DNA of 64,000 nt from Vineibacter terrae (lineage in GTDB: Bacteria; Pseudomonadota; Alphaproteobacteria; Reyranellales; Reyranellaceae). This document shows positions 1-64,000 of the stretch, one piece after another. Under the pieces are notes generated by a model. It saw nothing but the letters and a program-made list of their open reading frames with translations. It was not told the origin of the DNA and searched no databases. Position 1 is the stretch's first letter, and every line of letters starts with the position of its first letter. The translations under genes and the position numbers were made by a program. Location of the stretch: the NCBI RefSeq assembly GCF_008039615.1, contig NZ_VDUZ01000017.1, positions 1-64,000 on the forward strand, read 5' to 3'.

Positions 1-1
1 G

Positions 2-115
2 GCGCGCAGCGTCCTGGACAGCGCCGAGCACGGCGCTACGCTCACACGGCAAGGGACCGCCATCAAACCACAAGCGCCCCTTATTGCCCTCCATTTTCCC
101 CTTGATAACCGGTAG
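2..115 (+). CDS. Possible C-terminal end of a gene entering from the left
   Basis: One plus-strand frame is open from the first bases to a TAG at 113-115 and encodes 37 residues. The first half has the GC-rich third positions typical of genes here, and the second half less so. The segment RSVLDSAEHGATL is loosely like the C-terminal helix of Gfo/Idh/MocA-type oxidoreductases, but that is a weak impression. It would converge on the RidA gene, with a half repeat element between them. It may instead be non-coding. Confidence 0.35.
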   Translation, partial: ARSVLDSAEHGATLTRQGTAIKPQAPLIALHFPLDNR

Positions 116-160
116 GAGGTCCTCGCTGCGCTCGGGATGACAGGTAGGCCATATGCAATC
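113..160. repeat. Truncated (right half) copy of the ~140-bp inverted-repeat element
   Basis: It carries the right arm CCTCGCTGCGCTCGGGATGA followed by the terminal motif ATATGCAATC, one mismatch from the ATATGCGATC end of the full copy at 14811-14947. No left arm precedes it, so this is a half element. It lies between two convergent reading frames. Confidence 0.7.
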
Positions 161-162
161 GC

Positions 163-558
163 CTACCCTGCCGTGATCACGGCCATGGCGTCGCACTGGA
201 TGAGCAGGCTGCCCGCCAGATTCTCGTTCAGCAGCGTGTGACGCGCCGGCCGCGACGCGGCGTTGGGGAACATCGCCAGCCACTGCGGATTGATGACCTC
301 GCGCACCTTCTGGTTCCTGATCCACACCGTGACCTTAACCACGTCATCGGGCGAGGTGCCGGCCGCTTCCAGTATCCGCCGCAGATTCGCGAACATGAGG
401 CGACACTGCTCGGCCGCGTCAGGCGGTATCGTCTGCGTCGCCGGATCAAGGCCGGATACACCACCCGTCATCACGATGTTGCCGACCCGGCTGGCTGCGG
501 GGATCGGATTGGCGCCGTGGCTGAAGCCTTCCACGTCGATGCTGCGCCGCTTGCCCAT
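163..558 (-). CDS. RidA/YjgF/YER057c/UK114 family protein
   Basis: 131 residues, the usual length of the family, whose well-studied members hydrolyse reactive enamine/imine intermediates to ketoacids and ammonia. The hallmarks are visible: an N-terminal SHGANPIPAASRVGNIVMTGG strand region, the PDDVVKVTVW segment, and near the C-terminus PARHTL, whose Arg aligns with the substrate-carboxylate-binding Arg of RidA. The start is the ATG after GGGAGG; an upstream in-frame extension has no such site. It follows the extradiol dioxygenase on the same strand (17 bases apart), so it may be part of an aromatic catabolic operon, as RidA-like proteins often are. The exact substrate is unknown. Confidence 0.88.
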   Translation of the reverse strand: MGKRRSIDVEGFSHGANPIPAASRVGNIVMTGGVSGLDPATQTIPPDAAEQCRLMFANLRRILEAAGTSPDDVVKVTVWIRNQKVREVINPQWLAMFPNAASRPARHTLLNENLAGSLLIQCDAMAVITAG

Positions 559-575
559 GGACAGCCTCCCGCCTT

Positions 576-1568
576 TTAGGACCACACCGAGAATGCAACG
601 CCGATGCCGGTTCCGGCCGGCGTGCGATAGAGCGGCTGATATTCGAGCCACCGGTTTTGCAGCCCCTCGATCGCGCCGGCGACCGCGATCCAGTTGCGGA
701 TCTCGGAAGAGCCGGCGTTGAGCGCGCCGACCGGCAGGCCGCGCAGCGCCTGCGCGTCGGCGGCAAGCAGCGCGTCGATCACCTGGCGATCAAGCGCCTC
801 GTCGACGACGAAATGGCTGAGGCCGCCGGACGCGACGACCGCGACCCGCAGCGCCATCGGGCTGGCCTCGATCGCCGCCCGCAGCGCCCGGCCGATGTCG
901 TGGCACCGAGCCGGGGTCGGCACGTTGGGCGGAAAGTAGGTGTTGAGCATGACCGGCACGATCGGGATCGCACGGCCCCCGAACAGGCGCTTCACGACGA
1001 AGCCGTAGGCATGGCCGAACCCCGCGACCCGGGGATCATCGACCTTGGCTGCGGCGCCGACATCGACGCTGCGCGCCATCAGGCCCTTGATCAGGTCGAG
1101 GGCAAAGGCCGGGGCGCCGGGAAAGACATGCGCCTCGTCCATGGCGTAGCCCTTCACGACAGTGGGCAGCCACGACGGCGAGGCCGCCCCGACCTGACGG
1201 TGACGTGTGACCACCTGATCGCCATAGAAGATCGACAGGGCCGGCATGTTCGAGAGGCTGAAGAGCTCGTCCTGATCGTCGCCGACGATGACGACCACGT
1301 CGGGCGCCGCGGCGGCGAGGTCGGCGGCGATCCGATCCAGCGCGGTCTGGCAGATCCCGGCCTTGACGACGAAATGCTCGGTCGTGCTGACCGAGGCGTA
1401 GCGATTCTCGACCGCCGCCGCCAGCTGCTCGTACGACACCCAGCGCCCATCCGACATGTTGAGCCTCTGGTTGCGCAGATCGTCCGCGGCGCGCTCCGCC
1501 CAGCGGGCGCCGTCAAGCGTCAGGAGCGGGCTGTGTGATGTTCCGATTCCAATGACGATGTCGGCCAT
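576..1568 (-). CDS. Class III extradiol ring-cleavage dioxygenase, LigB-type catalytic subunit
   Basis: 330 residues. The protein starts with IGIGTSHSPLL, the metal-binding His motif of LigB-type enzymes (protocatechuate 4,5-dioxygenase beta subunit and relatives), which cleave catechols using non-heme Fe(II). Further family features are VVIVGDDQDE, a conserved FGHAYGF and the late GGLSHFVVDE. The start is the ATG preceded by GAGGA; an ATG 48 bases upstream would lie inside the operator-like repeats. The gene is divergent from a substrate-binding protein gene across a repeat-rich promoter region and is followed by a ridA-like gene. No small LigA subunit gene is present. Some family members are extradiol-like but act on other substrates, so the aromatic substrate is not assigned. 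Confidence 0.85.
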   Translation of the reverse strand: MADIVIGIGTSHSPLLTLDGARWAERAADDLRNQRLNMSDGRWVSYEQLAAAVENRYASVSTTEHFVVKAGICQTALDRIAADLAAAAPDVVVIVGDDQDELFSLSNMPALSIFYGDQVVTRHRQVGAASPSWLPTVVKGYAMDEAHVFPGAPAFALDLIKGLMARSVDVGAAAKVDDPRVAGFGHAYGFVVKRLFGGRAIPIVPVMLNTYFPPNVPTPARCHDIGRALRAAIEASPMALRVAVVASGGLSHFVVDEALDRQVIDALLAADAQALRGLPVGALNAGSSEIRNWIAVAGAIEGLQNRWLEYQPLYRTPAGTGIGVAFSVWS

Positions 1569-1583
1569 GATCGGCGCATCCTC

Positions 1584-1620
1584 GCATTCATATTTAGCAT
1601 TCAATTTTGTATTCAAAATT
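1584..1620. promoter_or_regulatory. Operator-like direct repeats upstream of the dioxygenase gene
   Basis: GCATTCA occurs at 1584-1590 and again at 1597-1603, with a third variant TATTCA at 1610-1615, at about 13-base spacing. The last two overlap an inverted repeat AATTTTG-TATT-CAAAATT (1603-1620). The same core recurs as a palindrome at 1713-1730 on the other side of this divergent intergenic region, suggesting one regulator controlling both genes. Confidence 0.5.
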
Positions 1621-1692
1621 TAAGGTGATGTCAATGAACCCGCCAAATGACGCCTATCCACATGGCTAGCGACACGGCGCCGGCTCTCCCTA

Positions 1693-1735
1693 TTGACACA
1701 TGATCCAATATTGCATTCAAAATTGAATGCATAAT
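1693..1735 (+). promoter_or_regulatory. Promoter and palindromic operator for the first substrate-binding protein gene
   Basis: TTGACA at 1693-1698 is a good -35 element. About 15 bases on is an 18-base near-perfect palindrome, GCATTCAAAATTGAATGC (1713-1730, 8-base arms), covering the place of the -10 element; CATAAT follows at 1730-1735. A protein bound there would block RNA polymerase. The palindrome core matches the repeats at 1584-1620. Confidence 0.5.
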
Positions 1736-1758
1736 CATGACGAGAGAGGAACACCCAG

Positions 1759-2961
1759 ATGTCCGTGCGCGTGTTGTGTGCCTGCCTGGCGGTGCTTGCG
1801 ATCGCAACGCCGGCATCGGCGCAGAAGAAGTACGATCCCGGAGCGTCGGACACCGAGATCAAGATCGGCCAGACGATGCCGTTCGGCGGCCCGGTCTCGG
1901 CCGCCGGCACCGTCGGCCACGCGTCGATCGCCTACTTCGAGACCCTGAACAGGAACGGCGGCATCAACGGACGCAAGATCGCGCTCTCCGCGCTCGACGA
2001 CGGCTATAGCCCGCCAAAGGCGGTAGAGCTGACCCGCAAGCTGGTGGAAAGCGAGAAGGTGCTGCTGCTCTACGGCTCGGTGGGAACGCCGACGAACGCC
2101 GCCGTGCAGAAGTACCTGAATGCCAAGAAGGTACCGCAGCTCTTCATTGCCACCGGCGCCAGCCGCTTCAAGGATCCCAAGACGTTTCCTTGGACGGTCT
2201 CGATGCTTCCCAGCTATGAGGCCGAGGGCAAGGCGCTGGCGCGCTATGTCCTTCAGACAGTGACCGCGCCCAAGATCGCGATCGTGTACCAGAACGACGA
2301 TCTCGGGAAGGATTTCGCGCATGGCTTCAAGGCCGGCCTTGGCGACAAGGCGAAGTCGCTGATCGTCAGCGAGCAGACCTTCGAGGTGACCGACACGACA
2401 GTCGACTCACAGATCATCGCGGCCAAGGCGTCAGGCGCCAATGTGCTGTACTTCGCCGGCACGCAGAAATACGGCGCCATGCACATCCGCGCCCGGCACG
2501 ACCTGGGCTGGAAGCCGCTGCATCTGGTCTGCAGCACCTCCAGCAGCATCCAGGCGGTGCTCAAGCCGGCCGGCTTCGACCGCGCCGAGGGTGTGATCTC
2601 GACCGCGTACGCCAAGGATCCGTTCGATCCGGCCTGGGCCTCTGATACCGATACCCGGGACTACCTGGACTGGCTCAAGGCGAACCTGCCCCAGGGCAAC
2701 CCGCGCGACACGGGCTACGCCGTCGGCTACATCGCGTCGTTCATGACAGCGCACGTGCTGCGCCAGGCCGGCGACACGCTCACCCGCGACAACGTCCTGA
2801 GGATCGCCACCCATCTCAAGGACCTGAACGTGCCGATGCTCCTGCCCGGCATCACGGCGCACACGACGCCGACCGACTACAGCGTGATCAACCGGTTCCA
2901 GGTGCAGCGCTTCGACGGCCGAAGCTGGACACGCGTTGGCAAGGTGATCAGCGGCGAGTAG
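1759..2961 (+). CDS. ABC transporter periplasmic substrate-binding protein (LivK/branched-chain amino acid type)
   Basis: 400 residues with a clear signal peptide (hydrophobic core, cleavage after ATPASA near residue 21) and then YDPGASDTEIKIGQTMPFGGPVSA, the typical opening of Peripla_BP_6 proteins of branched-chain amino acid/amide/aromatic uptake systems. DDGYSPPKAVELTRKLVE and the late VQRFDG segment also fit. It should bind a ligand in the periplasm and deliver it to LivHMGF-type permeases, but no permease or ATPase genes are nearby. Divergence from an extradiol dioxygenase suggests an aromatic ligand, which is inference. A paralogue with the same opening motif lies at 12283-13503. Confidence 0.9.
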   Translation: MSVRVLCACLAVLAIATPASAQKKYDPGASDTEIKIGQTMPFGGPVSAAGTVGHASIAYFETLNRNGGINGRKIALSALDDGYSPPKAVELTRKLVESEKVLLLYGSVGTPTNAAVQKYLNAKKVPQLFIATGASRFKDPKTFPWTVSMLPSYEAEGKALARYVLQTVTAPKIAIVYQNDDLGKDFAHGFKAGLGDKAKSLIVSEQTFEVTDTTVDSQIIAAKASGANVLYFAGTQKYGAMHIRARHDLGWKPLHLVCSTSSSIQAVLKPAGFDRAEGVISTAYAKDPFDPAWASDTDTRDYLDWLKANLPQGNPRDTGYAVGYIASFMTAHVLRQAGDTLTRDNVLRIATHLKDLNVPMLLPGITAHTTPTDYSVINRFQVQRFDGRSWTRVGKVISGE

Positions 2962-2987
2962 CGGCCGCTGACCGGTGCGCCCGAGAT

Positions 2988-3004
2988 GGCGGGATCTGCC
3001 CGCC
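2988..3004. terminator. Possible hairpin terminator between convergent genes
   Basis: GGCGGG (2988-2993) and CCCGCC (2999-3004) form a short GC-rich stem with a 5-base loop in the 56-base gap between the substrate-binding protein gene and the convergent unknown gene. No long T-run follows on either strand. Confidence 0.35.
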
Positions 3005-3017
3005 GCCGCGCGGATAC

Positions 3018-3425
3018 CTAGAGCTTGCTCTCGAGCAAGGTCGCCAGGGCGTCGGCGCGCAAGGGCCGGTCGTGGACGTTGAAAGGCAGGTAGTCCAGCG
3101 TCAGCACGCCGTCCTTCAAGGTCGCCCAGCGATCGGGGCGCTTGTTGTCCGCCTCGTTCTGGATGACCACCTTCTTCACGCCGGCCTTGAGGACCGCCCG
3201 GCCCATATCGTCCTTGGCGATCCGGGCAAGCCCCGTGATCAGGGGCTCGAAATAGGTGTCGGGCCAACATTTGGCGTACTGATCGGACTGGCCGTCAATC
3301 GACAGCGTGTCCCACTTGACCTCGACCGTCAGCGGAAACCCCGCGGCCTGATGCACCTTCTTCATCAGAGCCGGTAGATGACGCTCCTGAAAATCGGCCG
3401 CTGCCCTGCGCTCGACAAGCCCCAT
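3018..3425 (-). CDS. Conserved-looking protein of unknown function
   Basis: 135 residues from an ATG with a good GGAGGG ribosome-binding site 4 bases upstream (two in-frame upstream starts have none). No signal peptide or membrane segment is visible. It opens with ERRAAADFQERHLPALMKKV and contains LTVEVKWDTLS and a Trp/Pro-containing CWPDTYFEPL region, with mixed alpha/beta character. Codon third positions are GC-rich like the neighbours, so it is probably real. I do not recognise the family. It follows an SDR gene on the same strand, about 100 bases downstream. Confidence 0.65.
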   Translation of the reverse strand: MGLVERRAAADFQERHLPALMKKVHQAAGFPLTVEVKWDTLSIDGQSDQYAKCWPDTYFEPLITGLARIAKDDMGRAVLKAGVKKVVIQNEADNKRPDRWATLKDGVLTLDYLPFNVHDRPLRADALATLLESKL

Positions 3426-3522
3426 CGTACCCTCCAACGGGTGACCGGCCATTCGCCGCCCTCGACGCCTAAAATACCCGAAGCCGCGATTGCCGAAAAG
3501 CGTCTGATCACTCCGTCCTGGT

Positions 3523-4347
3523 TCACATCGTCAGCCCACCGCCGACCTCGAGCACCTGGCCGGTGATGTAGTCGGCCTCGGGCAGGCAGAACAGCAGCAC
3601 CCCGCCGGCCGCCTCGTCGGGCGTGCCGGCGCGCCCCAGGGGGATTTGCGCCACGGTGGCGGCGCGCCCCTCGGCCAGCAGGCCGACCCGGTGCTGGCGC
3701 CCCTCGATCGTGACAGCCGTCTCGCCCTTGATCTCCTGCGTCAGCCGCGTGTCGATGAAGCCGAACGCCACGCAATTGACGTTGACGTTGTAGCGCCCCC
3801 ACTCCTTGGCCAGCGTCTTGGTCAACCCCACGAGGCCGGCTTTGGCGGCGGCATAGTTCGCCTGTCCCGCCGACCCGCGCGTGCCCGAGACCGACGAGAT
3901 GTTGACGACCTTGCGCTGCACGCGCCGCTCGGCTGCGGTCTCGGCGACGGCCTGGTCGCGGATATGGGGAAACGCCTCGCGCAGGATGCGGAACGGCGCC
4001 TTCAGGTGCACGTCCTGGATGGCATCCCACTGCTCATCCGTGATCTTGTGGATCGGCCCGTTCCAGATATAGCCGGCATTGTTGACGATGATGTGCAGAC
4101 CGCCGAACGCCTCCAGCGCCGTGGAGACGAAGCGGCGCGGGAAATCCGCTTGCGTCACGCTGCCGGGGCATCCCACCGCCATGCCGCCGGCCGCGATGAT
4201 CGCATCGACGGTCTCCTGCGTCGGGGCCGCATCGAGATCGTTGACCACGACGCGGGCGCCTTCCGCCGCCAGTTGCCGCGCCAGGCTGGCCCCGATGCCC
4301 CGTCCTGCCCCTGTGACCAAAGCCACCCGTCCGTCCAACCGTGCCAT
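3523..4347 (-). CDS. Short-chain dehydrogenase/reductase (SDR)
   Basis: 274 residues, classical SDR length. The Rossmann dinucleotide motif TGAGRGIG lies at residues 12-19, NNAG follows strand 4, and the catalytic Ser and YxxxK are present in ISSVSG and NYAAAKAG. It ends with the usual GQVLEVGGGLTM tail. The start is the ATG after GGGAG; upstream in-frame ATGs lack a site. It is probably an NAD(P)-dependent alcohol/3-hydroxyacyl dehydrogenase or ketoreductase; the substrate is not assignable. It lies downstream of an alpha/beta hydrolase gene on the same strand. Confidence 0.88.
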   Translation of the reverse strand: MARLDGRVALVTGAGRGIGASLARQLAAEGARVVVNDLDAAPTQETVDAIIAAGGMAVGCPGSVTQADFPRRFVSTALEAFGGLHIIVNNAGYIWNGPIHKITDEQWDAIQDVHLKAPFRILREAFPHIRDQAVAETAAERRVQRKVVNISSVSGTRGSAGQANYAAAKAGLVGLTKTLAKEWGRYNVNVNCVAFGFIDTRLTQEIKGETAVTIEGRQHRVGLLAEGRAATVAQIPLGRAGTPDEAAGGVLLFCLPEADYITGQVLEVGGGLTM

Positions 4348-4415
4348 GCGTTTCTCCCTTGCACCATGGTTGCCGCCTAACCGCGGCACCATGCGCAACG
4401 AGATCGCGTTGGCCG

Positions 4416-5501
4416 TCAATAGCCTTGCGCAAGCAAGGCCGTGACCTCCCCCAGGAACATCTCGCGGCCGCGATCGGGGCGGTCGAGATGGACGTGGTGC
4501 GTTGCGCCAGGAATGGTCCTGACCCGCACGGCCGCCGCCCGCGCGAGATGCCGCGCCAAGGTATCGGCATCCTCCGGCCGGCTCCAGAAATCGCGCTCCG
4601 AGCGCAGCACCAGGACGCGGGCCGCGATCGAGGCGGCGTCGAAGAGCTGCCGCCCCGTCGCCTGGTAGAAGCTATCCTCCATGGCGCCGCTGGGCGCGCG
4701 AAAGCTGGCCGGGTGTCGCGACGCCGAGGTGGGGTCGCTGGCCAAGGCGGCCTGCACATAGGCCTCGGCGACACGCGGATCGCGCCACTGCGACTTGTCT
4801 TCCATCGGAATCACCGAATCCCATGCCCGCAGCAGGTCGGGGCCGGTGCTCAGCCGCCAGGCGCCGGCGCCGCCCAGGTTGAACCGGCCGGGCTGCGCCG
4901 GGTCCTCGTTGGCCGTGCCGCTGCCCAGCATGCGGTGCTGGGAAGAGCCGCCATAAAGCCCGTTGTAGTAGACGAGGTGGCTGACCCGATCGGGGTTGAG
5001 GGCAGCGTACATGCCACACCACATCGCTCCCGTCGCCCAGCCCAGCAGGCCAACGGCAGCAGTCCCGTCGCGGCGGGTCGCGGCGGCCACCACCGCATCG
5101 ATGTCGCGCATCACGGCCCAGGCGCGCACCAGCTGGGCATGGTCCCCGGCCGGCGCTTCCATGGCCGCCGGCCGGGTCGAGCGGCCGTAGCCGCGCGCAT
5201 CCATGACATGGACAGGATGACCCCGCTGCGCCAGATCAGCAGCCAGGGAACCGCCGGGCACCGGCAGATCGAAGGAGCCGATGCCCGGCACGCGCGCGCC
5301 ATGGACCAGGATGACCGGCACGCGCTGCGGCGCCCCAAGCGGCCGCAACATGCGCACGGCAATGTCATAGCCATCGCTTGTCCTCACGGAAAACTCTTCG
5401 CGCATCGCATTCTCCGCATGGCCGAGGGACGGCAAGGCGCCGGCCACCAGCACTGAGGCGGCGGCGCCCGTGAAGCAGCGGCGAGAGACCGGGCGTTGCA
5501 T
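4416..5501 (-). CDS. Alpha/beta hydrolase-fold protein with Tat-like signal and no serine nucleophile
   Basis: 361 residues beginning MQRPVSRRCFTGAAAS, a twin-arginine-like SRRxF motif followed by a hydrophobic stretch and a possible cut near AEN, so the product is probably exported folded. The start follows GAGGAGG. Fold markers are VPVILVHGAR (oxyanion strand), DARGYGRS, and late acid and His candidates in RSERDFWSRPED and GATHHVH. The nucleophile elbow reads GLLGWATGAM: the residue that should be Ser in G-x-S-x-G is Ala156 (GCG codon). It may be non-catalytic or may use another residue. It is followed by an SDR and preceded by a LysR gene on the same strand. Confidence 0.8.
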   Translation of the reverse strand: MQRPVSRRCFTGAAASVLVAGALPSLGHAENAMREEFSVRTSDGYDIAVRMLRPLGAPQRVPVILVHGARVPGIGSFDLPVPGGSLAADLAQRGHPVHVMDARGYGRSTRPAAMEAPAGDHAQLVRAWAVMRDIDAVVAAATRRDGTAAVGLLGWATGAMWCGMYAALNPDRVSHLVYYNGLYGGSSQHRMLGSGTANEDPAQPGRFNLGGAGAWRLSTGPDLLRAWDSVIPMEDKSQWRDPRVAEAYVQAALASDPTSASRHPASFRAPSGAMEDSFYQATGRQLFDAASIAARVLVLRSERDFWSRPEDADTLARHLARAAAVRVRTIPGATHHVHLDRPDRGREMFLGEVTALLAQGY

Positions 5502-5581
5502 CGCGTGGATCCTCCTCACCGCGTTGGATTGCATTGTCGGCGGAGGAGGCAAGGCCGTGAAATATATCTTTATGGCCTTCG

Positions 5582-5600
5582 TGATATGCACCACATATCA
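5582..5600. promoter_or_regulatory. Palindrome upstream of the alpha/beta hydrolase gene
   Basis: TGATATG-CACCA-CATATCA has 7-base arms around a 5-base centre. It overlaps the stop codon of the LysR gene and lies about 80 bases upstream of the hydrolase start, in an AT-rich stretch. It could be an operator for the adjacent LysR protein; this is inference from symmetry and position. Confidence 0.35.
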
Positions 5601-6503
5601 GTCATCCGGCTTCATCCGCCGGACCGCGTCGAGGAAGCGGTCGCGCGTTGGTGACGCCCGCCGCGCGTCCCAGGCCATGATCAGATCCAGGTGCAGCATG
5701 TCGTCGGGCGCGCTGACCTTGATCGGCCGGAAGACCACGCCGCGGCGCCTCACCGCTGCGACCGACGCGGGCACCAGAGCGGCGCCGAAGCCAGCTGCCA
5801 CCAGACCCACGACGGTCTGCATCTGGCGGGCCTGCTGCGCTACCACCGGCGAGAAGCCGGCGAGGCGGCACAGGCCGAGGATCTGGTCATGGAAACCGGG
5901 TCCCTTCTCGCGCGGCGTCACCACGAAGCCTGTCGTCGCCAACGCCGCGAGCGGCACCGACGGCCGGCGCGCCAGGGCATGCCGCTGCGGCAAGGCCACG
6001 CGTATCGGCTCGCGCGCCACAAGCTCGATCGCCAGATGCGGCACCACGATGCCCGGGCGGCGCATGAACCCGACATCAGCGGCGCCGCCGACAATGGCCT
6101 CGACCTGCTCCGATGTCGTGCCTTCCTGAAGCCGCAACTCGACACCCGGAAAGGCAGCTCGAAAACGCCGCAGGATGGCCGGCAGGCGATCGGCGACCGA
6201 CATGTCGAGGAAGGTCACGGTGATCTGCCCCGCGAGGCCGGCCGCGACGCGTCTGGTATGCTCGATCCCGTCGGACAGCGTGGCCTGGGTGCGACGGGCC
6301 ACGTCCAGCAGCGCCGCACCGGCCGGCGTCAGTGACACATGGCGCTGGTTGCGGACGAACAGCGCCGTGCCCAGGGCCGCCTCCAGCCTGCGGATGGCCT
6401 GGCTGAGCGGCGGCTGGGCCATGTGCAGCCGCTCGGCGGCGCGATGGAAGTGCAGCTCCTCGGCCACAGCGACAAATTGCTGCAACAGGCGAAGATCGAT
6501 CAC
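5598..6503 (-). CDS. LysR-family transcriptional regulator
   Basis: 301 residues. The N-terminal winged helix is MIDLRLLQQFVAVAEELHFHRAAERLHMAQPPLS (shown here in part: residues 1-34), with the usual second half QAIRRLEAALGTALFVRN, followed by a two-lobed effector domain from about residue 90. The GTG start is supported by GGAGGAGGG; upstream extension would run into a repeat element. It lies upstream of, and co-oriented with, the alpha/beta hydrolase gene and is divergent from AMP nucleosidase. The effector is unknown. Confidence 0.9.
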   Translation of the reverse strand: MIDLRLLQQFVAVAEELHFHRAAERLHMAQPPLSQAIRRLEAALGTALFVRNQRHVSLTPAGAALLDVARRTQATLSDGIEHTRRVAAGLAGQITVTFLDMSVADRLPAILRRFRAAFPGVELRLQEGTTSEQVEAIVGGAADVGFMRRPGIVVPHLAIELVAREPIRVALPQRHALARRPSVPLAALATTGFVVTPREKGPGFHDQILGLCRLAGFSPVVAQQARQMQTVVGLVAAGFGAALVPASVAAVRRRGVVFRPIKVSAPDDMLHLDLIMAWDARRASPTRDRFLDAVRRMKPDD

Positions 6504-6530
6504 GCGCCCTCCTCCACAGACGCCGGGGCT

Positions 6531-6670
6531 ATCGCATATGGTGCAACACCGCGCTGCCACCTCTGCGTCATCCCGAGCGCAGCGAGGGATCTCCCGCGAA
6601 TGGCGTACCGTGCGCCTTGCCGCAGGAGATCCCTCGCTGCGCTCGGGATGACAGCCGGGCGACATGCGAT
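6531..6670. repeat. MITE/REP-like inverted-repeat element, copy 1
   Basis: About 140 bp bounded by ATCGCATAT (6531-6539) and ACATGCGAT (6662-6670). Inside are long complementary arms, CATCCCGAGCGCAGCGAGGG and CCCTCGCTGCGCTCGGGATG, around a core with a small inner hairpin. No coding content. It lies in the divergent region between the LysR gene and AMP nucleosidase, so it may affect their promoters. Confidence 0.7.
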
Positions 6671-6726
6671 GGCCCTGCACCTTGCCCCCAAAAAACGAAC
6701 GACGCGTTGCGATGCCGAGCCGATCG

Positions 6727-8247
6727 ATGATAGCTGTATCGCAAAGCACGGAACGCCACTTGACCGATCCTATTCCCTTGCTGCAGCCCGCGCCGCCGTT
6801 GACGTTCCAGGCGTTTGACGATGTCGCCGCGGCCGTGCAGCGGCTGACCGAGATCTACGAACGCAACACGCTTTTCATCCGCGAGCATTTCGAGCACATG
6901 CTGAAGGGCAATGTGCCGCGCAGCCGGGTGCGCGCCTGCTATCCCGCGATCCGCATCACCACGACCTCGTTCGACATCATCGATTCGCGGCTGGCCTACG
7001 GCTACGTCCCTGGCCCCGGGACCTACCAGACCACCATCTCCCGGCCGGAGCTGTTCGTCGCCTACCTCAACGAGCAGGTCGGGCTGCTGATGCGCAACCA
7101 TCGCATCTCGGTCGAGATCGGCGAATCCGACGTGCCGATCCCGCTGCATTTCGCGTTCCACGAGGGCAGCTACCTCGAAGGCACGATGCCCGAGGCGCTG
7201 CCACGCCCGCTGCGGGATGTGTTCGACGTCCCCGACCTTGCCATCACCGACGACGCGATCGTCAACGGCACCTGGACGCCGAGTCACGGCGATCCCCTGC
7301 CTCTGGCGCCCTTCACGGCGCCGCGCGTCGATTTCTCGCTGCATCGGCTGCTGCACTACACCGGCACGCGGCCCGAGCATTTCCAGAACTTCGTGCTGTT
7401 CACCAACTACCAGTTCTATGTCGACGAGTTCGCGGCCCGCGCGCGCGCCTTGATGGCGGCCGGCACGGAGGACTACACGGCCTATATCGAGCCCGGCAAC
7501 ATCGTGACCCGGCGCGGCGCCGCCAGCCCCGATCCGGCCGAGCCCAACCAACGCCAGCCGCAGATGCCGGCCTTTCACCTGGTGCGGCCAGACCATTCGG
7601 GCATCACCCTGATCAATATCGGGGTCGGGCCTTCGAACGCCAAGACCATCACCGACCATATCGCGGTGCTGCGCCCGCACGCCTGGCTGATGCTCGGCCA
7701 TTGCGCCGGACTGCGCACCTCCCAGAAGCTGGGTGACTATGTGCTGGCCCACGGCTATGTGCGCGAGGACCACGTGCTGGATGCCGACCTGCCGACCTGG
7801 GTGCCGGTGCCGCCGCTGGCCGAGGTGCAGGTAGCGCTGGAGGACGCCGTCGAGGAGGTCACCGGCCTGTCCGGCTGGGAGCTCAAGAAGATCATGCGCA
7901 CCGGCACGGTGGCCACGATCGACAACCGGAACTGGGAGCTGCGCGACCACAGCGAGCCGGTGCGCCGCTTCTCGCAATCGCGCGCCATCGCGCTGGACAT
8001 GGAGTCGGCCACCATCGCCGCCAACGGCTTCCGCTTCCGCGTCCCCTACGGCACGCTGCTGTGCGTTTCCGACAAGCCGCTGCACGGCGAGTTGAAGCTG
8101 CCGGGCATGGCGACCGCCTTCTATCGCCGTCAGGTGCATCAGCACCTGGAGATCGGCATCCGCGCCCTGGAAAAGCTGCGCGCCATGCCGCTCGAACGCC
8201 TGCATTCCCGCAAGCTGCGCAGCTTCCTGGAGACGGCGTTCCAGTAG
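6727..8247 (+). CDS. amn: AMP nucleosidase
   Basis: About 506 residues; hydrolyses AMP to adenine and ribose 5-phosphate. The sequence has an N-terminal AMN regulatory domain (YERNTLFIREHFEHMLKG, YVPGPGTYQTTISRPELF) and a C-terminal nucleoside-phosphorylase-like catalytic domain (LINIGVGPSNAKTITDHIA, RPHAWLMLGHCAGLR, ALDMESATIAANGFRF). The MESAT/ANG region corresponds to the ribose-binding Met-Glu of the family. The start is uncertain: ATG at 6712 and 6727 and TTG at 6760 are all in frame and none has a strong ribosome-binding site. The preceding 60 bases belong to an inverted-repeat element, which argues against earlier starts. It has its own transcription unit, convergent with the following SDR gene. 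Confidence 0.92.
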   Translation: MIAVSQSTERHLTDPIPLLQPAPPLTFQAFDDVAAAVQRLTEIYERNTLFIREHFEHMLKGNVPRSRVRACYPAIRITTTSFDIIDSRLAYGYVPGPGTYQTTISRPELFVAYLNEQVGLLMRNHRISVEIGESDVPIPLHFAFHEGSYLEGTMPEALPRPLRDVFDVPDLAITDDAIVNGTWTPSHGDPLPLAPFTAPRVDFSLHRLLHYTGTRPEHFQNFVLFTNYQFYVDEFAARARALMAAGTEDYTAYIEPGNIVTRRGAASPDPAEPNQRQPQMPAFHLVRPDHSGITLINIGVGPSNAKTITDHIAVLRPHAWLMLGHCAGLRTSQKLGDYVLAHGYVREDHVLDADLPTWVPVPPLAEVQVALEDAVEEVTGLSGWELKKIMRTGTVATIDNRNWELRDHSEPVRRFSQSRAIALDMESATIAANGFRFRVPYGTLLCVSDKPLHGELKLPGMATAFYRRQVHQHLEIGIRALEKLRAMPLERLHSRKLRSFLETAFQ

Positions 8248-8300
8248 CGCGGCGGTGCCCAGCAGCGCCGGCCTGGTACCTGGAATCACTGGTCGCCAGC

Positions 8301-8397
8301 ACACCTGTCATCCCGAGCGCAGCGAGGGATCTCCCGCGAATGGCGCACGGTGCGTCTTTCGCAGGAGGTCCCTCGCTGCGCTCGGGATGACAGGTGT
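8301..8397. repeat. MITE/REP-like inverted-repeat element, copy 2 (variant ends)
   Basis: It has the same arms and inner core as the copies at 6531 and 14811, but the outer ends are ACACCTGTCAT and ATGACAGGTGT rather than the GATCGCATAT type, so only the central ~97 bases are shared. It lies between the convergent amn and SDR genes, where it could also act as a bidirectional terminator hairpin. Confidence 0.7.
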
Positions 8398-8434
8398 ATC
8401 AGCGCCCCTTCGATTCCAGCTTGACGCAGCCGCT

Positions 8435-9406
8435 CTACCGTCCGACCCGCCACCCTACCTGGGCTGCGAGATCCTGGAAGAAATCTGCTTCGTAGGCTTG
8501 CTCCGGGGCCTGACGCACGAGCTCGTCGATCCGGTGCGCATCGTCGCCCACCAGGATGCGCCAGCGTTCGGCCTTGACCCCATCGAGGATGATCTTCGCG
8601 GCCGCCGCCGCCGTCGTCGGCGCCTCAGTCAGGAAGCGCTGCGCCCGCTCCGCGACATGGCGACGGATGTCGTCGTCCGACAGACCGGTGGTGTCGCGGC
8701 CCGCCAGGGCCATCTGGGCGCGTGCCTGCGCGACCTGCCGCTCGCCCAGCGCGCCCGACTCGCTGCCGCTGTGCATCTTGCTGGAATTGGCGGCGATCGA
8801 CGTGCCGATATGTCCCGGCATCACGACCGAGCATTTGATGTGCGGCGCATTGAGCCGCAGATCGGTCATCAGCGCCTCGGTGAAGCCCTTGACCGCGAAC
8901 TCCGCGGCGCAATAGGCGGTATGCGGCACATGCGGCCCCACCGACGCCCAGAAGCCGTTGACGCTGCTGGTGTTGACGATGTGGCCCTTGTCGGCGTTGC
9001 GCAGCATCGGCAGGAAGGCACGCGTGCCGTAGTAGACCCCGCCCCAGCAGATGTTGAACGTGCGCTCCCACTCATCGCGCGTGTTGAGGATCATGCTGCC
9101 GCCGCCGCCGATCCCGGCATTGTTGAACAGCAGGTGGACCTTGTCGGTCTCATGCGCCGCAGCGACCTCTTCGCGGAAGCGCAGGATCTGCGCCTCATCC
9201 GACACATCGGCGATGTGCGTCGTCATGCGCAGCCCCTGCGGCAGCCCGTCGGCTTCGCACAGGCGGCGTGTCTCCGCCATTGCTGCAGCGGAGACATCGC
9301 ACATGGCAACGTGACACCCTTCGGCGACGAGCTGGCGCGCAAGCTCGCGCCCCATGCCGGTGCCGCCACCCGTGATGACCGCGATCCTGCCCGCAAGATC
9401 CTTCAT
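8435..9406 (-). CDS. SDR-family protein with altered active site (YxxxE)
   Basis: 323 residues from an ATG preceded by GGAG at 9-base distance. Cofactor motif TGGGTGMG is at residues 12-19, NNAG at 95-98 and the catalytic-Ser region NTSSVNG at 145-151. The active-site Tyr165 lies in TAYCAAEFAVKG, so the residue four after it, normally Lys, is Glu169 (GAG codon). Without the Lys that lowers the Tyr pKa, normal SDR catalysis is doubtful. The C-terminus is longer than in minimal SDRs, with a helical tail (APEQAYEADFFQDLAAQVGW). It stands alone, convergent with amn; function unassigned. Confidence 0.82.
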   Translation of the reverse strand: MKDLAGRIAVITGGGTGMGRELARQLVAEGCHVAMCDVSAAAMAETRRLCEADGLPQGLRMTTHIADVSDEAQILRFREEVAAAHETDKVHLLFNNAGIGGGGSMILNTRDEWERTFNICWGGVYYGTRAFLPMLRNADKGHIVNTSSVNGFWASVGPHVPHTAYCAAEFAVKGFTEALMTDLRLNAPHIKCSVVMPGHIGTSIAANSSKMHSGSESGALGERQVAQARAQMALAGRDTTGLSDDDIRRHVAERAQRFLTEAPTTAAAAAKIILDGVKAERWRILVGDDAHRIDELVRQAPEQAYEADFFQDLAAQVGWRVGR

Positions 9407-9518
9407 CGCCCGCGTCTCCATCGCCGATTGCTCGCGCAATAGTGTCGGCAGCGGAGTCGCGATTCAATATCGTACCTGCGCCCTCGTCCTCACAGGCGAA
9501 ACGCGCCTGTGGCCGCGC

Positions 9519-9923
9519 TCAGGACTTCTTGCGCACGATGTAGTCGGCGCTCCACGGGCCGCCGCCGGCACAGGCGAGGTAGAGGAAGACGAAGCAATAG
9601 AGTATCGCCAGCTCGCCCTGGTTCAGGATCGGGAAGAAGCCGCGCGGCGCGTGGGCCATGAAGTAGGCCACCGCCATCAGGCCCGACAGGACGAAGGCGA
9701 CCGGCCGCGTGAACAGCCCGATCACGATCAGCGCGCCGCCCACCAGCTCGAAGATGCCGGCGATGCCCGACGGCGAGAACATCTGAAGATTGTCCATGGC
9801 CGCGATACGGGGAAACTTCAGGTATTTCGCCGTCCCGTGCTGCAGGAACAGGAGTCCCGTCATGATGCGAAGGGCGCTCAGCGCGTGCGGCGTGAAGGCC
9901 GTGCGGATCGAATCCAGATTCAT
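9519..9923 (-). CDS. DoxX-family membrane protein
   Basis: 134 residues with four hydrophobic segments. It has the DoxX signature LRIMTGLLFLQHGTAKYLKFP near the N-terminus, then IAGIFELVGGALIVIGLFTRP and a third helix followed by YFMAHAPRGFFPILNQGELAILYCF. DoxX-like proteins are inner-membrane proteins; some are subunits of quinol oxidases or thiosulfate:quinone oxidoreductases, and others are linked to redox stress. It lies just downstream of a sulfite-oxidase-like gene on the same strand (34 bases apart), so a joint redox/sulfur role is possible but not shown. Confidence 0.88.
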   Translation of the reverse strand: MNLDSIRTAFTPHALSALRIMTGLLFLQHGTAKYLKFPRIAAMDNLQMFSPSGIAGIFELVGGALIVIGLFTRPVAFVLSGLMAVAYFMAHAPRGFFPILNQGELAILYCFVFLYLACAGGGPWSADYIVRKKS

Positions 9924-9957
9924 CGAAAAGTCTCCCCACTGGTGCTACGAGGCTTGC

Positions 9958-10632
9958 TCACTCATCGTCGTAGCGCTGTTCGAGCCACGGATCGCCGTAG
10001 TTGTGATAGCCGCGGACCTCCCAGAAGCCCGGCTTGTCGTGCTGCGAGAACTCGATGCGCTTGATCCACTTGGCGCTCTTCCAGAAGTAGAGCTTGGGGA
10101 TCACCACGCGCACCGGCCCGCCATGCTCGCGCGCGATCGGCGCGCCGTTCCACTTGACGGCCAGCAGCACGTCGGCGGCGTCGAAATCCGCCAGCGGCAC
10201 GTTGGTCGTGTAGGTATCGTAGGAATGGAAGATCACGTGCTGCGCCTCGGGTCTCGGCCGCACGACCGACAACAGATGCCGGGCGCTCATGCCCTCCCAC
10301 TCATTGTCGTAGCGCGACCAGGCGGTGACGCAGTGGATGTCGCTGGTGCGCCGCACCATCGCCTCATCCGTGAACTCACCCCACTTCCACACGGTGGGGT
10401 TCTCGACCAGCCCATCCACGGTGATGCGCCAGACGTTGAGCGGGATGTCGGGCTGGATGCCGAGATCGAGCACCGGCCAGGTCGCGACCAGGCGCTGCCC
10501 CGGCGGCAGGCGCTGGGCACGCCTCGGATCGGGCGCGCCGGTCAGCAGGCGGCCGTCCTGGGCCCAGCGCTTCTTGCTCTCGACCAGCTTGTCCTTCAGC
10601 CTGCCGAACAGGCCGACACCATCATCGGACAT
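9958..10632 (-). CDS. Sulfite oxidase-like molybdopterin oxidoreductase
   Basis: 224 residues and a single Mo-cofactor domain of the sulfite oxidase/MsrP fold, without signal peptide or heme domain. The molybdenum-ligating Cys is Cys101 in SDIHCVTAWSR. PLNVWRITVDGLVENP, the DAADVLLAVKWNGAPI region and GGPVRVVIPKLYFWKSAKWIKRIEF are typical of the small cytoplasmic members. It ends with GYHNYGDPWLEQRY, common in this subgroup. The physiological substrate is unknown. It is paired with the DoxX-family gene downstream. Confidence 0.88.
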   Translation of the reverse strand: MSDDGVGLFGRLKDKLVESKKRWAQDGRLLTGAPDPRRAQRLPPGQRLVATWPVLDLGIQPDIPLNVWRITVDGLVENPTVWKWGEFTDEAMVRRTSDIHCVTAWSRYDNEWEGMSARHLLSVVRPRPEAQHVIFHSYDTYTTNVPLADFDAADVLLAVKWNGAPIAREHGGPVRVVIPKLYFWKSAKWIKRIEFSQHDKPGFWEVRGYHNYGDPWLEQRYDDE

Positions 10633-10703
10633 GAAGCATGCTCGTGCGGATATGTCACCGTGGCATCCGCTATATAGGCCGATGGCGGGCGCGGCGGCCA
10701 GCG

Positions 10704-12233
10704 TCAGATTGCCCGGCCCGCCTTCTCCCAGTAGGGCTGGCGGAGCTTGCGCTTGAAGATCTTGCCCGAGTCCTCGCGCGGCAGCTGGTCGCGGAACTCG
10801 ACGATCTTGGGCAGCTTGTAGCGCGCGACCCGCTCGCGCAGAAAGGCCCGCACGTCATCGGCCCCAAGGCCGGCGGCGGGATCAGGCTGCACGACAGCGC
10901 AGATCGCCTCGCCGAACTCCTCGTCGGGAATGCCGAACACGGCGCAATCCACCACGCCGGGCATGTCGATGAGCTGGCTTTCGATCTCGGCCGGATAGAT
11001 GTTGACGCCACCCGAGATGATCATGTCGCGCTTGCGATCGCACAGGAACAGATAGCCGTCGGGGTCGAAGTAGCCGACGTCGCCGACGGTCACCAGCTCG
11101 CCCAGCGAGACCTCGCGGCGCTTATCGTCGGCGTTGTTGTAGGTGAAATCCGACAGAAAAGGCGCCCGCATGTAGATCTCGCCGACCTCGCCCTGCTTCA
11201 CCTCCCGCCCCTGCTCGTCCACGACGCGCAGGATCGCGCCGCTCACCGGCTTGCCCACGGTGCCGGGCTTGAGCAGGGCCTGCTCCGAGGTGTTCCACAC
11301 CACGACGCCGGTCTCGGTGGCGCCGTAGTACTCATTGATCACCTTGCCCCACCACTGGATCATGGCGCGCTTGACGTCGGGCGGGCATGGCGCAGCCCCG
11401 TGCGTGACGTTGCGCAACGAGGACAGGTCATACTTGCGCTTCACGTCGTCCGGCAGACGCAGCAGGCGCACGAACATCGTCGGCACGATGTGCATGTGCG
11501 TCACGCGATGCGCCTCGATCAGCCGCAGCATGTCCTCGGCGTCAAAGCGCGGCTGCAGCACCATGGCCATCTGGACGCGCGCCGCGGCCATGCCGTAGGC
11601 GCCCGGCGCCGAGTGATACATCGGCCCGTTCATCAACGCCACGGCGGTCGGATCCGGCAGCAGGCCCCAGAGCGATCCGATCTGCTGGGTGACGGCATCC
11701 ATCTGCTCCTGCGTCGGCGGCTTGCGCCGCACGCCCTTGGGCCGGCCGGTGGTGCCCGAGGTGTAGATCATGCTGCCGCGCGAGATCTTCGGCGGCACCG
11801 CCAGCGGCGCGCTGGCGGCGACAAAATCCGACCACGCATGGCTGCCGGGCGGCAGCGCGGCCACAGCATCCGCGACATGATAGGCAGCCGCGATCTCGGC
11901 CGGAGTCGGCACCACGAAGACACGCGTCGTGGACGGTATGCCGTCGGCGATTTGCGGCAGCAGATCGGCATGCACCACCAGGACCTTGGCGGCGCAATCA
12001 CGCAGGATGTACCCGGCTTCATCGGCAGTGAAATGCCAGTTCATCGGCACCGCGTAGGCGCCGACCATGCCGGCGGCGATGTTGGCCTCGAACAGCGCGA
12101 AGTCGTTGCGCAGCATCAGAGCCACCGAGTCGTCCTCGCCGACACCCGCGGCCGACAGTCCACCCGCTGCCTTCAGGGCCCGAGCACCGAGCTCGGCAAA
12201 GCTCAACCGTCGATCACCCGCTACAATGCTCAA
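10704..12233 (-). CDS. Acyl-CoA synthetase (AMP-forming, fatty/aromatic acid-CoA ligase family)
   Basis: 509 residues. The AMP-binding P-loop MIYTSGTTGRPKGVRRKPP is present, as are NEYYGATETGV (A5 motif), YLFLCDRKRDMIISGGVNIYPAEIE (A7/A8 hinge) and the C-terminal catalytic-Lys region LPREDSGKIFKRKL. It activates a carboxylic acid to acyl-AMP and then acyl-CoA. The TTG start is supported by GGGAGG five bases upstream and by family alignment. It follows a TetR regulator and a substrate-binding protein gene on the same strand, suggesting uptake and activation of one carboxylic acid under TetR control. The substrate is not identified. Confidence 0.9.
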   Translation of the reverse strand: MSIVAGDRRLSFAELGARALKAAGGLSAAGVGEDDSVALMLRNDFALFEANIAAGMVGAYAVPMNWHFTADEAGYILRDCAAKVLVVHADLLPQIADGIPSTTRVFVVPTPAEIAAAYHVADAVAALPPGSHAWSDFVAASAPLAVPPKISRGSMIYTSGTTGRPKGVRRKPPTQEQMDAVTQQIGSLWGLLPDPTAVALMNGPMYHSAPGAYGMAAARVQMAMVLQPRFDAEDMLRLIEAHRVTHMHIVPTMFVRLLRLPDDVKRKYDLSSLRNVTHGAAPCPPDVKRAMIQWWGKVINEYYGATETGVVVWNTSEQALLKPGTVGKPVSGAILRVVDEQGREVKQGEVGEIYMRAPFLSDFTYNNADDKRREVSLGELVTVGDVGYFDPDGYLFLCDRKRDMIISGGVNIYPAEIESQLIDMPGVVDCAVFGIPDEEFGEAICAVVQPDPAAGLGADDVRAFLRERVARYKLPKIVEFRDQLPREDSGKIFKRKLRQPYWEKAGRAI

Positions 12234-12282
12234 TTCTTCCTCCCAGGCGCCATGTGGCGGTTACGTTGTTCATGTGTTCCCG

Positions 12283-13503
12283 TCAGCCGTCAAAGACGTC
12301 ATCGAGCAACTTGTAGGTCGTCCCGTCAAACCGCTGCAAGCGCAGCTGCCGGTATGGCAGGTAGGAGTCGGGCGAGGTGTTGACCGCAACGCCTGGCAGG
12401 GCCAGGGGCCCGACGAAGGATTTGATGCTGGCCGCCTTGCGGATCACGTTCTCGCGGGACAAATCGTCACCGCACGCCTTCAGCACATGCGCCATCAGCG
12501 CACTGTAGCCATAGCCACCCGATGCCGACGTATCGAGCCGATTCTCGCCGGGCAGATATTTCTGCATGAATGCGAAGTAGGCCTTCATGCCCGGGTCGCT
12601 GTCCCATTGCGGGTCGCCCGGAATTTTTCCCAGAGCGATGGTCGTGGCGCCGACGGCATTGTCGGCTCCGGCCGGCCGCAGCACCCCGGGAATCGAGCTG
12701 GCACCGGCCGGCACGTAGATCTGGGGCTTCCAGCCACTTCCGCTCGCTTTTCGGATGGCCATGCTCTGGTGCTTGCCCAGCGCGATGCTGAACAGCACGT
12801 CAGCGCCGCTGTTCTGGAGCTGGATCATCTGAGACTCCACCGTGGGGTCGGTGTTCTCGTAGCTCGCTTCGGCGATGATCATTGTCTTCGCCTTGTCGCC
12901 CAGCGCCGCCTTGAATCCTTCCAGGTAGTCCCGGCCGAAATCATCGTTCTGGACGAGAACAGCGATCTTCGCGTCAGGCCGCGTCTTGAGGATGTGCTGG
13001 GCGTAGACGCCGGCCTCCGTGCGGTAAGCCGCCATGCCCATCATGGTCCATGGATACTTCGCCGGATCATTCCATTTGTCGGCGCCGCTCAGGAGGAAGA
13101 GGTGCGGCACCTTCTTCTGATTCAGATAGCGGTGGATGGCGGTGTTGGTGGGCGTGCCCAGTGTGCTGAAGATCGCCAGCACCTCCTCCTTCTCCACGAG
13201 CCGGCGCGTCATCTCCACTGTCTTGGGTGGGCTGTAGCCGTCGTCAAGGCTGAGCAACGTCACCTTGCGGCCATTGATGCCGCCTTGCGTGTCGTTGAGC
13301 ATGCGGAAATACGCCTGTTCCGCCTTGCCGACGAGGCCCAGAGCCGACAGCGGGCCGCTATAGGGCAACGACTGGCCAAGCCTGATCTCCGTGTCGCTGG
13401 CACCCGGCCCGTGCTTCTTCTGCGCTTGTGCCGGTCCCGCCAGAACCGGCGCCGCCAGCAGCGCCGCCGCAGCCATCCACACGCGCCTTGTCGTCCGTTC
13501 CAT
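12283..13503 (-). CDS. ABC transporter periplasmic substrate-binding protein (LivK type), second paralogue
   Basis: 406 residues with a signal peptide ending near PAQA, then HGPGASDTEIRLGQSLPYSGPLSA, nearly the same opening as the protein at 1759-2961. LLSLDDGYSPPKTVEMTRRLVEKE and RLQRFDGTTYKLL also match that paralogue. Two ATGs lie in tandem (13506 and 13503); the second has the better distance from GGAGGA. No permease or ATPase genes are nearby. It lies between a TetR gene (67 bases upstream) and an acyl-CoA synthetase (49 bases downstream), likely one operon, so the ligand is probably the acid that the synthetase activates. Confidence 0.9.
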   Translation of the reverse strand: MERTTRRVWMAAAALLAAPVLAGPAQAQKKHGPGASDTEIRLGQSLPYSGPLSALGLVGKAEQAYFRMLNDTQGGINGRKVTLLSLDDGYSPPKTVEMTRRLVEKEEVLAIFSTLGTPTNTAIHRYLNQKKVPHLFLLSGADKWNDPAKYPWTMMGMAAYRTEAGVYAQHILKTRPDAKIAVLVQNDDFGRDYLEGFKAALGDKAKTMIIAEASYENTDPTVESQMIQLQNSGADVLFSIALGKHQSMAIRKASGSGWKPQIYVPAGASSIPGVLRPAGADNAVGATTIALGKIPGDPQWDSDPGMKAYFAFMQKYLPGENRLDTSASGGYGYSALMAHVLKACGDDLSRENVIRKAASIKSFVGPLALPGVAVNTSPDSYLPYRQLRLQRFDGTTYKLLDDVFDG

Positions 13504-13570
13504 CATTTCCTCCAATCTTTCATATGCATTGCTGCCGGCGCGATCACGACGATACCGTGCGGTGCACGGA

Positions 13571-14212
13571 TCAGCGCTTGGCCCGGCCGGTTGCCGGCAT
13601 CGCTGCCGCCGATGGCCTGACGCGCGCACCGTCAAAGATCAGCCGCATCATGTTGTGATGAAGCACGTCGAAATCCGGGCCCTCGCGCATCAGGCCGGCC
13701 AGCTTCAGGACCACAAGGCCATGCACGCCGGCCCACATCGCCCAGCCGACGATCTGAGGATCGGCCACGATCAGGCCGGCGCGCGCGAGATCCTCGGCCT
13801 GGCGCGTGATGAACTGGCGGGCGCGCGCCGCCTCGCGACGCAGCTCGGGATGGTTCATCGCCTCCGGCACGTTGAGATCGAACATGATCCGATAGGCCGC
13901 CGGATTAGCCAGAGCGAACTCGATGTATGACCGCCCGACACGCCGCGAGCGCTCGGCCGGGTCCGTGCTGGACGCCGCGGCCGCTTCCAGCACGTCGGCG
14001 AAGCGGCCGTAGGCGGCGGCGCGCACCGTTGCGAGGATGTCGGCCTTATCCTTGAAGTAGCGGTAGGGCGTCTTCGGGCTGCAACCCAGGACATCGGCGA
14101 GCTGCCGCATCGTCACGCCATCGTAGCCATGCTTGGCGAAACGTTCCGTGGCGACCCGGCAGAGCTCGGCCCGGAAATCGGCAATGTCGTCGTCCGTCAG
14201 GATCTTGGGCAC
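13571..14212 (-). CDS. TetR-family transcriptional regulator
   Basis: 213 residues. The N-terminal helix-turn-helix is FAKHGYDGVTMRQLADVLGC followed by SPKTPYRYFKDKADIL, classic TetR. The C-terminal ligand/dimer domain resembles the WHG/TetR_C_13-like class (ARAGLIVADPQIVGWAMWAGVHGLVVLKLAG). It uses GTG as start with a weak ribosome-binding site. It is the first gene of a likely operon with a substrate-binding protein and an acyl-CoA synthetase, and an inverted repeat lies just upstream, consistent with autoregulation. Confidence 0.9.
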   Translation of the reverse strand: MPKILTDDDIADFRAELCRVATERFAKHGYDGVTMRQLADVLGCSPKTPYRYFKDKADILATVRAAAYGRFADVLEAAAASSTDPAERSRRVGRSYIEFALANPAAYRIMFDLNVPEAMNHPELRREAARARQFITRQAEDLARAGLIVADPQIVGWAMWAGVHGLVVLKLAGLMREGPDFDVLHHNMMRLIFDGARVRPSAAAMPATGRAKR

Positions 14213-14225
14213 GAACCGATCCTAA

Positions 14226-14244
14226 ATTTCACAGCGTGAATTTC
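14226..14244. promoter_or_regulatory. Candidate TetR operator
   Basis: TTCAC (14229-14233) and GTGAA (14237-14241) form an inverted repeat with a 3-base centre, extended outward by AAT/ATT. It begins 14 bases upstream of the TetR start codon, a usual place for an autoregulatory operator. Confidence 0.4.
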
Positions 14245-14362
14245 AGCGTAGGTGCGGGAGCACGGCACGTCAACAGGGACGATTCAGGCGCCGCACGCCC
14301 CCTGAAGCAACACGACCGCGCTACATGGTATGATGCGCGTCACCCGCGACCAGGAGGTGCCC

Positions 14363-14785
14363 ATGCGTGCGACCGCGACCATCATTCCCACCATGCGCTA
14401 CCGCGATGCACCGGGCGCGATCGCGTGGTTGTGCGATGTGTTCGGCTTCGAAAAGCACCTCGTGGTGCCCGGCGAGGACGGCACCATCGCGCACGCCCAG
14501 CTCACGCGCGGCAACAGCATGATCATGCTGGGATCGATCAACGATTCACAGTTCGGGCAGCTGATGCGTCAGCCCGAGGAGATCGGCGGCGGCGCGACAC
14601 AGAGCATCTATGTCGTCGTCCCTGATATCGATGCGCACCATGCCCATGCCAAGGCGGCGGGAGCGGAGATCGTCATCGATCTGGCGGCGCAGGATTATGG
14701 CGGCAAGCTCTACACCTGCCGCGACCCCGAAGGGCATGTCTGGAATTTCGGCAGCTACGATCCCTGGACGGAGCCTGCCGGGTAG
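14363..14785 (+). CDS. VOC/glyoxalase-fold protein
   Basis: 140 residues from an ATG preceded by AGGAGG at 5 bases; an upstream in-frame ATG at 14330 has no site. The protein has two beta-alpha-beta-beta-beta modules: TIIPTMRYRDAPGAIAWLCDVFGFEK opens the first and QSIYVVVPDIDAHHAHAKAAGAEIV the second, with the closing DPEGHVWNFGSYDPW typical of glyoxalase/bleomycin-resistance/DUF1428-like (PhnB-type) proteins. Enzymes of this fold are metal-dependent isomerases, dioxygenases or binding proteins; no specific role can be given. It is transcribed divergently from the TetR gene. Confidence 0.85.
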   Translation: MRATATIIPTMRYRDAPGAIAWLCDVFGFEKHLVVPGEDGTIAHAQLTRGNSMIMLGSINDSQFGQLMRQPEEIGGGATQSIYVVVPDIDAHHAHAKAAGAEIVIDLAAQDYGGKLYTCRDPEGHVWNFGSYDPWTEPAG

Positions 14786-14810
14786 CACCGCCTACCGCTG
14801 AGGGTCTGGC

Positions 14811-14947
14811 GATCGCATATCGCGCAACACCGCGCCAGCGCCCTGTCCGTCATCCCGAGCGCAGCGAGGGATCTCCCGCGAAGAGCGCACCGTGCGTCTT
14901 GCCGCAGGAGGTCCCTCGCTGCGCTCGGGATGACATCATATGCGATC
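14811..14947. repeat. MITE/REP-like inverted-repeat element, copy 3 (perfect ends)
   Basis: 137 bp with perfect 10-base terminal inverted repeats, GATCGCATAT (14811-14820) and ATATGCGATC (14938-14947). The internal complementary arms are the same as in copies 1 and 2. It lies between the convergent VOC and isovaleryl-CoA dehydrogenase genes. Confidence 0.75.
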
Positions 14948-14992
14948 GTCTCACCGTCGAACGGGCGATCACGATGCAGAGGTGGCGCCCCT

Positions 14993-16165
14993 TCAGGCAG
15001 TCTCCTCGAACAGCTCGCGGCCGATCAGCCAGCGGCGGATCTCGCTGGTGCCGGCGCCGATCTCGTAGAGCTTGGCGTCGCGCAGGAAACGGCCGGCCGG
15101 ATAGTCGTTGATGTAGCCGTTGCCGCCCAGGATCTGGATGGCGTCGAGCGCCAGCATGGTCGCCTTCTCCGCGGCGTAGAGGATCGCGCCGGCGGCGTCC
15201 TTGCGCGTGGTCCGGCTGGCGTCGCAGGCCTTGTTCACCGAATAGACGTACGCCTTGCAGGCGTTCATGGTGGTGTACATGTCGGCCAGCTTGCCCTGGA
15301 TCAGCTGGAACGTGCCGATCGGCTGGCCGAACTGCTTGCGCTCGTGCACGTAGGGCACCACCAGGTCCATGCAGGACTGCATGATGCCCAGCGGCCCCGC
15401 CGCCAGCACGGCGCGCTCATAGTCGAGGCCGCTCATCAGCACGTTGACGCCCTTGCCGATATCGCCCAGCACGTTCTCGGCCGGCACCTCGCAATCCTCG
15501 AACACCAGCTCGCCGGTCGAAGAGCCGCGCATGCCCAGCTTGTCGAGCTTCTGCGCCACCTTGAAGCCCTTCCAGCCGGTCTCGATGATGAACGCCGTGA
15601 TGCCGCGCGGGCCGGCATTTGGGTCGGTCTTGGCATAGGCGACGATCACCTGCGCGTCGGGGCTGTTGGTGATCCACATCTTGGTGCCGTTGAGCACGTA
15701 GCGGTCGCCCTTCTTGTCGGCGCGCAGCTTCATCGACACCACGTCCGAGCCGGCGCCGGCCTCGCTCATGGCGAGGCTGCCGACATGCTCCCCTGAGATC
15801 AGCTTGGGCAGGTAGCGCTTCTTCTGCTCGTGGCTGGCATTGCGACGGATCTGGTTGACGCAGAGGTTGGAATGCGCGCCGTAGCTCAGGCCGACGGCGG
15901 CCGACGCACGGCTCAGCTCCTCCAGCGCCACCGCCTGCTCGAGATATCCCAGCCCGGCGCCGCCATACTCCTCCTCGACGGTGATGCCGAGCAGGCCGAG
16001 CTCGCCCATCCGCGGCCACAGCTCGCGCGGGAAGCGATCGGTCTTGTCGAGCTCGGCAGCGATCGGCGCGACCTCGTCGGCGGCGAAGCGCATCACCTGC
16101 TCGCGGACCGCATCGGCGGTCTCGCCGAGGCCGAAATCGAACGGCGGCAGCGAATTGGGGATCAT
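14993..16165 (-). CDS. ivd: Isovaleryl-CoA dehydrogenase
   Basis: 390 residues, the usual acyl-CoA dehydrogenase length. It converts isovaleryl-CoA to 3-methylcrotonyl-CoA in leucine breakdown, passing electrons to ETF. Diagnostic stretches are [33 protein letters not shown] (FAD-binding), [17 protein letters not shown] and [20 protein letters not shown]; the last holds the Glu that serves as base in isovaleryl-type enzymes. It ends with [17 protein letters not shown]. The usual partners (3-methylcrotonyl-CoA carboxylase, hydroxymethylglutaryl-CoA lyase) are not adjacent; the gene stands with a small exported protein gene upstream. Confidence 0.93.
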
Positions 16166-16183
16166 GTCACAGGCTCCTGCATC

Positions 16184-16663
16184 TCACTCGCCAGGCGGCT
16201 TCACCTTGACGTGGATATTGATCAGCTTCCAGTCACCATCCGACTGGATGTAATCCAGGGTGAAGGTGACCCGGTTCGGCGACGTCTCGAAATAGCCGCG
16301 CACCAGCAGCGCGCCGCGGTCGTCGATGCGCGGATCCTCGCTCAGCACCGGCTTCAGCGCCGCGATGATGTCGAAATCGATGCCCTGCTGCGAGAAGCTC
16401 TGAAAGGCCTCCTTGAGCTTCTCGGGGCTGAACTGGTCGCGGAAGGGCTTGGCCAGCTTGGCGTGCATGACCGTGTAGTTGCCGGTGATGTTGGCATCGT
16501 TGAACGTCAGCAGCGACGACTTGACGAGCGCCTCCAGCATCACCGGATCCGGCGGCTTCTGCGCCGAGGCCGGCGGCATGGCCGCCGCCAGCAGCACGGC
16601 CGCGCCCAGGATCACCCCCAACCCGCGCCGCCTGACCGACTTGAAATCCCCGATGACGGACAT
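16184..16663 (-). CDS. Exported protein of unknown function
   Basis: 159 residues from an ATG with GGGAG six bases upstream. A signal peptide is visible (basic start VRRRGLG, hydrophobic VILGAAVLLAAAM, cut near ASA|QK). The mature part is small and alpha/beta, with LEALVKSSLLTFNDANITGNYTVMHAKL and a final set of strands ending VTFTLDYIQSDGDWKLINIHVKV. The layout suggests an NTF2/SnoaL-like cone fold, which is only an impression. The gene ends 18 bases before the isovaleryl-CoA dehydrogenase start. Confidence 0.75.
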   Translation of the reverse strand: MSVIGDFKSVRRRGLGVILGAAVLLAAAMPPASAQKPPDPVMLEALVKSSLLTFNDANITGNYTVMHAKLAKPFRDQFSPEKLKEAFQSFSQQGIDFDIIAALKPVLSEDPRIDDRGALLVRGYFETSPNRVTFTLDYIQSDGDWKLINIHVKVKPPGE

Positions 16664-16737
16664 CCCCGCTCCCACCGTTCTGATGCAGCGCGCAGGATAG
16701 CCGCCGGTGGGTCGATTGCGAAGGGTGTCACGACGTT

Positions 16738-17889
16738 TCAGGCCGCGGCCAGCGCCTCTTTCAGGGCACGATGGAAGTCATGCAGGCCGATCTCGTTGCG
16801 CCCGAAGACCACATGGTCCTGCGCGCCGCCGGAAAACCCCTTCTGGATGGTGCAGGCCATGGGGAAGTCCTCGTCGCGCACCGTGTCCTTCACGATCGTC
16901 CAGTTCTTCTCCCACTTCACGCGATCGGCCTCGCTCACGACCTTGGTGGGGCTGAGCAGCCACAGCCGCACCATGCACCGGTTGGGATCGCCGCCGTCGG
17001 GCGTTGCGGTCCAGAACTCGACATGATCGCGCTGCCAGATCACGACGGCGTTGGGGAACACCCGATTGATGACGAGCATATGGTCGCTGATGTCCCGCTG
17101 GTCGGGCGGCACGTCCTTCAGCGCCGGCATGAAGCTCTTGCGGGGCGCGATGAAGCGGCTATGGCAGCCGAGCTGTTCATGGATCGCGCCCCTGCCCTCG
17201 AGGTAGCGGCCGACCGTCTTCGTGTGCAGGTGGGGCACGTGGTAGAGCTCGAGGAAGGTATCCACCACCAGCTTCCAGTTCAGGTTCTCCGCGAAGTGCT
17301 CGAAGCGGAAGACGCCCGCCTCCGCGATCCGCATGGCGGCCAGCGCATCGCTCATGGGACCGAGAAAGCTGTCGAGGTCGAGCGGTTGTCCGGCGGTCGG
17401 GACCAGCCACACCAGCCCGTGCCGCTCCGCCACGGGCAGCGGCACCAGCCCACGCTCGGCGCGGTCCATGCCCGCGAAGGCCTCGACCATCGGCACATAG
17501 CGCAGCGCGCCATCGCCGCCATAGACCCAGCTGTGGAACTTGCAGGTGAAGGTGCGCGCCGTGCCGCACTCGGCATCGACCACGCGGCAGCCGCGGTGCC
17601 GGCAGACGTTGTGGAAGGCGCGCAGCGAGCCGTCGTCCTGGCGCACGATCACGGCCGAGATGCCGTCGATGTCCACGGTGCGGAACGCACCCGGTTCGGA
17701 CAGCTCGTCCGACGTCGCCACGATCAGCGGCGTGCGGCGGAACAGCAGGTCCCGTTCGCGGCCGGCATGGCCGGGATCGACATAGTCGGCCACCGGCTGC
17801 ACGTACTCCCGGTCGGCCATCTGGGTGGTATTGGCGGCCAGCAGGGCGAACATCTGATCACCCCAGCGGCGCTTGGTGGCAGCATCCAT
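16738..17889 (-). CDS. Rieske aromatic ring-hydroxylating dioxygenase, alpha (large) subunit
   Basis: 383 residues. The Rieske [2Fe-2S] ligands are Cys96, His98, Cys116 and His119. The mononuclear iron site is visible at Asp210 with His217 and His222 (VVDTFLELYHVPHLH). The start is the ATG after GGGAG. Such oxygenases hydroxylate aromatic rings or demethylate/demethoxylate substrates and need a reductase; no beta subunit, ferredoxin or reductase gene lies next to it, so partners must be elsewhere. It is transcribed divergently from a LysR gene, which probably regulates it. Substrate unknown. Confidence 0.92.
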   Translation of the reverse strand: MDAATKRRWGDQMFALLAANTTQMADREYVQPVADYVDPGHAGRERDLLFRRTPLIVATSDELSEPGAFRTVDIDGISAVIVRQDDGSLRAFHNVCRHRGCRVVDAECGTARTFTCKFHSWVYGGDGALRYVPMVEAFAGMDRAERGLVPLPVAERHGLVWLVPTAGQPLDLDSFLGPMSDALAAMRIAEAGVFRFEHFAENLNWKLVVDTFLELYHVPHLHTKTVGRYLEGRGAIHEQLGCHSRFIAPRKSFMPALKDVPPDQRDISDHMLVINRVFPNAVVIWQRDHVEFWTATPDGGDPNRCMVRLWLLSPTKVVSEADRVKWEKNWTIVKDTVRDEDFPMACTIQKGFSGGAQDHVVFGRNEIGLHDFHRALKEALAAA

Positions 17890-17970
17890 GGCGGCTTCTC
17901 CCGATGCAAGGCGGGCGGTTCTCGGCATCCCGCCATCTCGCCATACGCCCGAACGTTCCATTGGTGAAAT

Positions 17971-18005
17971 TGATTGATTTGATCAGGCTGATAGATATCG
18001 TCTAT
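17971..18005. promoter_or_regulatory. Candidate LysR binding sites in the Rieske/lysR divergent promoter
   Basis: Two 15-base dyads lie side by side: TGATTGATTTGATCA (17971-17985) and ATAGATATCGTCTAT (17991-18005). The first fits the T-N11-A pattern of LysR boxes. The second ends two bases before the lysR start codon, as expected for an autoregulatory site. Confidence 0.5.
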
Positions 18006-18007
18006 TC

Positions 18008-18892
18008 ATGAATCTGGCCTTCGTGCGCTACTTCCTCGCCGTCGCCGAAACCGGCCATTTCACGCGCGCCGCCCGGCGGCTGAACGTGACCCAGCCGACG
18101 CTGTCGGCGGGCATCGCGCGCCTCGAGGAGGAGCTGGGTGCGCGCCTGTTCGACCGCCGCCGCGGCGTGGTGCTGACCGAAGCCGGCAGCCGCCTCGTGC
18201 CGCAGGCACGGATCATCATCGACGCCTGGGCCGGGGCGCGCGCCGAGCTGCGCCAGGTCCCGGTGGCACGCCGGCCGCTGCGCCTGGGGCTGCTGCCCAC
18301 CCTGCCGGACCGTATCGTGATGACGCTGACGGCGCGCCTCGCCGCCAGCGGCCGCACCCTCGACCTCGTCGAAGCCCCGGCTGAGACGCTGCAGACCCGC
18401 CTGCGGCGCGGCCAGCACGACGCCATCCTGACGGTCCTGCCCGACGAGGCAACGCTGCCGCGGCTGCGCGCGCTGCACCGCGAGGCCTATGTGGTGGCCG
18501 TGCCCTCCAGCCATGTGCTGGCCGGCTACAGCCGCGCCACCATCGCCGACCTGGCGACGACTCCGTTCGTCCTGCGCCAGCATTGCGAAGCCCATGCCGC
18601 GGCGCGCCGGGTGTTCGCGCACCATGGGGCACACCCACCGGTCGTCGCCCGCACCGCATCCGATGCCCGGGCGCTGGCGCTGGTCGCAGCCGGCACCGGC
18701 GCCTGCCTGATGCCCGAGAGCCTGACCGAGGCCACCACCGACGTGGTGGCGGTCGCCGAGGTGCGCCTCGAGCGGCGGCTGGGCCTGATGCTGCGCCCCG
18801 ACCTCGATCCGGATGCCGCCGACCTGCTGCGCGAGAGCGTGCGCGGCCTGCCCTGGATGCCGCCGCGGCAGGCGACGCTGATCGCCCACTGA
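18008..18892 (+). CDS. LysR-family transcriptional regulator
   Basis: 294 residues. The N-terminal helix-turn-helix is VRYFLAVAETGHFTRAARRL followed by NVTQPTLSAGIARLEEELGARLFDRR. The substrate-binding-like domain runs from about residue 90 (LRLGLLPTLPDRIVMTLTARL) to the end. It is divergent from the Rieske oxygenase gene and likely controls it in response to the substrate or a product; the effector is unknown. The stop lies 10 bases from the end of a convergent lipoprotein gene. Confidence 0.92.
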   Translation: MNLAFVRYFLAVAETGHFTRAARRLNVTQPTLSAGIARLEEELGARLFDRRRGVVLTEAGSRLVPQARIIIDAWAGARAELRQVPVARRPLRLGLLPTLPDRIVMTLTARLAASGRTLDLVEAPAETLQTRLRRGQHDAILTVLPDEATLPRLRALHREAYVVAVPSSHVLAGYSRATIADLATTPFVLRQHCEAHAAARRVFAHHGAHPPVVARTASDARALALVAAGTGACLMPESLTEATTDVVAVAEVRLERRLGLMLRPDLDPDAADLLRESVRGLPWMPPRQATLIAH

Positions 18893-18902
18893 GCCAGGCG
18901 GC

Positions 18903-19976
18903 TCAGTCGGCGACGCTCAGGATCTGGTACAGCGTCTCGGTCTGCTGCCGGGGCCGGCGGGTGCCGGTGACCGGGTCAGGCACCAGCGTGGCGCGCCGGT
19001 CATCGTCATGCACCACCAGCAGGCGACGGTCCGGCAGGATCGCCAGGGCCTCCGGCTTGTGGGTGAACAGCAGCGGCCTGCCGTCGGCGCCGCGCACCAC
19101 GACCGGCGGCAGGCCGCTTGCCAGCGCGGCAAGATCCAGCGTCCAGAGATAGCCGGCCACCCCATCTACCGCCTCGCCTTGCTCGACGCTCGTCAGCAGC
19201 CAGAGCCGCTCTCGCGCGGCGTCATAGGCCAGCTCGGACAGGCCGATGGGCGTCTTCGGCAGATCCGGCAGGCGCGCCGGATCGGCGCGCCAGACCATGC
19301 GCGGCGGACCCGCGAGCACAGGCACGCCATCCTCGAGGCGCCATGGCAGGGACAGCACGGTCAGCGTGAAGCTGAAATCCTGGTAGGTGCGTCCGGTCTC
19401 GCGCACGCCGACCAGCAGGCGATCCGGCAACGCAGCCAGGCCCTCGATCTTGAAATAGGCCGGGCCATCCGGCACCGACGCCGACGCCAGCGCGGCCCGC
19501 AGTTGCGCACGCAGCGCCAAGGAGCCCAGCACGCGGGCGGCTTGCGGCCGCCCTTCCGGCCATGTCAGCAGCACGTTGAAGCGGTCGGGATCCGGGCGGT
19601 CGAACGACGTCGTCGCGAAGACATGCCGGCCGTCGGACGTTGTCGTGATCGCCTCGAGCTTCTCCGCCGGCAGCGGCGGCAGGCCAGCCTGGAAGCGCGC
19701 GTCAACGCGCGGCGCGAAGGTGGTCGGCGCGATCGTGAGGACCGAGTCGCCGACCTTGCCGGAAACCGCCCGATCGTTGACCAGCAGCAGGCGGCCGGCC
19801 GCGAGCGTCGCCCCCGACAGCTCGCAGCGCTCGGTCGGCGCCGGGCACACGATGATGCCCTCGCCCACCACCCGCGCCACCGGCCCTGTGGGGAGCGGCT
19901 GGACGCAGCCGCCCATGAGGGCCGCGACCAGGCCGATCGCCGCCCGACGCCATGATGCCAGACCAGATGCCCCCAT
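18903..19976 (-). CDS. Predicted lipoprotein, esterase-like/phytase-like beta-propeller
   Basis: 357 residues. A lipoprotein signal is visible, with hydrophobic AAIGLVAALMGGC and the Cys in the lipobox as the acylated residue. The body is rich in short strands with repeated hydrophobic/Asp-Gly patterns (EKLEAITTTSDGRHVFATTS, FKIEGLAALPDRLLVGVRE, HKPEALAILPDRRLLVVHDDD) typical of the esterase-like/phytase-like propeller group (DUF3616 and relatives). These spaced E-[AG]-[IL] repeats suggest about five blades. It is probably periplasmic, anchored in the outer or inner membrane. No activity can be assigned. Confidence 0.75.
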   Translation of the reverse strand: MGASGLASWRRAAIGLVAALMGGCVQPLPTGPVARVVGEGIIVCPAPTERCELSGATLAAGRLLLVNDRAVSGKVGDSVLTIAPTTFAPRVDARFQAGLPPLPAEKLEAITTTSDGRHVFATTSFDRPDPDRFNVLLTWPEGRPQAARVLGSLALRAQLRAALASASVPDGPAYFKIEGLAALPDRLLVGVRETGRTYQDFSFTLTVLSLPWRLEDGVPVLAGPPRMVWRADPARLPDLPKTPIGLSELAYDAARERLWLLTSVEQGEAVDGVAGYLWTLDLAALASGLPPVVVRGADGRPLLFTHKPEALAILPDRRLLVVHDDDRRATLVPDPVTGTRRPRQQTETLYQILSVAD

Positions 19977-20012
19977 CCGCGCCCTCCCCCGCTGACTTGC
20001 CGGTATCCGATC

Positions 20013-21395
20013 CTAAAGCAGGAAGACAGCCGCCAACCCGAGAAAGGCGAGGAAGCCGACGACGTCGGTCACCGTGGTCAGGAAGACCGTGGATGAGACA
20101 GCGGGATCGACCCTGAGCCATTGCAGGCCCAACGGGATCAGGGTGCCGGCCAATGCCGCCGCCACAAGGTTGATCACCATCGCGGCGCCGATGGTGAGCG
20201 CGATGCGCGGATCGTGGAACCAGAGCCATGTGACGGCGCCGACGATCAGCGCGAACATGAAGCCGTTGGCGCCGCCGACGATGATTTCCTTGAGCACGAA
20301 GCGCAGCGCGTTGGCCGTGGTCAGCTCCCCCATGGCCAGCGCCCGCACCGCGACCGTCACTGTCTGGGTGCCGGCATTGCCGCCCATCGAGGCCACGATC
20401 GGCATCAGGACCGCCAGCGCGACGACCTTCTGTAGCTCGTCCTCGAACCGGCCGATGACGGAGGACGCCAGGAAGGCCGTGCCGAGGTTGACGAACAGCC
20501 ACCCGAAGCGGGAGCGCGTCGTGCGCGCCGCCGGCTCATGGATATCGATGCCGCTGACGCCGCCCATGCGGGCGAGGTCGTCCTCGGCCTCCTCGTCGAT
20601 GACATCGACCACGTCGTCGACCATGATCACACCCAGCAGGCGGCGCTCGTTGTCGACCACAGGGCAGGACACGAGGTTCTGGTCACGAAAGATGTGCGCG
20701 ACCTGCTCCTGGTCGGCCGTGACCGGGATGCTGGGGATGTCGGGGTCCATGATATCGACCACCGGCACCGGTCGTTTCGTGCGCAGCATGCGGCCCAGCG
20801 CGACGCTGCCGCGCAGCCGTCGTTCGGCATCGATCACGAACAGGTCGTAGACGTCGTCGGGCAGGTCCGTGGCGTCACGGCAATGATCTATCACCTGGCC
20901 GACCGTCCAGGTGTCGGGCACCGCGACCAGCTCGCGCTGCATGAGGCGGCCGGCGCTATGCTCGGGATAGGCCAGCGTCTCCTCGATGACGGCGCGATCG
21001 GCGGCCGGCAGCTCCGACAGCACTTCCCGCCGCTCGATTTCCGGCAGGACGCTGATGATCTCGGCGGCGTCGTCGGTGTCCAGCTCCTGGGCCGCGGCCG
21101 CGATGTCCTTCGGCCCGAGGTTCTCCAGAACCTCCTCGCGAACCTCGTCGTCGAGCTCGATCAGGGTCTCGGGATCGAGGTGACCCTTGAGGATGCCCAC
21201 GAGCTGGTTGCGCGAATCAGGGGCTACCTGCTCCAGCAGATGGGCCATGCCGGCAGGGCTGAGATCCGCCGTCACCGCCCGGATCTCATCGACACGACCA
21301 TGCTCGAGATGCTCGAGGACCAGCGCGATCAGGCTGGGCGTCACCTCGTCCAGGGCCGACCCGGATTCGATGCTGTCACGTGCGGCGTCGGTCAT
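20013..21395 (-). CDS. mgtE: MgtE-type magnesium transporter
   Basis: 460 residues. The domains are in the usual order: MgtE_N superhelical domain (about 25-135; RVDEIRAVTADLSPAGMAHLLEQV, LDTDDAAEIISVLPE), a CBS pair (about 140-265; MQRELVAVPDTWTVGQVIDH, VVDNERRLLGVIMVDDVVDVI) and a C-terminal membrane part with five segments (about 285-460). The pore helix region GGNAGTQTVTVAVRALAMGEL is characteristic. It imports Mg2+ and is gated by Mg2+ binding to the cytosolic domains. No magnesium riboswitch-like leader was evident upstream. Confidence 0.95.
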   Translation of the reverse strand: MTDAARDSIESGSALDEVTPSLIALVLEHLEHGRVDEIRAVTADLSPAGMAHLLEQVAPDSRNQLVGILKGHLDPETLIELDDEVREEVLENLGPKDIAAAAQELDTDDAAEIISVLPEIERREVLSELPAADRAVIEETLAYPEHSAGRLMQRELVAVPDTWTVGQVIDHCRDATDLPDDVYDLFVIDAERRLRGSVALGRMLRTKRPVPVVDIMDPDIPSIPVTADQEQVAHIFRDQNLVSCPVVDNERRLLGVIMVDDVVDVIDEEAEDDLARMGGVSGIDIHEPAARTTRSRFGWLFVNLGTAFLASSVIGRFEDELQKVVALAVLMPIVASMGGNAGTQTVTVAVRALAMGELTTANALRFVLKEIIVGGANGFMFALIVGAVTWLWFHDPRIALTIGAAMVINLVAAALAGTLIPLGLQWLRVDPAVSSTVFLTTVTDVVGFLAFLGLAAVFLL

Positions 21396-21429
21396 GGCGG
21401 GCTACGTTCCGATCCTTGCCGCCGTGACC

Positions 21430-23718
21430 TTACGGCCCGCGGCGGGTTTGGTCCTGTGCGTCGACAGCCGCCAGGGCAGCCATGTTCACAATGCCGCGTG
21501 CCGTCACCGACGGCGTGAGGATGTGCGCCGGACGGGTCGTGCCCAGCAGCATCGGCCCGACATGCAACCCGTCGGCCGCCACCTTCAGCAGATTGAAGGC
21601 GATGTTGGCGGCGTCCAGCGAGGGGCACACGAGCAGGTTGGCGGCCCCCTTCAGCCGCGAGCGCGGGAAGATGGCAAGCCGTATGCCCTCGTCCAGCGCC
21701 GCGTCGCCCTGCATCTCGCCTTCGACCTCGAGGTCGGGGGCGCGCTCGTTCACCAGCGCCAGGGCCGCGCGCATCTTCACCGCCGAGGCGGAATCGGAGC
21801 TGCCGAAGCTGGAGTGCGACAGCAGCGCGATCTTGGGCTCGATGCCGAAGCGGCGCACCTCGTCGGCCGCCAGCAGCGTGGTGTCGGCGATCTCCTCCGG
21901 ATCGGGATCCTCATTGACGAACGTGTCGCAGATGAACAGCGAGCGCGTCGGCATCACCAGCAGGCTGAGCGCGGCCATGCGCTCGACGCCCGGCCGCAGG
22001 CCGACGACATCTTGCACATGATTGAAATGCGTGCGGAAGCGGCCGAAGGCGCCGGCGATCATGGCATCGGCATCGCCGCGGCGCACAGCCAGGGCGCCGA
22101 TCAAGGTGGGGCTGGAGCGCACCAGGTTGCGCGCCGTCGGCTCGGTGACACCGCGCCGCTCCATCAGCTGGTGATACAGGCCCCAATAGGCGTCGAAACG
22201 CGGATCGCTCGAGGGGTCGACCAGGTCGACGTCAACGCCGGGCCGGAAGCGCAGGCCCAGCCGTGCCATGCGGCGGCGGATGATGTCGGGCCGGCCGATC
22301 AGGATCGGCTGGCAGAGCTTCTCGTCGAGCAGGACCTGGGTGGCGCGCAGCACACGGTCGTCCTCGCCGGCGCTGAAGATCACGCGCTTGGTGTCGCGTC
22401 GTGCCTGGTCGAACACCGGCCGCATGACCAGGCCCGAGCGGAAGACGAACTGGCCGAGCTGGTCGCGATAGGCCGTGAAGTCGGCGATCGGCCGGGTGGC
22501 CACGCCGCTGTCCATCGCCGCCTTGGCGACAGCCGGCGCCAGCTCGACGATGAGGCGCGGATCGAACGGCCGCGGGATGATCTGCTCGGCGCCGAACTCG
22601 TCGGCATGCTGGCCAAAGGCCTTGGACACGACCTCCGATGTCTCCTGGCGCGCCAGGCGGGCCAGCGCGCGCACGCAGGCGATCTTCATCTCGTCGTTCA
22701 CGATCGTGGCGCCGACGTCGAGCGCGCCGCGGAAGATGAACGGGAAGCACAGCACGTTGTTGACCTGGTTGGGGTAGTCGCTGCGCCCGGTGGCGACGAT
22801 GGCGTCGTCACGCACCGCCTTGACATCCTCGGGCAGGATTTCCGGCGTCGGGTTGGCCAGCGCCATGATCAGCGGCTTGGGCGCCATGCGCGCCACCATG
22901 TCGCGCTTGAGCACGCCGCCGGCCGACAGGCCCAGGAAGATGTCGGCGCCGTCGATGATCTCGCCCAGCGTCCGCTTGTCGGTGTCGCGCGCGTAGCGTT
23001 CCTTCCAGGGATCCATCAAGGTGTTGCGTCCCTTGAAGACGACACCCTCGATGTCGCTGACCCAGATGTGGTCCTGCTTCACGCCCAGCTTCACCAGGAC
23101 GTCGAGGCAGGACAACGCCGCTGCGCCGGCGCCGGAGCACACCAGCTTCACCTGGCCGATATCCTTGCCCACCAGCTCCAGGGCGTTGAGCGCCGCGGCG
23201 CCGACGATGATCGCCGTGCCATGCTGGTCGTCGTGGAACACCGGGATATTCATGCGCTCGCGCAGCGCGCGCTCGACGGCGAAGCACTCCGGCGCCTTGA
23301 TGTCTTCGAGGTTGATGCCGCCGAAGGTGGGCTCCAGGGCGGCCACGATCTCGATCAGCTTGTCGGGATCGGTCTGGGCGATCTCGATATCGAAGACGTC
23401 GATGCCGGCGAACTTCTTGAAGAGGACGCCCTTGCCTTCCATCACCGGCTTGGCGGCCAGCGGCCCGATCGCCCCCAGCCCCAGCACGGCGGTGCCGTTG
23501 GTGACCACGGCCACCAGGTTGGCGCGCGCGGTCATCTCGGCGGCAGCGGCGGGATCGGCCACGATCGCGTTGCAGGCCGCGGCCACGCCCGGCGAATAGG
23601 CCAGCGACAGGTCCCGCTGGGTGGCCAGCGGCTTGGTCGGAACGACCTCGATCTTGCCCGCCCGTGGCTGGCGGTGATAGCGCAGCGCGCTGTCGGCGAG
23701 ATCGTCGGTCATCGTCAT
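21430..23718 (-). CDS. maeB: NADP-dependent malic enzyme with C-terminal phosphotransacetylase-like domain
   Basis: 762 residues, the MaeB length. Residues ~1-430 form the malic enzyme part: [15 protein letters not shown], the [12 protein letters not shown] region, [20 protein letters not shown] and [19 protein letters not shown] (Rossmann), ending [27 protein letters not shown]. Residues ~440-762 resemble phosphate acetyltransferase ([60 protein letters not shown]), which in MaeB is regulatory and binds acetyl-CoA. It decarboxylates malate to pyruvate with reduction of NADP. An ATG two codons in is an alternative start. A terminator-like hairpin lies 24 bases upstream, between this gene and the tRNA-Leu remnant. 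Confidence 0.95.
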
Positions 23719-23741
23719 TTCCCCTGCCGGTGGGAACGAAA

Positions 23742-23763
23742 GGGCCGCCCACCGGGGCGGCCC
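23742..23763 (-). terminator. Terminator hairpin, probably the displaced native terminator of tRNA-Leu
   Basis: GGGCCGCC-N6-GGCGGCCC forms an 8-bp GC stem. On the minus strand it is followed by TTTCGTT, so it stops leftward transcription ahead of maeB. It lies 29 bases beyond the copy of the tRNA-Leu 3' end at 23793-23819; in an island-free chromosome it would directly follow the tRNA. Confidence 0.65.
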
Positions 23764-23792
23764 TGTCGCTGATCCCGTGCCGGCGTCAACCG

Positions 23793-23819
23793 GATTGGTG
23801 CGGCCGAGAAGACTCGAAC
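23793..23819 (-). repeat. Direct repeat of the tRNA-Leu 3' end (att-like)
   Basis: 27 bases identical to 27406-27432, covering the CCA end, the acceptor 3' strand and the 3' half of the T-arm of the tRNA-Leu gene. Beyond it similarity to the tRNA becomes patchy and the T-stem cannot pair fully, so this is not a second tRNA gene. It marks the left edge of an island inserted at the tRNA. Confidence 0.75.
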
Positions 23820-23932
23820 ATCCGTGATGTTGCTAGCACTTCAATATATTGATCCACAACACCTTTGGTTATCCGGAATACCGGACCTGCCCGGACGCGC
23901 CTGCTTTGCGCCCGTCGGGGCTAATGCGGCCA

Positions 23933-24934
23933 TCAGCCGCCGGGGATTGCTGCGGCACGCAGCTCAGAAGGCGTCACGCCGTAGCGACGGCGAAATGCAC
24001 GATTGAAATAGGACAGATCCCCGAACCCGACATCGAGCGCGATGGCGCTGATCTTCAGGTGGCCTTGGCGCGGGTCCGTCAGCAGGCGGTGCGCGCGCAG
24101 AAGACGTTGCGCAAGAACATACTCGGTAAAGGTTGTGCCCTCGCGTTCGAACAGCCGCTGCACCCACCGCGGCTTGACCCGATGCTGCGCGGCGATCGTT
24201 GCCACCGACAGGTCGGGCCGGTCGAGGCTGCTTGCGATGTCCTGCTTGATCGCGCCCAGCCGCGCTGCCCGCCCGCCTCGGCCCTGCGCGAGCTCGGCGG
24301 CGTCCCGCGCCGCCCCGATGGTGAGCGCAACAAGGTCGTGAATATGCGTGACAGCCTGCCTTCGCAACTCGGGGACCGCAAAGGTTCCCGCCGCCTCGAG
24401 GATGTCCAGATAGCCATCCAGCAGCCGCAGCGCTGAATTGTTCGCCGCGATCGTCCGGCCGTACGCGGCATCGAGGTCGGCAACAAACGGCGAGATCATG
24501 CGCACCGGCACGCGCAGGAGGCTTACGGATTTCTGGTCAGGTCCGCCGAAGAAAGCCGGCTCGGCCCCGGTCAGGACGACCAATTCGCCGGGCCCCATGC
24601 TGAGCGTGCGGCCGAGGTGTTGAACCTCGTAGCTGGAAGTGAACCCGGAAATCACGATGACATCGTCGTGCTCGATGAGCTCACGGGACCGACGGTAGAT
24701 CGCGGCCGAACGAGAGGCCCGGTACAGAGACAGGCCGGGCATCTGGCGCAGCGTGATGGCCGTATGAAAGGATTCTCCCGCCAGCGGCTCGACGTGCACC
24801 TTCTGCAGATTTCGGCCGAGTATCTCATGCACGGCCTCAAGGCGCGCGTGCGGTTCATAGTCCTCGGTCGAGAAGCGAACGACGGCGCAATCGCCGGTAT
24901 CGGGGGCAGGCGCGATGGTGCTCGAAGCGCTCAT
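23933..24934 (-). CDS. AraC-family transcriptional regulator, copy A
   Basis: 333 residues. The N-terminal half (about 15-200) is an AraC_binding_2-like sensor domain; the C-terminal ~100 residues carry two helix-turn-helix motifs, the second ending in the AraC signature VGFGDLSYFNRAFRRRYGVT. The start follows CGAGGTGAGC. A paralogue of the same length lies 1.2 kb away at 26123-27124, identical in long stretches of the C-terminal domain, and each copy is divergent from a copy of the same small gene (one degenerate). The likely target is the shared intergenic region 24935-25271. Confidence 0.9.
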   Translation of the reverse strand: MSASSTIAPAPDTGDCAVVRFSTEDYEPHARLEAVHEILGRNLQKVHVEPLAGESFHTAITLRQMPGLSLYRASRSAAIYRRSRELIEHDDVIVISGFTSSYEVQHLGRTLSMGPGELVVLTGAEPAFFGGPDQKSVSLLRVPVRMISPFVADLDAAYGRTIAANNSALRLLDGYLDILEAAGTFAVPELRRQAVTHIHDLVALTIGAARDAAELAQGRGGRAARLGAIKQDIASSLDRPDLSVATIAAQHRVKPRWVQRLFEREGTTFTEYVLAQRLLRAHRLLTDPRQGHLKISAIALDVGFGDLSYFNRAFRRRYGVTPSELRAAAIPGG

Positions 24935-25271
24935 GTCAAGCTCACCTCGATAATGGTCGGTCGGTACCTTCCGCCGCGTTCACCTGAGCCGCTCGCTGTC
25001 CGGGCGAGTCAACTTTGCACCAGGATGATTGCCAGCAGGCGCAAAGAACCGTTGGTCGAGCCCTCTTGGAGGGCTGCCACCACATCATGTGAACGCTAAC
25101 GCAACCGGCAGGGCCCTATTCCGCATCAACGAAGGCTTCGGTCAGCTGGTCGCTCCAGTCCCACTGAATTGTCGTGCCAGTCCAAGAGCCGACAACTCGA
25201 GACCGCTAAAGAGACAGATATATAAGTGATTAATTACCCATTTTCTGAACTTTGACAACCAGGAGAATTCG
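24935..25271. promoter_or_regulatory. Divergent intergenic region of AraC copy A and the small gene
   Basis: 337 bases without a convincing gene. The right part (about 25195-25262) is clearly AT-rich, including GATATATAAGTGATTAATTA, and precedes the AGGAG site of the small gene, so it probably holds the promoters and AraC sites. A related sequence lies in front of the degenerate copy at about 27225-27290. Confidence 0.45.
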
Positions 25272-25970
25272 ATGAGCGATCTGTTGACCCGTAAGGCGGC
25301 GACCACGGCTGGCCAACCATCTCTTTCCTGCAATACCAAGGCCGCCGCAGTTGCCATTCTCAAGAACAGCCCAACACTGGATGCCAGGACCAAGATGATG
25401 CTGACGCCTTACTTGGTGGACGGCATCATCAGCGCAGAGGCAAAGCGAATTGGAAAATGGGAGCGGCGGGGCGAAACGTACCTCTGGATGGAATGGGATT
25501 GGCTACGCCAAATTGCAGGAGGGGTGGGTCCAGGTCAGCTCTATCCGGCGGCCTACAATGAGGTGATGCAGAGGCTGAACCCCGAACTGAAGCAATATCT
25601 GGTGCATATGGGTGTAAACTGTGGTGCCGGCCAGCATCGGGGATGTGGCGAGTTTCCCCTGACCCTCAAGGGCTATCCCCTGGATGTCATGGATCCGGTC
25701 ACGGCTGATTTCTTCATTGCCGCGACTCTTGCCCTTAAGATCAAGGAGTCGCTGAAGCCGGGCCGCAACGCGGACGACCAGCTGCAATTCGGCATCGGCC
25801 GCTACTTCGGCGCCTTCAGCTCGCTCCAAGCCGCGCAAACCGCCATCTGCCCGCAGAACCCCTCAAGCGTCGTCCACTATCCGCCCGTCAGGGACTGGCT
25901 GCTACGTTCCAGCAGTCCAAGGGACAGGGACGTGGCAGCTTATATCCAGGAGGTGTTCGGCCGCCGCTGA
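25272..25970 (+). CDS. Small island protein, possibly lysozyme/lytic-transglycosylase-like
   Basis: 232 residues from an ATG after AGGAG. There is no signal peptide or membrane segment. GGVGPGQLYPAAYNEVM (about 83-99), preceded by acidic residues in ISAEAKRIG and WERRGETYLWMEWDW, and followed by FGIGRYFGAFSSLQAAQ (about 173-189), recall the Glu...GxxGxxQ...PAT and AxxxYNxG blocks of lytic transglycosylases. This is weak and only a hypothesis. Two Cys (117, 125) flank GAGQHRG. Base composition and codons are less GC-biased than the neighbours. The gene is divergent from AraC copy A and followed by a terminator. Confidence 0.65.
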   Translation: MSDLLTRKAATTAGQPSLSCNTKAAAVAILKNSPTLDARTKMMLTPYLVDGIISAEAKRIGKWERRGETYLWMEWDWLRQIAGGVGPGQLYPAAYNEVMQRLNPELKQYLVHMGVNCGAGQHRGCGEFPLTLKGYPLDVMDPVTADFFIAATLALKIKESLKPGRNADDQLQFGIGRYFGAFSSLQAAQTAICPQNPSSVVHYPPVRDWLLRSSSPRDRDVAAYIQEVFGRR

Positions 25971-26059
25971 TCTGGCGAACACAACCTTGGCCATCGTCTC
26001 GGCTACCGCGTCATCCGATGGGTTCCAGTCTGGGCAAAGCACCCACCGACACATGGAAA

Positions 26060-26079
26060 GGGCGCTCCTCAGAGCGCCC
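26060..26079 (+). terminator. Rho-independent-type hairpin after the small island gene
   Basis: GGGCGCTC-CTCA-GAGCGCCC forms an 8-bp stem with a tetraloop followed by TCTCC. An almost identical hairpin with the same flanks lies at 27362-27379, part of the duplicated unit. Confidence 0.65.
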
Positions 26080-26122
26080 TCTCCATACCCTGGATCTCGG
26101 TCAGGTCTTCACGACCATTCGG

Positions 26123-27124
26123 TCATTCGCCAGAGACCGCTGCGGCGCGGAGTTCTGAGGGCGTCACGCCATAGCGACGGCGGAATGCACGATTGAAATA
26201 GGACAGATCCCCGAACCCGGCATCGAGCGCGATGGCGCTGATCTTCAGACCAACATGGCCTGGATCCGTCATCAGGCGATGCGCGCGCTCAAGACGTTGC
26301 GTAAGAACGTACTCAGTAAATGTCGTGCCCTCACGTTCGAACTGTCGCTGGACCCATCGCGCCTTGACCCGATGCTGCGCGGCGATCGTCGCCACGGACA
26401 GATCGGGCTGATCGAGCCGGTTTGCGATGTCCTGCTTGATAGCCCGCAACCGTGCCGCCTCGCCGCCCCGGCTCCTGGCGATCTCGGCTGCGTCGCGTGT
26501 CGCGCCGATGGCAAGCGTCATGAGATCGTGTATATGCGTCACGACCTGCTGTCGCAGGTCAGGTGCGGCGAAACCCTCGGTCTTCTCGATGAGGCCGATG
26601 TAGCGGATCATAAGCCGCAGTGCCGGATTGTGCGCCGGGATGGACCGGCAATAGGCAGCGTCGAGGTCGGCAACGGACGACGACAAGATGCGCCGCGGGG
26701 CCCGCACGTTGATGTATTGGCCGTACGACGGCACCTTCAGGCAGGCCGGCTCCGACGCGGTCATCACGCTCGCCTCGCCCGGCTTCAGATCGAGCGCGCG
26801 GCCGAGTTGACGCGCCTCGCAGGCGGAGGTCAGGCCGATGGTCATGAACACATCGTCGCTGTCGATGAACTCCCGCGGCAAACGATAGATCGCTGCGGAT
26901 CGTTGCGCCTTCGCGATCCCCAGGCCCGGCATGCGCCACAGGGTGGCTTCGGTACGAAACCCCTCGGCCGAGAGGGGCTCGATATCACGCTTCGACAGCG
27001 TCCGGCCGTAGATCTCACGGCACGCATCCAGGCGCTCGTGCGGCGCATAATCGTCGGTCGAGAACCGGACCACAGCGCAATTGCCGTAGTGGGCGACAGG
27101 TGGAATCGTGCTCGAAGTGCTCAT
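26123..27124 (-). CDS. AraC-family transcriptional regulator, copy B
   Basis: 333 residues, same length and layout as copy A, with the same start context (CGAGGTGAGC before ATG). Both share CAVVRFST near the N-terminus, ATIAAQHRVK and WVQR in the first helix-turn-helix region, and AIALD-GFGDLSYFNRAFRRRYGV at the second. The N-terminal sensor halves have diverged more than the DNA-binding halves, suggesting they read different signals but similar sites. The gene it faces is a collapsed remnant, so copy B may now regulate the neighbouring copy A unit or nothing local. Confidence 0.9.
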   Translation of the reverse strand: MSTSSTIPPVAHYGNCAVVRFSTDDYAPHERLDACREIYGRTLSKRDIEPLSAEGFRTEATLWRMPGLGIAKAQRSAAIYRLPREFIDSDDVFMTIGLTSACEARQLGRALDLKPGEASVMTASEPACLKVPSYGQYINVRAPRRILSSSVADLDAAYCRSIPAHNPALRLMIRYIGLIEKTEGFAAPDLRQQVVTHIHDLMTLAIGATRDAAEIARSRGGEAARLRAIKQDIANRLDQPDLSVATIAAQHRVKARWVQRQFEREGTTFTEYVLTQRLERAHRLMTDPGHVGLKISAIALDAGFGDLSYFNRAFRRRYGVTPSELRAAAVSGE

Positions 27125-27289
27125 GTTCAGCTCACCTCGATGTTGGTCACTCCGTGCGTGTCGCCGCGCCAACCTCTCAGGTCCCCGTTCTACTCGATTG
27201 TCGCGGCAGTCCAAGAGGGAACGGGTCGAGACCCTTAAGATAGCACAAATAATGATTGAGTGCCCACTGATAAATTTCAACAGCAAAAT

Positions 27290-27380
27290 GAATTCGAGAA
27301 GCGATCTGTCGACCCGGCAAGCGGCGCCCGGGCCTGGCTGCACCCGCCGGCACATGAAAAAGGCGCTCCTAAGAGCGCCC
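27290..27380 (+). pseudogene. Head-tail remnant of a second copy of the small island gene
   Basis: 27290-27338 aligns with the beginning of the gene at 25272 (shared GAATTCGA, AGCGATCTGT, GACCCG, GCGGCG and CTGGC blocks), but the ATG has become AGA. It then joins directly to the sequence found after the end of the intact gene (CACCCGCCGGCACATG versus CACCCACCGACACATG) and the terminator. The whole body of the gene, about 0.7 kb, is missing, as expected from one internal deletion. Confidence 0.65.
27362..27379 (+). terminator. Second copy of the island terminator
   Basis: GGCGCTC-CTAA-GAGCGCC forms a 7-bp stem and a 4-base loop followed by CTCTCCATACCCT, matching the one at 26060-26079 and its downstream flank. 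It lies just beyond the collapsed gene copy. Confidence 0.6.
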
Positions 27381-27408
27381 TCTCCATACCCTAACCGGCC
27401 CGTTCGAT

Positions 27409-27493
27409 TGGTGCGGCCGAGAAGACTCGAACTTCCACGGTGTTACCCGCTAGCACCTCAAGCTAGTGCGTCTACCAATTCCGCCACGGCCGC
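27409..27493 (-). tRNA. tRNA-Leu, anticodon GAG
   Basis: 85 nt class II tRNA. The acceptor stem GCGGCCG pairs with CGGCCGC, the CCA end is encoded, and the D-arm region is TGGCGGAATTGGTAGACGC. The anticodon stem is CTAGC/GCTAG with loop TTGAGGT (anticodon complement at 27457-27459), then a long variable arm and T-loop TTCGAGT. It reads CUC/CUU leucine codons. Its 3' end is the attachment point of the island to the left. Confidence 0.95.
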
Positions 27494-27537
27494 ATCCGAT
27501 CGGCCAGTCGGGGTGGCCCACTGAAGGAGCCGGGCGG

Positions 27538-27566
27538 GAGATAGCAAATCGACTCGCCCAGGGCAA
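27538..27566 (-). promoter_or_regulatory. Candidate promoter of tRNA-Leu
   Basis: On the minus strand TTGCCC (27566-27561) and TATCTC (27543-27538) are 17 bases apart, about 45 bases before the mature tRNA 5' end. Confidence 0.4.
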
Positions 27567-27593
27567 GGCTGCGCCGTCACGGAAAGGCCTGCC

Positions 27594-28358
27594 ATGGACG
27601 GATACGGCCGACCGGCCCATATTGCCGCCATGACCGGACCAGCCGACCCGGAATGGCGGATCGAGGACCACGCCGTGCCCTATCCCGAGGCGCTGGCGGC
27701 AATGGATGCGCGCGTCGCCGCGATCCATGCCGGCACGGCGCCCGAGCTGGTGTGGCTGCTGGAGCATCCGCCGCTCTACACCGCCGGCACCAGCGCCAAG
27801 CATGCCGACCTGCTCGTGCGCGACCGGTTCCCGGTCTATCCCACCGGCCGCGGCGGCCAGTACACGTATCACGGACCGGGCCAGCGCGTGGCCTACCTGA
27901 TGCTCGACCTGCGGCGCCGGCGCATCGGCGTGCATCGCTACGTGCGCCATCTCGAGGAATGGGTGATCCGCGCCCTGGACCGCCTCAATGTGCGCGGCGA
28001 GCGGCGTGAAGGCCGCATCGGAGTCTGGGTGACACGGCCGGACAAGCCACCGCGCATGGCGCTGGACGGCATGCCCCACCCCACCGAGGACAAGATCGCG
28101 GCCATCGGCGTGCGGGTGCGCCACTGGGTGGCCTTCCATGGCGTGGCCATCAACGTCGCGCCGGACCTGACGCATTTCGGCGGCATCGTGCCTTGCGGCA
28201 TCAGCGAGCATGGCGTGACATCGCTGGCCGATCTCGGCCTGACCGCCGGCATGGCCGACCTCGACCTGGCCCTGCGCGCGACGTTCGACGACGTTTTCAG
28301 CGCCGAGCCCGCGCCGGCCGAGGCGATCGGCGTTGACGCCACGCTCGCAACGGCCTGA
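27594..28358 (+). CDS. lipB: Lipoyl(octanoyl) transferase
   Basis: 254 residues. LipB transfers octanoyl groups from acyl carrier protein to lipoyl domains of 2-oxoacid dehydrogenases and the glycine cleavage H protein. The signatures are [14 protein letters not shown], the lid segment [16 protein letters not shown], the catalytic Lys in [20 protein letters not shown], and the acyl-carrying Cys in [17 protein letters not shown]. The start is the ATG with upstream GGAAAGG; an internal ATG at 27630 lacks a site. It is convergent with the TMEM43-family gene, 15 bases apart. Confidence 0.95.
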
Positions 28359-28373
28359 CGCCGGCGCCCGCCC

Positions 28374-29786
28374 CTACCGCACCACCGGCCCTTGCGGCGA
28401 TGTCCCCTGCTGCGGGTTCTGCTGCCACTGCCCCGGAGGCTGCTGCCACTGGCCGGGCGGCATGGGCGGCGGCTGCCATTGCCCTGGCGGCATCTGGCCC
28501 ATCGGCACCTGCGGCGGCATGCCGTAGCCCGGCGCCGCGGGCGCCATGCCCGCGGGCACTGCGACCTGGCGCGCCGACCGCCGGCCGCGGCCGAGGAACC
28601 AGAGACCGAGCGCGATCCCGACGCCGACAACCAGCACCAGGATGCCCACGATCGGCCGGTAGTACAGCCAGGCGACGGCAATGGTGATCGCCGACAGCAC
28701 GGCCGTCATCGCCAGCCCGATCGCCCCCGTGCCCAGGCCGATGATGTCGCCGAGGAACGGAATGACATCACCCACCACGCTCAAGGGCCGGAAGAACAGC
28801 ACGAAACCGATGAACATGACCAGCGCACCGACCGCGCGCAGGATCCAGGTCATGACCGTGTTGGCATCCTGGGCCGCCGTGAACATCTGCGCCGCCGGCA
28901 CCACCCCCTTCTCGACCATCAGCAGGCGGTCGCCAGCAGCGGTCTGATAGGGCGCGAAGCCGTTGCCGGCCTGCTGCGCCACGACGCTGATCTGGCTCGC
29001 CGTCACCGCCTCGTACGAAATCCGCAGGTCGCCGATCTGGGGGCTGTCCGGGTCGCGGCCGACATAAAGACGGCCATCGACGACACGCACGGGCTCGCCC
29101 ACGGTCTGCCGTGCACGCGCTTCGGCAGCGGCATCGACGGACAAGGGCTCACCGCCGCTCAGCCGGCCCAGGACATTCGGCGATGCATCGAAGGCACCCA
29201 GCGATGCCTTCGCGACCGTGACGCTGCGGCTGCTGTAGCGCATCGGCGGGTTGTGATGGTTGCCCGGCTGCTTGAAGCGCGTCGAGTCATGCAGACGATC
29301 GCTCCATTCGCGGACGTAGCTGTAGGTCGTGACCGTCTCCTCGCCGCCGCCGAGCTTCTTGCGGGTTTCGCTCCGGCTCTCCTCCTTCCACTGGTACATC
29401 TCGACCTTGCGGATCAGGCGCACCGCCTGTGCCGTGACGCCGAACTCGGCGTCCGACACCGAGCCGCCCAGGGTCAAGGGGCCGGCGACATGCACCAGCT
29501 TGCCCTGGTTGGCCGGGTCGACACGATCGGCCGACACGGATTGCACGATGCCGGCGCCCTCGGTCAGGGAACGTGCCGTGGTCACGGCCCGGCCCTCGTT
29601 CCAGAACAGCAGGACCACCGATACCGGAATCAACAGCAGGCCGATCAGGACGCCGACAATGGCCTGCTTCAGCCGCCCGAACCAGGACGTCTGGGTCGTC
29701 TCGGTGAAGCTGTCGCCGCCGTAGCCGCCGGCACCGCCTGGTCCGTCAGACCACGACGGGCCGCTTGCCTGATTGTCGTCGGACAT
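28374..29786 (-). CDS. TMEM43 family membrane protein
   Basis: 470 residues from an ATG with GGGGAGAG upstream. One N-terminal hydrophobic segment (about 40-60, IVGVLIGLLLIPVSVVLLFWN) is followed by the TMEM43 signature NEGRAV and a large extracytoplasmic region. Then come a run of hydrophobic segments near 310-410 and a Pro/Gln/Gly/Met-rich tail of short repeats (MPPGQWQ-type) of about 45 residues. Bacterial members are of unknown function; the eukaryotic homologue is an inner nuclear membrane protein. The repetitive tail is probably disordered and cytoplasmic. It is the last gene of the run that starts with the TauE-type permease and acylphosphatase. Confidence 0.85.
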   Translation of the reverse strand: MSDDNQASGPSWSDGPGGAGGYGGDSFTETTQTSWFGRLKQAIVGVLIGLLLIPVSVVLLFWNEGRAVTTARSLTEGAGIVQSVSADRVDPANQGKLVHVAGPLTLGGSVSDAEFGVTAQAVRLIRKVEMYQWKEESRSETRKKLGGGEETVTTYSYVREWSDRLHDSTRFKQPGNHHNPPMRYSSRSVTVAKASLGAFDASPNVLGRLSGGEPLSVDAAAEARARQTVGEPVRVVDGRLYVGRDPDSPQIGDLRISYEAVTASQISVVAQQAGNGFAPYQTAAGDRLLMVEKGVVPAAQMFTAAQDANTVMTWILRAVGALVMFIGFVLFFRPLSVVGDVIPFLGDIIGLGTGAIGLAMTAVLSAITIAVAWLYYRPIVGILVLVVGVGIALGLWFLGRGRRSARQVAVPAGMAPAAPGYGMPPQVPMGQMPPGQWQPPPMPPGQWQQPPGQWQQNPQQGTSPQGPVVR

Positions 29787-29870
29787 TCCGACTCTCCCCG
29801 GAGCCGCGCGCCCCTGTCCCATTCTACGCCGCAGCACGCCAGCGCCCAAACAAAAAGTGATCGCTCGCCC

Positions 29871-30170
29871 CTAGACGGTCGGTTTATGCGCGAAGCCGTC
29901 CAGCGCCGGGGCTATCGCGGGTTCGGCATCGACGGCGTCCACGCGCGCCAGCGATGGCCCCCGGCGGCAATCGGCGAGCATGTGGTCGACAATGGGGCGC
30001 GGACCGACGAACAGCGCCTCGACGGAGCCGTCGACGCGGTTGCGCACCCAGCCACGCAGACCCAGCGCCCGGGCGCGCCGCACGGTCCAATCGCGGAAGC
30101 CGACACCTTGCACCCGACCGCGGATACGCGCCTGGACCGCGATGATGTCGTTGTCGGTCGATGCCGTCAT
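29871..30170 (-). CDS. acyP: Acylphosphatase
   Basis: 99 residues. The active-site loop GRVQGVGFR carries the phosphate-binding Arg26, and the catalytic Asn44 lies in [12 protein letters not shown]. It hydrolyses acyl phosphates such as 1,3-bisphosphoglycerate or carbamoyl phosphate. The gene lies 12 bases after the TauE-type permease gene, likely in one transcript. Confidence 0.93.
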
Positions 30171-30182
30171 GATGGCACCTCC

Positions 30183-30938
30183 TCAGCCTGACAGCGCCTG
30201 CCAGCCGTTCTGCACCGTCAGCACGATACCCGAGGCGGCCAGCAGCAGCAGCACGATGCGACGGAACTGCATCGGCGAAACGTGCCGGTAGGCGCGTGCG
30301 CCAAGCCAGGCTCCGCCAACCAGGCATGGCAGCAGAATCGCAAAGCGTTCGAGCGTCGCCACGGTCACGTACCCTGCCACCACGAGCCCGGTCAGGGACA
30401 CGATATGGCAGAAAGTATTGAAGACCATGAACAGCGCGCGCTGGCGCTCCTTGGTCCAGACGCGCGCCACGGCCCACATCGCGGGGACGACGCCGCTCAG
30501 CCCCGCCAGGCCGCCGAGCACGCCGCTCAGCCAGCCGATGGCGACCTCGGCCACCAGCCCATCGCGCGGGCGGGGACGCAGCCAGGGCCCGATCACGAGC
30601 TGGAAGGCGGCGAAGGCAATCAACAGCAGGCCGACGAACAGGCGGAACAACCCGAGATTGATATGCGCGATCAGCAGCGTGCCGATCGGCAGGCCGACGA
30701 TCGCACCGGCGATGTAGGGCGCCACCAGCTTCGGCTCGACGTCCCGCAACACGCTCGGCATCGCCGTAGCCTGCGACACCAACGAGCCGAACACCACCAT
30801 CGCCGCCAACTCGGCAAGCGGAAAGCGCCAGATCCAGAACGACAGCGACACCAGGGCGAAGGCGAAGCCCGACAGCCCCGAGACGAAGGCCGCGGCGATG
30901 GCGCCGGCGAGCAGGACGATCAGGTCAGTGGCGGCCAT
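30183..30938 (-). CDS. TauE/SafE-family sulfite exporter-like permease
   Basis: 251 residues and about eight hydrophobic segments. N-terminal LIVLLAGAIAAAFVSGLSGFAFALVSL is the characteristic first repeat with its G-x-G pattern, and GVLGGLAGLSGVVPAMWAV begins the second repeat. The family exports sulfite, sulfoacetate or other small organic anions. The ligand is unknown. It sits about 80 bases after pccA on the same strand and immediately before acyP. Confidence 0.88.
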   Translation of the reverse strand: MAATDLIVLLAGAIAAAFVSGLSGFAFALVSLSFWIWRFPLAELAAMVVFGSLVSQATAMPSVLRDVEPKLVAPYIAGAIVGLPIGTLLIAHINLGLFRLFVGLLLIAFAAFQLVIGPWLRPRPRDGLVAEVAIGWLSGVLGGLAGLSGVVPAMWAVARVWTKERQRALFMVFNTFCHIVSLTGLVVAGYVTVATLERFAILLPCLVGGAWLGARAYRHVSPMQFRRIVLLLLAASGIVLTVQNGWQALSG

Positions 30939-31016
30939 CGTCTATGCCGAATCATTGCGGCAACGCGAGGAGGCCCCCGCGAAAGGAGGCTCCATGCGCG
31001 GCAGACGACGAATCGA

Positions 31017-33142
<2,126 letters not shown>

Positions 33143-33143
<1 letters not shown>

Positions 33144-35263
33144 TACCCTTGCTCCTTCACAGACATCGTTCCATGGACCGGCCGTTCAGGCAGATCCAAA
33201 ACACGGATCACGAACGCCAGCCGCTCGGCAACCTCGGCCAGCGCCTTGTAGCGTCCGGACGCACCGCCGTGGCCGGCTTCCATCTCGGTGTGCAGCAGCA
33301 GCACATGGTCGTCGGTCTTCAGCGTGCGCAGCTTCGCCACCCACTTGGCCGGCTCCCAGTACGTAACACGCGGATCGTACAGCCCGGCGCTGACCAGCAT
33401 CGTCGGGTAGGCTTGCGCCACCACGTTGTCGTACGGGCTGTAGCTGGCCATGTAGGCGTGGAACACCGGATCGGCCGGGTTGCCCCATTCGACGTATTCC
33501 GGCGGCGTCAGCGGCAGGCTGGCATCGTGCATGGTCGACAGCACGTCGACGAAAGGCACCATCGCCAGCACCGCCGCGAACAGCTCCGGCCGCTGGTTCG
33601 CGACCGCGCCCATCAGCATGCCGCCGGCGCTGCCGCCCATGGCCGCGATCCTGCCGGGCGCCGCGACGCCGGCGCTCACCAGGTGCTCGGCGCAGGCAAT
33701 GAAATCGTCGAAGCTGTTGCGCTTCTTCAGCAGCTTGCCGTCGTCATACCAGGCCCGCCCCATCTCCTCGCCGCCGCGGATATGGGCGATCGCCCAGATC
33801 ATCCCGCGGCCCAGGAAAGGCAGGCGGTTGGCGGAAAAGCCGGCATCCATCGACATGCCGTAGGCGCCGTAGCCGTACAGCAGGACCGGCGCCGGGCCAT
33901 CGTCCACGGTCGCGCGGTGGCGGACGAGCGAGATCGGCACGCGCACGCCATCCTTGGCCGTCGCCCAAATGCGCTCCACGACGTAGTCATCAGGCGCGTG
34001 CGTGGGCACGCTTGTCTCCTGCACGATGTCAAGACGCGCCGTCGCCACCTCGTAGTCGTACCAGGTGCGCGGCCGCGCCGGCGATTCGTAGATCAGCCGC
34101 AGGGTGCGCCGGTCCCATTGGTGGCCATCGAGCGCCGAGATCGTGTAGGCGGGATCCGGGAACGAGATCACCTTGCCCGCCGACGCATCGCGGTGCTGCC
34201 CCGTCACCACGCGAACGCGCTTCTGCGCCTGGGTGCGCTCGACCAGCCACCAGAAGTCACGCGCCACGCCGAAGCCGCTGATCAGCGCCTGATCGGACGG
34301 CGGCACCACCTCCTGCCATCCCGACTCGCGCGGATCGTCGAGCGGTGCGCGCACCAGTCGGAAATTGTGGTGGCGGTCGTTGGTGCGGATCAGCAGCTCA
34401 TCGCCGCGGTCGGCCACGTCGTATTCATGGTCGGGCCGGCGCGCCAGCACGAGGCGCGGCACCGCCTCCGGCTCGGCCAGCGGCACCAACCGGGTCTCGC
34501 TGCTGTTCTTGGCCGCCGATTCGATATGCAGGAAACGGCCCGAGGCGCTCTCGCCGATCCCAACGAAAAAGACCGGATCGGTCTCCTCGTAGATCAGCGG
34601 ATCCTCGCCCGCATCCCCCAGCCGATGGCGGTGCACCCAGCGCGGCCGCTGCTTGTCATCCTGCCGGATGTAGAACAACGTGCGGCCGTCCGCCGACCAG
34701 CCCAGGCCCGACGAGCACGGCACCGCGGCCGTGTGCACGTCGGCGCCGGCTTGCAGGTCGCGGATCCGCAGACGCAGCCGCTCCGAACCGTCGATATCGT
34801 CGAGGATCGCCAGGAAGCGGTGGTCGGGCGAGACGGCCCAATCACGCACCGCATAGAAGCCGTAGCCCTCCGCCTCGCGATTGGCATCCAGGATGATCGT
34901 CTCCGGCGCCTCGAGGGTATCCTTGCAGTACCACAGCGGGTACTCCCGGCCCGGCTCGAAGCGCGCGCCATACCATCGACCATGGAGCCACGACGGCGGC
35001 GGGCTTTCGTCGGGGATCACCAGCGCCTTGAACTCGTCCAGCAATGCCGGCCGCAGGTCGCTGCTGCCGCCGAGCACCGCATCGACATAGGCGTTCTCCG
35101 CCTTGAGGTAGTCCAGCACCGCCTCGTCGCGCACGTCCGGATAGCCGGGATCCCGCAGCCAGTGGAAAGGGTCCTCGCGGCCATCGGCATGCCGATGCGG
35201 CACCTGCCGCGCGCGCGGCGGCGGCGGAAAGGCCGATTGGCGGAAGGGGTTCTGCGACGTCAT
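33143..35263 (-). CDS. ptrB: Oligopeptidase B-type S9 serine peptidase
   Basis: 706 residues. An N-terminal beta-propeller (about 60-400) is followed by an alpha/beta hydrolase catalytic domain. The catalytic Ser is in AAMGGSAGGMLMG; the His is in HTEMEAGHGGASGR, and YGYGAYGMSMDAGFSANRLPFLGRGMIWAIAHIRGG (in part) is typical of the oligopeptidase B group. It cleaves short peptides after basic residues in the cytoplasm; no signal peptide is present. The start used here is the ATG 15 bases after the pccB stop; a GTG 45 bases upstream would overlap pccB. It is placed between pccB and pccA, overlapping the latter by TAATG. Confidence 0.92.
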
Positions 35264-35277
35264 GCCGATGGCGTGGC

Positions 35278-36810
35278 TCAGAGCGGGATGTTGCCGTGCT
35301 TGCGCCACGGATTCTCGAGCTTCTTGTTCTTCAGCAGCGCCAGCGCCTTGCAGACCCGCCGGCGCGTGCCGTGCGGCATGATCACGTCGTCGATGAAGCC
35401 GCGGTTGGCGGCCACGAACGGGTTGGCGAACTTCTCACGGTATTCCTTCTCGCGGGCCGCGATCTTGGCGGGATCGCCGATGTCGGACCGGAAGATGATC
35501 TCGACCGCCCCCTTGGCGCCCATCACGGCAATCTCGGCGCCGGGCCAGGCGTAGTTGACGTCGCCGCGCAAGTGCTTGGACGCCATGACGTCATAGGCGC
35601 CGCCATAGGCCTTGCGGGTGATCACCGTGACCTTGGGCACCGTCGCTTCGGCATAGGCATAGAGCAGCTTGGCGCCATGCTTGATGATGCCGCCGAACTC
35701 CTGGGCCGTGCCCGGCAGGAAGCCCGGGACATCGACGAAGGTGACGATCGGAATGTTGAACGCGTCGCAGAAGCGCACGAAGCGCGCCGCCTTCTTCGAT
35801 GAATCGATGTCGAGGCAGCCGGCCAGGACCATCGGCTGGTTGGCGACGAAGCCCACCGTGTCGCCGGCCATGCGGCCGAACCCGGTCACGATGTTGCCGG
35901 CATAGTCGGGCTGCAGCTCGAAGAAATCGCCTTCATCGACAATTTTAGCAATCAACTCTTTGATATCATAAGGCTTATTCGGATTGGCCGGAACCAGGGT
36001 ATCAAGTGAGAAATCGTCCCGCGCCGGGTCATCGGCCGTTGGCCAATGCGGCACCTTCTCGCGATTGCTGAGCGGCAGGAAGTCGTAGAAGCGACGCAGT
36101 TGAAGCAATGCCTCAACATCATTCTCGAAGGCCACGTCCGCCACACCCGACTTGGTGGTGTGGGTGACGGCGCCGCCAAGCTCCTCCTGCGTCACCGTCT
36201 CATGCGTCACCGTCTTCACGACATCGGGACCGGTGACAAACATGTAGGAGCTGTCCTTCACCATGAAGATGAAGTCGGTCATGGCCGGCGAGTAGACCGC
36301 CCCGCCGGCGCAGGGGCCCATGATCATCGAGATCTGCGGAATGACGCCGGAGCTCATCACGTTACGCTGAAAGACATCGGCATAACCCGCGAGACTATCG
36401 ACACCTTCCTGGATTCGTGCACCGCCCGAATCATTGATGCCGATCACCGGCAAGCCATTCTTCATGGCCGTGTCCATCACCTTGCAGATCTTCTGCGCAT
36501 GAGCGTCGGACAGCGCGCCGCCGAACACCGTGAAATCCTGGCTGAAGACCATCACCGGGCGGCCATTGATGGTGCCGTGGCCCGTGATCACGCCGTCGCC
36601 CGGGATACGCTGCGCCTCCATGCCGAAATCAGTGCAATCGTGCTCGACGAACATATCGAACTCCTCGAAGGAGCCCTCGTCGAGCAGAACCTCCAGCCGC
36701 TCACGTGCCGTCAGCTTGCCCTTGGCATGCTGCGCATCGATACGGCGCTCACCGCCACCCAGTCGCGCCGCGGCGCGCTTCTTCTCCAGGAGCTGGAGGA
36801 TTTCCTGCAT
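35278..36810 (-). CDS. pccB: Propionyl-CoA carboxylase beta subunit (carboxyltransferase)
   Basis: 510 residues, the PccB length. The protein has the acyl-CoA carboxyltransferase N- and C-domains: [61 protein letters not shown] (in part), then [28 protein letters not shown] and [19 protein letters not shown]. The start follows GGGGAAA. First gene of the pccB-ptrB-pccA run. The stretch encoding about [18 protein letters not shown] (35940-35990) uses AT-ending codons (AAA, ATT, TTG, TAT, GAT) unlike the rest of the gene. Confidence 0.94.
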
Positions 36811-37610
36811 CGTGTTTCCCCGAACGGATCGGCCAAACGGCGGTTGCCCATAGCACTTGGGCCGGTGGGTTGCTAGGTGATCAGGCCGCAGAGTGAAACA
36901 ATCTTGCGCAGGCAAATCTCTTCGGCAGAAGGATCGCGATCACATCGCGGCAGAATTACCAGAAACTCTATCGAGCTGTGATTTCAAGGGCTTGCGGATG
37001 GTCAAAATTACGCCGGAAAACGGCCAGAAATTACCAGAAACCCTCGCCGCCCGTGCAGCAACCGCATCGCGCGATGTCCGCACCCGAGTCGGTGCAAATG
37101 GTGAGAGCAAGAACGACATCATGAACTCCGCACCCAAGAATTGGGCCAGTAGACAATACCACTTTCTTAATTGAAGAACAAGAACAAAATAGCAACATAA
37201 ATGACGAATGAGCTGGCCGGTGCAGCAGATGATCTGTCCGGTGCAAAACGACGTCGCGTTTGTTGACGCGCCGGAGCTGCCCCAGGGCCAGGGACGTTCA
37301 AGCTTCCCGATGAGGTAAGCCGAACCGGAGCAACCAGGCTGGCTGGAGGCAGCGGAACCGTTGGCGTGAGCGAGCGGACGTTCCGGCGCTGGTTCGGCGC
37401 TTGGAAGAGACAGAGGACGCAGGACTCTTGGATCGCGATTGGGCCGACGATCGGACCAACGGATGCCACCGCACCCGGCACCGGCCCACTTCGTGCACGC
37501 CAAAGCCGCGCCCACGAGTACTCTGGTGCATTGGACGCTGGCCAGCTCGCGCCCCATTTCCGCCACACGAGCTACAGCACACCGCAGTATCCGCTTCCTC
37601 TCACTCCCCC
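36811..37610. other. 800 bases without an intact gene at the left edge of the ietAS insert
   Basis: Neither strand offers a convincing complete gene. There is a near-repeat GAATTACCAGAAACTC (about 36952) / GAAATTACCAGAAACCCTC (about 37025), an AT-rich patch around 37155-37205, and a frame-disrupted transposase-like segment at about 37340-37450. Base composition is clearly less GC-rich than the pcc genes. It looks like decayed mobile DNA. Confidence 0.5.
37330..37455 (+). pseudogene. Decayed transposase N-terminus (helix-turn-helix fragment)
   Basis: Read across frames, the plus strand gives a Glu-Ala-Ala-Glu stretch, then GVSERTFRRW (37363-37392), and after a frame change RLEETEDAGLLDRDWAD (from 37398). 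Together this matches the recognition helix region of ISNCY/IS481-type transposases (…LSERTFRRWxRRYEEEGEAGLLDRRLG-like). At least two frame changes are needed and the catalytic part is not recognisable, so it is a relic. Confidence 0.5.
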
Positions 37611-40154
37611 TCATCCGATTAGCACGTCGATTTCCTTCACCTCGACGAGGTTGGCGATTTCCGAATAAAGATCCACGGCTTGACCAGCCGCTGAGATCGA
37701 GATGACCAGCGAATAGCGCGCCTTGTCGGACACCCGCCGCTGGCCCGCATGTGATTTCCACCAGCCACCTACAGGATAGATCGCAATTGAATCGTGGCCG
37801 GCAAGCTCAATTGCACGCCCACGCCACAAATCGCAGTGCAGCGAGCCGGCTTGAACAGCCTTGGGCCCCAGCAGCCAGCAGCTCGTTTCCCCATCCGGCT
37901 CGGAACCGTCCTTTGCCTGGCTGGCAGAGATGCGGCTTCTGAACCGAGCCTTTGTTTCGGTCCGCTTTTTCATATCGAAGCGAAGCCCAAAAGACCGGTA
38001 GGTATCGGGTCGAGTTGCGGCCTTGCCGGTGACGTTTGGCTCGATGAAGTAGGAGAGCGTCACCTTCATGACGACGATCTCGTTCTCGATCTGCTCCAGC
38101 GCTGTCCTCGGCCAAGGCAGATCGTAGAAGTGCATCTCGTTGAATACGCCAGTCCGCCCGTCTGCCCCGACCGCGAAAGGCTGAATTTCGGCTTCGGCGA
38201 TCAGCGTGACGTCATTTCGCGCGGAAAGGACGGCCCGCCCGATGTCGGGCACACCGTAACCGACTTCGCGCAGCATCTGCTGCTTCTCGACCTTCGACCC
38301 ACCCTTCCAGTGGGCGCCGCGGCCGATGAACTGGTTGCGGATCGGTTGCGGCCACTGCGCCGAGTCGATTGTCAGCGCGCGGTGCGTCTCCGGCCAAAGG
38401 CCCGGCAAGGCGGCCTGCAAGGTGCCGATAAAGTTCCCGGCCATGCCTGCTGCCGCGCTTGTCGCCCAGAACGGCACCAGCGGTTCCGCCGCCACGTCCG
38501 ACCCAGGCGCCAAGAGCGAAACGGACGGACTCCAAGCGCAGAAGCCGGTGGTGTCAGAGAGCATATTTCCAGCTTCGAACAACACCTCCGGCTTAATTGG
38601 CGTCAGGTCATCAGGGAGCGACTGCGATCCGCGGCTGAAGGGGCTGCGGTGGTTTGCAGGGACAACCGCCTCCAGGGCCGGCGACGGTGCAGGCGGCTGT
38701 TCCTTCCGGGTGAAGCCGCCGATTGTCAGGGTGTTCCAGCTCTGCGCAGGATCCTCGAGCGGCTGGGACGGCACAACGTTCACCATCATCCCGCCCGACA
38801 CGTTGCCGGTTGCTGCCATCACCAAGCGCTTCGGTCGCTCCGACGCCGACACACCATCGACCATGTCCCCCGGCATCGATCCTGCCGCGATCTGATCGAG
38901 CGCCCCGCTCCAGCTCGACGGCCGGTCCGATGGAAAATCGGTCGCGGTGGTGGCGATACAAAAGCTGCGCCGTACGTCTGGCCGTTCCGTTTCAACCGAG
39001 GCGACCGCCCCTTGGGTGACCACACCGTAGCTCGGTGGCTTCGTAGGGGGAAAGCCGTCTGGCGGAAGGAGCTTCATCGACTCGACTGCGTGGGTAAGAG
39101 CCACTGGCCGCGTGTCGTTCATGAGCGGCTCCAGATCGCCGTAGAGCACGAGGCCGGCCAGAGCCGTTCCGTGTCCCCCCTCGGGATGATGATCGTCAGG
39201 CCCCCAGTCTGCATCATAGGCCCAAACGCCGCGCAGACCCGGCGAGATCAGTGGGTGAGCGGCGTTGACGCCGGTATCCAAGGCACACACCGCTGACGCG
39301 TCCTGAGCCGGCGGCGTCACGCGCGCCGCCAGCTCCGCGACCCAATCGTGCTGACCTAGCCTATTTTCGCCGCGTTCAAGGAATGGCTCGATCGTGCCCG
39401 TCGCCCGTCTGATCTCTGTAATCGCGCCCGGAGAACGCCCCGCAAAAGCGGCGACCGCGCTGGCTGAGGCATGAACGAACAAGACCGTCGTGTCCGGGAA
39501 GATGAGCCGATCTGAGTGGACGTCAAGGTTGGTGCTGCGCGCCAACGCTGCGAGCCGACCAGCAAGCACCACCGGCTGCCGCACCCAAAGCTCCCACCAC
39601 ATGATGTCGGTGGCAGCGAGATCGACGGTACCGGTGAAAAGGGAACTGACCTGAGTCGCGAGCACGGTCTCGACAACCTCGAACCGGTCGACGTACGGCC
39701 GACGCTGGTTGCCGGGATCGCGCCCATAGTCGGCAATCCTCTCCCGGAGATAATCGCGCGCGTCGTCAGGCACGAAGATCAGCGCGCTCTCCGAGCGATC
39801 ATCGTTTCGCTCGGACCGCAATACGACGACGTCCTGCGCGGGAAACTCCAACGCAGCCGGTACCTTCGTGGCCTTGACCCGCGAGCCTTCGGCCGGCGGC
39901 ATCGTCGTGACTTGGACGATCGCGCCCGGTTTGAGCCCCTCGATGGACAACCGCACATCTGCTTCCGGTACTGGAAGCTCTCCCAGCGCAACGGCAAGTT
40001 GATCAAGCAACGCCGCTGCATGCCCGGCATAGTCATCGCGAAGCGGCTTGCGCTTCTGGTTCCGGGCTGGAAAGGTGTAGGCTGCCGTCTCTCGGAAGTC
40101 GTCTATCGAGATGTGCGCGTTATTCCGCTCACCGTAATCTTGTGCCCCCGTCAT
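37611..40154 (-). CDS. ietS: IetS-like subtilisin (S8) serine protease of an IetAS system
   Basis: 847 residues, no signal peptide, so presumably cytoplasmic, unlike secreted subtilisins. About 285 N-terminal residues of unknown fold precede the S8 domain. The catalytic triad is visible: Asp293 (CALDTGVNAAHP), His328 (GGHGTALAG) and Ser566 (WATSAAAGMAG), with the oxyanion Asn451 in AATGN. A ~270-residue C-terminal region follows. It lies 53 bases downstream of an AAA-ATPase gene on the same strand. This gene pair and order match IetAS: an AAA-ATPase (antitoxin-like) and a subtilisin-like protease (toxic component) shown to stabilise Agrobacterium Ti plasmids, with homologues reported as anti-phage. 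The assignment rests on architecture, not on a search. Confidence 0.78.
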   Translation of the reverse strand: MTGAQDYGERNNAHISIDDFRETAAYTFPARNQKRKPLRDDYAGHAAALLDQLAVALGELPVPEADVRLSIEGLKPGAIVQVTTMPPAEGSRVKATKVPAALEFPAQDVVVLRSERNDDRSESALIFVPDDARDYLRERIADYGRDPGNQRRPYVDRFEVVETVLATQVSSLFTGTVDLAATDIMWWELWVRQPVVLAGRLAALARSTNLDVHSDRLIFPDTTVLFVHASASAVAAFAGRSPGAITEIRRATGTIEPFLERGENRLGQHDWVAELAARVTPPAQDASAVCALDTGVNAAHPLISPGLRGVWAYDADWGPDDHHPEGGHGTALAGLVLYGDLEPLMNDTRPVALTHAVESMKLLPPDGFPPTKPPSYGVVTQGAVASVETERPDVRRSFCIATTATDFPSDRPSSWSGALDQIAAGSMPGDMVDGVSASERPKRLVMAATGNVSGGMMVNVVPSQPLEDPAQSWNTLTIGGFTRKEQPPAPSPALEAVVPANHRSPFSRGSQSLPDDLTPIKPEVLFEAGNMLSDTTGFCAWSPSVSLLAPGSDVAAEPLVPFWATSAAAGMAGNFIGTLQAALPGLWPETHRALTIDSAQWPQPIRNQFIGRGAHWKGGSKVEKQQMLREVGYGVPDIGRAVLSARNDVTLIAEAEIQPFAVGADGRTGVFNEMHFYDLPWPRTALEQIENEIVVMKVTLSYFIEPNVTGKAATRPDTYRSFGLRFDMKKRTETKARFRSRISASQAKDGSEPDGETSCWLLGPKAVQAGSLHCDLWRGRAIELAGHDSIAIYPVGGWWKSHAGQRRVSDKARYSLVISISAAGQAVDLYSEIANLVEVKEIDVLIG

Positions 40155-40207
40155 AAGACCCTACGCGTATGTGAGATGTTCCATTGCGTCCGGCCAGCGG
40201 AGCCTCC

Positions 40208-41218
40208 CTAGCGACCGGACCGGCGGCGGAACTTCTGCTTGAGTGCTTGACGGTTTTGCAGAGCATCGCGCAGCGCCTCGGTCGACACCTTCGTCGCGCC
40301 TTCGAGGATTGCGTCCTTAATCACCGCGTCGGTTGCTCGCACCAACTCGCCCTGACTCAATCCTTCGAGCGCCCGGGCCAGATCCGGCGATAACTTCGAG
40401 ACAAGCTTGAGCTTGCCGAGGCGGCGTTCAATGATCGCTCGCGCAGCCGCAGCATCGGGCACTGCGTATTCGATCACCTCGTCGAAGCGCCGCGCCAGCG
40501 CGTCGTCGAGTATCTCCACATGGTTCGTTGCGGCCAGCACGAGGCTGTCGGTAGAGTTGGGCTCCTCCATAAAGGCGAGAACGGAATTGAGCACGCGCCG
40601 AATTTCGCCCACGTCGTTCGGTTCGCCCCGACGCGCGCCGATGGCGTCAAACTCGTCGAGCAGATAGACGCCCCGTATCTGGGCAATCTGATCGAACAGC
40701 AGCCGCAGCTTGCCCGCCGTCTCACCGAGGAACCGGCTGAACAAAGACTCCAGCCGCACGGTGAACAATGGAAGCCGCAACTCTCCGGCAAGCGCCGAAG
40801 CGGTCATTGTCTTGCCAGTGCCCGGCAGCCCGACGAGCAGCATGTGCGTCGTAGGGGTTTGTCCGTGTTCGCGCAGGAGCGCGCGTTCGTGCTGCTGACG
40901 GACGACACGGGTCAGTCGCGCACGAACGTCGTCCGCCAGGACCATGCTTGCCAGCGTGATCTTGGGATAAGCGCTCTCGACGAGACCCTGAAGGTCGCCT
41001 CGGGGCCGAGCCAATGGGATCGGCGCCTGCCCACCGGCGGGTCTGCCCATCCGCTGCCGATCGCGTGCCTTCTGGACGAGGCGTTTCAGCTTCTCCGCCT
41101 CCTCTGTGTGTCCTTGCCGGGCCTCTTGGGCAGCGACCTGGAGCGCAATGGAGAGAAACTGGTCCTCATCGCCCTCGACGTGCGAGTTCAGGAGCGCGAG
41201 AAGGTGCTTTGCCGACAT
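40208..41218 (-). CDS. ietA: IetA-like AAA-ATPase of an IetAS system
   Basis: 336 residues. A helical N-terminal part (about 1-85) resembles the region before the AAA core in ietA/ATPase-peptidase pairs. The AAA core follows: Walker A GLPGTGKT (130-137), a pore-loop-like SRFLGET (161-167), Walker B YLLDEFD (185-191), sensor-1 AATNH (229-233) and Arg finger RRF (243-245), then a C-terminal lid helix bundle. The start has a strong AAAGGAGG. Upstream is a very AT-rich promoter region. As the first gene of the pair, it presumably restrains or directs the protease encoded downstream; in the Ti-plasmid system the ATPase acts as the antitoxin. Confidence 0.8.
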   Translation of the reverse strand: MSAKHLLALLNSHVEGDEDQFLSIALQVAAQEARQGHTEEAEKLKRLVQKARDRQRMGRPAGGQAPIPLARPRGDLQGLVESAYPKITLASMVLADDVRARLTRVVRQQHERALLREHGQTPTTHMLLVGLPGTGKTMTASALAGELRLPLFTVRLESLFSRFLGETAGKLRLLFDQIAQIRGVYLLDEFDAIGARRGEPNDVGEIRRVLNSVLAFMEEPNSTDSLVLAATNHVEILDDALARRFDEVIEYAVPDAAAARAIIERRLGKLKLVSKLSPDLARALEGLSQGELVRATDAVIKDAILEGATKVSTEALRDALQNRQALKQKFRRRSGR

Positions 41219-41277
41219 GCTCGCCTCCTTTCTTAGCCGCGACGGTTGAACTTAGAAGGTGCATTGGAGCACAACTG

Positions 41278-41325
41278 CCATAAATATATATAATTCTTGA
41301 TCAAAGAACAACAACAATCCAGTGG
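41278..41325 (-). promoter_or_regulatory. Probable promoter region of ietA-ietS
   Basis: An AT-rich block containing TTATATATATTTA and, upstream on the minus strand, TTGTTGTTG and TTTGATCAAG. It is the most AT-rich patch for several kilobases and lies about 60-105 bases before the ietA start. Exact -35/-10 boxes are not certain. Confidence 0.4.
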
Positions 41326-41352
41326 CCGCCTAGCATGCCAGACTGGCGATAA

Positions 41353-42249
41353 TCAGCGGCCGCGGTAGATGCAGTCCCAGCTCTGGTTGCTGACGAAGCG
41401 GTCGAAGCCGGCGCGGGGACCGCGGAACACGCTGCGATCGACCAGCTCGCCGGCGATCTTGCCATGCGGGAAATCGGCGATGGGGCCATTGTCGCCACTG
41501 GTGTACTGCCACAGGTTCCAGTCCGGCCACGGCGAGCCGGCGACGCGTGGCAGGATCATGCCGCCACGCAGGGGATTGCCCATGGCGTCGGTGCTGACCT
41601 TGTAGTTGGCGACCCAGAGCGGATTACGCGCCAGCAGCGCCCATAGTCCCGGCGTGTTGGCGATCTCATCGCGCTGCTCGTGGATGAAGTTCTCATAGGC
41701 GTAGACGAGCACGCCGCGGCCGGTGCGCGCCATGGCCCGGCGCAAAAAGCGATCGACCTCGGCGGCGCGCATGTAGTGATCCGGATCGTTGCCGTGCGGC
41801 TCCCAGTCGATGGCAAGCACCACCCGGCGCTGCGATGGCGGCAGCAGATCACACGCCGCCTTCACGACACGCAGGAAGTCGTCGGCCTGGCGATCGCCGG
41901 TGTCGGTCGGTGTCGCCCAGTGATAGGCGCCCAGCCGAAGGCCGGCGCGCGCGATCTCCAGGGTTCGGTCCGGGAACACCGAATCGACATCGTTGGGGCT
42001 GCCCGTGTCGCGCCCCAACGTGGCGCGATGAATGACCAGCCCGATGCCGTGCCGGCTCTTCAGCGTATTGTCGATCGGGATAGTGTTGTGGCTGGACAGG
42101 TCGAGCACAACCGACGGGTAGTCCCGGGGAGATACCGTCTTGGCCGCGACCGGCCGTGCCGAAGGTGACGCCGCGACGGACCGCTGCTGCGCGCTTGCCG
42201 GCATCGCCGCCAGCGACGCGACGCACAGGGCCAGGACTCTACCAACCAC
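41353..42249 (-). CDS. Secreted GH25-family lysozyme (muramidase)
   Basis: 298 residues with a signal peptide (VLALCVASLAAMPASA). GH25 features are VVLDLSSHN at the first strand, HRATLGRDTG, the catalytic-acid strand VLAIDWEPHG (Asp/Glu pair), and the C-terminal WNLWQYTSGDNGPI. It should cleave the MurNAc-GlcNAc bond of peptidoglycan in the periplasm or outside. The start is GTG with GGGGGAG just upstream. It lies immediately right of the ietAS insert and downstream of the ATP12 gene. Confidence 0.85.
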   Translation of the reverse strand: MVGRVLALCVASLAAMPASAQQRSVAASPSARPVAAKTVSPRDYPSVVLDLSSHNTIPIDNTLKSRHGIGLVIHRATLGRDTGSPNDVDSVFPDRTLEIARAGLRLGAYHWATPTDTGDRQADDFLRVVKAACDLLPPSQRRVVLAIDWEPHGNDPDHYMRAAEVDRFLRRAMARTGRGVLVYAYENFIHEQRDEIANTPGLWALLARNPLWVANYKVSTDAMGNPLRGGMILPRVAGSPWPDWNLWQYTSGDNGPIADFPHGKIAGELVDRSVFRGPRAGFDRFVSNQSWDCIYRGR

Positions 42250-42310
42250 GTCTCCCCCTCGGCCCGGATCGCCAGGCCCATGACTGGACCCTCAACCCAA
42301 ACGCACCCTA

Positions 42311-43024
42311 CTACAGAATGCGGGCCGATCCCAGCAGCTCCAGAAAACGTGCGCCGGCACCGATGTCGCGCCGCAGACGCTGGTGGCGCTGGATGGCTTC
42401 CGAATCGTCACCCCACTTCTCGATCTCATACAGCGCGTCGAGCTCGGCCGCTTCGAAGGCAGCCGACGGATCAAGGTGGCGCTCCGATACCGCCAGCGCG
42501 AGCACGACCGATCCCATTGCCGTCGTCAGGTTGAACAGCGCCGACAAGCCGAAATCGCTGTGGGCGGCAACGGCCTGGACCAGTGCCGCAAGCGATTCCG
42601 GTGGCTGCGGCCGGTGCCGGATGCCGGCGGCAAGCTCCAGCGGCGCCGCGTAGCGCGTCGCGGCCCAATCCAGCAGCGGCTGCCAGACGCGCGCCTGTCG
42701 CACAACGAGATCCGTCGGCGTGTCGGCGCGGTAGCACAGCAGGTCGGAGCCGGCGTATCTCGCGGTATCGTCGATCACCTTGTGCCGCTGGCCGGTGACA
42801 CGGTCGATGGCGGTGGCGGCGAGCCGCATCAACCCCATCTCGAGCGGCTTGATCTCGCCCTTCTCCGGTTGCTCGGTCCATTCCTGTGCAATCTCTGCCG
42901 CCAAGGCTTCGGTCGGCAATATCAATGGCCGCGCCGCGGGTGTGCGGATCGGCCGGTTGTCCAGCCGCACCTCGAAGCCGCCCGTCGCAGGCGCCACCGT
43001 CACGGTTTTGTAGAAACGCTTCAT
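42311..43024 (-). CDS. ATP12-family F1-ATPase assembly chaperone
   Basis: 237 residues. ATP12 proteins bind the F1 alpha subunit and are a mark of alphaproteobacteria and mitochondria. The start MKRFYKTVTVAPATGGFEV fits, as do the LDNRPIRTPAARPL segment, EWTEQPEKGEIKPLEMGLMRLAATAIDRV (in part) and ARYAGSDLLCYRAD. Upstream in-frame extension lacks the family sequence. No good ribosome-binding site is seen. In many alphaproteobacteria it lies near rluC, rarA and degQ, and the same neighbourhood is loosely kept here. Confidence 0.92.
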   Translation of the reverse strand: MKRFYKTVTVAPATGGFEVRLDNRPIRTPAARPLILPTEALAAEIAQEWTEQPEKGEIKPLEMGLMRLAATAIDRVTGQRHKVIDDTARYAGSDLLCYRADTPTDLVVRQARVWQPLLDWAATRYAAPLELAAGIRHRPQPPESLAALVQAVAAHSDFGLSALFNLTTAMGSVVLALAVSERHLDPSAAFEAAELDALYEIEKWGDDSEAIQRHQRLRRDIGAGARFLELLGSARIL

Positions 43025-43145
43025 GGAGTCCCAGCACGCTCGTCGTGATCTCACCCCGTCCCGAACGGCTGGGCTATCGCACGGAGCAGGATTGCCCTGC
43101 CACCGGAAAAGACCCTCGCAGCGCCGGGGAGGTGCCGTGGCCGCG

Positions 43146-45281
43146 TCACCGGTTGCGGCGAGGCGTCGGCCGCGGCGGACGATACTCAGGTGCGACGGCC
43201 GGCGGGGGCGGCAGCTGCGAGCGCAGGCCCGGTCGCAGGCTGTCCAGCCGCGCCAACACGGTGGCGCAGGCATTGAGCCCGCTCTGACCGGCTGTGCGGG
43301 CTGCCGTCGTGATGGCTGCCGTCAGGCTGGCCACACGGGTGCCCGGCACGACGCCACCGGCCGACCGGGCGGCGGCGGCATCCGACTCGGCGCTGGCCTG
43401 GGCCAGCGTCCCCTTCAGCCGCAGCGGCAACGCGATCGACATCAACGCCAGCTCACGCGGCTCCGGCCACATCAGCAGGCCGAGCTGCTCGTTGCGAAGC
43501 TGGATATAGCCGCCCCCGATCGCCGTGAACCGTGGCGTGTCGAGCACCAGCTTGCGGATATTGGCGGCACCGCGCTCACCTTCCGGCCGGCCGCCGAACT
43601 CGACCTTGCCGGCGGCGCAGTTGAGCGTCGCCGGGCGGTCGCCAAGATTGAGCATGCGAATCCATTCCGGCGTCAGCAGGTGCGCCACATCCTTCGTGAC
43701 CTGCGTCGATCCGATGACGAAATCCATGCTGCCGACGGCAAGGCCCAGCGACTCGCGCAGCGACCGCCCTGAGCCGCGCAGCTTCAGCTCCATATCGATC
43801 AAGCCGCCCTTCATGCCGGCCGACACGCCGAGCAGGGTCAGCAGCTCCTCCAGCGGCACCTTCGAGGTCGATGCGGTCAGGATCAGCACGGGCCCGGCGC
43901 CACTGGCGTCGATCTGGGCATCAATACCGAGCTGGCCGGTCCCGATCGTCACCGCCGGCCGCAACGTCAGCTTGCCGTCGTTGAGGATGAGGCTCACCGA
44001 CAGCCCCTGCATCTTCACCGCGGCACCCACGACCTCGCCGATGCGCAACGCCAGCGATCCGTTCCAGCGCCGGATCGCATCGATGGGATAGGGATCACCG
44101 GGGATGACACGGCCGTCGGCCGGCGGTCGTGACGACAGGGCCGGCGCCACCACCGGTGGTGGCGCCGGCGACGGCGCGGGCGGCTGTGCCGCCTGCGCCG
44201 TCCCGGACGGGCCCGCCTCGCTGCCGCCGTTCGCCGGCGGTGACGGCTCGGGCGGGCGCGGCTGCAGGTCGGCAAGGTCGAAGCGATCAGCGGCCAGGTT
44301 CGCCACGACGATCGGCTTGCCCGCCTTGGTGGTACGGAAGATGAAGTCGCCACGCAGGGTGCTGTCGCCGATCTTCAGGTCGGTCACTTCCAGCTTGGTG
44401 CCGGAGCGTGGATTGGTCAGCTTCAGCTTCAGCGCGTAGGGTGCGGTCTCCGGCAGCGGCAGGTTCAACAGATTGCCGAGCAGCGCCAGGCTGCGCCCCT
44501 CGACCTCAGCCGCCATCTCCATCCGCCGCGAGGTCACCTGGCCCGTGATCGACACGGGCGCGCCACCCAGCGTGCCCTGCATGTCGAGATCGCCGGGCAC
44601 GCCCTTGAACCAGCCGTCGAACGTGCCGGCCCGCTTCAGGGACAGCGCCAGGGCTTCGCTGTTGTTGATCCGGCCCAGGAATTCGCCGCTGACCGGCGCC
44701 GACGGCTGGGCCGCGAGGCCGATAAATCGATCGATGACAAACACGACGGCCGGCCGCTCCGCCGTCTCGCGCAAGGTCAGCGTCGATCCCTCGATCTCGA
44801 CCCGGCTTATCCACGGCAGGCTGGGCGTGTTCTTGATGCGCAGCGACTGATGCTCGCTGGGGTGCGGCCCCGACCCTTCGACCGGCGGCTCCATCGCCAG
44901 GTTGCTGCGGCCCTCGCTGTCCCGCTCGATCAGAATGTCGGCGCCGAAGAGCTGGAGCCGGCCGATCCGGATCTCCCCCAGCAGCAGCGAGAACGGGTCG
45001 AGATGGAGCACCAGGCGCTTGATGCGGGCCATGTCGGGCCGCGAGCCGCCCGATGCGTTGGCCAGCACGACGTCCTCTGCGACGGCCGAGGGCGACAAGG
45101 TAAAATTGACACGCAGGCCGCCCTTCATCGCCAGCTCGCGGCCCGTCACCTTGCGCACCTGCTCGGCGATCTGATTCTGATAGCGGCTGAGGTCGCGGCT
45201 GCTGGCCCACAGGTAAAGCCCGGCCGGTCCCAGGATCAGCACCGCCAGCACCGAGGCCGTCATCAGCAGAAAACGCCGCAC
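43146..45281 (-). CDS. AsmA-family protein
   Basis: 711 residues from a GTG with GGGTGA upstream; longer in-frame starts would run into the pseudouridine synthase gene. One N-terminal membrane anchor (LLMTASVLAVLILGPAGLYLWA) is followed by YQNQIAEQVRKVTGRELAMKGGLRVNFTLSPS, the AsmA_N signature (given in part), repeated beta-rich segments and a Pro/Ala-rich low-complexity linker near 440-480. The late region LDMELKLRGSGRSLRESLG matches the AsmA_2-type C-terminus. AsmA-like proteins are large periplasmic beta-groove proteins thought to move phospholipids toward the outer membrane. Confidence 0.88.
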   Translation of the reverse strand: MRRFLLMTASVLAVLILGPAGLYLWASSRDLSRYQNQIAEQVRKVTGRELAMKGGLRVNFTLSPSAVAEDVVLANASGGSRPDMARIKRLVLHLDPFSLLLGEIRIGRLQLFGADILIERDSEGRSNLAMEPPVEGSGPHPSEHQSLRIKNTPSLPWISRVEIEGSTLTLRETAERPAVVFVIDRFIGLAAQPSAPVSGEFLGRINNSEALALSLKRAGTFDGWFKGVPGDLDMQGTLGGAPVSITGQVTSRRMEMAAEVEGRSLALLGNLLNLPLPETAPYALKLKLTNPRSGTKLEVTDLKIGDSTLRGDFIFRTTKAGKPIVVANLAADRFDLADLQPRPPEPSPPANGGSEAGPSGTAQAAQPPAPSPAPPPVVAPALSSRPPADGRVIPGDPYPIDAIRRWNGSLALRIGEVVGAAVKMQGLSVSLILNDGKLTLRPAVTIGTGQLGIDAQIDASGAGPVLILTASTSKVPLEELLTLLGVSAGMKGGLIDMELKLRGSGRSLRESLGLAVGSMDFVIGSTQVTKDVAHLLTPEWIRMLNLGDRPATLNCAAGKVEFGGRPEGERGAANIRKLVLDTPRFTAIGGGYIQLRNEQLGLLMWPEPRELALMSIALPLRLKGTLAQASAESDAAAARSAGGVVPGTRVASLTAAITTAARTAGQSGLNACATVLARLDSLRPGLRSQLPPPPAVAPEYRPPRPTPRRNR

Positions 45282-45336
45282 TCTTTCACCCGCTGTAGCA
45301 AGCCTTGCCGCCAACCGGATGTGGCGATGGCCCTTT

Positions 45337-46341
45337 TTACCGGGAACGAGACGGCGCGTCGCGCGGCATCTCCAGTCCCAATGTGGCGACCGTCGCCTCA
45401 AAATGCGGCGGTGGCGGGGCAAAGAGGCGCAACCTGTGCGCATCCTTGGCGGGATGCGGCAGTTCCAGCCGCGCCGCATGCAGGTGAAGCCGTCGGACAA
45501 TCCCGGGCGCATCGATGACGGCGCGGTCGGCGCCGTATTTCACATCGCCCAGGATCGGTGTTCCCAATGCGGCGCAGTGCACCCGCAGCTGATGCGTCCG
45601 CCCGGTCAGAGGCCGCAGAACCAGCAGCGCCGCCTTCTTGCCGGCGACGTCGATGGTTTCGTAGTCCGTCACGGCGTGGTCGCCGCCGGCCTCGTCCACC
45701 ACCATCGACTCGCGGCCGAAGGTGCCTCCTGTCCCCTTGGCCAGGGGCAGATCGATCGTGCCACGCGCCACCCGTGGCACGCCGACCACAACGGCCCAGT
45801 ATTCCTTCAGGGTCGTGCGCTCACGGAAAGCCGCTGCCAGCCTGGCCGCGGCCGCCGCGCTGCGGCCGAGCACCAGCAGCCCGCTCGTGTCCTTGTCGAG
45901 CCTATGCACCAGGCGCGGCCGCTCCCCGGCATCGAAACGCAGCGCATCCAGGAGGCCATCGACATGAATTTGCGTGCGGCTGCCGCCCTGGACGGCAAGG
46001 CCGGGCTCCTTGTTCAGCGCGATCACGTGCTGGTCGCGGTACACGATGCTGGCCATCAGCGCCGCAGCCGCGCGCGGATCGGCAGCCGCCGCGCTGGTGG
46101 CGGACGGCGCCGGACCGGCCGGCTGCGAGCCCAGCGGCGGAATGCGGACCTGCTGGCCGGCGCTGAGGCGCTCGCCGGCCTGGGCACGTTTGCCATCGAC
46201 CCGGACCTGGCCCGTGCGCAGCAGCTTCTCCAGGCGGCCATGCGAAAGCGCCGGATAGCGGCGACGGAACCAGCGGTCCAGGCGCAGGCCGGCCTCATCT
46301 TCGTTGACGGTGACCATCGCCACCGCGATCGTTTCACTCAT
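45337..46341 (-). CDS. RluC/RluD-type 23S rRNA pseudouridine synthase
   Basis: 334 residues. An N-terminal S4 RNA-binding domain (GLRLDRWFRRRYPALSHGRLEKLLRTGQVRV in part) is followed by the RluA-type catalytic domain with VHRLDKDTSGLLVLG, whose Asp is the catalytic nucleophile, and RPLTGRTHQLRVHCAALG. The length and S4 domain favour RluC, but RluD cannot be excluded. It is the first gene of the run rluC-asmA-ATP12-GH25. Confidence 0.9.
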   Translation of the reverse strand: MSETIAVAMVTVNEDEAGLRLDRWFRRRYPALSHGRLEKLLRTGQVRVDGKRAQAGERLSAGQQVRIPPLGSQPAGPAPSATSAAAADPRAAAALMASIVYRDQHVIALNKEPGLAVQGGSRTQIHVDGLLDALRFDAGERPRLVHRLDKDTSGLLVLGRSAAAAARLAAAFRERTTLKEYWAVVVGVPRVARGTIDLPLAKGTGGTFGRESMVVDEAGGDHAVTDYETIDVAGKKAALLVLRPLTGRTHQLRVHCAALGTPILGDVKYGADRAVIDAPGIVRRLHLHAARLELPHPAKDAHRLRLFAPPPPHFEATVATLGLEMPRDAPSRSR

Positions 46342-46459
46342 GGGCCGACACTATCGGCGCGATTCCGTGCGGACAAGGCGAGCCACGTGCCAGCACGCTG
46401 CCCGCTCTCCGCTTGGACAAGGACACGCACCTTATCCCGGAAGGATGGTACTCTGTCGC

Positions 46460-47389
46460 ATGCTTTCCTCGGCCCTGGCTGACAGCAGCACGGCGACCAC
46501 GCCTCCCGCGGAATCGATCACGCTAGCGTCGCTATCGCCGGACGTGCCGATCGCGGTGGCGCCACAGGCCATTCGCGCCCTGCTCTTCCGGCCCGGCGGC
46601 GGTGCGTCGCGCGCGCCGGCCATGGTGATCCTGTCGAGCAGCGCCGGCATCCAGCGGCATCGCGAGCTGTTCTACGCCGACGCCATGGTGCGGGCCGGGA
46701 TCTCAGCCTGCGTCGTCGACAGCTTCGGACCGCGCGGCGTGCGCACCACGGTCGTCGACCAGAGCCTGGTGACGGCCTACCAGATGGAATGCGACGCCCA
46801 CGCCGCCCTGCAATGGCTGCGGCAGGACAGCCGCATCGACCCGGCGCGCATCGGCATCATGGGCGTGTCCAAAGGCGGCGTCGTGGCCGTCAACAGCGCC
46901 ATTGCCGTGCGCCGGCGGTGGCGGGGCATCGATGACATCTTCGCCCTGCATGTCGGCATCTGCCCTGGATGCGTGGCCCAGCATCGCGACGCAACGACGA
47001 CGGGCGCGCCCATGTTCCTGATGCTGGCGGAGCACGACGACTACACGCCAGCCCACTACGCCATCACCTACGCCGGCCGCATGCGCGATGCCGGCAACCG
47101 CGGCATCCGCATCAAGGTCTACAAGGCCCATCACGGCTGGGAGTCGATCGGGCCGGTCTACCACATCGCCAAAGCCCAGAACTTCTCCAGCTGTCCCAAC
47201 CTGATCGAGGACGATGGCCGCCATTTCGTGCCAACCGCCGGCAGAACCATGTCGGAAAGCGACTATCGCGCCTGGGTGCGCCAGGCCGGCCTGCTGCAAT
47301 ACGGCGCGCATGCCGGCGGCGGCACGCTCGCCCTCAAGCAGCGGGCAACGGGCGACCTGATCACATTCCTGCGCGCCAACGGGTTCTGA
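46460..47389 (+). CDS. Dienelactone-hydrolase-like alpha/beta hydrolase
   Basis: About 309 residues. RALLFRPGGG and MVILSSSAGIQRHRELFYADAMV open the fold, and the nucleophile elbow is IGIMGVSKGGVVA with the Ser in G-V-S-K-G. The acid and His candidates are in LAEHDDYTP and KAHHGWE, as in dienelactone hydrolase-family proteins. There is no convincing signal peptide. The start is uncertain: ATG at 46445 sits directly on GGAAGG, so ATG at 46460 is preferred. It is divergent from the pseudouridine synthase gene. Substrate unknown. Confidence 0.8.
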   Translation: MLSSALADSSTATTPPAESITLASLSPDVPIAVAPQAIRALLFRPGGGASRAPAMVILSSSAGIQRHRELFYADAMVRAGISACVVDSFGPRGVRTTVVDQSLVTAYQMECDAHAALQWLRQDSRIDPARIGIMGVSKGGVVAVNSAIAVRRRWRGIDDIFALHVGICPGCVAQHRDATTTGAPMFLMLAEHDDYTPAHYAITYAGRMRDAGNRGIRIKVYKAHHGWESIGPVYHIAKAQNFSSCPNLIEDDGRHFVPTAGRTMSESDYRAWVRQAGLLQYGAHAGGGTLALKQRATGDLITFLRANGF

Positions 47390-47566
47390 GCCAGCGTGCG
47401 CGTGGCCGGCTGCGACAGCACCACGATCTTTCGTCGCAAGCACCGGCACTTGGCGCGCCCATGCGGCTGCAGCGCAGCCGCGGGCTGCCCCCAGTGTGGC
47501 AGCAATGCAACTAGCGCAATCGCTCATTTTTTCTTATATAACCGGTGAAAAGTTGGGAGATTGCTT

Positions 47567-49225
47567 GTGCTTAGGGGTATTCTGTCCGGTCCATGGGTCG
47601 GTCGCGTATGTTTTTGCGGCGTCCTGGCAATTTCCCTACTGAGAGGCGTTGAGCCTGCACGAGCCGAAGGCGACGCCACCGTTGTCGCGCTGAAGGATCG
47701 AATCCGCACGGCCATCCAGACCGCGACCGATGGCTCGGAGCCGATCCTGGCGGCCATCGGCAAGGTCTATGCCGAGCGCGAGCACACGTTGCTGTGGCTG
47801 GACCGGGGCAAGCCGACCCGGCGTGGCGAGGCGCTGCTCCAAGCGCTGAAGGCGATGCAGGACGAGGGCCTCGAGCCCGAGGACTACGACGTCTCGCTCA
47901 TCGAGAAGCTGATGACCTCGGACACCCCGGTCGACCAGGCCCGGGCCGATTTCCTGCTGAGCCGGGGCCTGGTGCTGGCCGGAGCCGACATGTCCAGCGG
48001 CCGGGTCAACGCCAATGCCATCGACAAGGACATGTCCCCGGTGCAGCGCCGCCCCGACTACGCCGCGCTGGCGCGCGATGGCTTGGTGGCGTCCGATCCC
48101 CAGGCGTTCATCCAGTCGCTGGCGCCGGCGGGACGGCAGTATCCGGCGCTGAAGAAGGCGCTGGCGGAATGGCGCGAACGGGTGAAGACCGAGACCTACA
48201 CCAAGGTGCCGCGCGGCGAGCTGCTGCGGCCCGGCAACTGCGACCCGCGCGTGCCCCTCATCCGCAAGCGGCTTTCGGAGACCGAGGCCGACGTTCCCAC
48301 GGCGCAGGGCGACCCGAATTGCTATGACGACGGCCTGGTGGCGGCCGTGAAGCGCTTCCAGGACGCGCACAACCTCAGCGTCGACGGTGTCGTGGGCCCG
48401 CGCGTCACGGCATCCATGAACATCCCGATCGAAGAGAAGGTGCAGCAGATCATCGTCAACCTCGAGCGCCGGCGCTGGGCGCCGGAAGCTCCCGGCAGCC
48501 GCTATCTCCTGATCAATGCGGCCGACTACGCCGCCGTGTTCGTCGACGACGGGCAAGTCGCGTTCCGAACCAAGGTGATCGTGGGCACGGCCAAGGACCA
48601 GACGCCCGAGATCACCAGCACGATGCATAGCTTCCAGACCAATCCGTACTGGACGGTGCCGACCTCGATCGCCGGGGAAGAATACCTGCCGATGCTGCGC
48701 CGGGATCCCTACGCGCTGCAAAAGTCCAACATGCGCATCTTCGCCGACTGGAGCAGCGACACCGAGCTCGACCCGGGCACGGTCGACTGGACGAGCGTGA
48801 GCCCCAAGGCGTTCCCCTACCGCATCCGCCAGGAGCCGGGCGCGTCCAATGCCCTGGGCTACATCTTCTTCCCGTTCTCCAACAAGTACGGCATCTACGT
48901 GCACGACACGTCGAGCCGCTTCCTGTTCACCGAAGGCAGCCGCAACTTCAGCCACGGCTGCATTCGCCTGCAGAACCCCTTCGCATTCATCGAGGCAGCG
49001 GTGAAGGGTTCCACCAGCGTCAACCGCGCCAGGGTCGAGGCGATGGCCAACGGCGGCCGCCAGGCCAGCTTCGGCTTTCCTGCCCCCATCACCATCATGG
49101 TGACGTACCAGACGGTGTTCGCCGACGACAACGACAAGCTCCAGTTCCGCGACGACATCTACGGCCGCGACCGCAAGGTCTTCGCCGCGATGCGCAAGAC
49201 ACGCACGTTCGAGCGCGCACGGTAG
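47567..49225 (+). CDS. YcbB-type L,D-transpeptidase with peptidoglycan-binding domain
   Basis: 552 residues. N-terminal signal/anchor (VCFCGVLAISLLRGV), a helical scaffold domain, a peptidoglycan-binding domain 1 (about 240-285, DGLVAAVKRFQDAHNLSVDGVVG in part) and a C-terminal YkuD domain with the catalytic Cys465 in FSHGCIRLQNP. It makes 3-3 crosslinks in periplasmic peptidoglycan, as LdtD/YcbB does. The GTG start has GGGAGA at 6 bases; a TTG two codons earlier is too close to that site. A hairpin lies after the gene. Confidence 0.92.
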   Translation: MLRGILSGPWVGRVCFCGVLAISLLRGVEPARAEGDATVVALKDRIRTAIQTATDGSEPILAAIGKVYAEREHTLLWLDRGKPTRRGEALLQALKAMQDEGLEPEDYDVSLIEKLMTSDTPVDQARADFLLSRGLVLAGADMSSGRVNANAIDKDMSPVQRRPDYAALARDGLVASDPQAFIQSLAPAGRQYPALKKALAEWRERVKTETYTKVPRGELLRPGNCDPRVPLIRKRLSETEADVPTAQGDPNCYDDGLVAAVKRFQDAHNLSVDGVVGPRVTASMNIPIEEKVQQIIVNLERRRWAPEAPGSRYLLINAADYAAVFVDDGQVAFRTKVIVGTAKDQTPEITSTMHSFQTNPYWTVPTSIAGEEYLPMLRRDPYALQKSNMRIFADWSSDTELDPGTVDWTSVSPKAFPYRIRQEPGASNALGYIFFPFSNKYGIYVHDTSSRFLFTEGSRNFSHGCIRLQNPFAFIEAAVKGSTSVNRARVEAMANGGRQASFGFPAPITIMVTYQTVFADDNDKLQFRDDIYGRDRKVFAAMRKTRTFERAR

Positions 49226-49249
49226 GGATCAGAAGATACTCGGGACGTC

Positions 49250-49295
49250 CGCACGCGTTGAACCGGGCTGCCAATACTGACCGGCAACGCGTGCG
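49250..49295. terminator. Bidirectional hairpin between convergent genes
   Basis: CGCACGCGTTG (49250-49260) and CAACGCGTGCG (49285-49295) are perfect 11-base complements, and CCGG on both inner sides can extend the stem. It lies in the 80-base gap between the L,D-transpeptidase and LLM oxidoreductase genes. No T-tract is present. Confidence 0.5.
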
Positions 49296-49305
49296 AGCCT
49301 CATCA

Positions 49306-50514
49306 TCACGAGATCAGTGACGGCCCCCCGCGGCGGCCGGCCGAGGCGACCTTGGCCTTCTCCCCGCGCTTGGCGGCGCGTTCAGCTTCGTGCTTCTCGA
49401 TCATGCGCTGGGCGGCGTCGCTGCGCTGCCTGGACAGGCTGTCGCGGTTGGCAGTGACCCAGGCGTAGGACTCCTCACGCGCGACATTGCTGCGGTCGAA
49501 ACAAGGCATCACGAAGCGCGCATAGAGCTCGTAGGAGCGCCTGGTCGCGTCCCAGTCGGCGATGTTGTTGGCCATGTGCAGCATGACACCGAATTCGCCC
49601 TGCTTGGCCTGCAGCTTCTTGATCAGGTCGATGGCGTCGTCGGGCGTGCCGATCACCCCGATCTTGTTGTCCAGCCAATAGTCGACCACGTCGGTGCCCG
49701 GCGGCACGTTGAACCGCGGCATGTTGTTGTTGATGTAGTCGAGATACTGCTGGATGCCGAAGCGCACGTTCCTGCGCGCCTGCTCGCGTGTCTCGGCGAT
49801 GTGGAACGGCGCCACCAGCCGCAGCCGTTGCGGATCCATCCTGTGGCCATGCTCCTCGGCGATCTCACAGGCGGTTCGCCAGTTCACACCCAGCGCGTCG
49901 AAGCCCTTGGTCTCGGCGGCCGCAACGCACAGCATGCCGAGATTGTAGCGCCCGGCAAGGCGCCCGCCCGACGGCGTCACCGCGCTGGCCACCGCCACCT
50001 CCGGATACGGGTCGCTGTAGGGCAGCAGATGCAGGCGGGCCTGATTGAGCGAGTACCAGTCCGTCCTCTCGGTCACGACCTCGCCGCGGAACAGGCGCAG
50101 GATGACGTCGAGCGCCTGCTCCATGCGGTCGCGCTGCGTGTTGGGATCGATGTCGAGCATGATGGCGTCGGAAGCCAGCAGGCCCGGACCGGCGCCGAAC
50201 ATCACGCGGCCCCTGGTCTGGTGGTCGAGCTGGATGATACGGTTCGCGACCATCAGCGGGTTGTGATAGGGCAGCGAGATCACACCGGTGCCGAACCGGA
50301 TGTGCCTGGTGCGCTCGGCCGCAGCGGCTATGAACACCTCGGGCGACGAGATGGTCTCGAAGCCGGCGGAATGATGCTCGCCGATCCAGGCTTCATGGTA
50401 GCCGAGCCGGTCGAGCCACTCCATCAGCTCGAGGTCGCGATGCAGCACGTTGTTGGGGTTCTCGTTCATCGCGTGGAACGGCGGCAGGAATATCCCGTGC
50501 CTCATCTTCGCCAT
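49306..50514 (-). CDS. LLM-class (luciferase-like) flavin-dependent monooxygenase
   Basis: 402 residues from an ATG with GAGGAGAG. The TIM-barrel features are RLGYHEAWIGEHHSAGFE, IRFGTGVISLPYHNPLMVANRI, QLDHQTRGRVMFGAGPG and the later GTPDDAIDLIKKL. It uses reduced flavin supplied by a separate reductase; candidates include degradation of alkanes, nitriloacetate-like or ring compounds, but the substrate is unknown. The C-terminal ~25 residues are rich in Lys/Arg/Ala and look disordered. It stands alone between two convergent/co-oriented units. Confidence 0.9.
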   Translation of the reverse strand: MAKMRHGIFLPPFHAMNENPNNVLHRDLELMEWLDRLGYHEAWIGEHHSAGFETISSPEVFIAAAAERTRHIRFGTGVISLPYHNPLMVANRIIQLDHQTRGRVMFGAGPGLLASDAIMLDIDPNTQRDRMEQALDVILRLFRGEVVTERTDWYSLNQARLHLLPYSDPYPEVAVASAVTPSGGRLAGRYNLGMLCVAAAETKGFDALGVNWRTACEIAEEHGHRMDPQRLRLVAPFHIAETREQARRNVRFGIQQYLDYINNNMPRFNVPPGTDVVDYWLDNKIGVIGTPDDAIDLIKKLQAKQGEFGVMLHMANNIADWDATRRSYELYARFVMPCFDRSNVAREESYAWVTANRDSLSRQRSDAAQRMIEKHEAERAAKRGEKAKVASAGRRGGPSLIS

Positions 50515-50869
50515 CGCGCACTCTCCTCGGCCGGCCCTCTGACAGCGCATCGTGGCCGTCCCGCCGCAGGCGGGTCAAATGCATTGTCGCCCGTGCGCCA
50601 TGCTCGCCCGGAATGGCCGCCGCCCTCCCCCACGCGCAGCGTCTGTCGGATTCACACATCTCGCAGGTCGACCCCGCTGTCATCCTGAGCGCAGCGAAGG
50701 ATCTTTTGAGCCCTGGGTCCGCACGGAATTCACCCTCGACATCCGTGTGCCGGCACGTTCCGTTCGTGCGAAACGACGGTCTAAAAGATCCTTCGCTTCG
50801 CTCAGGATGACAGAAGCGCGCTTCCCGTAAGATATGTCCACTCCTCCCCAACTTCGTTGGGGAGGATCG
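50515..50869. other. Gene-free interval between the LLM gene and rarA
   Basis: 355 bases with no supported gene. The right half is occupied by the inverted-repeat element at 50679-50813. The left half holds only a small hairpin, CGCCGCAGGCGG, near 50560. Confidence 0.5.
50679..50813. repeat. Inverted-repeat (REP-like) element, second type
   Basis: GTCATCCTGAGCGCAGCGAA at the left and TTCGCTTCGCTCAGGATGAC at the right form arms of about 30 bases (with AGGATCTTTT/AAAAGATCCT inside), around a ~70-base core unrelated to that of the copies at 6531, 8301 and 14811. The arms resemble the first family (CATCC-GAGCGCAGCGA), but the element is distinct. Confidence 0.7.
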
Positions 50870-52168
50870 TCATTCACCCTTGTGCCGCTTCTCGCGCAGC
50901 TTGGCCCAGTACTCCAGGCGCTTGCGGATCTCGCGCTCGAAGCCGCGCTCGACGGGACGGTAGAGCTCACGCCGCGCCATGCCGTCGGGGAAGTAGTTCT
51001 GGCCGGAGAAGGCATCCGGCGCATCGTGGTCGTAGTCGTAGTCCTTGCCGTAGCCGAGCTGCTTCATCAGCTTTGTCGGCGCGTTGAGGATGTGCATCGG
51101 CGGCGCCAGCGAGCCTGTCTCGCGCGCCGCCTGGCGCGCGGCGCTGCTGGCCACGTAGAGCGCGTTGGATTTTGGCGCCGTCGCCAGATAGACGACGGTC
51201 TGGGCAATGGCGAGCTCGCCTTCGGGCGAGCCCAGCCGCTCGTAAGCATCCCATGAGGCAAGCGCCTGGGTCAGCGCCTGCGGGTCGGCCATGCCGACAT
51301 CCTCGGACGCGAAGCGCACCAGGCGGCGGGCGAGATAGAGCGGGTCCTCGCCGCCATCCAGCATGCGGGCGTACCAGTACAGCGCCGCATCGACGTCGGA
51401 GCCGCGCAGCGACTTGTGCAGGGCGGAGATCAGGTTGTAGTGGCTCTCCTGCCCCTTGTCGTAGATCGGCGCCCGCTTCTGCAGCAGCCGGGCGAGATCC
51501 TCGGGCGACAACGGGGCGTCCACCTTCAGGTCCAGAACCTGCTCAGCCATGGTCAGCACGTAGCGGCCGTCACCATCGGCCATGGCGCACACGGCCTCGC
51601 GCGCGGCGTCGGTCACGGGCAGAGCGCGTCCGACTGCTTCCTCGGCGCGCGACAACAGGGTCATCAGGGCCGGCGTGTCAAGCCGGCGCAGCACCAGCAC
51701 CTGGCAGCGCGACAGAAGCGCGGCATTCAGCTCGAAGGACGGGTTCTCGGTCGTGGCCCCGACCAGGGTCACGGTGCCGTCCTCGACGTAGGGCAGGAAG
51801 CCATCCTGCTGGGCGCGGTTGAAGCGATGAATCTCGTCGACGAACAGCAAGGTGCCGCGGCCACCCAGCCGCCGCTGGCGCGCCGCGTCGAACACCTTGC
51901 GCAGGTCGGCCACGCCGGAGAACACTGCCGACAGCGGCTCGAAGTGCAGGTTCACATGATCGGCTAGCAGCCGGGCGATGGTGGTCTTGCCGCAGCCCGG
52001 CGGCCCCCACAGGATCAGGGAGCCCAGCCGCCCCGCCGCCAGCATGCGGCCCAGCGGCGCATCGGGCGCCAGCAGATGATCCTGGCCGACGATATCCTCT
52101 ACCCGGGCCGGACGCAGCCGTTCGGGCAGCGGCGTCGGCGTCAGCGCACTGAACAGCCCGCCCGCCAT
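50870..52168 (-). CDS. rarA: Replication-associated recombination protein A (RarA/MgsA)
   Basis: 432 residues. The clamp-loader-like AAA+ domain has Walker [12 protein letters not shown], Walker [19 protein letters not shown], sensor-1 [13 protein letters not shown], the Arg-rich [11 protein letters not shown], and a C-terminal MgsA_C-type tetramerisation part ([31 protein letters not shown] in part, then [12 protein letters not shown]). It acts at stalled replication forks. It follows the DegP/DegQ gene by 17 bases on the same strand, an arrangement common in alphaproteobacteria. Confidence 0.94.
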
Positions 52169-52185
52169 ATCGCCGCCTCCACTGC

Positions 52186-53598
52186 TCAGCCGCGGAAGTT
52201 GAAGGTGCGCACTTCGCCGTCGCGTCGCACGGAGACGCTCCAGCGATCCGGCTGGCTGCTCACCATGGTGCGCAGCGTCGACACCGAGTCGATCTCGCGG
52301 CCGTTGATCCCCACGATGTAGTCGCCGACCTTCAGGAACTGCGCGGCAAAGGCACCCTGCGGAACTTCCGCGACGATCACGCCACCCTGCCCGGCCTCGA
52401 TGGCGAGCTCATCGGCCACGGCCGGTGACATGTTCATCACCGTGACGCCGGTCAGGGGCTGGCGCCCCGTAAGCTGCGTGCGGTCACGCGGCGGCACCTC
52501 GGGCGGCGCCGCGATCTTCACGACGTAGGTCTCTTCCTGGCCCTTGCGGATGGTGCGCACCCGGATGGTCGCATCCACGGGCTGCGTCGACAGACGGAAG
52601 CGCAGCGCTGCCTCGTCGTCGACCGGCTGGCCGTTGATCGTCAGCAGCACGTCGCCCACCTTCAGGCCGGCGCGGGCAGCGGGGCTATCGGCAGCCACGG
52701 CGCGGATGATCACGCCCTGGGGACGGGCCATGCCCAGCGACTGCGCCAGGTCCGGCGTCACGCGCTGCACGCCGATGCCGAACCACGGCCGCGTCAGCCG
52801 GGTACCCTTCTCGGCCACCTCGATGATGCGGGCCACGATGTTGGAAGGCGTGGCGAAGCCAATGCCGACACTGCCGCCGCTGCTTGAATAGATGGCGGTG
52901 TTGATGCCCACCAGCTTGCCGTCGAGCGTCAGCAGGGCGCCGCCGGAGTTGCCGGGGTTGATCGCCGCGTCAGTCTGCAGGAAGAAGCCGCTCTCGGTGA
53001 CACCGCTGCCGCTGCGCGCCACAGCCGAGATGATACCCGACGTCACCGTCTGCTGCAGGCCGAACGGATTGCCGATCGCCAGCACAAGGTCGCCGACCTC
53101 GGCAGTGTCCGAATCGCGCAGCTCCAGGTAGGGCAGCGGCTCGTCGCCGACATCGACCCGCAGCACGGCCAGATCGTAGCGGTCGTCCTGCAGGACCACC
53201 TTGGCCGGCAGCTCGCGCTTGTCCGAGAACACGACCTGGATCTCGTCGGCGTTGCGCACGACATGGGCGTTGGTGACGATCAGGCCGTGGGCACGCAGCA
53301 CGACGCCGGAGCCGAGCGCGTTCTGCACACGCTCGCGCGGCAGGGCGCGCATGTAGTCGTCGCCGAAGAAGCGGCGGAACACCGGATCGTCCAGGAACGA
53401 CGGCCGCTGCGTCCGGATTCGCGTCTTGGTGTAGATGTTGACCACGGCCGGCGAGGCCCGCTTGACCAGCGGCGCGAACGACAGCTGGATCTGCTCGCGC
53501 CCAGACGGAACTTCCGGCTCCCGCGCCAGGGCCGGCGTCGCGATACCGACCGCGATAAGGAGCGCCGCCAGGGCCGCCCGACGGAAAGTGCGTTGCAT
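52186..53598 (-). CDS. degQ: Periplasmic Do-family (DegP/DegQ) serine endopeptidase
   Basis: 470 residues with a signal peptide (ALAALLIAVGIATPALA). Catalytic triad: His112 (TNAHVV), Asp142 (DRYDLAVL) and Ser218 (NPGNSGGAL). Two PDZ domains follow (about 275-360, GVIIRAVAADSPAARAGLKVGD, and about 385-465, GGVIVAEVPQGAFAAQFLKVGDYI). It degrades or refolds misfolded envelope proteins. It is separated from rplQ by the ribosomal-operon terminator and a repeat block, so it has its own promoter somewhere in 53599-53667. Confidence 0.93.
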   Translation of the reverse strand: MQRTFRRAALAALLIAVGIATPALAREPEVPSGREQIQLSFAPLVKRASPAVVNIYTKTRIRTQRPSFLDDPVFRRFFGDDYMRALPRERVQNALGSGVVLRAHGLIVTNAHVVRNADEIQVVFSDKRELPAKVVLQDDRYDLAVLRVDVGDEPLPYLELRDSDTAEVGDLVLAIGNPFGLQQTVTSGIISAVARSGSGVTESGFFLQTDAAINPGNSGGALLTLDGKLVGINTAIYSSSGGSVGIGFATPSNIVARIIEVAEKGTRLTRPWFGIGVQRVTPDLAQSLGMARPQGVIIRAVAADSPAARAGLKVGDVLLTINGQPVDDEAALRFRLSTQPVDATIRVRTIRKGQEETYVVKIAAPPEVPPRDRTQLTGRQPLTGVTVMNMSPAVADELAIEAGQGGVIVAEVPQGAFAAQFLKVGDYIVGINGREIDSVSTLRTMVSSQPDRWSVSVRRDGEVRTFNFRG

Positions 53599-53649
53599 TC
53601 GAGCCTGTCCTTGCCCGGCACCGTGGACGACATCCTAGCCGGTCCGCCG

Positions 53650-53687
53650 ACAGGTGGAAAAAGAAAGAGGCGGCACTGTGGCCGCCT
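53650..53687 (-). terminator. Terminator of the rpsM-rpsK-rpoA-rplQ operon
   Basis: AGGCGGC (53668-53674) and GCCGCCT (53681-53687) form a 7-bp stem with a 6-base loop. Reading leftward on the minus strand it is followed by CTTTCTTTTTCC, a good T-tract. It lies between rplQ and degQ. Confidence 0.75.
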
Positions 53688-53695
53688 GCCTTTCA

Positions 53696-53840
53696 CCTCT
53701 CCCGCTGCGCGGGAGAGGTCGGCGGGCGCCCAGCGCCCGGCGGGTGAGGGCTTCACGCGAGGCGCCTCGTCCTGGCCCCCTCACCCTCCCATTGCGCTAC
53801 GCGCAATGGGCCCCTCCCTCTCCCGCTTGCGGGAGAGGGC
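53696..53840. repeat. Compound palindromic repeat, third type
   Basis: Three nested or tandem hairpins: CCTCTCCCG/CGGGAGAGG (53696-53718), CCCATTGCGC/GCGCAATGGG (53788-53810) and CTCTCCCGC/GCGGGAGAG near 53818-53838. The outer CCTCTCCC and GGGAGAGG motifs also pair over the full length. This arrangement is common in intergenic REP clusters of alphaproteobacteria. It begins just beyond the rplQ stop. Confidence 0.7.
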
Positions 53841-53843
53841 AAA

Positions 53844-54284
53844 TCATGCCTGCGCTTGCGGCTCGGCGTCGTCGGCTGCCGTCGGCTCGCCCGACGGACC
53901 GCTGTCCTTGCCCTTGGCTTCGGGATCGCGGTCGACCAGCTCGATCAGCGCCATCGGGGCGGCGTCGCCGTAGCGGAAGCCGGCCTTGAGCACGCGCGTG
54001 TAGCCGCCCTTGCGGTTCTTGTAGCGCTCGGCCAGCGTGGTGAAGAGCTTGTCGACGATCGCCGCGTCGTTGCCCAGCGACGCCAGCGCCTGGCGACGGG
54101 CGTGCTGGCCGCCGCGCTTGCCCAGCGTGATCAGGCGCTCGACCTGCGGCCGCAGGTCCTTGGCCTTGGGCAGCGTGGTGCGGATCTGCTCGTGCTTGAG
54201 CAGCGCCAGCTCCAGGTTCATGAACAGGGCCTTGCGATGCCCCGACGGCCGGTTGAGCTTACGGCCATTCATTCCGTGTCGCAT
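53844..54284 (-). CDS. rplQ: 50S ribosomal protein L17
   Basis: 146 residues, slightly long. [20 protein letters not shown] is the family opening. [15 protein letters not shown] and [26 protein letters not shown] (in part) identify it; the Asp/Glu/Ala-rich tail of ~25 residues beyond RDP is typical of alphaproteobacterial L17. Last gene of the alpha operon. Confidence 0.97.
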
Positions 54285-54389
54285 ATCCAGTCTCCGTTGT
54301 GTTTATCGACGCACGCCGGCAAGCCGACATGCGCGTTGGGGCCTGTGGCCCTGTGGCGACCGCGCGCGCGAAACGCGCGCGGCCGGAAC

Positions 54390-55406
54390 TCAGTACGGCT
54401 CCTCGAGACGCTTGGCGAGCTCCTCGATGTTCTCCGGCGGCCAGTTGGGGATCTCCATGCCGAGATGGAGGCCCATCTGGGCCAGCACTTCCTTGATCTC
54501 GTTGAGCGACTTGCGGCCGAAGTTCGGCGTGCGCAGCATCTCGGCCTCGGTCTTCTGCACGAGGTCGCCGATATAGATGATGTTGTCGTTCTTCAGGCAG
54601 TTGGCCGAGCGCACCGACAGCTCCAGCTCGTCGACCTTGCGCAGCAGGTTGCGGTTGAACGGCAGCTCGTCGGCCGGCTCGACGGCGCGGGCCTGCTGCG
54701 GCTCCTCGAAGTTGATGAACAGGCGCAGCTGGTCCTGAAGGATGCGCGCCGCCAGGGCCACCGAATCCTCCGGGCTCACGGTGCCGTCGGTCTCGATGCT
54801 CATCGACAGCTTGTCGTAGTCGGTCACCTGGCCGACGCGACTGTTGTCGATCTTGTACGAGACCTTCTTGACCGGGCTGAACAGCGCATCGACCGGGATC
54901 AGGCCGATGGGGGCGTCGGCCGGACGATTGGCGGTGGCCGGCACATAGCCCTTGCCGGTCGAGACCGTGAGCTCCATGTGCAGCGAGGCGCCGTCGTCGA
55001 GCGTGCACAAAACGAGCTTGGGGTCCATGATCTGGATGTCGCCCGTGGTCTCGATCATGCCGGCCGTCACCTCGCCCGGGCCGGTGGCGCGCAGCACCAG
55101 CCGATGCGGCCGGTCGGACTGCATCTTGACCGCCATCGACTTGATGTTGAGCACGATGTCGACCACATCCTCACGGACGCCGGGGATGGAGGAGAACTCG
55201 TGCAGCACGCCGTCGATCTTGATCGACGTCACCGCCGCGCCTTGCAGCGACGACAGCAGGATGCGGCGCAGCGCGTTGCCCAGCGTGAGGCCGAAGCCGC
55301 GCTCCAGAGGCTCGGCGACCAGCGTCGCCTGGCGCGTCGGATCAGCACCGGGTTCGATCTGCAGCTTGGTCGGCTTGATCAGCTCTTCCCAATTCTTCTG
55401 GAGCAC
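54390..55406 (-). CDS. rpoA: DNA-directed RNA polymerase alpha subunit
   Basis: 338 residues from a GTG with GAGAGGT upstream; the ATG further upstream has no family sequence. The N-terminal domain (about 1-235) has [26 protein letters not shown] for assembly with beta/beta', and the C-terminal domain (about 255-325), with [16 protein letters not shown] and [19 protein letters not shown], contacts UP elements and activators. It lies between rpsK and rplQ. Confidence 0.97.
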
Positions 55407-55553
55407 GGGGGATACCTCTCGCGATCGGGTTGGGGGCGGCAGGCACACGGCGGGGCCGCCGGCCCCTCCTCTACGTCAAACACCGCGATGCCGACGGCAT
55501 CGCGGTTGGAACCCGGGGCGCTGCCGGCCAACGCCGGCGCACCCGACAAAACA

Positions 55554-55967
55554 TCAAACGCGCCGTCGCTTGGGCGGACGACAGCCATTGTGCGGGATCG
55601 GCGTCACGTCACGGATCGCCGTCACGCTCAGCCCGACCGCCTGCAGCGCGCGCAGCGCCGATTCGCGGCCTGAGCCGGGGCCACGCACCTCGATCTCAAG
55701 CGTGCGCATGCCGTGATCCATCGCCTTGCGGCCGGCGTCCTCGGCCGCCATCTGCGCCGCGAACGGCGTCGACTTGCGCGACCCCTTGAAGCCCTGTGCA
55801 CCCGACGACGACCAGGCGATGGTGTTGCCCTGCACGTCGGTGATCGTGATGATCGTGTTGTTGAACGACGCATTCACGTGAGCGATGCCCGACGTGATGT
55901 TCTTGCGTTCGCGGCGGCGCGGACGGCCAGCGGCCGCAGTGCCCGCGGCGGCGGGAGCTTTGCCCAT
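55554..55967 (-). CDS. rpsK: 30S ribosomal protein S11
   Basis: 137 residues. An Ala-rich N-terminal tail leads into [24 protein letters not shown] (in part), then [25 protein letters not shown] and the C-terminal [20 protein letters not shown]. It forms part of the 30S platform and contacts the mRNA exit region. Its stop lies about 150 bases before the rpoA start. Confidence 0.97.
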
Positions 55968-55990
55968 ACGTCTTTCCTATCCTCTCGGGC

Positions 55991-56365
55991 TCACGAAGCC
56001 TTTTTCTTGCCAGCGATCGGCTTCGCCGGCCCCTTGCGCGTGCGCGCGTTGGTATGGGTCCGCTGGCCGCGCACGGGCAAGCCCCGGCGGTGTCGCAGGC
56101 CCCGGTAGCAGCCGAGATCCATGAGCCGCTTGATGTTCATCGCGACCTCACGACGCAGGTCGCCTTCCACGACATAGTCGCGGTCGATGGCCTCGCGGAT
56201 GCGCAACACCTCGTCATCGCTGAGCGAGCTGACGCGACGGTCGAGCGTGACCCCGACTTTCTCACAGATTTCAGCGGCCTTCCTGGGGCCGATCCCATGT
56301 ATATACTGAAGCGCGATCAGGACGCGCTTGGCGGTAGGAATGTTGACGCCGGCAATACGAGCCAA
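55991..56365 (-). CDS. rpsM: 30S ribosomal protein S13
   Basis: 124 residues. [20 protein letters not shown] opens the family, followed by IHGIGPRKA and the C-terminal [25 protein letters not shown] (in part), which reaches toward the P-site tRNA. First gene of the alpha operon, with its own promoter just upstream. Confidence 0.97.
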
Positions 56366-56442
56366 TGTTCTTGCTCCTTCAAGGACTTAAGACGCGCTCC
56401 GCACCCGGGAGACGACGCCTGCGGCGCTCCGGAAAGCGGGCG

Positions 56443-56470
56443 ATTATATGAATCGCGCCCCGGGAGTCAA
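56443..56470 (-). promoter_or_regulatory. Promoter of the alpha operon (rpsM-rpsK-rpoA-rplQ)
   Basis: On the minus strand TTGACT (56470-56465) and a perfect TATAAT (56448-56443) are 16 bases apart, about 75 bases before the rpsM start. It overlaps a small inverted repeat CCCCGG/CCGGGG (56458-56478) that follows adk. It is the best consensus-like promoter in the ribosomal cluster. Confidence 0.65.
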
Positions 56471-56483
56471 TTCCGGGGTTTTG

Positions 56484-57064
56484 TCAAGCCTTTCCAAGCG
56501 CTTGGGTCAGCTGACGATAGACCTCGTCGATCGGCGCCATGCCGTCGATCCACTGCAGCCGGCCGGCCTGCTCATAGTACGGCAGGATCGGCGCGGTCTG
56601 CTCGTTGTAGACGCGGATACGCTGCTTCAGGGTTTCCGGGTTGTCGTCGGGCCGCAGCGGCTGGCCAGCGGCCTGCGCGTCACGCGCCCGGCCGTCGATG
56701 CGGTCGAACAGGATCTTCTCGTCGACCTTCAACGCCACGACACGGTCGATCGAGAGCCCCTGGGCGGTCAGCGCGCGGTCCAGCGCCTCGGCCTGGGCCA
56801 CGGTGCGCGGAAAGCCGTCCAGCACGAAGCCCTGAGCGCAGTCCGGCGCCTTGATGCGCTCCAGCAGCAGGCTCACGACCAGGTCGTCAGGAACCAGATC
56901 GCCGCGCGCCATGATGTCCTTGGCGCGCAGGCCCAGCTCGGTGCCGGCCGCCACAGCGGCGCGCAGCATGTCGCCGGTGGACAGCTGGCGTAGACCGAAC
57001 TGCTCCTCCAGCCGCCGCGCCTGGGTTCCCTTCCCGGCGCCCGGCGGCCCCAGCAGGATCAGCT

Positions 57065-57068
<4 letters not shown>
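56484..57068 (-). CDS. adk: Adenylate kinase (short form)
   Basis: 194 residues, the short-lid type without the zinc-binding insert of the long form. P-loop LLGPPGAGKGTQA (about 5-17), STGDMLRAAV, the NMP site GFVLDGFPRTVAQAEAL, and a minimal lid DGRARDAQAAG. It interconverts 2 ADP with ATP and AMP. The start overlaps the secY stop by four bases (ATGA), so translation is coupled to secY. Confidence 0.96.
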
Positions 57069-58408
<1,340 letters not shown>

Positions 58409-58477
58409 GCGGTTCGACCCTCAAGGGCCCGGCGGGTCGCGCCGGGCCTGAAACACTGCTGAGCGCCGGACGCCGCC

Positions 58478-58957
58478 TCAGGCGGCCTTCTTTTCCTGGC
58501 TCGCCGCCACCTCGACCTTGCCGCCGGCCTTCTCGACCGCGGCAATCGCCGGCTTGGAAGCCCCGGCCACCGACAGGGTGACCTTGGCCGTCAGCTCACC
58601 CTTGCCCAGCAGCCGGACACCATCACGCAAATTGGTGACGAGACCCGCCGCCTGCAAGGCCGCGGCGTCGATGGTCTTGGCCGGGTCGAGCCGGCCGGCG
58701 TCGACCGCCTTCTGCACGGCGCCGAGATTGACCTCGGCAAACTCCAGCCGGAACGGCTTCACGAAGCCGCGCTTGGGCAGGCGCCGATGCAGCGGCATCT
58801 GACCGCCTTCGAAGCCCTTGATGCTCACGCCGGTGCGCGACTTCTGGCCCTTCACGCCGCGGCCGCCGGTCTTGCCCTTGCCGGAGCCGATGCCGCGGCC
58901 CACGCGCATGCGCGGCTTGCGGGCGCCCGGGTTGTCGGAAATTTCGTTGAGTTTCAT
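58478..58957 (-). CDS. rplO: 50S ribosomal protein L15
   Basis: 159 residues. [20 protein letters not shown] then [20 protein letters not shown] (glycine-rich RNA-binding part), and [17 protein letters not shown] are diagnostic. The C-terminus is extended with an Ala/Lys tail. Part of the spc operon. Confidence 0.97.
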
Positions 58958-59022
58958 GGCTGCGGTTCCTGAAGGTCAGACCACCACTTCTCCCCGGGTC
59001 AGCGGGAAGAAGGGCCGGGCAA

Positions 59023-59214
59023 TTACTTCGCCGGCTCGACGCGGATGAGGTGGTGGACCTTGTTGATCATGCCGCGCACCGAGGGCGTATCCTCCAGGAC
59101 ACGGCTGCGGTGGCGCTTGTTGAGGCCCAGCCCGACGAGCGTGGCGCGCTGGTCCTTGGTGCGCCCGATCGGGCTGCCGATCTGGGTCACTTTAATGGTC
59201 GGCTTGTCGGACAC
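59023..59214 (-). CDS. rpmD: 50S ribosomal protein L30
   Basis: 63 residues, the full length of the family: [29 protein letters not shown] (in part), then [15 protein letters not shown]. It lies between rpsE and rplO as usual. Confidence 0.96.
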
Positions 59215-59225
59215 CGTCTCTCTCC

Positions 59226-59870
59226 TCAGGCCGCGGCTTCGGCGGCCACCTGGTCGTCGCGGCGGCCGAGGATATCGGCGACCTTCTTGCCGCGGCGGCC
59301 CGCGACGGTGCGCGGCGACTGCACGGCGCTCAACGCCTCGAAGGTGGCCTTGATCATGTTGTGCGGGTTGGAAGTGCCCACCGACTTGGCGACCACATCC
59401 TTCAGGCCGACCGTCTCGAAGACGGCGCGCATGGCGCCGCCGGCGATGATGCCGGTGCCCGCCGGCGCGGCGCGCAGCACCACGCGGCCGGCGCCGAAAT
59501 GGCCGATCACGTCATGATGCAGGGTGCGGCCCTCGCGCAGCGCGACGCGGATCATGCCGCGCTTGGCCGACTCGGTGGCCTTGCGGATCGCCTCGGGCAC
59601 CTCGCGCGCCTTGCCGGTGCCGTAGCCGACCCGGCCGCGCTGGTCACCGACCACGACGATTGCCGCAAAGCCGAAGCGCTTGCCACCCTTCACCGTCTTG
59701 GAGACGCGGTTGATATCGACGAGACGGTCGATGATCTCGCTCTCCTCGCGGTCAATGGAGCTGTCGCGCCGCTGACCCCGACCGCCCTCACGATCCGACC
59801 GGCGGCCACGGCCGCCGCCCTCGCCGCCCTCGCGCGGGCCGCCGCGGCCCGAACCCGGTGCACGTGCCAT
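59226..59870 (-). CDS. rpsE: 30S ribosomal protein S5
   Basis: 214 residues. An unusually long Gly/Arg-rich N-terminal tail of about 40 residues precedes the S5 core: [40 protein letters not shown], then the C-domain with [18 protein letters not shown] and [19 protein letters not shown]5 helps translational accuracy and mRNA unwinding at the entry site. Confidence 0.97.
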
Positions 59871-59887
59871 GGTTTATCGTCTCCCGA

Positions 59888-60244
59888 TCAGAACGCCAGA
59901 CCGCCCTCGCGGGCGGCGTCGGCCAGCGCCTTGACGCGGCCATGGAACAGGTAGCCGCCGCGGTCGAACACGACCTGCTTGACGCCGGCCTCGATGGCGC
60001 GCGCGGCGATCAGCTTGCCGACCTCGGCCGCCGCTGCCTTGTCGGCGCCGGTCTTCAGCTTGCCCTTGAGGTCGGCGTCGGCCGACGAGGCCGCCGCCAC
60101 CGTGTGGCCCTTGGTGTCGTCGATCACCTGGGCGTAGATGTGCTTGCCGGAGCGGAACACGCTCAGCCGCGGACGCAGGCCGCCTTTGCTGCGCAACCCG
60201 TGGCGCACGCGGCGCCGCCGGCGCTGGAAGAGATTTTCGGACAT
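59888..60244 (-). CDS. rplR: 50S ribosomal protein L18
   Basis: 118 residues: [35 protein letters not shown] (in part), ending [20 protein letters not shown] and [11 protein letters not shown]. It binds 5S rRNA together with L5. Confidence 0.97.
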
Positions 60245-60258
60245 CGTCGTGCTCCGGC

Positions 60259-60792
60259 CTACTTCTTCTTGCCTTCCTTGCGCAAGATATGCTCGCCAGC
60301 ATACTTGATGCCCTTGCCCTTGTAGGGCTCGGGCGGCCGCATGCCGCGGATCTCGGCGGCGACCTGACCGACACGCTGCCGGTCGGCGCCGCTGATCTCG
60401 ATCTCGGTCGGCTTTGGCGTCTTGATCGCGATGCCAACCGGGATCGGGTAGAGAACCTCATGGCTGAAGCCGAGCTGCAGCTTCAGCGCCTTGGCGTCGG
60501 CGGCCGCTCGGTAGCCGACGCCCTCGATCTCCAGGTTCACCGTGTAGCCCTCGTGCGCCCCCTGGATCAGGTTGCGCACCAGGGCACGGCTGGTGCCCCA
60601 CAGCACCCGCGAGCGCTTGGTGTCCTCGCGCATCTTGACGGTCACGACGTTGCCTTCCTTGGCAACGGCGATCTCGTCGGCGACGCGCATGGACAGCTCG
60701 CCCTTCTTGCCCTTGGCCTTGACCATCTGGCCGGCCACGTCGACCGTGACGCCCGCCGGGATGGGGACCGGATTCTTGCCGACACGCGACAT
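60259..60792 (-). CDS. rplF: 50S ribosomal protein L6
   Basis: 177 residues. [20 protein letters not shown] opening, [22 protein letters not shown] in the middle and the C-terminal signature [20 protein letters not shown]. It lies near the GTPase-associated centre of the 50S subunit. Confidence 0.97.
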
Positions 60793-60794
60793 GG

Positions 60795-61193
60795 TCAGAA
60801 CACCTTGCAGATGACCTCGCCGCCGACATTGGCAGCGCGGGCCTCGTTGTCGGACATGACGCCGCGCGGCGTCGAGAGGATCGAGATGCCCAGCCCATTG
60901 TAGTGCTTGGGCAGGTCGGCGATCTTCGAATACACGCGGCGTCCCGGCTTGGAAACCCGCTTGATCTCGCGGATGACCGGCCGGCCGTTGTCGTACTTCA
61001 GCTCGATGCGCAGCTCGCGGATGCCCGGCCGCAGCTCCTCCTCGAAGAAGCCGCGGATGAAGCCTTCGCGCTGCAGCACGTCGAGCACGTTGGCGCGCAG
61101 CCGTGAGGCCGGCGCCGTGATGGAGTCCAGGCGGGCCGACTGCCCGTTCCGGATCCGTGTCAGCATATCACCGACGGGATCGCTCATCGACAT
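60795..61193 (-). CDS. rpsH: 30S ribosomal protein S8
   Basis: 132 residues from the first of two nearby ATGs (61193 and 61187), which has GGAGAG at 9 bases. [33 protein letters not shown] and the C-terminal [16 protein letters not shown] identify it. In E. coli S8 is the repressor of the spc operon; no control site was looked for here beyond reading the gap. Its stop lies two bases before the rplF start. Confidence 0.97.
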
Positions 61194-61209
61194 GATCGGT
61201 CTCTCCGTC

Positions 61210-61515
61210 TCACCAGCTCGACTTGACGACGCCCGGGAGCTGACCCCGCGAGGCCAGCTCGCGCAGGCCAATGCGCGAGAGCTTGAACTTGCGATAGACA
61301 CCGCGCGAGCGTCCCGTCATCTCGCAGCGGTTGCGGATACGGACGCGGGCGCTGTTGCGCGGCAGTTCGTTGAGTTTGAGCTGCGCCTCGAACCGCTCCT
61401 CGATCGGCTTGGAGCGATCCATCACGACCGCCTTCAGCGTCGAGCGCTTGGCGTGTTGCTGCTTGGACAGCTTCTCGCGACGCTTGTTCTTCTCGACCAT
61501 GCTCGTCTTGGCCAT
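61210..61515 (-). CDS. rpsN: 30S ribosomal protein S14 (zinc-free form)
   Basis: 101 residues, the long zinc-independent type without CxxC motifs: [16 protein letters not shown], then [20 protein letters not shown] and [18 protein letters not shown]. Part of the 30S head. Confidence 0.97.
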
Positions 61516-61533
61516 GTGATGGTCTCCCGCCCT

Positions 61534-62076
61534 TCAGTTGTAGAAGGGGAAATCGAAGCCGCGCAGCAGTGCCTTGGCCTCGGCGTCCGTCCGCGCAGTG
61601 GTGCAGATGATGATGTCCATGCCCCGGACCTTGTCGACCTTGTCGTAGTCGATTTCCGGGAACACGAGCTGCTCCTTCAGGCCCAGGGCGTAATTGCCGC
61701 GGCCATCGAAAGACTTGCCGTTGAGTCCCCGGAAGTCGCGCACGCGCGGCAGGGCGATGTTCACCAGGCGGTCAAGGAATTCGTACATGCGGTGGCGGCG
61801 CAGGGTGACCTTGCAGCCCAGGGCCATGCCCTCGCGCACCTTGAAGGTGGCGATCGACTTGCGGGCCTTGGTGATCACCGGCCGCTGGCCGCAGATCAGC
61901 GCCAGCTCGGCCGCGGCATTGTCCACGGCCTTGCGGTCGCCGACGGCCTCGCCGACACCCATGTTGATCACGATCTTGTCCAGCCGCGGCACTTCCATCG
62001 GATTGCCGTAGCTGAACTCCTGGCGCAGGGCCGGGCGGATCGTCGCTTCGTAGTGCTCTTGCAGACGGGAAGACAT
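61534..62076 (-). CDS. rplE: 50S ribosomal protein L5
   Basis: 180 residues: [40 protein letters not shown], the [21 protein letters not shown] segment and the C-terminal [20 protein letters not shown]. It binds 5S rRNA and contacts the P-site tRNA. Confidence 0.97.
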
Positions 62077-62090
62077 GTTCTTCTTCCTCC

Positions 62091-62414
62091 TCAGCGGTCG
62101 ATCTGCTCGCCCGATGCGCGGGCCACGCGCACCTTGCGGCCGTCCTCGAGGAACTTGTAGCCGACACGCGTCGGCTTGCCGCTCGACGGGTCGATGTGAG
62201 CGACGTTGGAGGCGTGAATCGGCGCCTCGAACGACACGATCTGGCTCTGCTCGGCCTGGTTGCGAGCCTTGCGATGGCGCTTGCGGACATTGATGCCCGA
62301 GATCACCACACGGTTCTCCTCGGGCAGCACGCGCGTGACCTCGCCCTGCTTGCCTTTGTCGCGACCCGCGATCACGATCACGCGGTCGCCCTTCTTGATC
62401 TTCATCTTCGGCAT
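62091..62414 (-). CDS. rplX: 50S ribosomal protein L24
   Basis: 107 residues. [20 protein letters not shown] is the KOW motif, followed by [20 protein letters not shown]. It initiates 50S assembly and sits near the exit tunnel. Confidence 0.97.
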
Positions 62415-62427
62415 GTCTGGGCGCTCC

Positions 62428-62796
62428 TTACAGCACCTCGGGCGCGAGCGAGATGATCTTCATGAACTTGCGCGCGCGCAGCTCGCGCGTCACCGGTCCG
62501 AAGATGCGGGTCCCGATCGGCTCGTCCTGCTTGGTGATCAGCACCGCGGCGTTGCGGTCGAAGCGGATGGCGCTGCCGTCGGGCCGCCGGATCTCGCGCG
62601 CCGTGCGCACGATCACCGCCCGATGCACCTCACCCTTCTTGACCTTGCCGCGCGGAATGGCGTCCTTGATCGACACGACGATGACGTCGCCGATCGTGGC
62701 GGTCTTGCGTTTGGACCCGCCCAGCACCTTGATGCACTGCACCCTGCGCGCGCCGGAGTTGTCGGCGACGTCCAGGTTCGTCTGCATCTGGATCAT
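62428..62796 (-). CDS. rplN: 50S ribosomal protein L14
   Basis: 122 residues, the exact usual length: [39 protein letters not shown], and [20 protein letters not shown]. First gene of the spc operon in classical order. Confidence 0.97.
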
Positions 62797-62816
62797 GGTC
62801 TAGCTCCTTGGCAGCG

Positions 62817-63059
62817 TCAGGACGCCGCTTGCTCCGTGAGGACCACCCACCGCTTGGTCTTGCTCAGCGGCCGGCTCTCGATGATGCGCACCGTCTGACC
62901 GACCTTGATGGCGTTGGTCTCGTCGTGCGCGTGGTACCGCTTGGAGCGGCGAATGAACTTCTTGTAGATCGGATGCTGGACGCGACGTTCGACCTCGACG
63001 ACGATGGTCTTGTCCATCTTGTCGCTGACGACGACGCCCTGCAGAATTCGCTTCGGCAT
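62817..63059 (-). CDS. rpsQ: 30S ribosomal protein S17
   Basis: 80 residues: [40 protein letters not shown], then [19 protein letters not shown]. Binds the 5' domain of 16S rRNA. Last gene of the classical S10 operon. Confidence 0.97.
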
Positions 63060-63069
63060 CTTGGGCTCC

Positions 63070-63315
63070 TCAGCCTGCGGCCTTCTTCGCCGCCTGAAGG
63101 CGGGCGCGGCGGGCCCGTGCTGTGTTGTCGGTCTTCTGCACCAGCACCGTGCGGATGCGCGCGATATCGCGCTTCACGCGTCGCATGCGGGCGGTGTTGT
63201 CGAGCTGGCCGCTGGCCTTCTGGAAACGAAGGTTGAAGGACTCCTTGCGCAGGTCGATGAGCTGCGTCTTGAGCTCGTCCACGGTCTTGGCCTGCAGGTC
63301 GGCTGCCTTGCTCAT
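63070..63315 (-). CDS. rpmC: 50S ribosomal protein L29
   Basis: 81 residues, two long helices: [20 protein letters not shown] and [20 protein letters not shown], with a Lys/Ala-rich tail. Two tandem ATGs (63318 and 63315) overlap the rplP stop as ATGATGA; the second has the better distance from GGAGG. Confidence 0.95.
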
Positions 63316-63740
63316 CATGCGCCTCCAACCGTCATGCTGCGGGTCACGAACTTGGTCTTGATCGGCAGCTTGGCGGCGCCCAGCGCGAAGGCCTCCTTGG
63401 CCACCGGCTCCGGCACGCCGTCGATCTCGAACATGATGCGGCCCGGCTTGACGCGGCACGCCCAGAACTCGGGCGCGCCCTTGCCGCTGCCCATGCGGAC
63501 CTCGGCCGGCTTGCTCGACACCGGCACGTCCGGGAACAGGCGGATCCAGACGCGGCCGGTACGCTTCATGTGGCGGGTGATGGCGCGGCGAGCGGCTTCG
63601 ATCTGGCGTGCGGTCACGCGCTCGGGCTGCAGCGCCTTAAGGCCGTAGGTGCCGAAGGCCAGCGTCGTGCCGCCCTTGGCGACACCGCTGATCCGGCCCT
63701 TGAAGGCCTTGCGGAACTTGGTTCTCTTGGGACTCAACAT
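63315..63740 (-). CDS. rplP: 50S ribosomal protein L16
   Basis: 141 residues: [58 protein letters not shown] and the C-terminal [16 protein letters not shown]. It helps position tRNA in the A site. Overlaps rpmC. Confidence 0.97.
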
Positions 63741-63760
63741 GGCGGCAATCTACCTTCCAA

Positions 63761-64000
63761 TCAGGTCCGGCCCTGCTGCGCCTCGGCGGCGAGCTTGTCC
63801 TGGGCCATCGGGTCGTGGGCCATGATCTCGCCCTTGAACACCCAGACCTTGACGCCGCACGTGCCGAACGTGGTGAAGGCCGTGGCGGTGCCGTAGTCGA
63901 CATCGGCGCGCAGCGTATGCAGCGGCACGCGGCCCTCGCGGTACCACTCCATGCGCGCGATCTCGGCGCCACCCAGGCGGCCGGAGCAGTTGATGCGGAT
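63761..64000 (-). CDS. rpsC: 30S ribosomal protein S3, C-terminal part (gene runs off the window)
   Basis: The last 79 residues are present. [20 protein letters not shown] followed by [20 protein letters not shown] and [14 protein letters not shown] is the conserved S3 C-domain. The tail [19 protein letters not shown] is typical of alphaproteobacterial S3. The 5' end lies beyond position 64000. It is followed by rplP as in all S10 operons. Confidence 0.95.

Follow-up and report, generated by a model that had tools for sequence, protein, structure and literature searches.

The window, as the whole 64,000-nucleotide stretch of Vineibacter terrae contig NZ_VDUZ01000017.1 is termed here, carries two adjacent genes, ietA and ietS, for an AAA-ATPase and a subtilase. 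A first-pass annotation had described this pair with 53 bases between the genes; both open reading frames and the spacing are confirmed, on the minus strand. The features of the locus and of the ietS product are:

36860..41354 (approximate): segment that congeners lack; alignments of the flanks end at 36832–36859 and resume at 41355–41372
37611..40154, minus: ietS, subtilase, 847 aa (open reading frame, PADLOC, Pfam, fold, alignment)
40155..40207, minus: intergenic stretch, 53 bases; before the ietS start only 3 bases agree with the Shine-Dalgarno consensus
40208..41218, minus: ietA, AAA-ATPase, 336 aa (open reading frame, PADLOC, Pfam, fold, alignment)
41219..41238, minus: ietA Shine-Dalgarno sequence, full AAAGGAGG directly 5′ of the start codon
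IetS residues 1–285: N-terminal region, with a βαββαβ stretch at 184–250
IetS residues about 286–645: S8 domain, with D293, H328, N451 (oxyanion) and S566
IetS residues about 646–820: C-terminal part, KP-43-like by predicted fold

Both genes show Pfam domains and conserved catalytic or ATPase residues and thus are not chance frames. No Rfam match at gathering score is found in 36800–41500, and no repeat of at least 9 bases, direct or inverted, links 36781–37200 with 41181–41420.

The predicted proteins

Pfam AAA covers IetA residues 126–250 (E-value = 3.3e-28). The module carries Walker A at positions 130–137, Walker B D188-E189, N232 and the R243-R244 pair. K136 of Walker A and the other motif residues are present in all 46 aligned IetA sequences, which bears out the intact Walker A/B, sensor and Arg finger described earlier. 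The pore loop, F163-L164-G165, is of the threading type, again in 46/46. The N-terminus consists of three helices (residues 3–56) followed by a disordered linker (57–69). A fold search, which used the whole predicted model and barely probed the N-terminal helices, gives PAN, FtsH and Vps4 as the nearest folds. By predicted fold IetA is a threading ATPase similar to these three.

Peptidase_S8 of Pfam matches IetS residues 287–634 (E-value = 1.3e-42). The 847-residue subtilase with the triad Asp293/His328/Ser566 was read correctly in the first-pass annotation: H328, N451 and S566 are found in 49/49 aligned sequences and D293 in 48/49, the exception (L040) having Glu at this position. The description of IetS as signal-less is a by-eye reading of its start, MTGAQDYGERNN, and is retained only as such.

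The C-terminal segment of approximately 270 residues had been considered unrecognisable. PDB sequence searches show no relative, either for this part or for the single IetS sequence, but the predicted fold is KP-43-like. The model aligns with 1wmd over 371 residues within 286–820 (Z = 24.4, rmsd = 2.9, 16% identity), against about 240 residues for plain subtilisins. The modelled catalytic and C-terminal domains are arranged as in a KP-43-type subtilase with a C-terminal barrel.

The N-terminal segment of approximately 285 residues had also been called unrecognisable, and PDB and Pfam sequence searches give no trustworthy support for a prodomain. PDB matches are weak (Cmr2, E-value = 0.0083; SCAP, E-value = 0.08) and Pfam matches are scattered and single-member. 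However, the order of elements at 184–250 in the predicted model fits the βαββαβ of the inhibitor I9 prodomain, and by this topology the stretch may be prodomain-like. The top Foldseek target of the IetS model is a pro-form subtilase, but with an rmsd of 22.7; the fold searches used the whole model and barely probed the N-terminal part. Residues invariant even in distant IetS sequences are E188, W190, E247 and R249 in the N-terminal region, and P680-W681-P682, S701-Y702-F703, E705-P706 and W798-W799 in the C-terminal part.

Family, pairing and distribution

The PADLOC models, with matches graded by E-value, identify IetA (7.1e-68) and IetS (6.7e-29). These, and not an unrelated ATPase/peptidase family, are the best family matches, which, with a direct comparison to the pTiC58 pair, upholds the IetAS kinship proposed at first. 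The pTiC58 genes are annotated as an ATP-binding protein and an S8 peptidase (L164, 874–1860 and 1864–4374) and are taken as ietA and ietS by homology. Identity is 56% over 267 residues for IetA and 34% over 833 residues for IetS. Gene order, strand and two-protein make-up are alike, but the pTiC58 pair is plasmid-borne, has a 3-base gap instead of 53, and takes another position in the IetA tree. By gene order, full-length homology, intact triad and intact ATPase motifs, the window pair is classed as an IetAS-type module. Homology to the NCBIfam groups IteA and IteS (NF042959, NF042956), which are named anti-phage, is detectable, but scores are far below both curated cut-offs (IteA 191.6 bits vs 510; IteS 20.9 bits vs 900). 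These scores place the pair outside the two equivalog groups; it sits on its own branch.

Two other pairs are likened to it by description. SgiAT of Salmonella Genomic Island 1, an AAA-ATPase antitoxin and subtilase toxin, is presented as a working module in passages of PMC5006074; it has the same make-up but is carried by an integrative mobilisable element. Mycoplasma TA132/3 is a chromosomal AAA-ATPase/subtilisin-like protease pair for which neutralisation is demonstrated, according to passages of PMC8562856, in a host very distant from the present one. A passage of a 2023 paper still calls the ietAS mechanism undescribed (PMC9958689). IetAS is a known two-gene module, to which the window pair, as judged by homology, adds a member on its own branch.

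The pairing is constant. IetA lies directly upstream of IetS on the same strand in all 37 full-length relatives (gap 12–60), and none of five broken or cut loci has an intact IetS without IetA. IetA and IetS distances correlate over the 37 pairs (r = 0.95; permutation maximum 0.34). The ribosome site is stronger for ietA in 29 of the 30 pairs, among these 37 and near-copies included, for which the ietA start was placed, and equal in one. Clustering of flanking open reading frames from 42 loci and the window shows no third family that approaches IetA and IetS in frequency; the next commonest occur in at most 5 loci, frames overlapping ietA or ietS aside.

IetS is found in 4/101 relatives and, at an E-value of 1e-30, in 7/385 genomes of the class sample, its own genome counted in each, and in 0/3 congeners. 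The flanking gene order is common to congeners, which supports the chromosomal location claimed earlier. The congeners have no pair at this site, and conservation of the locus in all relatives, which would have spoken against the first-pass proposal, is not what is found. Most close relatives of IetS are alphaproteobacterial, but the gene passes from group to group and is spread across orders. Third-position GC of the pair is lower. The pair is accessory: three congeners lack it, its occurrence within the class is patchy, its third-position GC is lower and it is spread across orders.

Sequence 36916–37610 has no match in plasmids as to its origin, and in 61 genomes it finds only itself and three fragments of 30–41 bases (E-value about 4e-4). 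The contig shows no tyrosine integrase match, and no defence gene or integrase is found beside the pair, the PADLOC scan of the window covering the two proteins of the pair. The same genome holds a second, distant IetAS pair (G000:C7; L027), which adjoins a tyrosine integrase. It scores 898.6 bits (IetS) and 466.3 bits (IetA) in PADLOC and belongs to another branch, its protease being missed in the search with P0001.

Some IetAS relatives adjoin defence genes; this is a statement of occurrence and enrichment is not claimed. A check of ten named neighbours confirms GajA and GajB in L035 and L052, with a candidate PDC-S39 in L034 and a candidate PDC-S15 in L060; four neighbours, from L066, L044, L057 and L067, show no match at 1e-30. 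A third GajB occurs among the neighbour proteins. The scans covered 136 proteins and a shortened set of 97, with the 25 commonest families among the matches listed. The starting set of 148 neighbours excludes L046, L058, L059, L061, L064, L065, L068 and L069; the set of 136 also leaves out L036 and L041 (near-copies) and two L043 entries that are IetA and IetS, and the set of 97 leaves out all of L035 and L052 and 29 others.

Proposed working of the pair

The pair is best read as a toxin-antitoxin-type addiction or phage-defence module, in which IetA most likely restrains a self-harming protease. We give a probability of roughly 0.75 to a cytoplasmic subtilase toxin, IetS, held by the AAA-ATPase antitoxin encoded upstream. 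This is favoured because of the PADLOC and pTiC58 homology, the retained active sites, the 37/37 pairing with no intact IetS alone, the co-varying distances, the ribosome-site asymmetry, the mobility, the threading-type IetA and the homologous toxin-antitoxin modules as described in the passages cited. Toxicity of IetS and its neutralisation would follow by analogy with the tested homologues. IetA would be made from the upstream gene, probably in excess over IetS. We infer a hexamer of IetA that grips IetS by means of its helical N-terminus and its threading pore. ATP would be spent on holding or remodelling IetS, perhaps within the N-terminal region with the prodomain-like stretch, and the protease would thereby be kept off. 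If IetA were lost, titrated or blocked, whether because the locus disappears or because a phage factor intervenes, IetS would presumably cut cell proteins and growth would stop. The outcome would be addiction to the locus, abortive phage defence, or both.

IetA might instead recognise and unfold phage or host proteins and feed them to IetS, the ATPase activating a two-part ATP-dependent protease. In favour are its threading-type pore loop and the fact that PAN and FtsH, among its nearest folds, are partners or parts of proteases. However, passages of PMC8562856 and PMC5006074 describe homologues in which the protease is toxic alone and the ATPase neutralises it, the former reporting sole loss of the mycoplasma ATPase gene as lethal, and a stoichiometric partner does not need an antitoxin-like ribosome-site asymmetry. 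We regard this arrangement as improbable. ATPase-protease partnerships are also common as housekeeping machines, but a housekeeping pair of the lineage is ruled out by the patchy distribution and the congener sites without the pair, unless the congener assemblies lack the genes by artefact.

An addiction role confined to maintaining a mobile element or locus, with no part in phage defence, is possible though doubtful. IetAS homologues are described as stabilising SGI1 and Ti-type plasmids (passages of PMC5006074 and cited titles), and IetS relatives occur in 452 plasmid records, of which 313 are typed as conjugative. Against this, the window pair sits in a short chromosomal segment on a contig without a tyrosine-integrase match, some relatives adjoin defence genes, and NCBI names the family anti-phage.

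At least 8 viral records, among the best 80 of 124 viral loci, contain IetA without a detectable S8 peptidase. L083, L088 and L097 were set aside as cut or near a record end, and L091 and L092 repeat L090. Some phages seem to have the ATPase without its protease partner, and these genes could be counter-defence. Four of the eight are weakened as working antitoxins, the N-terminal domain being absent from L110 and L112 and the pore-loop aromatic from L111 and L133. In a tentative and rather unlikely extension of the restraint by IetA, a threading antitoxin would act on the prodomain-like region of IetS, and phages would repeatedly have taken IetA alone (phrog_3757 members, 'unknown function') to keep host IetS off during infection. 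Titles and abstract openings gave no publication on phage-borne IetA, which leaves its absence unproven.

For this branch there are confident models of each protein, 37 full-length relatives from genomes, and invariant residues that could be mutated. Viral genes for IetA alone give a simple route to asking whether phage IetA protects cells from IetS.

The window pair and its family

Two open reading frames are found on the minus strand with 53 bases between them, as the first-pass annotation had placed them:

37611–40154, minus strand: ietS, subtilase of 847 aa (open reading frame; Pfam Peptidase_S8)
40208–41218, minus strand: ietA, ATPase of 336 aa (open reading frame; Pfam AAA)

The complete protease triad and intact ATPase motifs described at first pass are borne out by alignments. 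Among 49 aligned IetS sequences, His328, Asn451 and Ser566 are kept in all 49 and Asp293 in 48, the sole exception being the relative L040, which carries Glu at position 293. The ATPase motifs of IetA are kept in all 46 aligned sequences, as is a pore loop of the form [F/Y]-[M/F/L]-G.

The proposed kinship to IetA and IetS was checked by a defence-model search, and the best PADLOC models are indeed IetA (7.1e-68) and IetS (6.7e-29); matches to the NCBIfam anti-phage equivalogs IteA and IteS fall far under the cut-offs. The Ti plasmid pTiC58 carries an annotated pair which we take, by homology, to be the ietA/ietS of Yamamoto et al. 2009. Its S8 peptidase matches IetS at 34% over 833 residues and its ATP-binding protein matches IetA at 56% over 267 residues. 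That the window pair is a member of the already known IetAS kind is well supported.

The predicted IetA structure (pLDDT 83.5, pTM 0.71) shows three N-terminal helices, a low-confidence linker (57–69) and an AAA module, with PAN (Z 24.3), FtsH (23.7) and Vps4 (23.1) as best fold matches, rows within about 1 Z unit being tied. For the IetS model (pLDDT 85.3, pTM 0.77) the top match is KP-43 (Z 24.4, 371 residues), and since this alignment spans model residues 286–820 we take the C-terminal part to be KP-43-like. Both ends of the protease had been called unrecognisable; by predicted fold this no longer holds for the C-terminal part, while for the N-terminal part we infer only a prodomain-like order. 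Residues 184–250, ahead of the catalytic domain, form βαββαβ in the model, the element order of subtilisin prodomains, and may be prodomain-like. The top Foldseek target for IetS is a pro-form subtilase, but with an rmsd of 22.7. A PDB search with the single IetS sequence gives no relative, and the IetS profile against PDB matches the subtilisin catalytic core only.

Distribution and insertion site

Counting the own genome, IetS was detected in 4 of 101 relatives, and in none of the three congeners. IetA (E 1e-25) is present in 8 of 75 family genomes, again counting the own genome, and at this threshold in no congener. A class sample gives matches at E 1e-30 in 7 of 385 genomes, own counted; one other match (72%) falls within the close branch of the window pair.

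Conservation of the locus in all relatives had been named at first pass as evidence against its reading; instead, the flanks are found in congeners without the pair. The left flank alignment ends at 36832 in G002 and 36859 in G003, and the right flank resumes at 41372 and 41355, respectively. Between the flanks G003 has about 0.2 kb and G002 about 0.87 kb with a different reading frame, phasin-like by eye (L021, about 8750–9620). In G001 no pair adjoins the right flank, the one flank readable there. Because G002 holds a different frame, this pccB/GH25 gap may be a site of gene gain and loss.

Third-position GC is 73.5% in ietS and 75.1% in ietA versus 81–91% in six neighbours. A segment of about 0.7 kb downstream of ietS (36916–37610) has a GC below that of the window; no gene was recognised in it, and searched against 61 genomes it matches short fragments at most, with no match in plasmids. 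The sole tRNA found in the window, tRNA-Leu (gag) at 27409–27493, is without link to the pair. The own genome gives 10 tyrosine-integrase matches, none on the contig bearing the window pair, and carries a further pair close to such a match:

Another contig (G000:C7), L027 7782–11283, minus strand: second IetAS pair (PADLOC)

This pair consists of an 840 aa IetS (PADLOC 898.6 bits) and a 357 aa IetA (466.3 bits). It belongs to a different branch from the window pair, and a search with the window IetS misses its protease, P0003.

Pairing, parallel descent and mobility

One IetS scan of genome contigs yielded 42 loci. IetS is full-length in 37, and each of these has IetA immediately upstream in the same orientation (in L038 truncated by the contig start), with gaps of 47–60 bp in 35 pairs and of 12 and 30 in the other two. 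The remaining five loci (L046, L064, L065, L068, L069) are truncated or fragmentary. In L046 (about 5400–8241) ietA is gone and a remnant of IetS is left; its catalytic motifs are still present, and its start and first ~100 residues have been lost, with a reading frame that by eye resembles a serine recombinase in front of it. Every intact IetS among the 42 loci is paired with IetA, as would be expected if unpaired IetS does harm.

The two genes descend in parallel. IetA and IetS tree distances correlate with r = 0.95 over 37 pairs (permutation maximum 0.34) and 0.91 over 19 close pairs (maximum 0.63); a fully supported branch of length 0.92 separates the 19 close IetS from viral-contig IetS. 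The pair is also mobile. Hosts include several alphaproteobacterial orders, Cupriavidus, Lysobacter and an Alteromonadaceae bin, and identity of up to 96.7% between Sphingomonadales and Hyphomicrobiales IetS argues for transfer. Some IetS relative is found in 452 plasmid records, two of them at 60–80% identity, and in two phage records.

Neighbours of the relatives are given as illustration, not enrichment. In L035 and L052 the pair is followed downstream by the Gabija genes GajA and GajB, and L036 and L065 have clusters in common with these two loci. A Shedu-labelled gene adjoins the pair on pCMU01, a GASH-labelled set on pAtCFBP6624, and conjugation genes are near it on pNS6002; beside other relatives there are parts of type I restriction systems as well as candidate systems. 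Four of ten neighbours checked singly gave no such match, and integrase-type domains occur in 4–5 of 136 neighbour proteins.

Proposed mode of action and viral IetA-only genes

The defence role was reportedly first described by Gao et al. in 2020. The reading we consider most likely for IetAS is that the protease is a toxin and the ATPase the antitoxin restraining it. Passages in PMC5006074 and PMC8562856 describe homologous pairs that work as toxin-antitoxin modules in which the protease is the toxin, and passages in PMC6755753 and PMC10954446 give a like account. By analogy, IetS would be toxic and IetA would neutralise it. ietAS is listed among defence systems in PMC9958689, the mechanism undescribed in that listing, and a table row of PMC10286901 has it among many systems escaped via phage-protein changes, the protein unspecified in that row.

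The ribosome sites give a hint on expression: AAAGGAGG is present in full before ietA, and ietS has a 3-base match. Of 30 related pairs, 29 have the longer Shine-Dalgarno match before ietA, and in the remaining pair the two genes tie; since the loci are related, these pairs do not count as independent events. IetA is likely translated in excess. IetA could grip IetS via the N-terminal parts, and IetS might be released by a phage factor or by loss of IetA.

A Peptidase_S8 search of 15 whole IetA-bearing viral records matched four, the paired controls L080, L085 and L105 plus L131; no S8 peptidase is found in the other 11. Eight of these 11 are called IetA-only, with at least 1.8 kb of record after the gene (L084, L090, L096, L109, L110, L111, L112, L133; L083, L088 and L097 are left undecided), a call to be read knowing that viral records may be fragments and that a strongly diverged protease could evade the profile. 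Walker motifs and the Arg pair are kept in all eight proteins, but the N-terminal domain is missing from L110 and L112, and the pore-loop aromatic from L111 and L133. Several sit beside genes of phage packaging or replication: in five of the eight, RecT, terminase, DNA methyltransferase or DnaB genes are among the neighbours; in L109 the single neighbour scanned gave no match. On the IetA tree, with long branches and parts unsure, the IetA-only state takes at least six changes by parsimony, three forced by starred branches. The best match of seven of these proteins (without L112) and of the window IetA is phrog_3757 ('unknown function').

From their sequences, the viral IetA-only genes are possible candidates for phage-borne antitoxins. 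The window pair comes with a confident structural frame and, in these genes, an unusual side lead: counter-defence, if true, would show as phage with the antitoxin alone, and this is the candidate pattern here.
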